A DNA stretch of 64,000 bases, taken from contig NW_001865046.1 in NCBI RefSeq assembly GCF_000002865.3, positions 393,492-457,491 on the forward strand. The letters run 5' to 3'. The position numbers and the translations under genes are program-made. Below the pieces are notes generated by a model. That model worked only from the letters and a program-made list of their open reading frames with translations, had not been told where the DNA came from and ran no database searches. This DNA comes from Monosiga brevicollis MX1 (taxonomy: Eukaryota > Opisthokonta > Choanoflagellata > Craspedida > Salpingoecidae). How positions within the stretch are numbered: position 1 is the stretch's first letter; each line of letters starts with the position of its first letter. Positions 1 through 64,000 of the stretch are shown one piece after another.

Positions 1-2
1 CT

Positions 3-1687
3 CTAATCCGCCTACACAATGAGGACGTCCTCCTTCGCCTGTGCCTACGCTTTGTTCACCGCCCTCTCGCACGCGCCGCTGCCGCCGCCTCTCGCCCGCC
101 ATACCCGGGCACCCTCATGCCGGCTGACTCGGGCTGCAACAGCGAGCCCGAGTCCGACATCGGCACTGGCACTAGCACGAACACGGGCGCTGCCAATCAC
201 ACTGGCGCTGGCACCGACACAAGCACCAGCGTACATGCCGACAAATCCAACCGCGTTCAACTGCAAGGTGGCACGCATCCAAACGGGTCTTCAGACGTGT
301 CTGCTTTTGCGCTGCACAACGCACTCGAGATGAGGGCTGGGCGCAAGCTGTTACAACTCGTGCCTGCACAAACAGCCATCTCACCCTCGGAACGAACTTT
401 TGAAGGCTATCTGCATGCAGCGTCTCAAGGCGTGGATGCTGCCTGTGCAGCTTGTGCGACCTGGCGCCTCAGCTACCTTCAGCTTCGTCCCCACCAATGG
501 CTCGGAAAGGAAGATTTGGATATCGATGCAGCCACCGTCAATGATAATGCTTCGGCCGTCTCTCGATGTGAGAGCGAGGGTCTTTTTCTGGCGACCTTGA
601 GTCGCCTGACTCGGCGCATGCTAGAGCACAACCTGGCAGTACGTTTCAAGTGTCAAAATATGTTTCAGCGATTCTGTGTGCTGGGCTCTCTCTGCTCCCA
701 CCTCTGCCCCCTCGCGCTCGCGGTAGTCGTTCATCCCACTTTTTCATGGCTTTGCCAACATTTGGGCATCCCACCTCGATTGGCCTCTCACCTCATCTCC
801 TTTTTTTTTTTCTTGTCGTCCGTGCCCTCCACATCGTCGTTCTGGGTCCATGTCGTTCCTAGACAAATCTTCTTCTTTCCAGCATCGTGTCCATGCTTGC
901 ATCCTTGCCCGTACCAGCGCTTCGCAATTATCTTTTGGATCTCAACTCGCCCTCGATCGAGGGTATCTCGTTCGTTGAGCAGCTGCACGCCTTGCGTGAA
1001 GATTGCCTGCGACTCTTGGCCGAGGATGAGGGGCTCGAGGCCAATCTTCACGCCTATCGCGCTGGTGCCGAGGGGTATTCTCGGCCCAAGCACAGGGTCA
1101 AGGCCCCTTCAACAACAGCACCGGCTTCACCCGCTCGTGGACCTCTAGCCACGTTCCACTCTTCTCGTCGTAGTCGCGATCGAGCGGCATCCATCGTCGC
1201 CCTTCCACCTCATAGTGCTGCCAATGAACCTGGCGGCGTCAGTACAAGTGCACCGACGCCAGCCAGCCGAGCCTCAGACGCCGATGGTGCTTCGAGGAGA
1301 GACGCTCGTCCAGAAGAACCGACAATCGACGACGAGGCTGCCACCACTTCCAACGGCGGTTTTGATGACGGTACCTCCGAGCAAGATAGCGATTCGGTCT
1401 GCAGCAGCTATTCAGGATCATCCTCGCATCGAGCAAGCGCCGTCTCTGCTTCTCACCCGAGCACACGCCTCACTGCCGCTGCGCTTGCCACTCTGGATCA
1501 AGAGCGCCCACCGCTCCCCAGCCCAGCACTTGGGGCCACCACGGACACGGCGCCCAGCGTTAGTGCAGTTGGGGACGAGATCAAGGACAGCAAGCGCCGT
1601 GCGCTCAAAGTCTTGATCGTGCAAGAGTTTGTGAAGGAGCTGGCTGCTTGTGCCATGGAACAAAGCTTGTTGGCTGTGGCCATGTAG
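3..1687 (+). CDS. FHIP-like (FTS and Hook-interacting, FAM160 family) protein, C-terminal part
   Basis: Partial gene whose 5' part lies outside the window. I read exons 3..638 and 884..1687, joined in phase 0 by a GT-AG intron (donor GTACGT, acceptor TTTCCAG). The first visible residues, [18 protein letters not shown], look like the helical repeat core of FHIP proteins. The middle is a long Ser/Ala/Pro-rich linker of low complexity. The last ~25 residues, including [13 protein letters not shown], resemble the short conserved C-terminal helix of this family, and the stop follows at 1687. FHIP proteins join FTS and Hook in a complex that links endosomal cargo to dynein. The N-terminal half is missing, so the family name rests on two short motifs and could be wrong. 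The 3' UTR is short and converges on a minus-strand gene. Confidence 0.55.
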
Positions 1688-1901
1688 TTTGTATTTATGA
1701 CGTCCGGGTCAAGCAAAGTTGCCTCTTCAATTTTTTAATTAACACGTAAACTTTCATCTCACGCTCAGCCTGGGCCTATGTTGGCCAAACTTCATCTTGT
1801 CAGGAAGCACTCAGTGCCTTGTTGCTCTTAGCATTGGATATTTGTCCCGCTCTCAGACACGCTCACCTTTACATCAGGTGCCGATTGAGGACGACTGGCT
1901 T

Positions 1902-4455
1902 TTACGCAGTCTTGGCCAGAACCGACTCCGCCTCTGCGTGACAATCCAGGGCGAGAGGACAAACGCTCTTCTCTGCGCTGGCTTGTAGCGGGAGTGGCAC
2001 CGCCAAAGAGGGCACTGATTGATTTAGCACGCAGCCTGGGTAAGCAAAGGAGGCCAGGCCTTTGCGAGGCTTGAAGCCCACACTCATGGTCAAGAGCAGG
2101 ATGGCTGCTTCAGTCAGTGCAACATCCAAGACGTGGTCTACGCCTGCAGTCGAGGCCAGAACGTACGAATGAGAAGACGTCGCAAAAACAACAATCACAA
2201 CAGCAGGCAGACCCACAAGAACAGAGCGAATAGCATGCACGCAAAAACTAGGCACGACAGCTATGCATGACTGGGCACAGGCCAGCGCACACACTTACCA
2301 TATTGAAGGCGCAGCACGCAGACTAAAGGCGCAGTGCTGAAGTCTGCGCTCTTGGACGCGCGCCAAAGCCAGAGGCTGCTGTCATTCGCCAAGGTTACCA
2401 CGAGGTCGCCAGGGCCCCCGGAGCGGATCTGAGTGACAAGGGCTGCGTGTGAAGGTAGGGTGACGACAGGCGGCGCAGAGGTTGAGGTCGTGCCCACGGG
2501 CGGAAGGCCGGCATGATGAAGATGATTGTCATCCCCTGCTCCCAAGACGGCAGGCGTCTTGCCCCCTAGAATTGCAAGCACAGCAAATGGCGGACGTTGT
2601 GAGGGTGGAAGCACTTGATTTCCCGGCGTGCGTTGCGCTTATCGCACCGTTTGGGATCAAGGCCAGGGCTGTCACGGTCACTGAGATGTGGAGCTGAAAA
2701 AGTAGTGGGGCTTCAAACGTTGAACCGGACCTAGCAGCCCATCAGAGCAAGCCATGACTACGGCGTTGCTCGCACAAGCATGTTTGCAAGGCGTTGCAAG
2801 AAAGCTGGAGAAACGGGACCAACCCTGAAACGAGCCGGTAGCAGCAGATACCATCCTCAAAGGTTCCCACAGCCAACCAGTCCTCGTTCGCTGTGAGAGT
2901 GGGCGTGGCGATACCAGGAACGACGGCGAGTGACTGCCGCTCTACGTCACTGTGTGGATGGGGCGGAATGACGGCAGCTTCGATGTTGCCGCGTGCGGTC
3001 AAAACCAATAATAGGCTCAGGGCTGCGCCACCAAAAGTTACATCGATGATGGTGTCGGGCAGTTCAGTGTTTCTGTTCGGCCGCACCGAGGCAGCACACA
3101 CGACGCATGTAGTTCACAGGCAATAATGGCAGTGAGCTGGGTTGAGTCGGATCAAAATCGCGATGGCATGCAGCGCACGGCAGCCTTACCCAGTCACAAA
3201 GATATTGCCATCACCGTTAGCGCCCAGCCGCACAAGATCATTAGATGTGGCCCGCCAGCTAAAGCAAGCACCATCGGGGGCGGCAAGAAATCGCAACGTC
3301 TTGCTTGCTCGCCGCGAGAATGAAAACGTGCAACTGTTTTTCGACTGCACCAGCTCTTCGGCCAAAGACTGGAAGAAGCGAGAAAATTTTTGACCAGTTG
3401 ACAAGCATGACGTGAGATGTGCGTTGTAGAAACGGATGCAATCTTCCCGAGGTTGCAGAGAATAGGGCCAGGGAAAGGGTCGGGTGGCGCTGGAGGATGG
3501 CGGATACGAGTGCAAGCGTGTTCATGGTTTATGAACGAGTGCAACTGCAATCCTACCTGAGAGGAGGGGCATGTCACTGCATTGCGGTGCGCCTCATTCT
3601 TTGGCTTGCTCTTCACGCTTGGTCGGCCAAAATTCAGCAGCGTTTGCTGTGTACTCTTGGGCGGCGCTGGTGGGGGAGATTGCATCGCCGGAGGGGGTGG
3701 CTTGACGCTTGGCTTGGATCCTCGTAATTGAAGACCTGTGCCCGAGGGCACGTTTTCTTGATTGGTATGCGTGCTTGAAGAAGTCGTGGACAACATGGGG
3801 GGAGGGGGAGCAGTTGGGGGCGGTGGCTTAGTCTTGGGCAGCTCGACGGCGAAACAAATTGCGCCTGGCTTTGAATCAGTGGGTGCAGTAATGTTTGGTG
3901 TTGGCGTCACTTTGGAACGCTTGGTCTTGGTCTTTGACGCATTCCTCCCACCACTGGCCGTTTCAGAGGTCCGTTTGAACATGGCATCGATCCGTTGGTG
4001 AGGAGCAACAGGGTCTGATGGCAAGTCCGGCAGCTTCTTGGTTTCAGGTTCAGGATCAGCGCCCGTTGCTGTTGCATCATTGGTGACGGAAGGCAAAGGA
4101 CACGCTTTCGTAGCTCGCGTGCCAAACAGCGTCAGCTGTCGAGGCTTTTTGGTTGATACGGCCAGCGGATCACGAACGGTCTTTGGTGTTGATGTGGGCA
4201 CGGATAAGTCCACACTGGCTGGGGGCAGCGTTGAGCCTTCTGATTTTAGCTGAGTCACACTCGGGGCGGATGAAGCCGGGATTACCGGTCGCCCTTTGGA
4301 CCGGCCATCTGCGTCAGTCAGATTGGACACCGTTGAGCCGGCCTTGAATGCATGGGTGTATCGGGTGAGAGTTTTGATGCCCCCATCAAACACGCAAAGG
4401 CTGACTTGCTGACCAGCCGGGTCTACGGTCATGGCAAGGGGCACGGCAGATGATA
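1902..4455 (-). CDS. WD40-like, proline-rich, probably nuclear protein (exons not resolved)
   Basis: Multi-exon minus-strand gene that I cannot name. The best-supported exon covers about 3560-4450. It starts with a beta-propeller-like stretch (MTVDPAGQQVSLCVFDGGI, near 4430), then runs into a basic, Pro/Ser/Thr-rich disordered region with polyproline clusters. That region holds two PCNA-box-like motifs, QLTLFG (about 4130) and QQTLLNFG (about 3640). Downstream, blade-like segments appear at 2860-3100 (EDWLAVGTFEDGICCYRL) and 2290-2610 (DLVVTLANDSSLWLWRA), and the hydrophobic segment at 1902-2180 may be the C-terminal exon. Blades on both sides of a disordered insert suggest a propeller split by a linker. 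A chromatin or replication role is only an inference from the PIP-like motifs. The frame between 3190 and 3530 is uncertain. Confidence 0.4.
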
Positions 4456-4479
4456 GCAAGGGGGACAGTCAGTCTGGGC

Positions 4480-5325
4480 CTTTAGGAGACGGTGGGCTCG
4501 CTCTTGTAGTTGCGAACCGCATGAAGGGACCGACCGGGGTGCGCACGCAGGGAAACGATGGCATCGGCAGGCGAGAGGTTGACACGTGCATGGCCCGTTG
4601 GCATGTAGAAAGCTCGCAGGCGGCGTAGCTGCACCGCCGTCTCATCTTGCACATCGTCTGAGCCTGGATGTGCGCTCAGGTCGTGTTGACAGTGGCTGCA
4701 TTGTAGTTGTTGCAGCCTAGCACAAATGCACTTGACAATGAGGGGCCAGCGCAACTAGAAAAAAAAAAAAAAAAACACGAAAAAAAGGCAAAGCACCACT
4801 GCTAACAGAAAAGGAAAGAGGGGAAGGGGAAGGGGGAAGAGGCAAGGGGCAAGGAGAAAAGGTTGTGCGCAAGCCATAGGCGTACAGGTTGAGCGGGGAA
4901 GCCCCGGGAGGACAACGCAGCTGAAGGGATTTGAGAACGTCAGCGGGCGAAGCCTTCAGTTGGAATCCAGGACAGTCACAGGGTGTGCCTGATATCAACG
5001 CCTGAATCTTGCTGTCGTCAAGGCACGGGTACAAGCCACGTTGCGGCTCTGCCTTGACGACATCTGGTGAGTCTAGGCTCATGTACTGACCCTGCTGGTT
5101 CTCTCGTTTGGGCTTGAGCTGCGTCCCCAGCACTTGAATGAGTGCGACGAAGAGGTGCAGGTCCACGGCACATGCAGGGCCCCGTAGCGATTCGACATAC
5201 CAATGCAATACAGGGCGCATTGGCACGCTCCAGCCGCGCACGAACTTCGGACTCAGCTTCCATGGCCAATCCACATGGCTGTCTCCCCCGCTGCCTTTTG
5301 GCGCTTTCTGCCACAAAACAATTTT
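4480..5325 (-). CDS. Unrecognised protein with Cys-rich segment, two or more exons
   Basis: I do not recognise this gene. The upstream exon (about 5325 down to 4889) has natural-looking composition, for example RPVLHWYVESLRGPACAVDL and PCDCPGFQLKASPADVLKSL. It ends at a GTACGC donor in ...PLNL. A phase-2 join across the poly-T tract at 4760 leads to ...LQQLQCSHCQHDLSAHPG, giving a small cluster of Cys pairs (CDC, CSHC) that could bind zinc. The last exon ends in ...VRNYKSEPTVS with a TAA at about 4480. The start codon was not found. A 3' splice site (TTTTGTGGCAG) lies just upstream of the first exon read, so at least one more 5' exon is likely near 5350-5560. It might be part of the WD40-like gene that follows on the same strand, but the TAA argues for two genes. 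Confidence 0.4.
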
Positions 5326-5589
5326 TTTTTTGAATTTTTTGTTCTTTGAGAGCAAAATGAAGTGACCGTTACTTTTTTAAGATGATTTTTCTCATTTCAT
5401 GTCGTGCGTTGTGCGTTGGTGTGTGATGGAAGGAGGATTATGCGAGCATTCTTCACAGTGAATTGGGGTCAGAAGGGGTGGTGAGGCAGAACGCACAGGC
5501 ACATGCACAGGAGCACACGGACACGCCTCAAAACAGATTAAAGGATGGAGACAGTCGGACACACTCGCTGCACAGGATCGCCTGGGGAC

Positions 5590-8500
5590 TCATGACCAAC
5601 ATGGCTCAAGTGCCATGATCAAGAGGAACGCCAAGAGAATGCTCGACGTTTGAAGTAGGGCGGAGCCGCACGTGTAGCAGCGCTCACCGTACACCTTTTG
5701 AAGGTTCATGAAGATGACTGCATTGTTGGTTATGTCTGCCTGCAGTGCTGCCTCCAGCTGCGTCACTGTGGCTGCATGGTCTCCGTACACCGTGATGATC
5801 AGCGTCGCCACACCATCTAGCGTGGTCAAATCGGTAATGTTGAACGCATCAGCCGACAGTCCAAGAATGCGCTGCACGTCGGGTCCTACAGCCTTGAGAA
5901 TGACTGCCAATGGATGCATTACGACCAAACGACGAGCTTGAGCGCAGGCCGAAAACGACTGTTAAGCACCAAAAGATTGCAATGATACATGGTGGCTGGG
6001 TCTCTCACCGCTTTTATTGTGGCGGGCGTAATCAGCGTCAATGTCGGTCAAAACCAAGCTGAGTTGCTGAGCGGTGGATTTAGCGATGGCGGGGCACGCA
6101 TCAACAAAGCTGCGATTGCACTTTGCAGCCACCTCATCCAAGTGCCCAAACGTTGTGGCCAAGTCAGATGAGGAGGCACCGAGCTGCATGACCAAGCAAA
6201 ATGCATTGTGCCGGTTAGTGCAAGAGGTACGGGTATGGCGGCAGTGCTGACTCAAGTATTCGCCGCGTGGCATGCAACAAGAGCGGAATCGTCCGCGAAA
6301 AGCCTACGTCATGAGCAAACTGCCGATATGTCGCGTAGCAGCAACCATATTCGTTGCGAACCGGGGTCCATCGGCGCTGGCAACCCCTATCAGTTCGCAA
6401 ACCACGGGTGCAGGCACAAGCTTTTGCGTTGAGTTCCAAATTGACGGGTTGCTTTACTCAAGGGCCTGAACTCGTCATGAAACATGGACGCATGGTACAA
6501 ACCAGGTACAACGGTCATCTGCAGGCACACGGTCACACATGTCTGGGCCCGTGTTGGTGCCTGTAGCTTGAAGCCCGACCGTCATGAGCCCCGCCACATC
6601 CTCTGCAACTTTCGAGCATAGCTGTGGCCAGGTTGCAATAAGTCCCCGGGAAAGAAGGGGGTCAGCTGGTGAGGGGGACGCTGACTCGGTGCCGGTGGCA
6701 GAGGACAGGCGAAGAGAGGACTACCTCTTGGTCGGTAGACCTAATGCAAGCCTGCTCTTGATAGACAAGGTCCTTGTCGGGCACGGGCATGGAGAATGCA
6801 ACGGCGGCTGGGTATAGTTGTTGGCGCACTAGCATCTTGCTGGCGCAACGTCCCATCTCAGTTTCCTAACAAACAGTTGCCGGCGCGCAATATAGAGCCA
6901 AGAATGTCAAGCGCGTCAAGTTTCTTCAAGAAGCAGTTTGCGGACCGATTGTGCGTCGCAGCCACTCACGTGGCAAAGCGCCTGGCCAAAACGGGCCAGA
7001 GAGGTGTTTTCATCGCTGAGGGCTAGAACATTCGCAAGGCGTGGGTAGCAAAAACGCTCCTGATCCGTGCACGCAAGCGCATACCAAACCGAAGCGTGAG
7101 GGCAGCCACATGCGACCATAGGGGCATATTGTGTGCTTGAAAAGAACTGGTTCAAATTTTCTCATCCAGATAGGCTCACTTCATCGCGCACACACAGGGC
7201 CTCAAGGTGCATGTACTCAGTGGGTAACTCGCTCTCTGCTGCCATGAGGCTGAGAAACTGTCAAGCATCGAAGCGTAGATGAGGAGGAGCGTTTTGCGTG
7301 AATCGGGTGGCAAGTTCCAGCCACGTTACGGCAAGCCCAGGGTCAATAGCAATGGGTTTGCAACTCAGATATTCTGACTTTGTAGGCACAGGGGGTGCAC
7401 ATATTGCCCAGCAGGGACTCGCGCGCTGCAACGCTCAGGGATAGATTTTGAACACGGGGCAGCAGGCTATAAAAGCGCTCTTCGCTATACACTCCAGCGC
7501 AGTACATGTTGTTCTTGCGTGTACACGTGTAGTCAAACCGGCTCTGCGTTTTTCCCGGGTGTAAGATCAAGGTGCGCCCGTTGTTCATGCTCACGTGAAA
7601 GTCTGTTGCGCGCATCAACGTGCCTTCCAAAACTTGAACGCCGGCCAGTCAGTGCATTGGGCATTTATCATTGCGGAGAGGTAGCGATCAAAGGTGGCAG
7701 AGCAAGAGGAGCAGGTCTCTGCTGCCAGGGCCTGCGTATTCGTTGGCATTGGGTATTTGGGCAAGCATGAGGGCGGGCGGTGCAATCCAAGCGTCAAACT
7801 GTTCGTGATGAAGAGCAGAGGTCAAGCCACACCTGAGCAGTTTCGCCGGCATCTGCACGAAGAAGGCTGCGTGCACTTCGCCAGCAATCAATACCAAAGG
7901 TGGTCGACGAGATCCAAATCAAAGTGTCTCGATTCGTGTCGATGCAGGCCGAGCTCGGGCTATCGCACTACATCGATCAGGAGCACCGCACCAAAGAAGC
8001 CATTCCCCCAGCGTTTTCCGCCCCCACAAAAAAAAAAACAAAAAAACGGAGAGGTTAAAATAAAAGCCAGGCGGGGGAGCGGGCGGAAAGGACGTGGCAA
8101 CATGCAATACCACATCAAGCATCAGATGGGGTCCAAGCATAAAGACGCTCACATAAACCAAAGCAGGGAGGCAGAAACACAGAGAGTTGGCCAATGATGA
8201 GTCGCGCACCTCGAGGGATTTGATGTAGACACGTTCAATCTCATCAAAGTTCGTGTCGTTCAGCACAGCTGAAACTGCGAGGCAGAAGCGGCTTTTATCG
8301 TAGAGGCGCTGGAGCGCGTTGCGGCAAGCGGTAGAAGAGCACAGGCCGGGCAGGGCCGAGGCAGTGGGCTGAGCGGCTGCAACAAGTGTCTCAAAATCTG
8401 AAACCGGGCACGCCTCGAGGACAGCTTCCTGAAGATCAGGTAGCACCTCACAGGGCGTGGCGTCGGTGGCATGCACACCCATGTTTGAAGGTGCACATAC

Positions 8501-8590
8501 AGCAAGCGCCGTGGCCAGGCTCAAGAGTACGCCCAGCGCAGGGTTGGCGCGCTCATGTGAAGCGGCCATGATGGGCGACATGAAGCGCAT
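5590..8590 (-). CDS. Secreted, Cys-rich, probably GPI-anchored protein with elicitin-like modules
   Basis: Multi-exon gene. Exon 1 (8590..8210) begins MRFMSPIMAASHERANP and carries a clear signal peptide (GVLLSLATALAVC). It is followed by a helical Cys-rich module with PCEVLPDL, EACPVSDFETL, LCSSTACRNALQRLY and SRFCLAVS. Similar Cys-spaced segments recur downstream: CSSCSATFDRYLSAMINAQC (about 7720-7660), MYCAGVYSEERFYSLLP (about 7500), FCYPRLANVLAL with LCHVSGCDAQSVRKLL (about 7060-6930), and KCNRSFVDACPAIA (about 6110). The last exon ends in a hydrophobic tail (SSILLAFLLIMALEPCWS), typical of a GPI-attachment signal. Spacing of the type C...SxC..l..l resembles oomycete elicitin domains, which bind sterols or lipids, but that match is only by pattern. 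Inner exon borders are approximate. Confidence 0.5.
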
Positions 8591-8649
8591 AATATTGGTT
8601 CGATGCCAGTCTCCAGCCACCGCCCCACCAAACAACACTGCGACTCTCG

Positions 8650-8822
8650 CCAACGAAACAGAGAGAGAGAGAGTTTGAGAGAGTTTGAGAGAGAGAGACG
8701 GATAGAGAGAGAGAGAGTTTGAGAGAGAGAGTTTGAGAGAGAGAGAGAGAGTTTGAGAGAGAGAGAGAGTTTGAGCGAGAGTTTGAGAGAGTTTGAGAGT
8801 TTGAGAGAGAGAGAGAGAGAGA
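8650..8822. repeat. GA-rich tract with interspersed GTTT (GAGAGTTT-type microsatellite)
   Basis: About 170 bp of degenerate (GA)n broken at irregular intervals by GTTT. It sits directly upstream (on the minus strand) of the signal-peptide exon at 8590, so it is probably in the promoter or 5' UTR of that gene. It opens spurious frames rich in Ser and Leu, which I do not annotate. The rest of 8823-9148 has no recognisable gene. Confidence 0.9.
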
Positions 8823-9148
8823 AAGTGCTCTGTACCCAAAGATCCATGCACGCAAGCAATTTGTTGATGTTGAACAACAATTTGTCATGATTCTCAAAAC
8901 ACGTCCATGATGAAGCATCTTGAGAAAGCCGAGGTGATGGCTGACTCGCCGCCTGCCCGGTGTGGCAGAACGAACGAGTGATTGACCCACGAGGCTGAGG
9001 TAGGGTAGAGATACAATTAAAATTCTTATCCATGCTCCCGAGAGTTTATCAATATACGGCGCCGAGAGAACCACGTTGCACGCATGCGACAAAGGACCGT
9101 CGCAGGCTCTGCGTCGATGTGTCACTGCTCAAGTGTCGACTTGCAAGT

Positions 9149-12008
9149 CTACAGCAAGTGGCTGCTAGCGTTGGATGGAGGGCCGCCCACCTCACTAGCA
9201 TTTGATGCCGCCCGCATGCTGCCGTTAGGTTGAGGCTGATATTTGTACGTCTTGAACGTGTTGTAAATCACGCCGTCATTGCGCACCAGCAATAGTGGCA
9301 CGGTGTAGCTGGCAGTACAGACAGCCTCAGATGACTCGACGGCCTATGGACAACCAAATGAGTCAGCGAGCACAAGTGGTCGCAGCAAAAGAGGTGGCCA
9401 TCAACGGCTCCCTTGGGCACAGCGCGTTCCGGAAACGACCCCGAACCTCGGCATACGAAGGCGGCTTGCAGAAGAGCAGCTCCTCGCACCGGTAGTACGT
9501 GCAAGCAGGTGCCGGGCCAAAGAAAACCTAGAATCCGAAAACAAGGCCGGGCAAAAGTCAGCTGCAGCACTTGGTGTTGGTGACAAGACAAGCCACGTCG
9601 GCTCAAGAGCCTAGGTTCTGGAGCTCGCATGGAACCCGCATGTTTGCTTTTCCAATGACAGTGAAGCTTATACATTATTGTGGATGTGCAAATTCATGTA
9701 TTTGTGCGCGAAACAGAAGACGGCTGGGGAGGAACGTACCGTCAACATGGTGCTGAAATGCTCGCCATAGAGCTCTACCATTGGTCCCAAGGACTGTTGC
9801 GCAGCAGCATCAAAGGGTTGCATATAAATCGGAACGAGAGCGTGTCGATGAGGTGGTCATGCGAGCGATTGAGCAAACAGCAAACATGTGTGCTTTTCCC
9901 CCACCTTGACCTCATCGACCAGAGGCACGGGCGTGATGGGCTTGACCATTTCGCCTTCAATGTGTTGAACAAATCGATCAATGGTGTGATCAAAGAAGCT
10001 GTACTCGAGGCGAGCTCCCGTGCAAACCGTCCAGATGGATTGCTCGGAGAGCTGGACACCGCTCCCCTTGTCCGCCTTACTGCGGGCACGCTCAAAAAAC
10101 ACCGAGGCTGAGCCATTGCTCGATTGAAACTTGAGGTACTCGGTTTCCTTTGTCTCAGGATTGACTCGGCTAATGGCCACCTTCTGAAGTTGGGAGACAC
10201 ACTCGTTGTCCACAGGCACCACTGCGTTGCGATCACAGCGGTGAATGGTGCAAACCATTTCCTTGTTTGTTTGTGCGCACTGTGAAATAGGGGCCAGAAG
10301 TGTGGAAGGTCGGTGAGCAATACATGCCACGTGCAAAGAGCTGCACGGCGGGTGGCGCACTTACCTTCATTCGAACTTGGCGATCGTAGACAATGTAGCG
10401 GTCGTTGCGCGAGGCAAGGTTGGCTTCGTTGTGTTGCTATCATAGTTCCAGGACATGAGAACCCCAAAAAAATATCCGTACGGAGGTACAAGTGAGTGTC
10501 AAAGGTGCGAGAAGAGAGGGAGGAGGGGGGTTGGGCACAGGCAAATGTGGTGCGGGAAGAAAACGGTCTAGCTTGGTCTCACGCACATTGGTATGATCGT
10601 TCACAAGCTTGAGCGCGTGCCAGCCTTCGTCCGAGCAATCCGGCTGGCCCTCCTCATTGAGGCGAAAATAGTATGTGGCCGCGTTGGTACTGCGCGAGCG
10701 ATGAAAGAAGAGGGCTTCACAGCCGCTCTCCATATACATGTCCGAATGCGACTTGTTGCTCTGCTTCTTCTTACTCGGTTTGGAGATGACGCGCAACGGC
10801 TTGGAGGGGAAGGTGCCCACGTCGCGCACCTCGTTCGACTCGTCATTCTGAAAAAACACCTTGAGCTGTAGGCAAAAGCTCTTCCGCTTGTCAGTGTCAG
10901 GAATAAAGAGCTGACTCGCTGTGCCGTGAAACTCGCTGTCCGCCAATCTTGAGAGCGGAATTTCAGTTTGGTGGGTGTGCTCGTAGTTGAGGTGCATGCT
11001 GACAAAAACACGTGGTTCACCTAGCTGCGGATGGTTCCAGTTTCGCCCCGACAGGTGGATCTGCGGTGGCGGGCAAAAGTAGCGCTTCTCGTTGCCATAG
11101 CTCTTTTGAACCACACGGGGATGGAGGATGGTCAACTTCATATCTTGTGCGCCCGTGTGTGTCGATTCAAGGTACGCCTTAACGCAGCTCTTAATGTCAA
11201 CCACGTTTGAGGATCCAGGGGTAGCGGAGGGCTGAGAAATATCGTCTTGGCCATGGGTAGTCAGGTCCGTGTTGCCGAAATAAGCCGCTTGAGACACGGA
11301 TGCTGCTTGTGAATAGTGAGGCATGGTGCTTATGGTTGAAGATATGTCTGAGACCAGGGGTTGCATGTTTGAGACCATGGGCTGCATGTTTGAGGCCACG
11401 TGTTGCATGCTCGAGACCATGGGCTGCATGCTTGAGACCATGGGCTGCATGCTTGAAGCCACGGACTGCATGCTTGAAACATGGGGCATGCTTGAAGCCA
11501 TGGACTGCATGCTTGAAACATGGGGCATGCTTGAAGCCATGGACTGCATGCTTGTAACATGGGACATGGTGGTGGTAGCCATGTTGTAAGAGGTGTCTGA
11601 GGTCGGCGGCAAGTCCGAGTACATCTGGGCCGAGGCAGAAGTGCCCATGCTCATTTGAGAGGCCAATGTGGGAGGGTACCCGGAAACATCTCCTCGGTCT
11701 AGAAGGGCTGTCGACGCAGCAAGCGAGGGCAACGGAAACAGTGATGAGCAAAATGCCTCAGGGTTGGGTGACAATGAGAGAAATGGGGGTTTAGAAATAC
11801 CCATAAGAAGGGGCTCCCTCAGGATCGGGGTAGGTAAAAGGCTGGTATGTTGGGAGCAAGAACACAGTACTTACATGCAAAGTTTCCATCCGCCAATGAT
11901 GGGAGAGCCTGGCTCACGATGGGGTTATTCGAGGCAAAATCAAGCTATTTTGCAAAGTAAGCGGTCCAATCAGTCAAACCCGATAGATTGCCAGGTGAAA
12001 GTGGGTAG

Positions 12009-12039
<31 letters not shown>

Positions 12040-12562
12040 CCCAAGAAGGTTGAAAGGTCATCTGCCCAATAGCAAGGGAAAGCCATAAAGCCATGCATGC
12101 GGCATCGGGAGAAGGTATTGCATAGCGCACCGTATCGACGGCAGAAACACCAGTCATAGTTGGTGGCGCATACATTGATGGGTCTACATCGGGCAAGGGT
12201 CATTACAGGGTGAGTCTGAGAAGCGATGACCTTGAAAGACACAGTCATGCATGTTGTTGAGAGCGGGGTTGAAAGCCAAGTGCCTCGCTCGGAGGCCCAG
12301 GCCTTGGCATCATCAACCAGGCAAGAACGTCAGAGGCAGCACAAACCTTGGTACATGGAGTGGTCGCCGGGTTTGGGCAGCTACGTACAACCGATGGCGA
12401 GTGAAATCCAAATCCAACCGCCATGAGAAGTCAGGGATATCAAACGAGCGATGCGCTGCCGTGCACATTCCAACCAACCTTGGCGAGCGGTGCCCCGGGA
12501 TCAAAGTAGTTGCTCGAAGTGGCGGGCACATGGTAATCGGAAGCGGTTGATCGCTTGGCCAT
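9149..12562 (-). CDS. RBPJ: CSL family transcription factor (RBPJ / Su(H) / LAG-1 orthologue)
   Basis: Exons on the complement: 12562..12475, 12183..12131, 11944..11875, 11698..10587, 10436..10365, 10279..9905, 9793..9740, 9527..9447 and 9343..9149. They sum to 2,100 nt, or 699 residues. CSL proteins bind GTGGGAA-type sites and act as the DNA-bound hub of Notch signalling in animals. The N-terminal Rel-homology domain has the DNA-contact motif QKSYGNEKRYFCPPP and the later KPSKKKQS linker. The beta-trefoil domain (exon 6) contains NKEMVCTIHRCDRNAVVPV and WTVCTGARLEYSFFD. The C-terminal IPT/TIG domain is split over the last three exons (VELYGEHFSTMLT, VFFGPAPACTYYRCEELLFC, TVPLLLVRNDGVIYNT). 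Residues ~70-170 form an unusual Met/Ser/Gln repeat. Exons 1-3 encode a low-complexity leader, so the start at 12562 is the least certain part. Confidence 0.9.
11340..11575 (-). repeat. Coding minisatellite in the CSL gene
   Basis: Tandem imperfect units of about 21-24 nt (and 42-48 nt super-units) encode a run built from variants of SMQPMV, SMQSMAS and SMPHVS. On the plus strand the units read as repeats of GCATGCTTGAAGCCATGG-like sequence. The tract stays in frame, so it expands a Met/Ser/Gln-rich arm N-terminal to the Rel-homology domain. Confidence 0.9.
12011..12040. repeat. (GT)n microsatellite in a CSL intron
   Basis: About 14 uninterrupted GT dinucleotides lie in the intron between CSL exons 2 and 3. 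Confidence 0.95.
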
Positions 12563-12698
12563 GGTGACAAAGTTGAACCTCCCCCACCAAATCAAATCAC
12601 GCCGCAGCACACTGGCAACAAAACACCTCTTCCCCCCTTCTCCTCCTCCGGGCAGCAGGCAGGCCGCAAAAGGCAGCCAACGCTTGTCGTCACCCGAG

Positions 12699-12743
<45 letters not shown>

Positions 12744-13234
12744 ATGCTGTCGTGGCCCGTCGTCAGACAAAAGAGAGAAGTGAGAGAGAGAGAGAGAGAG
12801 TAATGTAGAGAGAGAGCGAAAAGAGAGAAGAGAAAGGAGGAGACGCTTGAGACAGGTGCGTCAGGTGCTGACATTATTATCACAAACCGTGATAATTGAC
12901 ACACTCATGCAACAAAGTGACAAATGGTAGCATATACAGATAAAGTGTAATGAGAGTCACACTACAGACCACACTGCTACTTTGTCTGACTTTTTTGGTT
13001 CTTTTTTTTTTTTTTTTGAGCGGCGGACGGGCTGCGGACGACGGTGGTCGGCAGCGGGCGGCGGGCGGTGCTTCTTGGGTACACGGCCGGCGGGCGGCAG
13101 GGTTGGCATCGCCTTGCAAAGATTCAGAAAGAATTGGGTCTTTTGATCTGCCTGCAAGTTGTTTTCATGAGTAGGATCGAAGAGATCTCGTCCTTTTCGT
13201 CACGAAAGCTTTTGGCTCGCTCAGCTGGCACAAG
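12563..13234. promoter_or_regulatory. Head-to-head intergenic region between CSL and the SMP tether gene
   Basis: This 672-bp gap separates the start codons of two divergent genes. It holds a (CT)n tract at 12712-12740, a GA tract at 12783-12800, a T-run near 13003-13018 and a GC-rich block (13019-13090). I see no coding sequence. A shared or back-to-back promoter is inferred from the layout only. Confidence 0.35.
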
Positions 13235-16200
13235 ATGGCCTGGCCGTTGTGTGCCCGTGCTGCGTGGCAGCGGCCTTGGGTCTGTCTGCTTCTGGCCGTG
13301 TGGTTGGCTACGATCATCTTTCCCAACCCGACTCAAGCTGAAGAGAGAATTCTACGCCGACGCAGCCAATTTGATATCATCAAGCAACACGCCAGCAAGT
13401 ATCTTCCCGAGGTCAATGTGACCGAGGTGGTGGAACACCTCGCGTCGCAGCCTCAATTGCCTCCCTGGATCTCCCAATCGACCGAACTCTTGGTCCTCTG
13501 TGGCCTCAGCGCAGTCGGCGCTCGGCCCCTGCCAGCTCTCGGATTTATTCTCCTTGGTGCTCTTTTGGCCTATCTTGCTCTACGGCGACACCTTCACCGC
13601 GAAAATCTGACTGTTGAATCCTGTCGCTGGCTCAACGCGTGGTGGGCGCATACCCAACTCGACTACAATCAAGAGCGCATGCTTGAAGCTGCCGCTCAGC
13701 TTCTCAACAGCACTCTTCATGGTATCAAGGAATCGCACCTCGCCACCACCCAGGTAAGGCTCTCCCCGCCCCTGCTGGAGCAATGTTTATTTGCACGTGA
13801 TTGGTTTCTGGCACGCCTTTGCCTTGTAGCTCATTTGTGCACATGCATCCGGTGGTGCTCCCTCCACAGGTTCGCTTCAATGTCACGCGCGTAGACATGC
13901 CTCCCAATTTTCGACCCCTCCTGAGTGGGATCCAGGCCACGCAAGTTGCTGTCGGTGACAGTGATGCTGTTCGTCGCGTGCGTGTCCAACTCGAGGTGAA
14001 CTTTGATCTGACACAGGCAGATGAAACTGATTCAATCATGATCGCCATCGAGCTGGCCAATGGCCAACACAGCGATATTCGTTTGGCGGCCTGCCGCGGA
14101 AAGGTTTGTGTCCAGCCTCACCGGCCAGTGCCCGCCACCAGGCCCACGCATGACATGCTGACTCGTTGTTTTTGCATGCATCATTCAGGCGGCCATGTGG
14201 TGGGAAACCGATCGCAGCACGCCCATCATCAACCTCAGTGTGTTGCAGATGGATGTCCTCGAGGTTGAGCTCCCGTCCAATCTCAAGGCAAGCCCCGAAA
14301 CCCGCCTTTCTTATCTTTGGCTGGCTGGCTGCGCTCCAGCTCACCCGCCCCGCCTTTTGCTGGAAACATCATCTCCACCCAGGCACCTAGAAAAATCGTC
14401 GAGGCCAAGTTGTGCGCGGCGCTTGAAGCCTGCATGCAAGATCCCGGGTCTCTCAAGGTCAGACCGAGCTTAGCCTCTTGTTCGCGCTCGAGGTGCCAGC
14501 TCAGCTCACTGCCCACCGACTGAACCCCTGACCTTGCTTCCACCCTGCCCAGTGGCCGGCACGTGATGTTGCCTCCGTCCAAGATTCCACGAGTACGGCC
14601 ATGGGGCCAACGTCCAGAGGCTCCCTCAGTGTGGCTCCTGTGAGCGTTCGTCCCAAAGTGAAGATCACCTCGAGTGGACAGCCCACGGGCCGTTCGCTAT
14701 ACGAGCAAGGTCCGTGTATGGCGCCTATTACCGTGACTTTGGCCTCTGAACGTCTCTCGCCTCTCGCCTTGACCCAACTCCGTCGACCCCGCACATAGAT
14801 TCACACGGTGCAGGGACGCTGAACGTGCGCATTCAGGGCGCTCACCTCAAGCTCGACGAGGCCATCTCCACGCTGGCTGCGCTTTATGTTGACGCGTAAG
14901 TGCACCGTAGCCTCCTCGTCTGAAATCACAACGCACGAGAAAATTTCTTCCAAGCGAAGAGTGGCTGAGTCATTTTCTTTGGGTGAGCACCGCGTCAGAA
15001 TCAGGCTCATGGTCGTTGATTTTGATGCTGTTTTCTTCCTCAGGCCCTTTCAGGAGTGCAAGACTCACAACTGCCCCGAAAGTCTCAGCCCCGAGTACAA
15101 CCAGGAATTCTCGCTGTACGTTTCTGCACCTGCCTCCTCATCGCGGCGTAATGCTTGCGTGCTTTCCTCTCTCTATCTCGGGTATGGCTTTGACCGGAGT
15201 GGAGTTGTGCATGTCTGATTGTGTGACTCGGATCTTATAGCGAGATTGGTGAAGAGTCAGAATCCATTGCGGTGCACATTATCGATGCCAACGACGACAA
15301 CCATGTTCTCGGCTTTGGAAGCATCAGCGTCGAGGAGCTGTCCCACAAGCCGTCAGGTCATGTGGTGCAGCTGACCGCTCAGCCTCAGGCCATGGGTACG
15401 AACTCGACTAGGGAAAGCAGCGGTTAGGCTATCAGCCAGCTGGGCTAGATTGGGCGTCGCTCATTCTGTGTACCTACTATCTGCCCTCTTGCATGTGCTT
15501 CGGGCTTTTAGGCGTCGGTCGAGGCACAGTGCAGTTGTTTGCAAACTTTACCCGTAAGTGATTGGGTTCCCAAAGACCCCTTCTTGGAATACTTTGAAAA
15601 GTTTTTTTTATTTTTTTTAAAAAAAAGTTCTGAATCAGGCTCTCGTAAACCGGCTCTTTTTCATTCGGCCCACTTGCCTTGTTATGAAACACACGCACGC
15701 GCACGCTCGCTCTCTGCTATGAAATAGGTGCAGCCCGGGAAGTGCGACTTTCAAGTATGTCGAATGTCGTTGCTGTCAGCACATTTTGCACCCCCTCCCA
15801 CTTCTTCACAGCTCACGGCGGCGTTGTTTTTGACAGACCGCATGGAGGTATCAGATGCTGGAACCGAGCCTGAGGCCGTGCCCATGTCGCCCGTCCTCTC
15901 GCGCCTGGCCAACCCCGGCATGAGCCGACACAACTCGACGCAGGTGTTCTCGCGTCGGCTGGCCCTGGCCCCGCCCTCTGCACGCCGGTCGCGCACCCGA
16001 CGGAGTGGACAGGGTGGTCTGCGCTCTGTGTCGGATGTGGTGCCGTATGACAACTCTAATGCGGAGGGAGCCGCACGAGAAGCCTCAACACAGTCTGGCT
16101 CTCTTTCACGTAATACACTGAACCAGGTGAGCATCTCACGTCAGGCGGTGAGAGTTGCATGAAACACACGTGGCAGCTGATTTCGCCACCTCGCTTCAAC

Positions 16201-17524
16201 GGCTACGTTTGCTAGGAGGCTTTGAGACAGCTGGATGACGACTTTGACCGGTACGCGCGTACGCGTTCAAATGCAGGCGCGATCTCATTCAAACGCCAAA
16301 TGCTCAAGACTCTGAACGCCTTTTCCCTCAGGTCACGGGGCCGAGATAGCATGAGCATGCTCTCGGGCATTTCGTATCAAAGTGACACCCCTTCTGCATT
16401 TATTGACCAATTCCACGAGGAGATTCTGGCCACGGGTACGATACGTCTCTCGCGCGTTTGACGCGATGCATCTCTTTGCTGTGGTGTGCTGTTCCCTTTT
16501 TTGATTTTTAATTTATAATTTTTTCTCGCTGGCTTTACGGGTCACGTCACAACACCCATCTGGATTGATGGTGCGCGCCTGCCGCTTTTAGGTCACGGGT
16601 GGCCTTTGGATGGCCCAGTCTTGGAGCTGGTTGAGACTTTTCACACCTATGGCTCTCATCTACGGCTGGCCAACGCCCACGACATTGCACCACCGGTGTC
16701 TCGATTCACCGCCAAGGTGAGTGCCAGCTGGGCTTTGAGATTGTGGCTCATGACTCATTGCTCGTGGCTCGTCATGGCTCATCATGGCTCGTGGTCTGAA
16801 TTTGTCCTCGTCTGTCTTTTGGGGGTTCCTCGGTGGTGCGGTGTGCTAGACGCGCCGCAACTTTGTGTCCAAGCGACACGCCTTTGTGCAGGTGAAGCCC
16901 GGGCGTGCCATGGCGTGCAATATTACGGGCGTGCACATTCGTAGCCGCAAGCAGCACCCGCTCCAGTGTCGCTGTACGTCCAGTGTTTGAAACTGCCTCG
17001 CCTTGCCTCGTCTTTTTCCTCGTTCTTGTTAGACCGTGTTGGCATGGGTCTCATGTCGAAGCCCCTCGTCGTTTCCGAATGCAGTTTGTGGAATGATCGT
17101 CGTGCAGGCCGCATTGCCCAAGTTGGAGGACTTGTGCACACAGTGCCAGCTGCCTGATCTTCCCGGGCCATCCGATCCCCGCAATGTGCTGCACAGTTTT
17201 AGCTTTACGGCCGATTTTGCCAAGAGACAGCTGCTCAACAGTGCCTCAGCAACCAGTCCGGGGCTGGGGCGGGCGGAGAATGGCTTGGATGATCATGCCA
17301 ACTCAGCCTTTGTTTACTAGGTAGGATATGCGGAGAACTACGCCGTGACCGATTTTCAGGGCCATCAGCTTGACTTGGCTTGGGTCCAGAAAGAGGAGGC
17401 ACAGTGGTGTCTGGTCCGGCCCAAGTCCGTCTGCTCGTCATGCATGAGCGGAATGTGCCTGGGTCCTGTTACTTCGGCTTGGCACTTTCTACATCTTGTT
17501 TTGCTTTTACTCTGCTTAAGTTGA
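13235..17524 (+). CDS. Membrane-anchored SMP-C2-C1 lipid-transfer tether (E-Syt / PDZD8-like)
   Basis: Sixteen exons: 13235..13753, 13870..14103, 14189..14287, 14383..14457, 14553..14709, 14799..14895, 15044..15115, 15241..15395, 15512..15553, 15728..15754, 15837..16126, 16216..16435, 16592..16716, 16850..16973, 17085..17240 and 17325..17524. These give 863 residues in one open frame. The N-terminus has a signal-anchor-like helix and a second hydrophobic hairpin (GFILLGALLAYLALRRHL). An SMP domain follows (ESCRWLNAWW, FNVTRVDMPPNFRPLLSGI, MWWETDRSTPIINLSVLQ). A C2 domain starts at GTLNVRIQGAHLKLDEA and continues to HIIDANDDNHVLGFGSISV; loop 1 lacks the usual SDPY. After a disordered Ser/Arg region, a degenerate C1 zinc module appears (RHAFVQVKPG, CGMIVVQAALPKLEDLC). 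SMP proteins move lipids at ER contact sites. The intron after 14287 uses a GC donor. The last acceptor is ambiguous (17320 or 17324). Confidence 0.8.
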
Positions 17525-17885
17525 CCTTATAAACCAAGCTTTTCTGCAACTTCTTATTCCTCACCGACTTAAACTCCTGAAAAATCTGACATTTTCATCC
17601 GTTGCAACTTTGGAGGTGCGTGAAGACGTGCAACGTGGTTGTTGTTGATCACGAATCAAAACTCGGCGGGCGGCCATCAGGGTGAACTTGAGGCCGGGGC
17701 AAGAGCGCCCGCGCAGCGCGCGTGTGTGTGGGATAAAAGGTGAAGGGACGGCGGCCAGATTGGCTGTGGTTGGAAGGGTGCGTGGGGGTTAGATTTTGCA
17801 TCCGCTCGCTTGCCGCAAATGTGTCTTTTGCATCAGCAGCAGGTGAAGGGGGGAGGGGGTTGCGGCGCGAGGGGTTGCTTCCAAG
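17525..17885. other. Intergenic gap, nothing recognised
   Basis: About 360 bp between the tether stop and the acyltransferase start. It includes a short GTGTGTGTG run and GC-rich sequence near 17700. I see no gene here. Confidence 0.6.
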
Positions 17886-20351
17886 ATGTGCACGGTAATG
17901 TCTGCCTATCTTCAGGCCCCGCTGATCACTTTGTGGCTGGTTCTTGCCACGGACTTGCTGTGCGTTTGTATTGTGCAGCTGCAGTAGCCCATACCTCTTG
18001 GGTCAATCTCGAGAGCGAGATTGGGGTGAGAAGGGCAAATTACAACAACCATCGACCGCAACTCGCAACGGCTGTCCGTTTGGATTGTACCCGCCTCAAA
18101 CCTTTTCAGACCATTGTCGTCGGCATCATGGCCCTGCTCTCCGTGCTTGTCGATGCCTGGTTGGCTGGCGTGTTCTTTGCCAGCGGTCTGCTGTGCGTTG
18201 GTCTGCAAATCTTGACACTTCCCATTTGGGTCTTTTCGCGCAAACATTATCGCTTGGCCAACTCAGCCATCGTACAACTCTACTGGACGGGTGCGTGCCT
18301 ATGAGGGGGCGAAGGCGTTGCATTTGGTTTCTGCCTCTTTCGTCAAAACAAGTTTTCCTTCTTCCCTGCGCTTCCGATCCATTGCGGAGAAGGAGACAAT
18401 GAGCAGATTTATCGCTTGAGCTGGGCGTCAGGCTTGGAGTGGGGATTGTGTATATTCAATTTTTGGGCTCGGTCCATGAGGGGGCGCACTCACCTGGTTT
18501 TGGGTGTCCGGTAGAGTTGTTGTGGATGCTGGAACAATGGTCCGGCTGTCGTCTGGTCGTGTATGGCAAGGACGAGGACCTCGAGCTCATGGGTACTGAA
18601 TCAAGCGTGGCGCTTTGCAATCATGTCTCCAATGTGGACTGGCTCATTGGCTGGCTCTTGGCCGACAAATTCGGCGTGCTCGGGGTACGTGTATGCTTAC
18701 GCCCGGGGTGCTAAGCAAAGCAGTCCTGGCAGTCTTTTCACCACACGGGAAGTAATCGCGCGAGCACACACGTGGCTTGCTCATGCATTACGCTTTAGGG
18801 TGCCAAGTGCTTGCTGAAGAAGGACTTGGCCTTCTTACCCGTACTGGGTTGGAGCTGGTGGTTCCTGGAATATACCTACATCTCCCGGTTTGTATTGAAA
18901 TCTGGCGCATGACAGCGCTGACGCTTGGCGCCGAGTTAAGTTTTAACTCTGAGCGTCCCGTCTTGTCGGACCACTGCCTTTCATCTTTTACTTGCACAAG
19001 CAAAAGCACGCCTTGCTTTTGATGCTGGCCGCATGTTTCATTTGTCAACGCCCTCGTCCTCGCCTCCTTTGGATGCTTGGATTGTCAGAAATTGGGAGAA
19101 GGACGAGAAGAAGATTCACCAGGGCCTTTCGCGCTTGCAGGATTACCCCTTGCCTTTTTGGGTACGAGTGCGCCGCAGGGATGAAGCAGAATGATGGGCT
19201 GTTTGTTTTTTCTAAGCCATAGCTTGACCGGCTATGGTGGTGTATATTCATGTCTGCGCATGCTTGGCCGGCACAACTGTATACTTTGCAACATTACGAC
19301 TGCAGGAGGTGATTTATGCTGAAGGCACGCGCAAGACGCCGGAAAAACATGCCAAGGGTCTCGAGTTTTGCCGCCGCAACAACTTGCCCGAGTTTCAGGT
19401 TGGTACAAATGCATCACGCTGTTTGTTCTTTGTGTATCGTGCGTGGTCACCTGCTGTTGAGCGATCGAGTGTCATTTTTGGGATGGCTGACGGGCCGTGG
19501 GGCATGTGGGATGCTCATGTTTGGAATGTGGTAGCACGTCATGTACCCTCGCACCAAGGGCTACGTTGTGGCCATGGAAGAGCTGCGCAAGCACAGTACG
19601 TTCTGTTGATTGATGTCCTTGCTTTGGCCACATCCCTGGTCTCTTCGGAAGAGGCTGTGTCACGTTGACTTTGCTCACTGAGGTTTTTTTTCGGGGGTTT
19701 TTTTTTTAAATGTCGTTCTTTTTACTTTCCGTTCTTGTTCGGCGGCGTTTAGCGCAAAGCGTGTTGTGCTGTGTGCTGGCCTTTCCAAATGGCGAGCCCA
19801 ATGCCATGTCGATCTTGTCAGGCTCCAAGGCGTGTCGATTGGATGCGTATGTGTGGCGAGTGCCAATTGAGCAGGTGCCTGCGGATCCCGAGGGCAGTGC
19901 CCAATTTTGTGTTGATGCCTTTGCTACGATGGATAAGGCCTTGGCTTATCATGCGGAGCACGGCTGCTTTGAAGAGAAGCGCCACGACATGCCCGTGCGG
20001 TACGTTTGGCGTTCCTCTTGATGCGGGATCAGCGGAATCAGTCGATGGCAGTTGAGGCAGAGAAATTGTGGCGCATGTGTGCTTTTACTTGTCGTACATG
20101 ATCGATTGCCTGACTCATCAGATCATATGGTGTGAATGTGTAGTGCTCGCTCGGCCTATGTCTTTTGGGGGTGGTCCATCTTGTTTGCGGCCTTGCTGGC
20201 CATGTATCAGGTGCCGCGGCTGTTGGAGGGCCACTTTTCGCTTCTGTATGTGGGCGGGGCCTTGGTGTTGGCAAGTCAAGCTTTGACCCTTTTCTCAATG
20301 CGCTTTGAGGCCAAGAGCCAGCTGAAGAGCAAGGTCAAAAAGACCGCTTAG
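17886..20351 (+). CDS. 1-acyl-sn-glycerol-3-phosphate acyltransferase, AGPAT3/4/5 type
   Basis: Exons: 17886 (or ATG at 17898)..17972, 18110..18290, 18515..18684, 18799..18887, 19089..19161, 19306..19398, 19535..19595, 19753..19999 and 20144..20351, giving about 400 residues. The enzyme transfers an acyl group from acyl-CoA to lysophosphatidic acid at the ER membrane, making phosphatidic acid. The PlsC motifs are all present: NHVSNVD (catalytic HX4D), KCLLKKDLAFLPVLGW, EGTR, and YPRTKG. The N-terminus has two hydrophobic segments and the C-terminus one or two (VFWGWSILFAALLAMY, LLYVGGALVLASQALTLF), as in AGPAT3-5. The protein ends in ...KVKKTA, which fits the KKXX dilysine ER-retrieval signal. 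The first exon is the least certain, because its GTGCAG donor is weak. It follows the lipid-transfer tether gene in the same direction. Confidence 0.88.
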
Positions 20352-22081
20352 GTTTCCGATGCTGCTCTCTTTGCTGGTTGGGCATTGTAGCGATCGCAGG
20401 CCTGGTATTCCTGTCATCTCACGGGAGCACCAGCCCAAGTTGCTGGGCCAGTGAGGCTGTGCATGTAGTTTTTGGGTGGGCAGGCGGAGGCTTGGTCTTG
20501 TTTGCGATGATGATGATGGTTGTCTGTGTTGTAGCTTGTGCCTTGGACTGTTGACTCTTCTTGAAATGGTGTTTGTCAGCCTAACTCACTGACGGGGGTC
20601 ATGCGAGGACTTTTGATGAAAATCGAGGCACGCGGACTTCTGTCTGCTTGTATGCAACCAATTTGATCGAGGCAGGTGCATGAGAACAAGTGTGCGTCAT
20701 TGGCATGACTAAAATGGACCAGCTCCTGGATCAGGGCTGATGAGCGCTGCTATTCTCGTCAGCAAATGCTGGAGTTTGGAGCCATCAAGGTCACTTGGAG
20801 TTTGCCGTCCTTATTCTTGGGAAGGATGTGGCACGGCACAACAAGCACGCAGACCGCTGATTGATGCAAGGGACATTCTTTCGATGGCGGGTCCAGTGTG
20901 GCTATCACCTCTTTGCTACTGTTTCCCCCTTTCTCAACAGACTCTCTGCCTTTTCTTCAGCTCCCCATTCAACTTCGCAACCAACCCCAACCTTACACAC
21001 AGCACCCTATCAGACACAGTTTAGCGCAACAATGACATCTTCGTCCCAAAGCACGACCCCAAGCCTTGATTTCCCCCAACACGTCAGACAAAGAGAGAGA
21101 GATCGGTTTGAGAAAGAGAGAAAGGGAAAAGCACAACTACCACATGTATAGAGAGAGATTGAGAGATTGAGAGAGAGAGAGAGATAGAGAGAGATTGAGA
21201 GATTGAGAGAGATTGAGCGAAAAAGAGAGAGATTGAGAGAGTTTGAGAGAGAGATCGAGCGAAAAAGAGAGAGGTATCAAGACGGGTCACTCCTGATGTA
21301 CGCAAGGCCCACTCCGCGCCCCACACATGACAAATTCGTGTTTCCACCGAAATGGAACCTGATGCCGAGTTGGGCTCTCGCCATTCCTGTGTGTGGACAC
21401 TCAAAATGTTGGACCCCCGACGAAATCAAGAGCCAATCGCCAGCAGAGCGAGAGAGAGGGGTCGAGGGAGAGGGGGAGATACACACACGACCGAGAGGAC
21501 CACGCACCCCCTTTTGCTGTTCTAATTTGGCAGCGGCGAGTTTGCTCGCCCATAGAGAGAGTCAAGGACAACCAGGCACGGACAGGCATAAATGTCTCAA
21601 CGACCAGACAGCCAGGCAGACAGACAGGCAGCAGCCGCAGACAGAGCCGCAAACAGACAGGCAGACAGAGCCGCAGACGGACAGGCAGGCAGGCAAACAG
21701 ATAGACAAACAGGCAGGCAGACAGACAGGCAGACACAGATCCAAACAACAATCGACTCCCCCAAACCACCACCACCACTTTGTGTGTGTGTGTGGTTGCC
21801 GACCACTGTTGGATCTCTGCTTCCCACACGACCCGCTCTTGCATTTTCTGCTTGGTTTGGGGAGTATTCACCTCACCAACGCCTCTCGCCACCGCCAGCT
21901 CGCCTCTCGCCACCGCTTCGCTCCTGTTCCTGGCTGCCTCTTTGCTCCTTTGCCATTTCTTCCTGGCCCTGCGACCTCTTGAACAACAACAACTCGACCT
22001 CGGCCTCTCACTTTTTGAGATCGTCGTGGTCGTGATCGTGATCGCCTTTTCTGCCTGGCTTCCCTCCCACGCGTTACAATC
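20352..22081. other. 1.7-kb intergenic region rich in simple repeats
   Basis: Sequence up to about 21050 has no recognisable gene. GA-rich tracts follow (21080-21275), then CAGACAGG-type repeats (21595-21735), a short GT run (21779-21793) and a CT/CCA-rich stretch that probably holds the 5' UTR and promoter of the next gene. Long frames here on both strands are composed of repeat-encoded residues and were not accepted. Confidence 0.7.
21595..21735. repeat. CAGACAGG / CAGGCAGG-type degenerate tandem repeat
   Basis: About 140 bp of tetranucleotide-based repeats (GACA, GGCA units) lie about 350 bp upstream of the ankyrin-like gene start. Confidence 0.9.
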
Positions 22082-24106
22082 ATGGACTGCGCTCGCCTGC
22101 AGGAGCACCTTGCCCAGCTGCTCGAGCACGACACAGCCAAGGTTGTTCAGCATGGCTGCATCGTGCGATATCCCACTCTGAAAAACGCATCGCAAGTGGT
22201 TGCCGAAATCGGCTGCCAGCCCACCCCCGCCCTTCTAAGCAAGATTACAGACCAAGACATCAAGCTCTTCTTTGCCGCCACGTTCAACTGGCCAGAAGTT
22301 GCCCAGGCCTGCGCCGCCAACCCCACCCTCCCCAATGTCTTCCTCATCCAAGCCACCCTCACGTCCATCGAGTCCCAAGCTCTGGGCGTGTTTGAGATTC
22401 TGTACACCGAGCTGGATCGCCGAAGCCCCGACAACCTCGATGGCGTCGCCAAGGAGTGTGTCATGCAGCTTATCCTGGAAGGCCGCATTGCCGTTATCAA
22501 GCAACACCAGAGCCAATGGCCACCTGCCCTCGTTGGCCAAGCCATCATGGAACGCCCTCGCACGGTTTGTCTACGTTGCCTCGCTCACCACCCTGCCAAT
22601 TGCCCCCCAAGGCTGGCCCCTCGTTTCTCAACTCACCACCTTCACCTTGTCGTCCCATGGCGTTTTTCATGCGTCCAAAAGACCATCAATGATGTCGCGA
22701 CCATGCAGCATCTTTTGGAAATTAAACTGAGCGAGACTGTCTGCCAAGAGCTCTTCTTGCGCGCCATTGAAAATGACAACTTGGAAGTGGTCGAGTGCTG
22801 CCAGCGGCTTGGCTACGGCACCAAACTCTTCGCAGCCAAGCGTCTTGCCCTGGTCAAGGCCATCGCACTTTCTCCTGCCACCATCAAGCTGCTCGACCTG
22901 CTGGGAGAAGCTCATGTTGCCGACGGAGACTCGCCCTTGTGTGACTCGGAGTTTTGTACTGAACTTTATCTGGGCAAGCCCATTATCGTCTTGGCCTGCC
23001 GCCGCAACAACATTGAATTGGTCCGTCGGCTTCTTGCATCCGCTGGTCATTTGCTCAGTCCAGAGGATCGCATCGTCATGCTCTGCGAAGTCCTCGAAAA
23101 TTCTCGCACCGAACTCTTCCAAGACCTTGTGGCCTGGGATCCGGTACGCGCAAGCCCCCCCCCCCCTTTTTTATTATTATTATTTACATGTGATGTTACA
23201 AACCCCATTTCTTCCCTCACCTACCTTATTTGTTTCATCTGTTACCGTCGTGTGTTTCAGAGCCTGTTGCGCCCCGAGATGGCCCGCAAGGCACTCGGTG
23301 CGGCCATGTGTTCTTCTGACAACCAGACCACCGAACGTGTTATCTTAGCCGCCGACCTCAACAAGTCCCACGAACACATCGTTTACAACGCCGTCCTGCA
23401 CGCAGCGGGCCAATGCGAGTGCGTTGAGTCTGCCCTCAAGCTCATTCTCGACTTGACCGACATTGATGGTTCCGAGCTGCTGGCCAATGAAGTCCTCGAG
23501 GCCTGCATTCGATCCAATCAGATTGGCTTGCTGACCCTGCTCTTCACACGCTACAGCCTCGATATTGATCCAGATGAGCTGGATGTCTCGGGCCTCATCC
23601 AGGACGCTGTCTTGCACGGACATCGCGATATGGTTGCTCTCCTCTTGGAGCACCTCCGACCCGCCTCGAGCTCTCTCAAAGCCGTGCAACACCAGGCATC
23701 ACGCCGCCGCTCCTCGGCATGTGCTGGCGCTTTCCAGGCGCTCGACTCATGGATGGAAACTCAACGCCGGTCCTCTGGCAACGACTCGCCCGCCCGGCAG
23801 CGACGTGGTGGCAAGCCTGGCCTCGTCTCACATCGCAGCTGCTCCTCCATGGAAACCCATCTCCGCCCCAACCTGACCACCATCGTGGACACTGCTGTCT
23901 TGGCTGCCAGCGGCGGTGTCTCACCGCCCACAAACCGCCGCCTGTCGCCCTTCACACGTCGTCGCATTAGTGGCCAACTCACCGAGGTGCCCTTTACTGC
24001 CCCGCGCCTCAACGATGACGTGGCCCTATCTCTCGTCACCAACATTGCTTTGGGTCGCTTCAACAGTTGTCTTGAAGACTCGCGCGACACGCTTATTCTC
24101 AGCTAA
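22082..24106 (+). CDS. Ankyrin-like helical repeat protein
   Basis: Exons 22082..22564, 22682..23143 and 23261..24106, giving 596 residues. The protein is built of alpha-helical pairs with ankyrin-like turns, such as LFLRAIENDNLEVVECCQRL, PIIVLACRRNNIELVRRLLA, ACIRSNQIGLLTLLF and DAVLHGHRDMVALLLEHL. The last ~130 residues are a basic, Ser/Arg-rich disordered tail. I cannot assign a function; ankyrin arrays mediate protein contacts. Both introns are exactly 117 nt and free of in-frame stops, so the frame stays open through the whole locus. They are called as introns because they have splice signals (CCG|GTACGC ... TGTTTCAG for the second) and abnormal translated composition. The first intron is less certain. 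Confidence 0.65.
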   Translation: MDCARLQEHLAQLLEHDTAKVVQHGCIVRYPTLKNASQVVAEIGCQPTPALLSKITDQDIKLFFAATFNWPEVAQACAANPTLPNVFLIQATLTSIESQALGVFEILYTELDRRSPDNLDGVAKECVMQLILEGRIAVIKQHQSQWPPALVGQAIMERPRTVCLRCLAHHPANCPPRLAPRFSTHHLHLVVPWRFSCVQKTINDVATMQHLLEIKLSETVCQELFLRAIENDNLEVVECCQRLGYGTKLFAAKRLALVKAIALSPATIKLLDLLGEAHVADGDSPLCDSEFCTELYLGKPIIVLACRRNNIELVRRLLASAGHLLSPEDRIVMLCEVLENSRTELFQDLVAWDPVRASPPPPFLLLLFTCDVTNPISSLTYLICFICYRRVFQSLLRPEMARKALGAAMCSSDNQTTERVILAADLNKSHEHIVYNAVLHAAGQCECVESALKLILDLTDIDGSELLANEVLEACIRSNQIGLLTLLFTRYSLDIDPDELDVSGLIQDAVLHGHRDMVALLLEHLRPASSSLKAVQHQASRRRSSACAGAFQALDSWMETQRRSSGNDSPARQRRGGKPGLVSHRSCSSMETHLRPNLTTIVDTAVLAASGGVSPPTNRRLSPFTRRRISGQLTEVPFTAPRLNDDVALSLVTNIALGRFNSCLEDSRDTLILS

Positions 24107-24699
24107 CAGAAACGAAACGAATTTTTGCCGCATGTTAGTCACACAACCTTGTCCTCACAATAACACATATGAATGACTTTATTCTCTTGCAGACGTTGAT
24201 TTTTTGGTTGTTTGTTGTTTGAGTCGTTGTGGGTAAATACCCGTTGGTAATGGTAAAGCCTAATTGACCTTTTGATTGGAAACTGGTACGTGATATGGTG
24301 TGTACGACACTTATGGCAACTTTCGTTGAACATGATGGTTTTTTTTTTTCCATTGGCAAGACATCTAAACAGACCCATCGACAACCAGGTTCAGCATCCC
24401 GCGTTAACAAAACGGACGGGAAAGGAGGGGGACAAGGTTAGAGTGCTACAGCAACAAGCTAGGACTAGGACGGTGCACCGTCGAGATTCACGCAAACAAG
24501 ATGACAATGTCTTCCTCAAGAGCAAGCCCTTCCAGAAGGGGAGGAAAGACAAAAACAAAACTCCACGCCGGGCCCAACGGAAGGACCAGGCTACAAGGAG
24601 CAGGAAGAGGGAGTTCTGAGCACATTGTTAGGGTGAGTAGACGAGCCGCACAACGGCGACACAATGAAAACTTTGGGGAAGACTCGAGGAAAGACTCGT
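24107..24699. other. Convergent 3' flanks of the ankyrin-like and G6PD genes
   Basis: About 590 bp between two stop codons on opposite strands. It is AT-richer than the neighbours up to 24360 (3' UTR-like, with a T-run at 24337-24350). I see no gene. Confidence 0.6.
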
Positions 24700-27375
24700 T
24701 CACTTGCATTGATCGTGGCACTGGCTCCACTCATACGCTGCGTATGAGAAGTTGTGCTTCTTCACCAGATCGTCAGCCTCGGACTGAAGTGCAACCCATC
24801 ACGAACAGAGTCATTGTTCGTCGAGACGAAAGCAGTGCCGGCGGTGCATCGAAGGCAAAAGTACACATACCGGACCACGGCTGCCAAACTTGTATGTCTT
24901 CGGCTTGACCTTTCCAGCGTCAATGTCGTGCAGAATGGGTGTAAAGATGCGCCATGCTTGCTCCAACTCATCACTGCAACCACGAGCACCACGAGAACAA
25001 GTGCATATGTGCATCAAGTCATGAGTCGAGTCCAGAAGCTCTCTACGCCGCAAAGACCAACACAGCAGTCCCCACGCACCTGCGAACAAAGTTGGCGCTG
25101 TTGCCCTTGATGGCCGAGACAATCAAGCGTTCATAGGCAGAAGGGATGCGCTGCTCGCCAAAGCGGCATTTGTATGACAGGTCCAGATCAGTCTGGGCCA
25201 CTTCTGAGCTGGCACCCGGTTCCTTGACGAGCACTTTAAGGTAGATGGCTTCATCAGGCTGTACGCGTAGTACGAGCTCGTTGCGCGTGCTATTGCCGAA
25301 GATATCTGCGGGTACGCTGCGAAACTGAACGCGCAGCTCGGCTTTCTTCTCATTCAAGGCCTTGCCACAACGAATGATAAAGGGGACGCCCTCCCACCGG
25401 TCGTTCTCAATGTGGAACACGGCGGTTGCAAATGTCGGGGTATTGGAGTCATTGGGAACATCTTCCTCATCAGTGTAGCCTTTGCGGCTCTCCTCACTCT
25501 CACCCTCGGGGTTGCCGACAAACTGACCCAGCACCGTGTCTATGGAAAGCCACGAAAGTGAGTGTCGTTCGAGCCAGTCTCGAGGATTGATTGGTCCGAG
25601 GGGTGAGTGCAGTACGGCCCCACGGCTCACCTTCGATCTTTAGTGGCTTGATGCATCGGAGAACCTTGGTTTTCTCATCACGAATGTCATCGGGGCCAGT
25701 CGAGACGGGCTTCTCCATGGCACAGAGCGTAAGCATTTGCAAAAGATGGTTTTGCATGACGTCACTAGAGCCAAACAAGACCCAAGGGGCACCGCGGGCG
25801 ACGTGAGGCCCAAAGGCACGGGATAGGTCGCACCAACGCCTGCGATACATACTACAGGGTGGACGCACCGGATGATGCCAAATTCGTCAAAGTAGCCGCC
25901 ACGGCCCTGAGTACCAAAGTCTTCCTTCATGGTCAGCATGACGCATGCAACGTGGTGGCGATTCCAGCTGGGCTCAAAGACGCGATTGGCAAAGCGCAGG
26001 GCCAAGAGGTTTTGTACCATCTCCTTGCCCAAGTAATGGTCAATGCGATAGATTTGATCCTCGGCAAACAGATTGCTCATGTGCGCGTTGAGGTCTTGGT
26101 AGCTTTCGAGGTCCTTGCCAAAGGGCTTTTCAACCACTACGCGGGTGAAGCCTGACTGCTCAGTGCCCAGGCAGTCAACGGTGATTTGGGATGAGTTGAG
26201 AGTCGAACGACTTGAAACGAGAAGGCGGCCGCTGCAAGTCGGTTTTGGCATGGGTGCACAGGGAATAGGACAACTCAAAAGTGGACTGGGGTTCGTCGAC
26301 TTTGTCATAATTCTAAAGCTCCATCCGATCTCACCTTGGCCTGGCAATGATTGCTCAGCTGCTCGGTAACGTCCTTGTAGACGCTAGGAGGAAGCGCAAT
26401 GTAGAACATGCGGTTGACGGTCTGTCCGTCACCCCGCAAACGCACCATACATATCACAGCGACCGAGCAGGCACAATCACGTTGTGAGTCGACCATACAA
26501 CACAAAGCAGGTTGAATGCGCACAAAAAGGAAGACGCAGTATGTCGACGGGCGAGGCGCATGGCAATCCATTGGAGCAGTGCTGGCTGGCGTCAAGGGTT
26601 CAAGCACACCTTGGCCTGAGACATTGACTCAATGTGCTCGTTCAGCTTCTTGAAAGACTTCTACATAACCACATGGTTTGAGCCGTGGGCATCACGATTG
26701 GACGCCTGGTCTGGGCAACGTTCGGCCTGGTCAAAGGGCGCAACTCATACCGCCTCATCGTATTGGCCATGGATGTAGTCCAGCGACTCGAGGAAACTGT
26801 CTCGCTTCTTTTCGTCGTCGTCTCCATTGACCTAAACAGCGGTGGCATGAAAAGAATGAAAAGACACAATGAAGCGTGGACAGCTAAAATTCTCTTTTCT
26901 GGTCGTGTCCGTCGACTCGTGTGGGCATGACACGAATCGATCACAAGCAAAGAGGAGAGGAAGAGGGATGAAAGGCATTGGATGCTAGGGGCTGTGCGGC
27001 GCACCTTCAGTTGGGGCTTGAAGCGTTCAACGAGATCCTCATGTGAAAGCTTGGAGCGGGCATAGCCTAAAATGCGAGTGTCCTCTGGCAACGAGTCGAA
27101 GCGGTAGGCATCCCTATGGAAAGGCAGGGTTCAACATACTGAGATGCATTTGGACTAGGATGGCACGATACACATCAAAACGGAGCGCAAACACACCATA
27201 AAGCTGGGTACACCAATTTCTTGGCCAGGTCGCCCGAGGCTCCAAGGACGGTGATGATGAGCTGCTCCTGCAATTTCGTGAATGGATTGCGGCAGAGATT
27301 GAGCTGTGAGACAAGAGTTTGAGTGAGACTGAAGCTCACAGCCGGATGCAAGACGGCTACCTTTTGCGAAGACAT
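24700..27375 (-). CDS. G6PD: Glucose-6-phosphate 1-dehydrogenase
   Basis: Eleven exons on the complement: 27375..27361, 27303..27197, 27113..27005, 26831..26751, 26660..26610, 26421..26335, 26155..25869, 25764..25631, 25539..25080, 24973..24871 and 24783..24700. They total 1,518 nt, or 505 residues, a normal length for eukaryotic G6PD. The enzyme oxidises glucose-6-phosphate to 6-phosphogluconolactone and makes NADPH at the entry to the pentose phosphate pathway. The NADP site is [16 protein letters not shown]. The substrate and catalytic motif is RIDHYLGKE. Other family blocks are [30 protein letters not shown]-like [35 protein letters not shown] and AWRIFTP. The first coding exon is only 15 nt (MSSQK). 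No peroxisomal or plastid signal is obvious, so it is probably cytosolic. Confidence 0.97.
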
Positions 27376-28210
27376 GTCAAGGGTTGAGGCGTGGGTGGCG
27401 AGATGGCGGTGCAGGGTGTAAATGCGACGCGCTGCCGCGTGGGTCGAAGTTGTGTGTGCCAAGCCGGAGGCAGCAGGAACAGGTTTGTGGCAGCAGGCGG
27501 GATTTGTGGGAGGCCTGCAGTGATGGGGCAGCCAAAGCATCAAAGAAAAAGACGGTCTATGAGTCAGCGAGTCCCGAGGGTGGCGGGCCGGATGCCGGAT
27601 GGCTGGTGGGTGCAACGAACATTCAAATGCGACAGGAGGGGTCTAGAGCGTGTGGTGCAGGGTTTAGTATCAAGAAAAAAAATAAGACACACAGTGCCTT
27701 GGCTGGGAGGGCGGGGGGTGGTTGGTGTCAACTGCAGTGGGTCCGAGTTCGGGAGCCCTTAAAAATTGTGCATGAGAGGGAGGAAGCAATCCGACCAGCA
27801 GACAGTCAAGTGGCCTTGTCCTAGGGGCAGTCGCGAGCAAGCAGCGGGAAGTGAGATGGAAGTGATGGAGGCAGAAGTTTGATGATGATGATGACTGATG
27901 ATGATGATGATGGTGATGAGGCTGCTGGAGGCCGCCTGTGTGGCCAAGCTGTCGCCACCAACAACGGGCCGAGCTATGAACAACCAACAACCAACAACCA
28001 ACAGCAACAGCAACAGCAACAAGAAGGGCTACAACAGCATTCCAAGGCGAACGCAGTAAGCCTGTGCTTGACTGCGCATGTGTGCCCAAATCGGTCGCCC
28101 AAGTGCGGCACGGGGAGAGGGCGGGAGGCGTCAAGCCCTCACAAACGCGGGATTGAAATAATATCATACCACCCACCATCAACCACAGCCAGCCCACAAC
28201 ACCATCACCC

Positions 28211-28243
<33 letters not shown>

Positions 28244-28813
28244 AAGATTGCTAGCATCTCAAGTTCCCATCTCCGCAGCCTGGCTGCTCTGTACCAGTCC
28301 CAGCAGCGTCCCCGGGGCTGCCATTTCGCCCATTCGGTGCATTCACGAACCCCAAGCGACGCGCGCGTGTGTTCCGAACCGCTTGTGTGATGGGGAAATA
28401 CGATATACACGGGTCAATGTCTCTGGGACACCGAGTTGATGTAGTTTTCAACAGTAACACAATGGAAGTTATTGTAGATACTCGGGGCGTTTTTGTCGCC
28501 ATGTGTATTGTTGATGTCGTTGATGGGATCATGATGGTGGATGAGAGGATGGCGCAACACTTACCGAATACAGCGTGCGTGATGGCCGTTGAGGCGTCTT
28601 GAGCGGGTGAGAGGGAGGGGGGGGTGGGAGGAGTCCAGTGCAATTTGAGATGCCGCTGGCTTGGTCATGACCAGAACCCAGCCACTGCTCCAATTCGCTT
28701 CCGACAGACAATAAAAAAACCCCGGCTGCCCTTTGGCCGTTGAATCTCCCTAAACTACGACCGCCTTGCCAATCACACAACATGCGACCCTTTCACAAGC
28801 ACACACACATACA

Positions 28814-28895
<82 letters not shown>

Positions 28896-29464
28896 ATGTA
28901 AAGTGTGTAAAATATCACAATGATATAAGAGACACTCTGCGGGCATCTTGCCGGAATTTGTATGAATAGGCGGGTGTTTTCTGGGTTGAAACTGATTTGG
29001 AAAATAAGGCCCTTAGTAGCAACCAAGCGACCGACAAAAAGTGAGAGAGAGAGAGATTGAGAGAGAGAGAAATTTTTTTTATATTTCAGAGCGGCACACA
29101 CTCGCGCGCGCTCACACAGAGGCACACACACACTCGCGCGCGCCAACTGGACGTTCAAGTCTAGTCTGCTTGACTGGCACTTTGGCGCTTGAAGCAGGAT
29201 TGCACTGCAGGGTCAATGGCTGTGCAGTCGAGTGTTGGTTCGGTGAGTGATGCGATGTATCTCACCAAAAACCTCGCTGCCTTGGCTCGAGCTGATGGGC
29301 TCACGGTGTGCCTTCAGATCATGTTCACAGCTTGAGCTCATTAGAGGAGCGATCCAAGACCAGAGGCCGGGTGGACACATCGCGTCGGGCCAACGGCCGG
29401 GCGAGCAAGCCCCACCGGCCCTCAGCGGACCAAGCCCTGCCCAACAGACCCAATCAACGCCATC
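27376..29464. other. 2.1-kb divergent intergenic region between G6PD and CFAP44
   Basis: No gene is supported. It contains a GAT-rich tract (27879-27920), CAACAG-like units (27990-28022), a (CA)n run (28210-28241), a compound (CT)n(CA)n microsatellite (28815-28893) and a GA run (29041-29070). Open frames in this stretch translate to repeat-driven, low-complexity peptides. Confidence 0.7.
28815..28893. repeat. Compound (CT)n(CA)n microsatellite
   Basis: About 18 CT units run straight into about 21 CA units. Such polypyrimidine/alternating blocks can adopt non-B DNA forms. Confidence 0.95.
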
Positions 29465-32400
29465 ATGTCCGATGCCGATACACCCCAGATGGTGAGTGAT
29501 GTGCGCACAGCGTTTGCGTTGGCCTATCGACCTGGTCATGGCACTAATGCTCTTTCCTTGCCCAGGATGCACCTGCGGTACCAGGGATAGACGAAGCTCA
29601 GGGTGATCTCAGCATGACCCTGTTGCCCGATGCCGATATCCCGACAAGCGACACTGCACCATCTCGTGAAGCAGATCCCAGCTCAGAGCCGGTGAACAAA
29701 GAGCAGGCGCCCGCCAGTGCAGCCCCCGAAGGAGCTGATGCATCAGATACACCAAAAACAGTAGAGATTACTGACACACCCACCTTGGTGGACCAGGCAG
29801 CCACGTCTACCACCGCAGATGGGCTAGGATCGGCCGCAGATCAGCCCCCCATCACCGACGCCTTGGCAGGCACAGCAGTTCCTGATGGTGCCGATGCTGC
29901 AACCAAAGAGACTCCCGCTGCTGAAGACGAGGCTCCCGCTGCTGAAGACGAGGCGCCCGCCGTCGAAGACGAGGCTCCCGCTGCTGCTGAAGACGAGGCG
30001 CCCGCTGCTGCTGAAGAGAGTCCCGCCGTCGAAGACGAGGCTCCCGCTGCTGCTGCTGAAGAGGCTCCCGCTGCTGCTGAAGAGAGTCCCGCCGTCGAAG
30101 ACGAGGCTCCCGCTGCTGCTGCTGAAGAGGCTCCCGCTGCTGCTGAAGAGAGTCCCGCCGTCGAAGACGAGGCTCCCGCTGCTGCTGAATACGAGGCTCC
30201 CGCTGCTGCTGAAGAGAGTCCCGCCGTCGAAGACGAGGCTCCCGCTGCTGCTGAAGATGAGGCGCCCGCTGCTGCTGAAGAGAGTCCCGCCGTCGAAGAC
30301 GAGGCTCCCGCTGCTGCTGCTGCTGAAGAGGCTTCCCCTGCTGAGGAGGACGCTTTGGCTGCCGAACCGACACATGGTACCGAGGAAACTGTACCCGAAG
30401 AAGCACCTGCGCCGGTGGTCGAGACGTTTTACGAAACAGACGGACAGTCTGCTCCAGAGGTCGCCGGCCTGTCTCCTAAGATGCTGCAACTCCATGCAAG
30501 CTTGGGCTTTCGCGCAGGACAACACGACGCCCTTCACTTGGTGGGTGATGATACCGTGGCCCTGGTGGCTGGCAATTATGTCGTCTTTCACCCCATTGAT
30601 CGGCGCAATGTCAAAGCCAACGAGCGCCGCTACCTTCGGAGCACAGGTGGGCGCTCTTTAGGCGCGCTTGCTATTCACCCTTCTCGCGAGTACATCGCCG
30701 TTGGGGAGAAGGGCCAGGACCCAGTCATCACCATCTACCACTTTCCATCATTGCGCCGTTTCAAAATCCTGCGTGCTGGCACCGAGCATGGCTACGCCAG
30801 TCTGGCTTTTAGTCCCGATGGCGAGCAGCTCGCTTCGGTTGGCATGCACCCCGATTATCTTCTCAGCGTCTGGGACTGGCGCGCCGAGGCTCCGCTCCTG
30901 CGCACAAAGGCCTTTAGCAGCGACGTGTGGCGAGTTACCTTCAATTCCGATCTGCCTGGAGACCTTACGACGTCAGGGCAGGGCCACATTCGCTTTTGGA
31001 AGATGGCCCGCACCTTCACTGGCCTCAAACTGCAGGGCCAAATTGGCAAGTTTGGACGCACCGAGCTGTCCGACATTGCGGCTTACGTCGAGCTGCCAGA
31101 TGGCAAAGTTCTCTCAGGTTCTGAATGGGGTGGCCTGCTGCTCTGGGAGGGAGGCTTTATCAAGTGCCAATTGGCTCTCCCAGGTGAACGACCCTGCCAT
31201 ACGGGTGCCATCGACGTTGTGATGACCCTGGAATCCGGTGATTTTGCCACCGCCGGCGAAGATGGCATTGTGCGCATCTGGGATTTTGAAGCCATTGATA
31301 CGGCAGACCGTGACCACGACTCCCCCTATGCTCTCGTCAAACCCGTGCTCGAGCGAAAACTCACTCCCGGTGCTCGAATTCTCTCCATGGCGCACACGCG
31401 CATCCCGGGCGACGAGGGCCAGCATACCGTCTATCTGGCCATGACGGAATCGGGGGATGTCTGGCAGGTTGACTTAAGCATGTCCATGACAGCCCGCGCC
31501 CCCTTCATCCTGTTTAGCCTCTATTCCGGCCTCGGCGGCCTCGCTACCTCGCCCGTGGCTCACCGCGCCATCGTGGGCGCTGCCAGTGGCGCGCTGCGGC
31601 TCTTCAACACTGCCACTGATAGCCTCTTGCACACCTGGCGCCCTTCGACCAAGACGAGCGTCACCAGCGTTGCCTGGTTGCCCCGCGAGCAAGACCCTTC
31701 AGGGCGGTCTTTTGTAGCGGCCTTTTCCGATGGCGTGCTGCGTCTCTTTTGCATTGAAGCCGACAACAAACATAGCGAGGCTATCTTGCTCACCCAGGCT
31801 CTCAAGCCACATTCGGGACCAGTGGAGCAAATTGCTATGACGCCCAGCGGCCATCGCCTTGTGACCCGGGCAGCCGACGGCGTCATGTTCATCATGGAGG
31901 TGCAGGCCACTTCTCTCACTCCGGTGGGGTTTGTGCAGATGGATGCACAGGCTCGTGTACACAGCGTCCGCTGGAATGAAGAGGGCACCATGCTCCTCAT
32001 GGCCCTGTCTGAGGGCCGCGTTTGGGAGGTTATGGCTCCTCACCTGGGCGAACACGACACGAGCGTCAGCTTCCGCTTACCCACCAGCATTGCCCGTCGC
32101 TACACTTTTGAGAGCATGCTGCACATTCTCGAGCCCAAGCCAGTCAAAGGCAAAGGGAAGGCAAATGGAAACGATGCTGACAAGGGCAGTGGCAGCAGTG
32201 CAGACCAGGATCACACCGATGCAGATGATGCCGAGGCAGAGGAGGGCGAAGAGGAGGCGTCGGCTGAGCCAACCTCGGCCACCAAAGTATTGCCCGACGT
32301 CTTGGCCGCTCACTACGGCGCGTCAGACGGCACCATTGAACTCGTCGTCAATGGGGCCGACGCTGGGTACCTCTATACCTGCAGTTTCGACATGCCTGCA

Positions 32401-35400
32401 CCTTTGCGTGCTGAGCGCCTTCATGGCTGTCCCAAAACGCGCGTCACAAACTGGATTAAGCATTCCGCTCGACGCCTCGACGTATTAGCCCTGGCTGATG
32501 GCACGGTCCTGGTCCACGAAAGTGGAGATCGCACCCAAAGCCTTTCCATGGGGCTACACGACTGCGATGCCGGCGCCATACACGAGCTTGCCTTTTCATT
32601 TGACGGTGCCTTCCTCCTCACTGCTGGCCGAGACGGCAATGTGTTTGTGCTGCGTACAGCCCTGAGTGATGCTGACGAGCCCACCTTGCTGCGAGATACA
32701 CCGTTGGGGCCGCCCCTTGATCTTGTCAACGCCCCACCGGCCAAGGACATCCTCGAGCCCCAGGCTTACAGTCTTGAGGAGGCTCTGGAGAAGGCCGAGC
32801 GCGACCGCTTGCTGATGACGGCCGAGGAACGGAAAGACTTGGTGCGCCAGCGCCTGCGCACTCTTCGCGCCGAGTTTGACGCCATCGTCCGTGACAACGA
32901 ACGACTGCCGCTCAATCGACAACTTCCGCACGATGTCCTTTTGGTGGATGACGAGCTGCAGCAAGACATGCAGGAGCAGTTGCAACAGGATCTCGTTCGG
33001 GTGCGCGCTGAAATGAATTGGGACTTGGAGCGACACAAGGTCGCACACCGCAAACTACGCGAGCACTTTCATGGCCCCGTGGATGAGCATCGCATTGTCA
33101 TCAAAGCGCTGGGTACTCTGGACGAAGTGGCCAGTTTTCGCGTCCCGGCGCTCTCCTCTGAGTTTCGTCGTCGGTCCTCTCTTCTCTTCGAAGAAGCGCC
33201 TGCCATTCGTCACATCCGTGACCGCAAGCTACGGCGCTCCCGCCCTGACGTGCACGGCAACGGGCTGAGCTCTGAGCGCACGTTTATCGGGGCTGTCCAA
33301 GAGACTGATGCGAGCGGCGAAGGGGGCGAGGGGCGTGGTGATGGCCAACGCAGTGTCCCTGGCACCGCGGGCGAAGCTGGAGCGTCGGGTGAGGGGGCCT
33401 CACGCTCCACACTCGGCACGCGCTCGACGATGCGCGGTGCAGATCTGACCGCGCGTGGGCGCCTTGAAGCTGAGATGCTCAAGACGATGGAGCGTCGCGA
33501 ACAGCGAGAGCGCCTGCAAAACCGATTGACTGCACACGCCCAGCTCAAGCCGAATGCTGACAAGATGGATCCCGCAGATGAAGCACTGCTTCAGGACATG
33601 CAGGAGCACATGGGCGACTTTGTGCTCAAAACGGACTCGCGCTATCAGGTCCAGCCGCATGAGCGGGTGAACACGAGCCGCAAACGCAATCAACTCATCG
33701 TTTTGCGCCAGCGCATTGTGGATGGCAAGAAGATTTTCAACACCCACGTGCATGCTCTTTTGCGCAACAAACGCGCTGTGCTTGCTCGCCTCGAAGTGCT
33801 GCATGCACAGTTGACGCAGGTTCAGCGCGAGCTCGGTGAGACTGGCGCCCCTCTTCCCGCCGTACCTAGCCTGGATGCTGAGGAGGAGCCGGAGCGCCGC
33901 GACCAGTACACGACGGAATCTTTACGCCGCTTCAAGCTGGAGTACGAAGCGCAGTTGCGCAAGGAGCGGGAGCAAGCGGCTAAGGCGGCCGGCGGCGGCT
34001 TTGGTGGCTTTGGTGGCGGAGGTGCCCCAGGTGCCGCTGGCGGAAATGTGGCAGGCGCTGGCACAGACGAAGACGTGAGTTTCGCGCATCCCAAGCAGAT
34101 CGTATTGCAGAGCGAACTGGCAAATGAGGCTGAATTGCTCGCCGCCGTCTCCGAGGACACGGCTCGCCAGTCCCTGTTGGACTTTCGTCGACTATTGTTG
34201 CAACAGTTTCGCGTCGAGATTGAACAGTTTGATGAGCAGGTGGCTGTCCTGGCCAATGCCAAGTTTGAGGTGGAGGTTCGCTTGAAATTTGCCGAGTACA
34301 AGCACGTCCTCTACTACCAGGAATTGGTGCATTTGCGGGTGTTTGACATTCGGGAGCGCGAGCTTGAGCAGCGCCGCCAAGCCAAGCAAGATGAGTTGGA
34401 TAAGTGCATTGCGGAGCAGCGGAGACAGGCCGAACGGCTTGCCGGGAAGCGGCAGGAGCTGACAGAGCTGACAGCCAAGGAAAAGGGTGTGCAGAGCACA
34501 TTTCAGAGTGTGGCCAGCGACCAGGGCCCCCATGCTAAGGTGCTGAACCGTATTTTCAAGCGCCGACTGCGGCGCGTGGCCGAGGGTTCTGAGAGCGAGG
34601 ACAGTGACGAGGAGGACGAGGACGAGGAGGAGTATGAATCTTCCTCGGATGAGTCGGATGTTGGCTTGGACTTTGATGACATGGTGTGTCCAGCAGGCGT
34701 GAACATGAGTGTGTTTGACCGCGTGCAGGCGCTCCGTGCGCAGCGTCAGGAGCTCGAAGACACCATAGCCTTGACCAAGAAGGACATGGAGCGTCTAAAG
34801 AAGGACAACGACACGGGTGAGCGGCGCGAGAAGAACATGCGCGCAGCCCTGGACGCGGTTGAGCGCGAGATTGCCTCGTTCCAGGTTGAAAAGCAAGCTC
34901 GACTCAATGAGCTGTACATTGCCATTCCTCTTCGTGCGCGTCAAATTCTCCACCACGGTGAGTTCCAACCAATAGATCACGTTGCCATTTTCCCCGCTTC
35001 CTCCCTCGCACACACACACACGCATTCTTTTCATTTCTTTTTTTCTTATTTGAATCCGACTGCTTGCTATCTGCGTCCGGAGTAGAATACGGCGACCTCC
35101 CACGTTCGTTGAGCAAGTCGTTGGTATTTACGACCACGGCCATTGGGTCGTTAAAGGATCGCATAGAAACACTCAAAGCCGAACGTGCAACGCGACAAAA
35201 GGAGTTTAAAGACATGCGGGCTCAGCAGGTTTGTCATTGAATACTTTGTACTTCCCTTGCTGTTGGCCTCGGCTCTTTTCGAATTGTCATTGCTCTTGCG
35301 CGGTGCGTATGGGGTCAAACCACTCATGTTGATGATGGTCTGATGGCATGAACCGTGTTTTAGGGCCAACTCAAGCACGTCGTGAGGCAGAAGGAAGAGC

Positions 35401-36147
35401 GCAACCAGGCAGCCCAAGGGCGATTGGCCGAGTTGCAGCGCCTCAAGTTTGGTCGAGAAGTGGACCTGGAAAAGATGGAGACGGTTGACTTGAATGAACG
35501 GGCCGAAGACCTCAAGGTATGTCGCAAGCTCTTGCTCTAGGGCTCGAGGTTTTGTTTTTTTGTTTTTGTTTTTTGTTGTTTTTTTGGCTTTATTTAATTC
35601 TCGGGTGTCTGTATTATTGCGGTGTCGTGCTGACGGTTGTTTTACGGTATCTGTAGGATGAGATGGCACAATTGGAGCGACGCTTTGAACAGCGCCAGCG
35701 TGAGATGGACGCTCTGATTGCTGCCGCTCGCAGTGAATTGAATCAGGTACGCTGGGCTCATCTGGGGTGGCAGATCTCCGCCTTCCTCCCCACACTGCAT
35801 GCCTCGTTGGAGTACCGGTCAAGCCCTCATGATGGTCTTGGCCGCAGGTGACATCGGAGAACTCTGCCCGGTTGGCGGATCTGCATGATCTGGCTCGGGA
35901 TGAGCGCGTGTTGAACTCGCAGCTTAATGCGGGCGAGCAGATGATCAATACCATGGCTGCGGACGTTAACCGCGCCCATCAAGCAGATGAAGCTCGGCGT
36001 CTGCGCCAACTGGCGGATCTTCAGCAGCAGGAAATTGAGGCGCTGCGAGATGAGGTGCGACGATTGTCGAAGAAGACGGGTTTTGTGTCTCCTCCGGCTC
36101 GACCAGCCACCAGCTCGAGTGCTGTTGAGCCGTTGCCACCTCTGTAA
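29465..36147 (+). CDS. CFAP44: Cilia- and flagella-associated protein 44 (WD40, coiled coil)
   Basis: Exons 29465..29491, 29566..34957, 35086..35228, 35364..35516, 35657..35746 and 35848..36147, giving 2,034 residues. Exon 2 alone is 5.4 kb. CFAP44 works with CFAP43 in the axoneme in the tether/tether-head complex that anchors the I1/f inner dynein motor. Order: an acidic Ala/Glu/Pro repeat leader (~30-290); two WD40 propellers with the family blocks YLRSTGGRSLGALAIHP, ILRAGTEHGYASLAFSPDG, WDWRAEAPLLRTKAFS, FTGLKLQGQIGKFGRTE, KVLSGSEWGGLLLWEGG and DGIVRIWDFEAIDTAD; then a long charged coiled-coil half up to the stop. A GGFGGFGGGGAPGAAGG linker and an acidic block (EDSDEEDEDEEEYESSSDES) interrupt the coiled coil. 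The start at 29465 (MSDADTPQM) uses a 27-nt first exon. The match runs the full length of the family. Confidence 0.95.
29918..30335 (+). repeat. Coding minisatellite in the CFAP44 leader
   Basis: About 420 bp of in-frame tandem units of 15-75 nt encode variants of EDEAPAAAEESPAV. The near-identical long units suggest recent expansion by unequal exchange or slippage. The tract keeps the reading frame. Confidence 0.95.
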
Positions 36148-36647
36148 AAAGGACAGTATGCTTGTTTTTGTCTATCTTTAATCGGTCATTCCTATGCTTG
36201 TTCCCGCTCTTCCTGGTGCCTCCTTCCCGACGTTGTTACAATCGAGACATGAAATATGATGCTTTCTCGAGGCCGGAAGACGATAAGCCCTCTTGAACAG
36301 GGTCATCTGGTGGCGGGGGTGAGGAAATTCAATTTCGAACCCAGCAAGGCGTTTGAGCTTGATGATGCAAATGTACACACCAAACAGTGAGGATATAAGA
36401 GAATTGAGTGAAGGGATGAGAGGGGCGGTCAAGGGTGACCTGTCTCCTCAACAAAGCGCAGAGAAGACGAGAAAAAAGGAGGGATGGAAGGACAAGACAG
36501 GAGAGACGAAAAACAAAAAAACAAAAAAAAAAAAAAAAAAAAACATGAAAAAAAGGAAACAAAACGTGGGCAAGGAGACAAGGGGCACCCAGAAGGATGA
36601 CCCATGTCAGAACAAAGCCTTGCCGCTGTGGGGCAGCAGCAGTATGC
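36148..36647. other. Convergent 3' flanks of CFAP44 and SDHD
   Basis: No gene recognised in these 500 bp. There is an A-rich run (about 36509-36560), which would be a U-rich stretch in the SDHD 3' UTR. Confidence 0.6.
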
Positions 36648-37767
36648 TTAGAGGGACCACAGCATCTTGATGCCCTCGCAGATACCAACGTCATTCATGT
36701 TGAAGTAAATGAGGCCGCCAATCTGATTATGATAGTAAGGCAATGAGCGCATGAGCGAGGAGAAAACGATGAGTCATGGGATGGGTCATCAGAGCCAACG
36801 GGGTGGAGACGCGGATGAGGAGAGGGGGAGCGACGTGTGTCTTGAATTGTGAGGACCAGCTTGCGCGCAAGATGATGGGTTGACGCTGCGTACCGTAGCC
36901 ACATGTCCCACAAAGTTGAGGCCCTTGACAGCGCCCTTGAGCGAGTGAGCGACATAGTCGGTGATAATGGCATCCATGCCACTAGAGAAGGAAGAAACAT
37001 CAAACGTGAGGCAAGAGCATATTCATTTCGCGCAATGCGGGCCAATACATTGCGGGTTTGATAAATCACGCACAGGTAGTTGTGAATGGGCACAATCACG
37101 GCGAGACCGTAGTCAACCGCAGGGCCCGGGGCGATGAAGGCAGCCGGGATGAGGGGAACCAGCGCGACGCTCAAAAGGCGCTCCACCTTCCAGTGGGAGA
37201 GGCCGTGCGTATCAGCGGCTGTGGCAAGGTGCACGAGAAGGGGTCAGGAAAGCAAAAACCATGAGACGAGAAACACGTCTCAAAAAAAAAAAAATGCGAC
37301 TTTTGGGCCTTGTGAATTTGCACCAACGGCATGACCAGGTAGGGGAAAGGGCAATGGTGCAGCCCGTGGGAGGAACAGGAAGCACGTACGGTTGGCCACG
37401 GACTGGAGAGGGGTACTGGTCCGCATCTGACGCGCAGCTGCGGATGGGGCAGTTGGGAAAAGTGAGGTTGGGAAGCAGCTCAAATTAACAAGGGCGCAAA
37501 GGGACCAAGAGGCTATAGTGCGCTCTGATGGAGCGAAGAACAGACCAATAGCCAGAGTAGGAATCTGGCGAGGCAGATTGGTGCGCATGGCCATGGTGAC
37601 TATTGTGCCATGATGGCCAGGCCAGAAGAGATGAGAATGGGCCGTACGGGCGGCAGGAGACGACCGCGAGGACAACGCTGGCTGGAGAAGCCTTGCTCGT
37701 GGAGACAAAAAAAAATATCAGGCTTACTCTGGCGCGAGAGAAGAATGGAGCTGAGAGAAGCGGCCAT
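36648..37767 (-). CDS. SDHD: Succinate dehydrogenase cytochrome b small subunit (complex II anchor)
   Basis: Five exons on the complement: 37767..37728, 37437..37390, 37218..37074, 36981..36894 and 36722..36648. They give 131 residues ending ...GIKMLWSL, close to the length of mature SDHD plus a presequence. SDHD, with SDHC, anchors complex II in the inner mitochondrial membrane and helps bind heme b and ubiquinone. The N-terminus (MAASLSSILLSRQTARQMRT) is a typical mitochondrial targeting peptide, rich in Ala, Ser and Arg. The core matches the family: HWKVERLLSVALVPLIPAA, PAVDYGLAVIVPIH (heme-ligand His region), ITDYV (quinone-site Asp-Tyr) and YFNMNDVGICEGIKMLW. It is transcribed away from SDHC, with 724 bp between the two start codons. 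Confidence 0.92.
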
Positions 37768-38325
37768 GTTGAAAGCTTGTCAAGGGGAGGCGTTCAAACG
37801 GGTGACTTGAGCTGCAAGTGGTTGAAGCGCCCACGAGCCCGACGCGAGGTGAGCGTGCTTGAGAGCGAGCAGGTTGTTGCCAGCGCTCCAAAGCGCCTGG
37901 TGCAGCACGACCACAAGTCAAACGACCAAGTCTTTCCCAACCCCCAGCAACCAAGCCACAAACTAACAAGTCACACCCTGCCCACTGACTGCCGCCGCCC
38001 TCGCCCCCGCCACCGCCGTCCTTTGTACCTCTGACCCCCTTACACACTACAGCAAAGACCACAGAAATACGCTCTCTCTCTCTCTCTTTCTCTTTCTCTT
38101 CGTGCCGCTACCAACTGTCAGAGCAAAGCCAAGGGATTACATCCCGTCCCGTTTTGTTAACTCGATCTTCTCTCACGTACTTATGTGTCGGGATAAGTGT
38201 GACTGAATCACGCTTAATCGTATGTTAAAGTGTGAATGTACTCACACATGGTCACGGGTTGTGAATAGCTCACGTTGTTTGAACGTGAAGGATTCATTCG
38301 GTCAAGTTGCTCCCTCTATTCTAAT

Positions 38326-38385
<60 letters not shown>

Positions 38386-38491
38386 CTGCCACACACGTTT
38401 GTTCTTTGTTTTCTGACTTGGTGTCCATTTTGTGACGCCTTACACTCTCTCTCTTTCTCTCTCTACTTCTCGGCTGCTTCACACCGGCATC
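37768..38491. promoter_or_regulatory. Shared intergenic region between divergent SDHD and SDHC
   Basis: This 724-bp gap between the two start codons is the only upstream space available to both genes. It contains a CT tract at 38071-38100, a longer (CT)n at 38331-38383 and CT-rich sequence up to the SDHC start. I see no coding sequence. A bidirectional promoter coordinating the two anchor subunits is an inference from layout. Confidence 0.45.
38331..38383. repeat. (CT)n microsatellite upstream of SDHC
   Basis: About 26 CT units, about 110 bp upstream of the SDHC start codon. Confidence 0.95.
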
Positions 38492-39635
38492 ATGGCCTCG
38501 GCTCTTGCCCTTCTCAACCGTACGTCTGCCTGGCTTTGACGCGGTGCGCTGGACTTGCGCGTCGTGCGCGTCTTGGGCGAGAGGTGCCTGACTCGCAGGA
38601 TGTGCCACGATGGAGGTCATACTCATGTTACACGCTCTATTGGACCTGTTTAACAGGCTCGCTCGTGCGTCAGGGCGTGCTCGCTCGCTCCGTGGTGGCC
38701 TCGCCTCTCCTGTACGTGCCCCTGCGCATGCTTCCGCCGCAATTCTAGCTCCCAATGTTGAGGCGCGCCGATTCAGTGGTTGCGGGGAAATGGCAAGAGC
38801 TTGGGCCTTGGGTGTAGCTCAGGGCGTGGCTGGTCGTGCGCCCGCCCGCCTGCCCGCGACCGGCTGACGAGCCCGGGTGGCGCCCGGGGGCCCGGCTCTT
38901 ACACCCACCGGCCAGTGACCTGACCCCGATGCTTGCCTGCTGGTCCGATGTTAGGGCGCGCTTCCAGTCCACCAAGACTGTGGACGGTCGTACCCAGTGG
39001 GTGGGTCTGACCAATGACCAAGACTTTTTCAAGAAAAACGACAAGCTGAACCGCCCCATGTCCCCTCACCTCACCATTTACCGCTTTCCCCTTCCGGCCA
39101 TTCTCTCCATCTCGCACCGCGTCAGTGGCGCGGCTCTGACCATGGCCATCTCTGCCGCTGCCATTGGCTTGATGGTTCACCCCCTCAGCTTTTACATTGA
39201 CGCTGTTCAGGTATCACCATTCCATGTCCCCGCCCTGTTGTCTTGGACACGGCTCCCACTGCAGAAGAGGCCAGCCCCCCAGCGCTCACCGTCTCAATTC
39301 CCAATTCGTCTGCATCTTTGCCCCATGTATGATTGAATGACAGGCCATGCAACTACCTGCCGCTTGCTTCTTCACCACCAAGACCCTGCTGGCGTTCCCC
39401 TTCACCTACCACACCGTCAATGGTCTGCGCCACTTGGTAAGCCATCGAGCCTTTTGTGCCCAAACCAGCGTCCACTTTTCTTTCGCTCGCTTGCTTGCTT
39501 TCTAGTTCACGTTCAAGTTCTTTGCGATAGTTCTGGGATACAGCCAAGGGCCTTGAGCTTGGCCCCGTTTACTCAAGCGGCTACATGATGGTTGGTCTCG
39601 GCCTTGTTTCGGCCGTCGGCCTGGCCATGCTTTAA
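38492..39635 (+). CDS. SDHC: Succinate dehydrogenase cytochrome b560 subunit (complex II anchor)
   Basis: Exons 38492..38519, 38657..38711, 38955..39210, 39344..39436 and 39531..39635, giving 178 residues. It forms the membrane anchor of complex II with SDHD. The N-terminal ~45 residues (MASALALLNRSLVRQGVLAR) look like a mitochondrial presequence. Family motifs are RPMSPHLTIYRFPLPAILS, the heme-binding SISHRVSG, and the matrix-loop signature TYHTVNGLRHLFWDTAKG. Three hydrophobic helices follow the expected order, and the last ends VGLGLVSAVGLAML before TAA. All exon joins keep phase. Confidence 0.94.
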
Positions 39636-40406
39636 AATTGGTGATGAACCGCCTTGAGAAGCATGACGTTGTGCTTCTCCTCATTCCGTGAGCGGGTTTC
39701 CTGGTCCTCTCGTGGCCTTGGTTGTCTCACAACCCCCCTTCCACCGCCTATACAACTGCCCCCGAGGCCACTGACCTTCACCGTGGCCAAGCACTTGTTT
39801 GCTTGTCTTTGGTTTGGTTTGCTCGCGTGACCTCGACTACGAACCGCCCCCCTGGTTTTATCGTTTGTTTTGTATGTTTGTTTTTTTCGGCCAGTTAACC
39901 ATGCCTTGCATATCCCTCTTGTCGGCCGTTGCCGGTTCGATCAACCCCTTCTGCCCCACCGACCTCCACAAGCAGCGTCAACGACGCACAATCGCTTTTC
40001 AACTCACCCACCAAATTGAACGGAAAGCCTTTTTTTTTTCTCTTGTCTTGTTGGAGTTCCTTCTCTCACTTGGCTGAACAATCGTTTCACATGTCATGTC
40101 CATCAGCCCTTCCACAGATCAAAGGGTACAAGATTGGACGAAACCTGCAAACTGTACAATGTTATGCTGTTCACATGCTTTGCAGACGGAGGCTAAGCTC
40201 AGCACTTGTTTGATGATGATTCATGTTTGGTGTGATTCTTAACATGTGTAAGGAAAGATTATAAAAAAGCCGTTTTCTCATGACAATTTGACAACAAGAA
40301 GACGGGGCAGGCTGACGCCGCCAAGGAACACCCAAAGTCAAACATAAAGACCACACATCCTCTACATTAGTCGGCGATCTAGACAATAAAGGGGATGGGA
40401 AGTGCC
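39636..40406. other. Convergent 3' flanks of SDHC and EFL
   Basis: About 770 bp between opposing stop codons. Short open frames (for example 39799-40077) have no recognisable family and CT/T-rich composition. I see no gene. Confidence 0.6.
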
Positions 40407-41801
40407 TTAAGCACGCTCGACCTTGGTGACCTTGCCCAGCATGACAACCGAGTTACCCTCCATGATGGCGACACGGCCAAGACCCTCGCAGGTCTTGAAG
40501 GTGTCGACGACGAAGGGCTGCTGGGGGGCCATGACGACCTCGGCAACCTCGTTGCTCTTGAGGGCAACGGGGTCCTCGGCCTTCTTGCCACCGGTCTCCT
40601 TGCCAATCTTCCAGTTGATGGCGGTCATGCGGCACGCCGAGCGGGAAGTGCGGACGAAGGCAATGGGGCAGTAGCCAACCTTGAGCTCTCCGGGGTGGTT
40701 CATGATCTGGACCTGGACGGTGAAAGACTTGACGCGGCCAATGGAGTCATCAGACTTCAGGATCATGACATCACCAACACGGGGCATGTTGTCCTTGTTG
40801 AGACCCTTGATGTTGAGGCCAACGTTGTCACCAGTCATGGCAGCCTCGACGGACTTGTGGTGCATCTCGACGGTGAAGACCTTGCCGGTGCAGGCGGTGG
40901 AGGAAGTGTGGGTGGGGAGGAAGACAACTTCATCTCCGGGCTTGACGGTGCCCTGCTCGACACGGCCAGTGAGCACATCTCCGACACCCTTGATCTTGAA
41001 GACACCCGAGATGGGGGTACGCATGGGCTTGTCGGTGGCGCGCTGGGGAACGCGGACCATCTTCTCGAGAGCATCCTGGAGGCAGTCAATGTGGATGGTC
41101 TCGCTGTCGACCTTGACGTCGACACCGTTCCACCAAGACATGTTGGTGGTCTTGGTGATGAGGTTATCACCCTTCCAGCCCGAGATGGGGAGGACGGGGA
41201 CGGACTCCTCAACGAAGGACTTCTTCCAGCCGACCTTGATGAGCATGTGCACCATCTCGTCGCGGACCTCCTTGAAGCGGGCCTCGCCGTAGCCGGCAAC
41301 GTCGCAATCCATCTTGTTGCAGCCAACAATGAGTTGCTTGACGCCGAGCAGGTTGATGAGGACGGCGTGCTGGCGGGTCTGGCCCTGGACCTCACCGGCC
41401 TTGTGGTTGCCCTTGGCAATGGCAGCAGTGAAGTTACCATCGCAGGGAACCATGAGCAGGGCAACATCGGCCTGGGAAGCACCAGTGATCATGTTCTTGA
41501 TGAAGTCACGATGGCCAGGGGCATCAATGACGGTGTAGTGCTTGGTGGCAGTGAAGAACTCCTTGGTGGTGCAAGCAATGGTCACACCACGTTCACGCTC
41601 CTCCTTCTGACGGTCCATGTAGAAGGCGAAGGCGAAAGAGCCCTTGCCGAGACGCTCAGCCTCATCCTTCAGCTTCTGCATCTCACGCTCGGGGATGCCG
41701 CCGAGCTCGAAGATGAGACGGCCAGTCGTGGTCGACTTGCCGGCATCGACGTGGCCGCAGATGACAATGGAAACGTGTTGCTTGCCGTCAGTCGAGCACC
41801 C
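40407..41801 (-). CDS. EFL: EFL: elongation factor-like GTPase (eEF1A replacement)
   Basis: The main exon encodes 464 residues in one frame, from an acceptor at about 41801 to TAA at 40407. EFL is a GTPase of the EF-Tu/eEF1A superfamily. It replaces eEF1A in several eukaryotic lineages, choanoflagellates among them, and should bring aminoacyl-tRNA to the ribosome. G-motifs are intact: GHVDAGKS (G1), DAPGH (G3) and NKMD (G4). EFL-type rather than eEF1A-type sequence is clear in GRLIFELGGIPEREMQKL, AFAFYMDRQKEERERGVTIA and TTKEFFTATKHYTVIDAPGH. The coding bias is so strong that a 492-codon antisense frame is open across the gene, which suggests very high expression. The first few residues lie on an upstream exon I could not place: a TAA precedes the frame, and no ATG lies between it and the first motif. 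Confidence 0.93.
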   Translation of the reverse strand, partial: GCSTDGKQHVSIVICGHVDAGKSTTTGRLIFELGGIPEREMQKLKDEAERLGKGSFAFAFYMDRQKEERERGVTIACTTKEFFTATKHYTVIDAPGHRDFIKNMITGASQADVALLMVPCDGNFTAAIAKGNHKAGEVQGQTRQHAVLINLLGVKQLIVGCNKMDCDVAGYGEARFKEVRDEMVHMLIKVGWKKSFVEESVPVLPISGWKGDNLITKTTNMSWWNGVDVKVDSETIHIDCLQDALEKMVRVPQRATDKPMRTPISGVFKIKGVGDVLTGRVEQGTVKPGDEVVFLPTHTSSTACTGKVFTVEMHHKSVEAAMTGDNVGLNIKGLNKDNMPRVGDVMILKSDDSIGRVKSFTVQVQIMNHPGELKVGYCPIAFVRTSRSACRMTAINWKIGKETGGKKAEDPVALKSNEVAEVVMAPQQPFVVDTFKTCEGLGRVAIMEGNSVVMLGKVTKVERA

Positions 41802-42971
41802 CTGGCCACACCAGCAAAAAGTGGCAGTGGCACCTCTTTACTCAACCACGTCACACGACAAAAAAACTTGTAAAACACTTTCAACGAGCCTCAAACGGCA
41901 GTCGGGTGGTGCACGACCACAGCATTGGCATCGGCACCCTTGCTATTGTTAATGCATGTGCGCTGCCTTCCATCTCGCGCGGCCGCGTGGCCACATGTGG
42001 CAGCCAGGTACCAACCTGGTTGATGATGCTCAACTGCTCAAGTTGATAAAAGGCCGACTCTGATTCGTCGCGCGCACAAGAGCGGCGCGCGGGTGGATGT
42101 GGTGGTGGGTGGGGGGAAAGACACAGCTTCCAGCTTGTCGCTTCTTCTATCAGCAAAAACAAAAAAAAAAACAGTGGATAGCAGAGGTTCAAGGTGGACC
42201 ACGAGGCAGCAAGGGGATTTGCGTTAAGAAAGCCATGGGAGCAAAAGCGAGGCTTGTGCTTATGATGCTGTGTAAGCGACGACTGAAGCGGAAGGTGCAA
42301 CGTCGCATAACAACAAAAGGCGAGTTATGCAGGCGCGACACGCGGGGGGGTCAAAATACAGGTAGCGGGCAAGGCTCATGAAGCAAGCGACCCCCCACAA
42401 GGCAAGCTCCTAAGACCTGGAGACCTGGAGCCCACATGGCCTGGGCGCATAGGGCTTACTGCAACGCAATGGGATGCGAGCACCCACAACAAGCAACCCC
42501 ACATCACCACATGGCCAAAGACACGCGTGGCCTGAACAAAGGGAGCAGCAGTCCCATCGCACTCACAACACGTGTCCTTGACGAAGAAATTTTGCCTTTT
42601 ATTCAATACAGAAATCACCGACAAGCACATCACTTGCGAAACAATCTCAAAACTCGATCGTTTTTTCCCCATCCAGCGCTGCCTTGGACCTTCCACTTTT
42701 AGATGATGGTGGCGTCTATATTTAGAAGACACAGTATGTCAGACAAATCAGTGCTGCGGACCGATTTCTGCCGGCTTTTTTCTCCTCTTTCAGCACGGAA
42801 AAAAAAAAGGGCAGAGCCGGGGAGAAGCAGGTTCGCAAGCGGGACGAGGGGAAGAAGGGGGGGGGGGGGGGGGGGGGGCTTTGTGATTGGAGAAGATGAC
42901 CAACGACACTGCATAGATTGGTGACGATCAACAACCGACCCGGTTATTGCTGGCTGGCAGCTCAAGTCGGC
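41802..42971. other. Divergent region between EFL and the ALKBH8-like gene
   Basis: It should hold the first EFL exon and promoter. No gene is otherwise supported. A pure G-run of about 22 nt lies at 42857-42878, just upstream of the dioxygenase start, on a purine-rich stretch. Confidence 0.55.
42857..42878. repeat. Poly-G run
   Basis: About 22 consecutive G residues, about 95 bp upstream of the putative dioxygenase start codon. It could form a G-quadruplex or be an artefact-prone homopolymer in assembly. Confidence 0.9.
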
Positions 42972-44465
<1,494 letters not shown>

Positions 44466-44862
44466 GCCCATATGGGACGCGATTGCTATCCTCGGCACGG
44501 GCGCTCCCGCCAAAGCTCGATAACTTGGCGTGTTGCTGTTGAACAGCAAATGGCCTGCGCTGACTTTTGTTTTTGCTTTGTTTTTGGTTGTTTGTTGTGT
44601 TTTTGTTTTGTTTTTGTTTTGTTTTGTTTTTTATCAAGGGGAAGGTCAATCGTCAATTGACCAACTTGGTAGAACATGTAATTGGCGACAGGCATCGAAG
44701 CAGACCGTAGGGTCGCCCCCTCGACTTGTGGATATAAAATTGCTTGACACTTTGTTCCACTCCCAGGACACAACCGGAAGAGAAAGGGGAGTAAAACTAC
44801 CATTTTGAGACGCACCAGGCGGTCGGTGGGCCCTGCTCAGCAGGAACCCACAATGCCGCTGG
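44466..44862. other. Convergent 3' flanks of the ALKBH8-like and WIPI genes
   Basis: About 400 bp, with a GT/T-rich block at 44566-44632 (TTTTGTTT-type repeats). I see no gene. Confidence 0.6.
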
Positions 44863-46370
44863 TCACGAACGCACGCGAAACATGTCACAATCATCCTCGC
44901 GAAATAACGTGATGACCGCCGGTTCCTCCGTCGAGCCCTCACTCAACGAGAAAGCGTAGAGGGCCCCATTGCGGCAGGCCACCATCAGGCTTTGGCCGTC
45001 CAAAGTGAAGCAGCAACGCCCAGGAAAAGGAAGCTCAATCGTCTTGAAGCTCGTCTGTTGACCGTGCAGGAACATGGTCCAGGACCGCGACTCGGATCCA
45101 GAGGCAACCACAGCTCCGCTCGAAGCCGATCGGGGCGCAGTCGTTGTAGAGTTGGTACCACCTGTCGCAGTACCATCGACAGCGAACAGATGCGCCGTTC
45201 GATCGCTTGCCGCGCATAAGATGGTCGCATTGCGAGAAAACGTCAGCCCCAACATTTCGGCGGCCGTGTAGCCACGTCGAAACTCGTGAAGCTGCGCGCC
45301 CGTCTTGGTATCAAAGACGCGGATGATGGTACCGCGGACAGAACTCGATGCCAGGCGGCCCCCTGCCGGCGCCATCGCCAGTGCAGCCAGCGCGTGTTGG
45401 TGCGCTTGAAACATAACGGGGGATCGTCCAGATGCACCCACGTCTACGAGGTGCACCTGGCCGGGCTGACTGCCCAGTATAGCCACGCGCACTTGCGTGC
45501 CCAGCCAGTTGACCGCTGCCAATCCGCGTGGGTTGCTATAAGTTTCAAACGTCTCCTGCAATTCAAAGGTGGGCACGCTAAACACATCGATGCGAATCTT
45601 GCTCACTACCAGCAGACTGCAGCGCAGCGTAAAAGGAGTTTTCCCCATCCGTACCGGTGAGTAGAAACAGGATGGGCCCCAGAGACTGACGAGAGCAAGG
45701 GTATAGGGAGTCAGCGTACCTGTCGCGGGCCATCATAATGTTGAGGACCGGGGTTTTGAAGCCCAGCTCCGCGACCATTTGGTCCGACTGACAATCATAG
45801 ATCAAAACTGCCAGGTTGGGTCAGACGCCCCAGACATGAGGTCCACGCGGATTGCTTGCAAGTTCAACTCTGCAACAACCGCAGCTGACCTTTGTTGGGC
45901 GCAGCCAGTGGTTTCTTGCCTCCACCGACCAGGGCCACGAGGTTGGAACGGCCCAGCATGACGGCGTGGGACAGGCCCCCCATAACTGCCGGGCCATTCA
46001 TACAAGCATTTGAGGGGAGGAAGCCAGTGACTCCAAAACCAGGCCACAACAATGCAAGATAGCTATCTGATGTAATCCGCAAGGCCTCGGTCGTACCTTT
46101 ACGGGTTACCGGCAACGGCGGCTTGGTACAGTAGATCCAGAACCCATCGTCTCGCGCAAAGGCCACGAAAGCTGGACATGACGGGATGTGTGCGGAAACA
46201 GCCGACACCGGGCAATAGATGAGCTGGACGAGAGCAGGAAAAGAATGAAGCCGACGGGCATGGACGGAGCAAACGGGATGGCATCATCGTCTCGATGAGG
46301 TTCGTGCACGGCATGGAGACGCACCGCCATCGGGGCTGAAACTACAGGCACTCAGCTCTAACGGAGCCAT
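44863..46370 (-). CDS. WIPI/PROPPIN beta-propeller, WDR45 (WIPI4)-like
   Basis: Five exons on the complement: 46370..46325, 46171..46097, 45985..45890, 45807..45720 and 45616..44863. They give 352 residues, the usual PROPPIN length. PROPPINs bind PI3P and PI(3,5)P2 and act in autophagosome formation. The lipid-binding signature FRRG is present in GAQLHEFRRGYTAAEML. Other family blocks are PDGAFVAFARDDGFWIY, MLGRSNLVALVGGGKKPLA, NKVLIYDCQSDQMVAELGFK and SSVRGTIIRVFDTKTGAQL. These fit the WDR45/WDR45B branch better than WIPI1/2. A Thr/Ser-rich insert (GTATGGTNSTTTAPRSASSG) sits in a propeller loop. All joins keep phase. Confidence 0.92.
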
Positions 46371-47191
46371 GACGACGGTGCAATTCCTGGTTGCAGCACT
46401 GCTCAACAAGAATGGAGCCACTTCTCGCGCACCTGCTGAAAATGGAAAGAAGCAAGAGCAATGCACTCTTTGGGAAGGCAAGCAGTGGTGCGTGCGTGGC
46501 TCTTGCTTCGGTCTCTTGAGACCTCGAGGGCTCCGCCGCCTCAGTCGTCTAAAGCAGATGATGACGCGTCTGCGGAATGAAAGCAGCACCGTATGAGCCG
46601 AACAAGACGAGCACGCAACTGCTGATAAACTCGCCAGCCCCAAAAGCCCATCCAGCACCATATCTTTCCCCACCATCCCCGACCACTGCCTGCACGTCGC
46701 CGCGCTGTGACGTTGTGCAGCCGCTGCGGCTGCCCTTTCGCCAGCCCAACCTCGAAACGTGAATTTGCTGATACTCAAACAACACAGTTGGTAAGCTGCA
46801 ACTGGCTGCATCTTCTCCGCATTTTTCCTCTTTAACTTCTCCACTGTCCTTTCGTTTTTCTTCTTTGACGCTTGTACTTTTCTTCTTTAACTGCTCTTTT
46901 CTCTTCTTTTGCTTGGAGGAGCTCAACATTTTGTCAGCCTTTTTGCAGTGTTTTGTGTGTGTGTGTGTGTGTGAATTGACAAGAGCAGTTTCGGGGTGTG
47001 AGCTGGACTGCTCTTATTATTCCTTCGCGGCCAAGCACATTCTGGACGGCAGCCGGGGCACAGTGTGGGGAGGAAGCGCAACTACAAGGCCACTGGCTTT
47101 AAGCTTTTTTTCTCCTTCTGTCAAGTGACGCCCATAGATTGGCTTTCGGCTCTTTTGCAGCTTTTTCGTGTGGGGGCCAACGTCCGCAACC
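46371..47191. promoter_or_regulatory. Head-to-head intergenic region between WIPI and the voltage-sensor-like gene
   Basis: An 821-bp gap between two divergent start codons. It has CTTT-rich sequence (46808-46920) and a short (GT)n at 46956-46972. No coding sequence is supported. A shared promoter is inferred from layout only. Confidence 0.3.
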
Positions 47192-48669
47192 ATGGGTGAT
47201 CGGTTGCTCGACCGCGCCGACGAGGCCGACTACGATGTCGACTTGGATATTGACTACGATGAGGAGGAGGAGACTCGCATGGCACCACCACGCCAGAGCA
47301 GTAGTGGCAGTGATGTCCCCACCTGGACTTTTTCTCGTAGCTTTGACCCACAGGTCTGTCTGCACCCGTATCCGATAAGCGACAGTAAAGCCTCGGACCC
47401 ATGTGCGCCCGTGCCCCAGTCGCTCATCCGATGTGCACCTGTTAGGCGGAGCCAGTCAAGTCGCGCATCGCCAATGTTATCTTCCATCCTTGCTACATTT
47501 GGTTCTATCTCATGCTCTTGGTGGCGTGTGCGACCATGCTTGCTTGGACCTTCTCTTCCAAGTACGCCTGCTCCTCGACGGTGCTGTCTTGTCGAGTGCA
47601 CCGGTCGCCTTTTAAGCGTTGAAGTGTGAGCACCTTGATCAATTCCGCGCCTCGCACTTCCTAGGTCCATTACCCACCTTTACGTCTTTGTCGACCTCGT
47701 GGTCAACCTATTGATTTTATCCGACTTTGGAGTACGCCTCTACCTCAGCACTGTCCGCGTACGTGACCGCACAATGAATACCAATCTCAATGCGCGCTCT
47801 TCTTAAGCTTGGCATTCTATTCTATTCCCCCCATGATGATGCCTCAACCTTGCAGGAATTTTTCAGTATCGCACTGAATGTCCTTGATGGACTGATCGTG
47901 GCAGCCTGTCTCATCACCTCTGTGATCGAGTTTGTGGAGCTGGGTCAAAAGGGCCATGACGAGGTACAGCTACTCTTGATTGCCCCTCCCACCCGCACGA
48001 GGGTAAAGCAACATGCAAAGGCACATGTATGTCCTGGAGCTGTACCCCCGCTCACGCGATAAGCTCTGTTTTCGATCTAGGTTGACTTTGCCGTCTCCGG
48101 CGCCATTCTGGTGGTCGTCCGGTGTCTGATCCAATGCTTTCGTATTTATATCATTCTTCATACGTATGTTTCGCTCTTCTTGTGAATGAGGTTGACATGA
48201 AATTGCTGTACCTGCTGAAAGATCTTCGCACTTCGTTTGCTGATTGTCGCCCTCTCCTTCCAAAATCACTGCGAAAAATCTACGGACATGCGCATGTCAG
48301 ATTCATCAAGCGTCGCGAGCTTGCCGCGCTGCAACTGGATGAGGTTTGTCATTGCTTCAGGTTTAGAAGAAGGACATTGTAGACTTGCCCCCCTGCGCCT
48401 TTTTTTTTTTTTTCTTTCCTCTCACTCTCTTTCGCTCTCTCTTTCGCTTTCTCTTTCGCTCTCTCCTTCTCGGCCTTCTCATCTTGTGCCTCCTTCTCGG
48501 GCACCTCGCCGTGTGCGTTTTGATTTTGATCTATTGATACCGCTCCACTCAGGTGCTCATGAATACTCATGAAGAAGACGCCTTGTACAATCCCGACATC
48601 AACGAAGTGTTTGCTGCCGACTCTTCAGACATGCCCTACGTGGCATTTCGAGATCAGACTGTATACTAA
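47192..48669 (+). CDS. Small four-helix membrane protein, voltage-sensor-domain-like
   Basis: Exons 47192..47353, 47446..47561, 47665..47758, 47856..47963, 48081..48163, 48301..48343 and 48553..48669, giving 240 residues. The N-terminus is acidic and disordered (DRADEADYDVDLDIDYDEEE). Four hydrophobic segments follow: CYIWFYLMLLVACATMLAW, LYVFVDLVVNLLILSDFGV, NVLDGLIVAACLITSVIEF and AILVVVRCLIQCFRIYIIL. An Asp in segment 3 and Arg residues in segment 4 (VRCLIQCFRIY) recall the S1-S4 voltage-sensor fold of Hv1 or TMEM266. Only two regularly placed charges remain in segment 4. A basic stretch (FIKRREL) and an acidic tail end the protein. There is no pore domain. It may instead be an unrelated 4TM family. 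Splice sites are canonical and the frame closes. Confidence 0.6.
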
Positions 48670-49018
48670 GTGAGTTGGATTTGATTAAAATGCGAGCACA
48701 CGGATTGCTGCAGAAGTGTCTCTTATGCCTGCCCGCGGTTGACTGGCCGAGCCGGAACTGCGTGCTGAACTTTGACAATTTAGTCACAAATGCACCTCCC
48801 ACACGCACCACACCTTTTTTTGCTCCTTCTCTTGCCCTGAAAATGTCGAGCAACCGCGGCCACACAATCATGACGTACAAGTATCCTCAGCACGAACTCG
48901 GCTCAAGGCCAGAACCACTTGGGCTTTTGTTGTTAACTCTTTTTTTTTGCAAAAAAAAAAACGTTTTGTTTCACCACATGGACTTTCATTTGGTAGCCCA
49001 TAGTCTTCTGTCTCTCTG

Positions 49019-49051
<33 letters not shown>

Positions 49052-49468
49052 TTTTCAAGCGCTTCCTCAACGCAACGGCTAGAAGCGCAAACAGGGGGGC
49101 GGAATCGGTGGCCACCGGCTCATTTGCTCCAACACTCCACAGGATCGCTTGCTTGCAGATCGTGCGGGCGTGTGGAGCACCGTTTTAACGGATTCAACCC
49201 GCCTTGGCCCGCAGCTCCTGTTGCCTTTCCAGCGAGAAATTCAAAACGCCAGACCCGCGTGGCCGTGCGCCGCAAAGCACATCAGAGCTCTCGAACGAGG
49301 TACGCTGCGTTTTGACTTTGAAGAATGCACGTCCAAGAGGTCCGTGACTCTCATTGACCAATCGTCTCCCTGACTGGTCCACCAAATCGTCTCGTCCACG
49401 CAGACTGGTGGTGTTTTAGCCCATGGGCCAGCACGCACGGCAGTAGCGGTGGTGCCTTACCTGTCCTC
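48670..49468. other. Intergenic gap upstream of the Calx-beta giant
   Basis: About 800 bp. It contains a T-run with A-run (48936-48961) and a CTGTCTCT-type tract (49008-49050). No gene recognised. Confidence 0.6.
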
Positions 49469-52400
49469 ATGGGGGCCACCCGCCCAGCGCCGGCGCTCCG
49501 GCCATGGCTCTGCAGCATGCTTGTTGCCCGAGTGCTGGTCGCTGTCCTCTTCTTGGGCTCGGCGCTGGCCCAAACAGCCAACCTGCAAACTCAGTGTCCC
49601 TCCCCGTGCGTGCTTGAAGAAGGGGATACGCTCACGGTGGTCGTGGCACTCTCAGCAGCCACCTCCTCCAGTGTCGTGCTGCAAGTCGACGTGAAAGACA
49701 CTCTGTCAAGCTCCTCCCCCACCATGGATGATGTGTCCCCAAGCACGCAGTATGCCGTCTTTGAAACCGGACAAAGTTCCGTTGAACTTACCTTCACGAT
49801 TGATGAAGACACCACGCCTGAACTCAACGAGACTTTATACGCCATTCTTTCTAACCCATACGCCAACAGCGTCACGCTGGGCACCGCGGCTCTGCCCTTT
49901 ACCATCCTAGCCAATGACAGCCCGTATGGCACCATTACCCTGACCCCCGTGGTGGGCACTGTGACAGAGGGTGGCACCTTTATCATTAATGTGGCGCGCA
50001 CCGGCGGTCTTTTCGAGGCACAAAACATTTCGTGGACTATTGCCAATGGTGCTGCTGATTTTGTCGTGTCGCAAGGCGTATATCGTCTTGCTGCCGGTAT
50101 CAGACAAAGTTCTTTTGCCATTGCCACCATCAACGACGATCTTCCTGAGTTGCGTGAAACCTTTGCCCTCAGCATCATTGGCATCGACGGCGGGGCGGCG
50201 GCATCCACAGCCGCTGTATCCCTCGCCATTGCAGCTTCTGACTACCCATGTGGCATCATTACGGTCGATGGCGCCACCACCACAACGGTTGAATCCAGCT
50301 CGTTCGCCGTCGGCCTGCGGCGAAATGCCGATCGCGCGCTCGGTGCAGTCGATATTGTGTTTTACCTCGAGCAAGCCTCCGCACTCTCTGCTGAAAACCA
50401 GGCCATGGCCGGAGCTGATTATGTCAACGCCTCGGGTGTTGTTCGCCTTGAGCAAGGCGATACCACGGGCACCATCAGTATCACCGTGCTGGATGATTCC
50501 GAGCCAGAAGCTGAAGAATGCTTTTTCCTGCATCTGCGCACCTCCACGACAGATGCTCGCATCGACAATGTCACCACACTTTTGTGCATCGCAGGCAATG
50601 ACATGGGTGCAGGCACCTTTGCCTTGGCCGCAGCCAGTCAGCTTGTTGACGTGGATGAACCGGCCACGGGCTCTGTGGCAGTCACTTTGACTGTGGTCCG
50701 CCAAGTTGCCCAATTTGGTACTGCTCAGGTGGCCTGGACGGCTTCCTCGAGTGGATCTGCCAGTCCAGACCGCTTTTCGCCTAACTCTGGCGTGGTGTCT
50801 TTTGCTGATGGCCAAACCGAGGCCGCACTGGTCATCACCATTCTTGGCGATGACGACCCTGAGCTCGAAGAGCAAATTCTTGTCCAGCTTCAGTCTGTCA
50901 CCGCTGCCGTTGCTGGTCAAGCCGCCCTGGTATTCCCGACATCGGGCGTCATTGCTGTCGCCGCCAATGATGATCCCTACGGCATCTTTTCACTCAACGT
51001 CACTGACGTTGACGAAGAGGGAACGCCTATTGTGGAAGGTTCGAGCCTACTCGTGGAGCTGACGCGTGCTGCCGGCACCTTCAACACAGTCTCTGTGCCA
51101 TGGACCCTGTTGCAAGGTGACAACCTAGCGCAGACCGACTTTCAGGCTGTTGAAGGGAATGTCACTTTCACCGCCGGCGCCACCAGCGCCAGTTTCAACC
51201 TTCTTGCGTTGAACGATGGCATTGCAGAATTCAAAGAAGCCTTTGTCCTTCAGCTAGGTACACCCTCCTTGGGAGAGCTGGGCAACACCGTGTCTGCCCG
51301 CCTGTACATCCCCGTCAATGGTAATCCCTCGGGTCAGTTTAGCATGACCTCGACCGAGCTCGCTTTTACCGAGCCCAGTGCTGCCGAAGTTTTGCGACAA
51401 GTCCAGTGTGGCATTAGGCGCACTGGCTCCACCCTCGGCGCTGTCTCGGTGCGCATCCGCACCAGTTTTGTGGCACGACCTGCCGTTGATGGGACACCCA
51501 CCCAGGCCGCGACCCAACTGGAGGACATTGTCATCAATGAAGTGGATGTTCAATTCGCTGCTGGCGAGACCACCAAGCAGGTGCCCTTTTACATCCTTTC
51601 AGATGATTTTCCGGAGCCTCGGGAAACTTTTGAAATCTATCTTGCTTCCATCGTCAGCCAAACCGAGCCGGGTGCGGCGGCCGTCACTGCAAGCAACACC
51701 ACGACTGTGGCCATTGCACCCAATGATGTCGCAGCTGGTCGCTTTTCTCTTGCCAACGCCTCAGCTGTGGTTAAGGTAGGCCGCTCTGATACAGTTGTTT
51801 GAGGCGAACGCAGTGCAGACAGCCTCCTTGTATATCGTACCTGAAAGATTGCGGCAAAGAATAACATGCTTGTGCTCTGTAGGTTCAGGAAGGAGACGTC
51901 TTCAACCTGGAGGTCCGTCGCGAATTGGGCAACTTTGGCACGGCCGCTGTAGCATGGCAAGCCATCAACGCAGATGGCCAGCTTTCGCCCACGAAAGGTT
52001 CGTAATATTCCTGCCTCCCAGCCTTGTCTGTTCACATGTTGGTGCCTCCTCCTGTCCCCACTTCATATCCCTTCCCCCACTCACATTGAGTGGCTCCGTG
52101 GCAGGCTGGCTGCATTTTGACGGTAGCCAAGCAAGCGCCACCATTGCTTTAAATGTCATTGATGATGCCACCCCTGAGTTGGCAACGACTTTTGCCCTCA
52201 ATCTCACCAACATCACAGCGCAAATTTCAGACCAGGCAGAGATGGCCTCAGCCCCCCAAACGTCACTCACCATTGAAGTTGCCGAGAATGACGATGCACG
52301 CGGCATCTTTGCCTTGAGTGATCTCTCACCTGTGCAAACCGTTCTTGACGAGCCAACAAATGGTGCTTCAACATCACTGGAATATACGGTTGTGCGCACG

Positions 52401-55400
52401 GCAGGAGCCTTGACTACCGAGGTCATTTCATGGACACTGATGACCCCATGCAACTCGAGTGTAGCTGGCTGCGACTACCTCACCAACAGTGACTTTGCCG
52501 CCCTGGGCGGAACCCTGACCTTCGACGTTGGGGTGCGCGAGCGCTCCTTTAATGTTACAGTCCTGGACGATGACACGCCAGAGCTTGAAGAGATTGTCTA
52601 TGTGCGCTTGAGCCACGCCTCAAATCCTCAGCTGATCGGCAGCCGGACACAAGCCCAGCTGACGGTATCTCTGAACGACGACCCCTTTGGCATCTTTTAC
52701 ATTGATGTGGACGGCCTGACCATGGTCGTTGCTGAGGGCCAGCGCCAACCAGCAGAGGTGGCGATACCCATTGCGCGCGCCGCAGGCACATTCGACACCG
52801 TGGAAGTACTTTGGTCCCTGCGCGGCGTGTCAGCGGGCTTTAACGATCCCTCACCGGACGTGGCCCCCACCAACGGCACCCTGACTTTTGGCCCAGGACA
52901 AACACAAGCTACGCAGGTTCTCTCTATTTTGCCCGACGCCCTACCAGAGCTGCAAGAGACTTTCAACTTTATTCTGAACGGCTTTAGCGATGGTTCGCCG
53001 GCTGAGACCAGTCTTGATGGTACACGCAGCGTTTTGCTCGTGACCATCAATGCGTCAGACTACCCGCATGGCGTCTTTGAGTTCAACTCAACGGATCAAA
53101 CCCTCAATGAGACGTCGGCTCCCATCATCACCCTGCCTGTGCATCGTCGCTGGGGCACGTTGGGAGAAGTCCGCGTCGAAGTCATGGTCACTCTCCAAGG
53201 CGCCAGCACGGCCGATTACACGCCTAGCACGACGCTCTTTCGATTGGATTTTGCTGATGGCGAGGCCCAGCGCAACCTCACCTTTCAAGTGAACCACGAC
53301 AACATCCCTGAAGTGAACGAGAGCTTGACCTTTTCCATCCTCACCGTGCAGCTCGTGGATCGCCAATCAACGGAGCGCCCCATTGTGGGTGCTAATAATG
53401 CTGTGACCTACACCATTCTCGAAAATGACGACGCCCGAGGTGTTTTCGAAGTGGCAACGCCGCTCCTCGCGGTCCCAGAAACTTCCCGCACCCTCGACTT
53501 TGCCATCCATCGCAGTCGGGGCCTGTTTGGGGCTGTATCCGTGCATTTTCGCGTTCAAGGGGGCACGGCTGAGTTGGGCAGCGATATACTGGGTGTCGAG
53601 GCTGGAGTCCTGATGTTTACCGAAAACCAAGCCTCGGCCAGCTATCAGTATTCTTTGGTGGACGATGCCGTGCCGGAGGAGGCCGAAACTCTGACCATTG
53701 TTATTGTCAACGTTTCGGCGGGCCGACTTGGCTCTGACACGCAGACGCAGCTCATGATCGAAAAGAATGACGACGCCAATGGTGTCGTTTCTTTCCACGC
53801 TTCGGCTGTGTCAGCAGCGCTGCAACGCTACGCCGAAGTCCAAAACAACATCACACTCTTGGTGCAGCGTACCCGGGGACTCTTTGGTAACGTGAGTGTT
53901 GAATACAACGTCACAAGCAACAGCGGCAGCAGTGCGAAGAACGACCTTTTGCCGCACAATGGCGTGTTCTGGTTTGCTGAAGGCGTTGACGAAGCCGAAT
54001 TGCCGCTCGTTATCAATGAGGACTCGACGCCCGAGCTGGAGGAGTCATTTACAATTCAACTTGGTACTGTATCAGGTGGTGCGCGCTTGGCCACGAGCAA
54101 CACACACGCGGTTGTGACCATCCTGGCCAATGATGAGCCCCTCGGCATTGTGCAGCTTGACCCCATAACTGAGGTCGGCATGCAACTGGAGAACGGGTCA
54201 CGGGTCCTCGCTTTTCCCGTGTACCGCTCGGGTGGTACTCTTGAGCCCATTGTTGTCACGGGTGACTTGACAGTGGCTCGCGAAGACGATGGCGTCTGCG
54301 TTGCAGATGCGGCATTTGGCGCTAGCGTTGTGACGGTCACAATGCCGCTCAACTCGAGCAATGCGCTTCTGGTTCTTGACCTCCCCTCAACCGCCCCTGT
54401 TCAATCCGTCACTCAGTTCTGCCTGCAACTGCGACCCCCAACCCGGGAAGACGGTTCCGTGCTCCAGCTCAATGGCGGTGACTCTCCACGTCTGGGTGCC
54501 ATCCGGCGAGTGGTGGCAAGTCCCAATCCAGCCATTCTTCCGGCATTCTTCGCCATCGCGCCTCCACTGCAACGCATTGCAGAAGGCGCACGCGGGTTGT
54601 TTTCGATTTCGCGCCACACGGGTACCTACGGCTCCGTGACCTTGCAGATTGACTGCTCTGGCACTGACTGTGACGCCCTCATCCCCTCAAACAATACCTT
54701 TGTTTTCCCGGCCGGTGAGGCTACAGCACAAGAGTTTAGCGTAGCGGTGCTTGATGACGATATTCCAGAGATGACCCGCAACGTGACCCTGTCACTTCGT
54801 GTGGTGGCGGGCAATGCTTCCGTCACGCCAAGTGAGGCCGAGGCCACCGTTTCAATCCCGGACAGCGATGATCCGTATGGCATCATTAGTCTGGAGCCGA
54901 GGCAACAGCAGACGCAACAAAATGGGGGCGTGGCTTCAGCCACCGTGCTGCGAAGTGCCGGCCAATTTGGGGCCGTCACAGTCGAGTGGAGGGTTGAGAC
55001 CGATGACGCTCAGTTTGGCGTCGACTACAACACTTCTGGTGGCACGGTGGTGTTGCTACCTAACACCACCAATGCGTCGCTGTCCGTACAACTCTTGCCC
55101 ACAAACAACAGCGATATCAAATCCCTGAGTATCGTCATTGCGGCCGTCTCGAACCCGTTGGGAACGCCGTCATTGCAGGCTAATCGCAGCGATGTCCTGC
55201 TTACCAATTGCTTTGGCTGCACGGTTGGCTTTGGCTCCGACGTTATTTTTGCTGTGGAAGGCAACACTTCGGCCGGTTTCGTGATTGAACGCACTCCAAA
55301 CGCCTTTGACCATCTGGAGCTGGCCTGGTCGCTTCTAAACGCTTCTGGGCAATTTTTGAATACCAGCGGCATTGTATCCATGCCGATTGGTCTCGAATCA

Positions 55401-58400
55401 GCCTTTGTACCACTTCTTGCTCTCGATGACTTGACACCCGAATTTGAACAGGCGTTTCAACTCGAGTTGCTAATTTTGCAAGGAGAGACGCAACTGGGTA
55501 CTTCAACCACGGCTACGGTGCTTATCCCCGCCAACGACTACCCCTACGGGCGCTTCGAGCTGACTCCACTAACGGCCAACTTGAGCGAGTCGGCAGGGCT
55601 TGATTTCGTCACCCTGACTGTGCAGCGCCCAAGTCCGAGTGGTTCTATGGGCCATGTTGTCGTCTCGCTCGATGTAGATGATGGTGCTTTAGCCCGCTTT
55701 AGCGTGGTTGATCGTGTCAACGGATCTTCGTTTGCTACACTTGGGAATTCATCGACGATGCAGTGCGCAAGCTATTGCTTGGCAGCTTTGAATGCCACGT
55801 GCGATGCGTTTGAGTTTGACAGTGCTACGACCACCTGTTATCTGCTGGCCGCGAATGCGTCTTTGGAAACGCCTGCGGTGTCTGGCACCCTCTATCTACT
55901 GACGCAGCCCGAGCCGACTGTTGCCCCCCTTCAGTTTCGTGATTTTGTGCTGACGCAACGTCTCCTGACCTTTGCAAATGGCCAGCGTGCACACACAGTT
56001 GGCCTACAGGCCTTGGACGACAACGTCACCGAGGGCTGGCAAAATTTTACAGTCCGCCTTTCCTCCGTGGCCTTGCAGTCAAGTGCAACGACCACAGTGC
56101 ATGAGCTGAGCACTGCTCCCGGTCTCAGCTCCACGCATGTGACAATTTTTCCCAGTGATGGAGCCGGCGGGGCGTTTGCATGGCGCAACTCGACGGCCGA
56201 GGTCGTCGAGGGCAGCACCTTATCCGTCATTTTGGCACGAACTCGTCCAGCCATTGTCGATATCACCCTGGATTGGATGCTCATTGATGGTGCCTCGGAT
56301 TTTGTAAATAGTAGCGGTAGCCTAGAACTGAGAGCAACAGATGAGTTTGCCACGGTGTCGTTGACGGCTTTGGCCGATCAGATGCCAGAGTTGACTGAGA
56401 ATTTCACCTTGCAAATCGCTTCGCGCGAAAACTATGCAACGATTGAGACGGGCGGCGCTGAAATGACCATCTCCATTCCCGCGTCTGATGACCCTTATGG
56501 TCGCATCTCTGCTCGGCTCAGTGGTTCTGGAGAGGAAGGCACCGTACTTGAGTTGGCGCTGACACGCGCAGGGGGCCACCTTGGAGAGTCCAGGGTATTC
56601 TGGTGGTTGGAAGGAGCTGACAGCCAAACAAATGTTTCTTCCGGCGTCTTCTTCTTTGCTGCTGGTGCTCTGAACAGCTCACCCAACACGGAGGCTGCAT
56701 ACATCCTGGTGCTGGATGACCCCGAGCCAGAGCTGGCAGTCAACTACACCATTCACTTCAATGTTACACAAGGGCGGCCGCGTCTACTGCAGAGGACCCT
56801 TGATGCTTCACTCCCAGCCAACGATGACCCCTGGGGCCGCGTGGGTCTTGCAACAACGCAAACACGTAGTTTCCGCGAGCGGGCTGCCAACTATACCATC
56901 CAGCTCGTCCGTCAGCAAGGCTTGGTTGGCAGTCTGGAAGTCGCTTATTCTTTCATGCCTGGCACAGCCTCAAACAGCGACTTCAGCACCTCCAATGGAA
57001 CAGTGGCATTTGTGGGATCTGAACGCGTACAAAATATCACGCTCACAGTCTTCGATGATGGTCTCGTCGAAGGCAATGAGACGATCATCCTGGCCCTGGC
57101 CGTTGTTGTCGGGCAAGGCGTTGTCGACGCGCCGCACTACACCCTGACCCTGCTTCCTTCAGACAGTGTTGAAGAGCTCGGCTTTTTTACGCTAGCTGGG
57201 AGCACCGTGATTGACCCAACAGGCCTCAACCCTTCCACCGTAGCCATCCACCGCAGTGCCGGTATCGTCGGCGCTGTCCATGTCGATGTTGCCTTTTGGT
57301 CCCTGCCCCCCTTGGATGCGTTTACCAGTCTGCTCGCCAATCGTACCGGAAGACCCATGGCAGACGCTATCAATACCTCGTCAGTCGAGACTTGCGCGCA
57401 GGCATGCGTGCAAGTGAGCTGCAATCTATTTGCTTGGGAAGCTGATCAGCAATGTGTGCGCCTACGTACAGACGTATTCGGGTCCGTCACGCTGAGCCGT
57501 GGTTACGAGCTCCGCGGCAACATGCTCCCAGCCATGGCCGGCTTGGATTTCAATGCCACGACAGTGTCAATTGTTGTACCCGATAGCCAGCGTGATGCAG
57601 TTGTCCCTGTACCCGTGCTCTCTCGCGAGTCGGCCCCCCTTCCGCAGCGGCGTCTCTTTGCTGCTATCGTCAACGCGACTGTAGCAGGACTCGAGGCACC
57701 GGCCGGCCCGCACTTTGACGCATCCAACCGCTCTGTCGTGATTGATGAGTCTGGCCAGTATCGTGGCCAATTCACCTGGTCGACACTGTCCTGGCGTGTA
57801 GCTGAAGGGGCTGACTTCAACGTGACCATCAACCGAACCCTCTCTCTGTGCGAGGGCGTTGATATCACATGGCAGCTCGAGGGCCCGACCGCTGCCTCAA
57901 CTTTTGCAGAACTGACCGGCACCGTGTCATTTGCTGAAGGCCAGGCCACAGGTTTTCTGGCGTTGCACACCATCGATGACGAAGAACCAGAGGAGGCCAC
58001 CACGTATACACTGACGCTGGGCAATGGCTCGGCCACAGGCCTCGCGCAAGGGCAAGGTAGCTTCTATGTAAACAATTCCGAGATTGCTCACGTCGTGGTG
58101 GAAGACAGCGATTTTCCATACGGCATGCTGCGCATTGCTGAAGCTCCGCTCGCTGTTGAGGAGGGTGCCAATTTGACAATAACCGTTGTGCGTGATTATG
58201 GCACACTGTCCAATGGCACCTTCTCGTTTGAGATTCAGGGCAGCATCGCCGTGACCCCTGCCATGGGCACGCTCGAGCTACCGGAGGGTGTGAATTCTAT
58301 CACATTGAGTCTAGCTGTGGTCAACAATGACGAGGGTGCCGGCGCAGAATCTTTTGAGATCGTACTGCTGCCCAACACGACGGGCGGTCTTTCCGTCAAT

Positions 58401-61400
58401 GCCTCGCAGGATCGCGCGGTTATCGTTGTGTTGCCCAATGACGAACGCGTCTGGCTCAGCGCTGATGAGATCATAATCGACGAGGATAACAGGCCGAGCG
58501 TCAATGTGACTGTGGTGCGCAATACTTCGCACAGCAACCGCGCTGTCATGGCCAGCTGGAATCTGACGGGTGCGTCCGACGTCTTGGAGCGCTTCGTCGC
58601 AACCTCGGGGATGATTACGCTGGCACCTGACGATTCTGAGGCCATGATCGAGCTGGCTGTCGTGCCCGACGCAGTTCCACAGGTCTCGGCGGTCGTGGAG
58701 CTCAAACTCTTTGCAATCGATCAGACTGCTTTCATTCCTGCGCCCGAGGCCACGGCGCAAGTTGTACTCCGCAGCAGTGACCGAGCGTTAGGGTGCGTAG
58801 CTCTTACTGTCAACTCCACGAGCGCACCCGAAGGCACGACCGTGGTGGCTCGCGTCGTGCGCAGCTGTGGCTCCTTTGGCATTATTCAAGGGCGCGTAGC
58901 TCTGGACGGCACCGGCGAGCTCCCTGCAGATGTAACGGCAGATATCGTGGCGACCAACGGTCAGAACTTTCTCCTGACAGCTGCTACTCCTGAGGTCGAG
59001 CTGGCATTTGAGATTGTGGCGGACGGCGCCCCCGAGTTGACTGAGTCCTTCCTCTTGTCTTTGGTCGATTTATCGTCCAATCTGGACAATGCGTACAATG
59101 ATGCTGCCACTGTGCTGACAGCACCCATTGCCGTGGCCATTCCGGAAAATGACGACGCCCGCGGCACGCTGGGCTTTGCTGTTTCCAGCTCAAGCTGGAA
59201 AGAGGATCAAGGCTGGGTGGAACTTGCCATCACGCGCGAGCGAGGCCTTTTTGGTACAGTCTCAGCCACCATCAACGCTGGTACGGGCACCGTGGGCGTG
59301 GGCGATGCTCAGCCTCTGAACGCGCTCATGCCCACAGCGCTTGCCAGCGTACATGCGCAGTATGTGACAAACCCGACCGTGATCGACGATGTACCGTGCT
59401 ACCTGGCTGCAGATACCGCAGGTTGCAGGCTGGTGTGCGGCGAGCGCGGCACCGTCATTCAGTCGCTTTCGACCGAAGTGATTGGCCAGCCAGCTCTCCT
59501 GCAGACGGCCACGGCGCTTTTTGCGTTTGTGCCTCTCTACCAAGTGCAAGGAGCCCAAGGCCTGGGTCCGACCCAATCCTTGTTGTGGACCTACAGCTCA
59601 AGTTCCGCTCGCTTTGCCAACAAACAAAGCGTCTTGACGTTTGCGCCCACCGCTGCAGTCATGATTGAACTGACCAGCGCAATAGCTGTCGCTGTTGTTG
59701 CCAATGACGTGTCTAATGGCAATCTGAACCAGCCCTGTGTGCAATACATCCCCATCAACATTGGCGGCGAAGCTGCTGTGACACAGGACGAGTCGGTCGT
59801 GGCGGTGGACGCACCGTCTGCGAAGAACATTGCAGTGCAGCGCTGGGTTACCGATGTCGGTGTGGCCGACAGCCTTGCTCTGGTAACATGGCTGTTGACC
59901 AACGATGGCGACCTGCTGTATCAGCTGTTCAACGGGACGCTGGCATCAAATTGGACCGCAGTGCTGCAGGATGTGACTGGATTTGCTGCAAATGAGGAGT
60001 ATTTGGCTGTCTGGACCTCAGCCTCACAGCCCATGGTCTATCGCTTGTTTGGTAGCGAGCCCGCACTGGCTCCTATGGCTTCCCTTCAAGTGAGGTCAAA
60101 CTCGGGGTCAGTGATTGTGAGTGCGTGGACGGGTCAAACCTGGATGCAAGGCTCTGAAGACGGCTCTGTGACGCTTCAGCGCTACGATAAGGACGCCTAT
60201 GCCTTCGTGGAGGATGGAACCATGCACACTGACCTTGTTCAGCTGCAACAGATCAACTGCCAAGACGCTGTGGGGGTGTGCGTCCTGTCCAATGGCTCAC
60301 ATGCTCAAACCTTCCGCGTCAGTGCCATGACTCCACTGGACGCTTATCTATCAACTGATGAAGCCGTCTTTGCCGAGGGGCAGAATAAAAGTGTGGTGAT
60401 GCTTCGAATCATCAACGATGCCGTTGCTGAGGGTGAGCTGCTCATTGATTTTGAACTGACCGCGACTTCCGGCGGGGCGTCACTTCGTAGCCCCAGCAGC
60501 AGCACCCATCGCTTAACCGTCGCAGCCAGCGATGCCTTCCACGGTGAGGTCTCTTTGTTAAGCTGGTCGGATCTGACACCGGTGATCCTGGTTCCAGAAG
60601 GCACCACCCGGGATGTGGCTGTGGTCCGCACGGGCGATTTCGCCAGGCCACTTGAGCTAAACTGGACGTGTGCCTCCTTGGATGATGATTCAATGTTCAG
60701 TGCAGGCACCACGTTGGTTGGTCAACCTGACAGCTTGATTTTTGCCAACTTTTCCACCACCGCTGTTCTGCAGTTGGCACCTCCTGAGGATGAAGTGCCG
60801 GAACTTGCACAGAGTTGCCAGCTGCGCTTGAGCACGGATGCCAATGGTGTTTTCGTAGACCCAGTTCAGACAACAGTTCTAGTCCGTGTACCAGCCAATG
60901 ACAGTCCCTTGGGCGGCGTGGGGTTCTTAGCGCCATACAATCTGACTTTAGTAGAGGGTAACTCGGTGCAGGTGCAGATGGAGCGTATTGCGGACGCCTT
61001 TGAGACCGTGGTCGTACACCTCGATGTCGTGACGAGCAGTGGCGCTGACGCTAGCGCCCAGGTATCGCTTACCTCCAACGCGATCGTTTTCGAAACTGCT
61101 GGGACGCAAAGCATCACCCTTACGGCGACCAACGACGCCCTACCTGAATTGCTTAGCACATATGCAATCGTTGTTCACAACATCACCGTTTACCCTGAGC
61201 CTGATGAGGAGCCATATGGACCTGACTTGATCGTGGGAACAGAGACACTCCGCGTGTCCATCCCAGCAAACGACGCACCCGCGGGCAATGTCTCCGTCGA
61301 GGCGACTTTACAACATAACGGCACGGCGCGCTTTGTGAGCGTCGACCTCGGCCGCATGGGCGCAACTCTGGCAGACGTAGTGGCCGATCTTCGCATACAG

Positions 61401-64000
61401 TTGGACGATGGCGAGCCACTCGACACTGCTGCCGTGACCCTGACTGCGACATCAAACAATGTGCATCAAGACCTGCTTCTGCCCACCGTGCCGCTGGCAG
61501 TGGGTCAAACGATCCATCTTATGGTCACCGCCACTGCCACCTTGGACGGAGCTTCACGTGTTATTCACGAAGAAGTTGTGTCCCTACCCGTGACGACAAG
61601 CTTGGCAGGTGGTGTCATCTCTCTTCCCTCGGTGTTGTTGCTCGACGAGAGTGGTCCGGCAGTCACGCTGCGCTTGCAGCGGGAAAACGGCACCTTTGGG
61701 CTTGTTTGTTTTGACGTGAACCTGCCCGATCGCGAGCAAGTGACAGTGACGCCTGCTGCACTTGTATGTCTGCAAGATGGTGAGGCGGAAACGCAGTTGA
61801 CTGTGAGCGCTGTGGATGATCTCACGCCAGAAGTGGATGAGACCTTTGTGCTCACCCTGACCCCACTCGTGGCCGGCAGTAACAACACAAATTTACCGAG
61901 CTCCATTCGTAATGCGTTGCAACCAAGCACAGCTGCGTACGTGTTTGCAAACATTGCCACTCGCTGCATTGTTGTCGCCAATGATGCGCCGGCCGGTCAG
62001 GTGGCCTTGACTGGAGCCAGCTTCGTAGTTAATGAGGTGACTGCTCAGCGCTTTTTGACTCTCAATTTGAGTCGGGCCGCAGGGCTCTTTGGACAGCTCA
62101 ACGTCACGCTAAACATCACCTTTACGGGTGCGCGTGGAAGTGGTAACCCAGTCTTCCTTGCTTCCGACCTAGGCTCGGCCGCAGAAGGCGACGGCTTTCG
62201 CGTTCAGACCAGTGTCACCATGGTGGCTGACACCGTGTTGCAGGCGTTTGACTTGCCCATTAGTGACGACTTGCCCACAACAACTGGCGCTGGCTTTTTT
62301 GTCAACATTGCGACCGCTTCCCTGGCTTCGCCTGCAACCCACTTGTCCAATTTTACGTCGGTTCAGCCAACATGGGCCAGTGGTACGGTGGCAACGCTTG
62401 TAGAAACAGATGCCGTGACGTTTGGTCACTACGCATTTGCCCTCCCCACTGCGACTGTGGAGGAAGGCACTCGCCTCGACGTGGCCGTTCAGCGATCCGT
62501 CGGCTACCTTGCGTCGGCCATCGTGGGCTGGCGACTGGTGGGTGATGCGGTTACTTTGGCGGCTAACTTTGAAGGCCCGACGTCTGGAACCTTGAATTTT
62601 TCTGCATCCGCTCAGTCGCAAGTATTTTCGCTATATGCGCGCAATGATAGCCTACCCGAGGGACCGCAGGTGTACCAACTACAGCTGCAGATGGTGAGTG
62701 AGGGTTATTCGCTCGATACGGCGGCCATGGTCATAACGATTCCCGCAAATGACGGCGCCTTGGGCCACTTTGAGCTGCTGAGGCCTGCCGCACCTTTTGC
62801 CCTATCAGAAGGTGCCAGCCTCACGCTAACGGTCAATCGCCTGGGTGGTGCCCTGGGCACAGCCACGGTGTTTTGGAACGTCTCCTTGCCAGATCAGGTG
62901 ACCACCAGCAGTGGTAGCCTTGTCTTTACCGAGGGTGTCAGCACAGGCAGCATTGTCCTCGAGGTGCTTGACGATGCAGTACCTGAGCTCAATGCTACGC
63001 TTGCTGTGCGACTGACAGCCACTGCTGGCCAGTTCGATGGCCAAGCCACCTTTGATGATTCGGTGCTGCCCGTGGTACTGTTGGCCAGCGATGACCCCTA
63101 TGGTGTGGTGGGTGTTGAGGCAGAAGCTACGGGTATTGCAGTCGTTGCGGGTCGGGGGCGTGCATTAGTGGGCCGCGTCGAGCGCTCGCGTGGGACCCTG
63201 GCAGACGTGGACGTGACTCTCTCCATCACCGGCCTTACATCGAGTAATGTGCTTGGTGCAACCCTCCCCACATGTGCCACGGAGGCTCTCACTCAAAACT
63301 GTCAGATCAGCGTTTTATTGGACCTCGATAGCGCTTCCACGCGCTTCCAAATGTTTATTGCTGAAACGGTCGCCCTCAATTCGTCGCGAGACATTCTCGT
63401 GCGTGTGGAAAATGCTCAAATAACGGGACACAGCGAGCCTGTACCTTTGAATAGTACCCTCAAGACATATGCAGTGCGCCCAAGCACTGCTCACGTGATC
63501 GGCAGCTTGGGTTTGGTGACGCCTTTGATCACTACAGTGAGTGAACCAGATGATGGCACTGTGTCCGTCGAGCTGACTGTAACGCGCCCGGTTGGAACCT
63601 ACACTCCCATGGGCCGTGGCTACGTGCAAGCAGCGTGGGCACTTGTCAACGCCCCCGCGTCTGCCTCGCTCACGCCTGCCTCAGGCGTGGTGCTCTTTGC
63701 TTTTGGTGATGCATCTGAAAACATCAACCTACAGCTAGCTGCGGACACGGTGCCCGAGGAAGCGGTGGCAGTAACGCTGCAGCTGCAGACCCCTGTGACG
63801 TGCTTTGTTCTGAACAACGGCGCGTGCTCTTCGGGGAATACAAGCGCCAACCCCACGTATGCCCTTGATGCGACACGAAGCGCTGTGGCTTTGACGGTGG
63901 CTGAAAGTGATGACCCCTATGGGCGCATCGAATTTGCTGCCGCACGACACATGGTGTCCGCCTACGCGCAGCTTGCAAACATTACACTCGTACGCTCGGG
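49469..64000 (+). CDS. Giant secreted Calx-beta repeat protein with EAR-like insert (ADGRV1-ectodomain-like), 3' end outside the window
   Basis: Exons 49469..51775, 51883..51997 and 52105 to the window edge, the last with an unbroken frame of almost 12 kb. About 4,770 residues are visible. A signal peptide (VLVAVLFLGSALAQ) starts the protein. About 37 Calx-beta domains of ~110-125 residues follow. Each ends near an acidic Ca2+-site boundary such as NDDPYG, SDYPHG or NDDARG, and internal motifs are DDxxPELxE and ARTGGLFEAQNISWTI-like strands. Between ~59750 and 60330 the repeats are interrupted by EAR/EPTP-like sequence (VTGFAANEEYLAVWTS, PMVYRLF). Short Cys modules are inserted at ~55770-55850 and 57400-57470. 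Calx-beta chains form Ca2+-stiffened extracellular rods, and the Calx-beta plus EAR combination is known from ADGRV1. Whether a GAIN/7TM follows cannot be seen. Confidence 0.9.

Follow-up and report, generated by a model that had tools for sequence, protein, structure and literature searches.

A giant Calx-beta receptor gene of Monosiga brevicollis, probably one of two ADGRV/VLGR1-type paralogues

We found a gene in Monosiga brevicollis that is probably one of two paralogous genes for giant adhesion GPCRs of the ADGRV/VLGR1 type in this choanoflagellate. It starts within the window, the whole stretch of 64,000 nucleotides that was analysed, and runs on the forward strand from 49469 to window-equivalent position 66365, with three inferred exons (Table 1) and a product of 5,560 aa. 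The protein comprises, in this order, a signal-peptide-like start, 36 Calx-beta repeats with two PAN-type inserts and an insert of about 339 residues, a GPS motif, seven hydrophobic segments and the end -DTAL. The frame is continuous from the rod to the end of the protein; for the exon 3 region, the GPS search returned a single frame of 4861 aa. The genome is almost certainly that of M. brevicollis: one of its Munc18 exons agrees with PDB 2xhe, an M. brevicollis structure, at 63 of 63 aligned residues.

The introns, 51776-51882 and 51998-52104, were inferred from GT..AG boundaries and domain continuity. These two short introns at about 51.8-52.1 kb, as well as the two PAN-type inserts, were absent from the original prediction for this DNA.

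Table 1. Positions of the gene parts in the window (all on the forward strand)
Feature	Position	Strand	Basis or remark
Exon 1	49469..51775	+	signal-peptide-like start, Calx-beta 1-6 and start of 7; translation, donor GT at 51776
Signal-peptide-like start MGATRPAPALRPWLCSMLVARVLVAVLFLGSALAQ	49469..49573	+	by eye; hydrophobic segment at residues 9-37
Exon 2	51883..51997	+	part of Calx-beta repeat 7
Exon 3	52105..64000, running on to window-equivalent 66365	+	single open frame
Calx-beta 17, first half (HMM 10-42)	55593..55697	+	own HMM
PAN domain insert 1	55698..55937	+	Pfam PAN_1, 29.8 bits, cut-off 21.4
Calx-beta 17, second half (HMM 44-113)	55938..56180	+	own HMM
Calx-beta 21, first half (HMM 3-35)	57198..57296	+	own HMM
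PAN-like insert 2	57297..57530	+	Pfam PAN_1, 20.2 bits, E 0.00055, just under cut-off when scanned alone
Calx-beta 21, second half (HMM 40-112)	57531..57773	+	own HMM
Calx-beta 26, first half (HMM 2-47)	59178..59318	+	own HMM
Insert of ~339 aa, candidate EAR-type propeller	59319..60335	+	position by HMM; inside C-D loop of Calx-beta 26
Calx-beta 26, second half (HMM 44-114)	60336..60557	+	own HMM
Calx-beta repeats 27-36	60582..64000	+	own HMM; repeat 36 crosses window end

The Pfam Calx-beta model scored 131 bits on the exon 1 translation (P0001) and 263.5 bits on frame P0002. An iterated HMM of our own marked 40 Calx-beta stretches along the complete protein, of which 38 had i-E <0.01. Three pairs of these are halves of split repeats and were merged, and a poor match within the large insert (i-E 0.22) was left out, so that 36 repeats remain, one of which is weak (i-E 0.035); 35 lie entirely within the window, because the last crosses its end. 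The predicted giant array was confirmed; the number predicted for it was about 37. A structure model built from 24 of the 36 repeats (pLDDT 87) matches the calcium-binding domains of CALX/NCX1 (E 1.9e-8, TM 0.78), and each of E9, D71, E75 and D106 is kept in at least 90% of these 24 repeats. As modelled, the repeats adopt the CBD fold of NCX/CALX and have conserved acidic residues. A long Calx-beta array upstream of a GPS is a feature of ADGRV.

Three Calx-beta domains (17, 21 and 26) are split, and the inserts occupy a common loop region of the individual domains. Pfam reported two PAN_1 stretches on frame P0002. Cysteine-rich and EAR-sized modules that each split a single Calx-beta domain are an ADGRV feature as well, and are present here. 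A break of the repeat periodicity had been predicted at 59750-60330; the break is real, but it is wider (59319-60335) and lies inside Calx-beta 26. The words FAANEEYLAVW and PMVYRLF were found in it as predicted, at 59982 and 60030. The insert looks coding, having no in-frame stop and a GC content by codon position of 0.61/0.46/0.64, compared with 0.61/0.47/0.61 upstream.

The EAR/EPTP identity proposed for the break was not supported by Pfam. No EPTP match was obtained on the window frame (E<=1) or on the insert alone (E<=10), which matched no family at all, and the pieces holding the paralogue's insert were likewise without EPTP. A PF03736 search of the whole genome gave a single locus, on a different contig. 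Searched against PDB with phmmer, the insert gave one irrelevant match (E 0.51). An AlphaFold model of the insert, computed without alignment, had a mean pLDDT of 33.7 and was discarded.

A first EAR HMM, made from the EAR blades of LGI1 and C55 and run on both full proteins, had its best, weak match (-1.4 bits) within the paralogue's insert and none in that of the window gene. In the test with an HMM of the LGI1+C55 type, the paralogue's insert scored 4.1 bits; 1 of 400 shuffles did as well, and none of 162 Calx-beta windows. The same HMM did not report the window insert, and the score of the latter with an LGI1-only HMM was reached by 68 of 400 shuffles. We also scored chains of EAR blades with block PSSMs, using 60 shuffles at first and then 1000. 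For the paralogue, the best single blade was reached by 0 of 1000 shuffles and chains of two to seven blades by 18, 14, 3, 3, 11 and 4; the Calx-beta windows reaching its scores for one to seven blades numbered 0, 4, 0, 0, 4, 18 and 9 per 159. For the window insert, the seven-blade score was matched by 54 of the 1000 shuffles and by 1 of 159 Calx-beta windows, and the scores of shorter chains by 159 to 500 per 1000 shuffles. As controls, 14 WD40 or Kelch frames were scored from 24 loci fetched. One of the 14 (L024) outscores the paralogue in chains of two to seven blades, and for a single blade Calx-beta windows of L009 come near it (17.2 vs 18.1); therefore, the block-PSSM test is not specific.

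No match was seen between the inserts of the two paralogues: 221 of 500 shuffles reached their score and 51 of 79 Calx-beta windows surpassed it. Neither has a signal of internal repeats (243 and 106 of 300 shuffles) or a periodicity in the range of 40-56 residues (1510 and 1997 of 2000 shuffles). With hhalign, the alignment of the insert to LGI1 did not outscore those of ten controls; the true EAR of C55, by contrast, reached E 0.0023. Overall, the sequence tests reach no significance for the window copy and are only weakly positive for the paralogue. An EAR identity of the insert is likely, though unproven, and is argued from position and size. On balance we lean towards regarding the module of about 339 residues as the counterpart of the EAR propeller in ADGRV1.

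The GPS motif (Pfam 45.7 bits, cut-off 22.5) lies ahead of the first hydrophobic segment, reads HFS and is followed by STFAVL. When the C-terminal 787 residues were compared with PDB (E<=10), all 16 matched sequences were adhesion GPCRs, as were 19 of 19 matches for a profile of both paralogues. At E<=10, GPS was the sole GAIN-type model in Pfam, and the PDB matches begin at most about 75 residues before it (270-386, 305-385). Seven separate hydrophobic segments of 19 residues follow downstream. This region was not matched by Pfam 7tm_2; the 7TM part alone found no GPCR in PDB, gave a probability of 0.1 with hhalign and, under an HMM built from the four remaining aGPCR 7TMs of the genome, scored below zero and did not surpass shuffled copies. 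NCBIfam profiles gave nothing useful. The end -DTAL fits the pattern of a class I PDZ ligand. No LamG/pentraxin-like domain was found by Pfam in P0001 or P0002 (E<=1) or in P0003 (E<=10). The predicted resemblance to ADGRV1, to be checked by looking for GPS/GAIN and 7TM segments downstream of the window, is supported there by the GPS, the exclusive match to adhesion GPCRs, seven hydrophobic segments and a PDZ-type end; an EAR by sequence, a further Pfam GAIN model and 7tm_2 were not recovered. Two findings had been named that would speak against this layout: the absence of EPTP, which we observed, and a single-pass tail, in place of which the protein ends with GPS and seven hydrophobic segments.

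The paralogue on contig C38 has a similar length (about 5,590 aa), its parts in identical order and the end -ESAL, again of class I PDZ type. This order, together with an open frame of over 4,800 codons that spans without interruption most of the rod, the insert, the GPS and the 7TM region, makes it highly improbable that two adjoining genes were joined by an error of assembly or gene model, for which one could point to the inferred introns. It might also be considered that a Calx-beta rod was fused independently to GAIN/7TM and that the insert is unrelated, so that the protein resembles ADGRV1 by its parts only. Such a convergent assembly would agree with the insert lacking an EPTP match, the 7TM lacking a class B2 signature, the missing LamG and the existence of further Calx-beta-repeat genes in the genome. 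However, cysteine-rich and ~340-aa inserts split domains in both paralogues, in the way published for ADGRV1 in the available text of PMC12481715, and both have PDZ-type C-termini. Moreover, ADGRV orthology has been published for other choanoflagellate receptors, according to the available text of PMC12716839. We consider convergence improbable.

A link derived from ADGRV that has lost its signalling, with rod and GAIN retained for adhesion and the 7TM drifted to a mere membrane anchor, deserves more weight, although we still think it unlikely. The 7TM is poorly conserved and without a 7tm_2 match: when the two paralogues are compared by BLAST over their C-terminal parts, the sole significant match covers 49 columns around the GPS, which reads HAT in the paralogue vs HFS in the window gene. 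On the other hand, the window gene has seven hydrophobic segments, and in the paralogue there are seven at a threshold of 1.3 and six at 1.6. The C-terminal tails look related when aligned, and STFAVL is retained after the GPS of the window gene.

As a receptor of the ADGRV type, the protein would serve as a long link outside the cell, plausibly located on the collar, and could turn pull into G-protein signalling. Calcium would stiffen the Calx-beta rod and the side modules may act as adhesive heads. The GPS would cleave itself between HF and ST and so leave STFAVL as a tethered agonist, and a PDZ scaffold could hold the tail at the cortex. More tentatively, the ground plan of ADGRV1 may have existed before animals, with PAN-type and EAR-propeller modules grafted into C-D loops of a rod that had about 36 domains, together with GAIN/7TM and a tail of PDZ type. 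Monosiga would have kept this link architecture in two paralogues while propeller and 7TM drifted beyond profile recognition, and the cysteine-rich domain of human ADGRV1 would be a relative of PAN.

ADGRV1 is a link protein of human hair cells and is mutated in Usher syndrome. If our reading is true, a microvillar link of the Usher type, with most of its modular plan, was already present in the ancestor that animals and choanoflagellates share, and the collar microvilli of a cultivable protist are a place to study the role of ADGRV before hair cells. The same reading suggests that surveys with 7TM profiles can overlook such receptors, and that graft sites within Calx-beta domains can outlive the sequences of the modules. 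The prediction that this architecture predates animals agrees with a choanoflagellate receptor of the ADGRV type but is not new, because choanoflagellate ADGRV/VLGR1 has been published before (EvoDevo 2016; eLife 2025, PMC12716839, in the text available). Our literature search, as far as the text was available, returned no report of the two genes, the split-domain plan or a 7TM missed by 7tm_2.

The gene shares with vertebrate ADGRV1 (VLGR1, GPR98) a signal peptide or signal-peptide-like start, the Calx-beta array, cysteine-rich and EAR or EAR-sized modules that split Calx-beta domains, the GPS, a 7TM domain or seven hydrophobic segments and a C-terminus of class I PDZ type. In the accessible part of PMC12481715, AlphaFold models of human and zebrafish ADGRV1 have LamG-like, cysteine-rich and EAR modules, each splitting a Calx-beta domain. 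The vertebrate Calx-beta count is 35 (SMART) or 39 (AlphaFold). Unlike the vertebrate protein, the Monosiga gene has no LamG that we could find, an EAR is not recognisable in it by sequence, its 7TM is missed by 7tm_2 and its product is shorter (5,560 vs 6,306 aa in human). Its cysteine-rich modules are of PAN type; the accessible part of PMC12481715 does not state the type of the human domain. In choanoflagellate aGPCR subfamily theta, both N- and C-terminal parts have been described as ADGRV-homologous (PMC12716839, eLife 2025); in the text available this subfamily is defined by a 7TM tree, and the 7TM of the Monosiga genes is missed by 7tm_2. The insert resembles the LGI1-type EAR/EPTP beta-propeller in size and in a few EAR-like words seen by eye, but differs in the missing Pfam match and in the non-significant statistics of the window copy. 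The fold of the repeat unit matches that of Calx/NCX CBD1 at the values given above. In Calx/NCX the domain occurs in one or two cytosolic copies, whereas the Monosiga protein has 36, predicted to be extracellular.

The Calx-beta giant at the end of the window is, judged from its sequence, probably a member of the ADGRV kind, in which no LamG-like domain was found. The resemblance to ADGRV1 (VLGR1, GPR98), the vertebrate giant adhesion GPCR, had been put forward in the original prediction and is upheld by 36 Calx-beta repeats, split domains, a GPS (Pfam, 45.7 bits) and PDB matches which are all adhesion GPCRs. The reading frame at 51795 is open up to the window end and continues in frame within the next 10 kb (L002:2-2365), giving a product of 5,560 aa with two short introns, which were inferred from GT..AG borders and an unbroken Calx-beta repeat 7. 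The genome searched (39.47 Mb, 57 contigs) is almost certainly that of the choanoflagellate Monosiga brevicollis: one exon of its Munc18-like gene agrees with UNC18 of this species (PDB 2xhe, chain A) in all 63 aligned residues, and the next matches, which are syntaxin-binding proteins, have roughly half the bit score. This genome also holds a paralogue with the same order of parts. Its eight-exon model encodes 5,586 aa; the exons were inferred from splice sites, and exon 4 has five frame-keeping donor sites, whose products differ by at most 50 residues. Elsewhere in the window, a LAG1 DNA-binding domain was found (Pfam, 111 bits), which is of the CSL type known in the Notch pathway, as well as a 1,823-aa frame matching an EML-type WD40 propeller and, weakly, a Cfap43 coiled coil; this protein is possibly ciliary.

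Positions of the features discussed (window numbering unless a contig is named; the gene end is carried past 64000)
Feature	Position	Strand
Window in the genome searched	C49:393492-457491	
Calx-beta giant (window gene)	49469-66365	plus
Third insert of window gene	59319-60335	plus
LAG1 domain	10443-11804	minus
EML-type frame	29614-35082	plus
Paralogue (L006, L007)	C38:632983-650695	
EAR/EPTP protein (L001)	C55:1103992-1107087	
Stretch with Calx-beta frame (L010)	C30:525001-535000	minus
Part of long open frame (L009)	C55:742001-752000	

The Pfam Calx-beta model matched the two frames of the window gene with 131 and 263.5 bits. A repeat HMM grown from a single repeat listed 40 stretches; after joining three split pairs and removing one weak match inside an insert, 36 repeats were counted, one of them weak. 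Counted likewise, the paralogue has 37 repeats, one of them weak, after two pairs among its 39 stretches were joined. A structural model built on the 24 of 36 repeats that are whole within one exon and match well reached a pLDDT of 87, and in the PDB it most resembled the CALX and NCX1 calcium-binding domains (E 1.9e-8, TM 0.78). E9, D71, E75 and D106 are conserved in at least 90% of these 24 repeats; in NCX, residues of this type bind calcium. Moreover, the consensus contains D..PE..E, with a spacing equal to that of Asp4716, Glu4720 and Glu4723, which are among four conserved residues of a rat VLGR1 Calx-beta domain (PMC8220163, excerpt). Calx-beta matches also occur in the L010 frame (2,494 aa within the stretch retrieved), where a downstream frame carries cadherin-like words (DVNDNAP, by eye) and perhaps belongs to a Calx-beta and cadherin protein, and in a 10,648-aa open frame (L009).

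Three Calx-beta domains of the window gene are each divided by an insert. Their first halves stop at HMM positions 42, 35 and 47 and their second halves begin at 44, 40 and 44, which, by our own mapping of HMM positions onto a predicted model, places the site in the loop region that leads from strand 28-36, termed C, to strand 50-55, termed D. Two of the inserts are of PAN type (29.8 bits; 20.2 bits scanned alone, with a cut-off of 21.4). The third, of about 339 aa and with a codon-position composition like that of the flanking coding sequence, is the break in Calx-beta periodicity noted in the original prediction. In the paralogue, one Cys-bearing insert (Pfam MANEC match only, E 0.06) divides a repeat, and an insert of about 340 aa, its start set by eye, is followed by a repeat resuming at HMM position 43.

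The proposal that this break holds an EAR block is favoured by position and size and is not demonstrated by sequence. Pfam found no family, EPTP included, in the third insert at E<=10, and single-sequence AlphaFold gave no usable model (pLDDT 33.7). Our own EAR tests, of limited specificity, were not significant for this insert and weakly positive for that of the paralogue; all remaining EAR sequence tests were negative. The EPTP profile does function on this genome, since it detected a separate EAR/EPTP protein (L001) at 51.2 bits, the sole EPTP match in the genome search. The insert begins near residue 3213; human ADGRV1 has I3153 within Calx-beta 22 of 35 and A3234 within the first EAR repeat (PMC9262510, excerpt). 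The EAR is a seven-fold, 44-residue repeat (PMC7552766, excerpt), and an EAR chain of LGI1 in the PDB has 347 residues, against about 339 in the insert. On position and size, we lean towards an EAR domain.

The GPS region of the window gene reads CVYW..GWLDQGC..CRCNHFSTFAVL; the tethered-agonist consensus is TxFAVLM (eLife 2025, PMC12716839, methods excerpt). The C-terminal 787 residues matched 16 PDB sequences at E<=10, all adhesion GPCRs, as were all 19 matches of a profile of both paralogues. The GPS of the paralogue scored 45.6 bits. BLAST of the two C-terminal parts gave a sole significant match around the GPS (49 columns, 41%), and the tails, ending in -DTAL (window gene) and -ESAL, appear related in a MAFFT alignment. 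The genome has six GPS places; four further GPS genes (L011, L012, L013 and L014) all match 7tm_2.

The original prediction had called for a search for GAIN and 7TM segments downstream. Besides the GPS, seven non-overlapping hydrophobic 19-residue segments follow in the window gene (thresholds 1.0 to 1.6), the last two sharing one 48-residue stretch, and seven (threshold 1.3) or six (1.6) in the paralogue. No other Pfam GAIN model matched the C-terminal part of the window protein, and 7tm_2 did not match at E<=10; the genome search with 7tm_2 gave four places, with neither gene among them. The 7TM part alone found no GPCR in the PDB, our own 7TM HMM scored below 0 bits, whereas locally shuffled copies reach 14.8, and hhalign gave a probability of 0.1.

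Computation supports the rod fold, the split domains, the GPS, the hydrophobic segments and the C-terminal pattern. By analogy with ADGRV1, the 36 Calx-beta domains may form a calcium-stiffened rod, from which PAN and propeller-like heads would project sideways. The protein would be cleaved at the GPS with its halves remaining bound, tension on the rod would expose STFAVL as a tethered agonist, and a putative PDZ ligand would anchor it on the cytoplasmic side; the protein may sit on collar microvilli. Alternatively, the protein could be a non-signalling link, a reading compatible with descent from ADGRV; we consider it unlikely, and keep it in view because the 7TM of the window gene has drifted.

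That the architecture predates animals is partly in print. VLGR1 is present in choanoflagellates (EvoDevo 2016, PMC4942974), and the choanoflagellate orthologues of metazoan ADGRV form subfamily theta (bootstrap 83%), in which the N-termini are similar as well; filastereans also have orthologues (eLife 2025, PMC12716839), according to the excerpts available. The main text of PMC12716839 does not contain the word EPTP. In a literature check covering choanoflagellate adhesion GPCR, Calx-beta and EAR, and Monosiga with VLGR1, ADGRV1 or GPR98, neither gene was mentioned in the available text of PMC12716839 (main text), PMC3251606, PMC13197933, PMC4942974 or PMC2805694.

Compared with human ADGRV1, which has 13 repeats after the EAR if counted per PMC9262510 (excerpt), 10 follow the insert in the window gene and 12 in the paralogue; the Calx-beta array itself therefore differs in length. 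The Cys-rich PAN modules and the ~339-aa module of the window gene are placed like the LamG-like domain, the cysteine-rich domain and the EAR that split individual Calx-beta domains in published AlphaFold models of human and zebrafish ADGRV1 (PMC12481715, excerpt).
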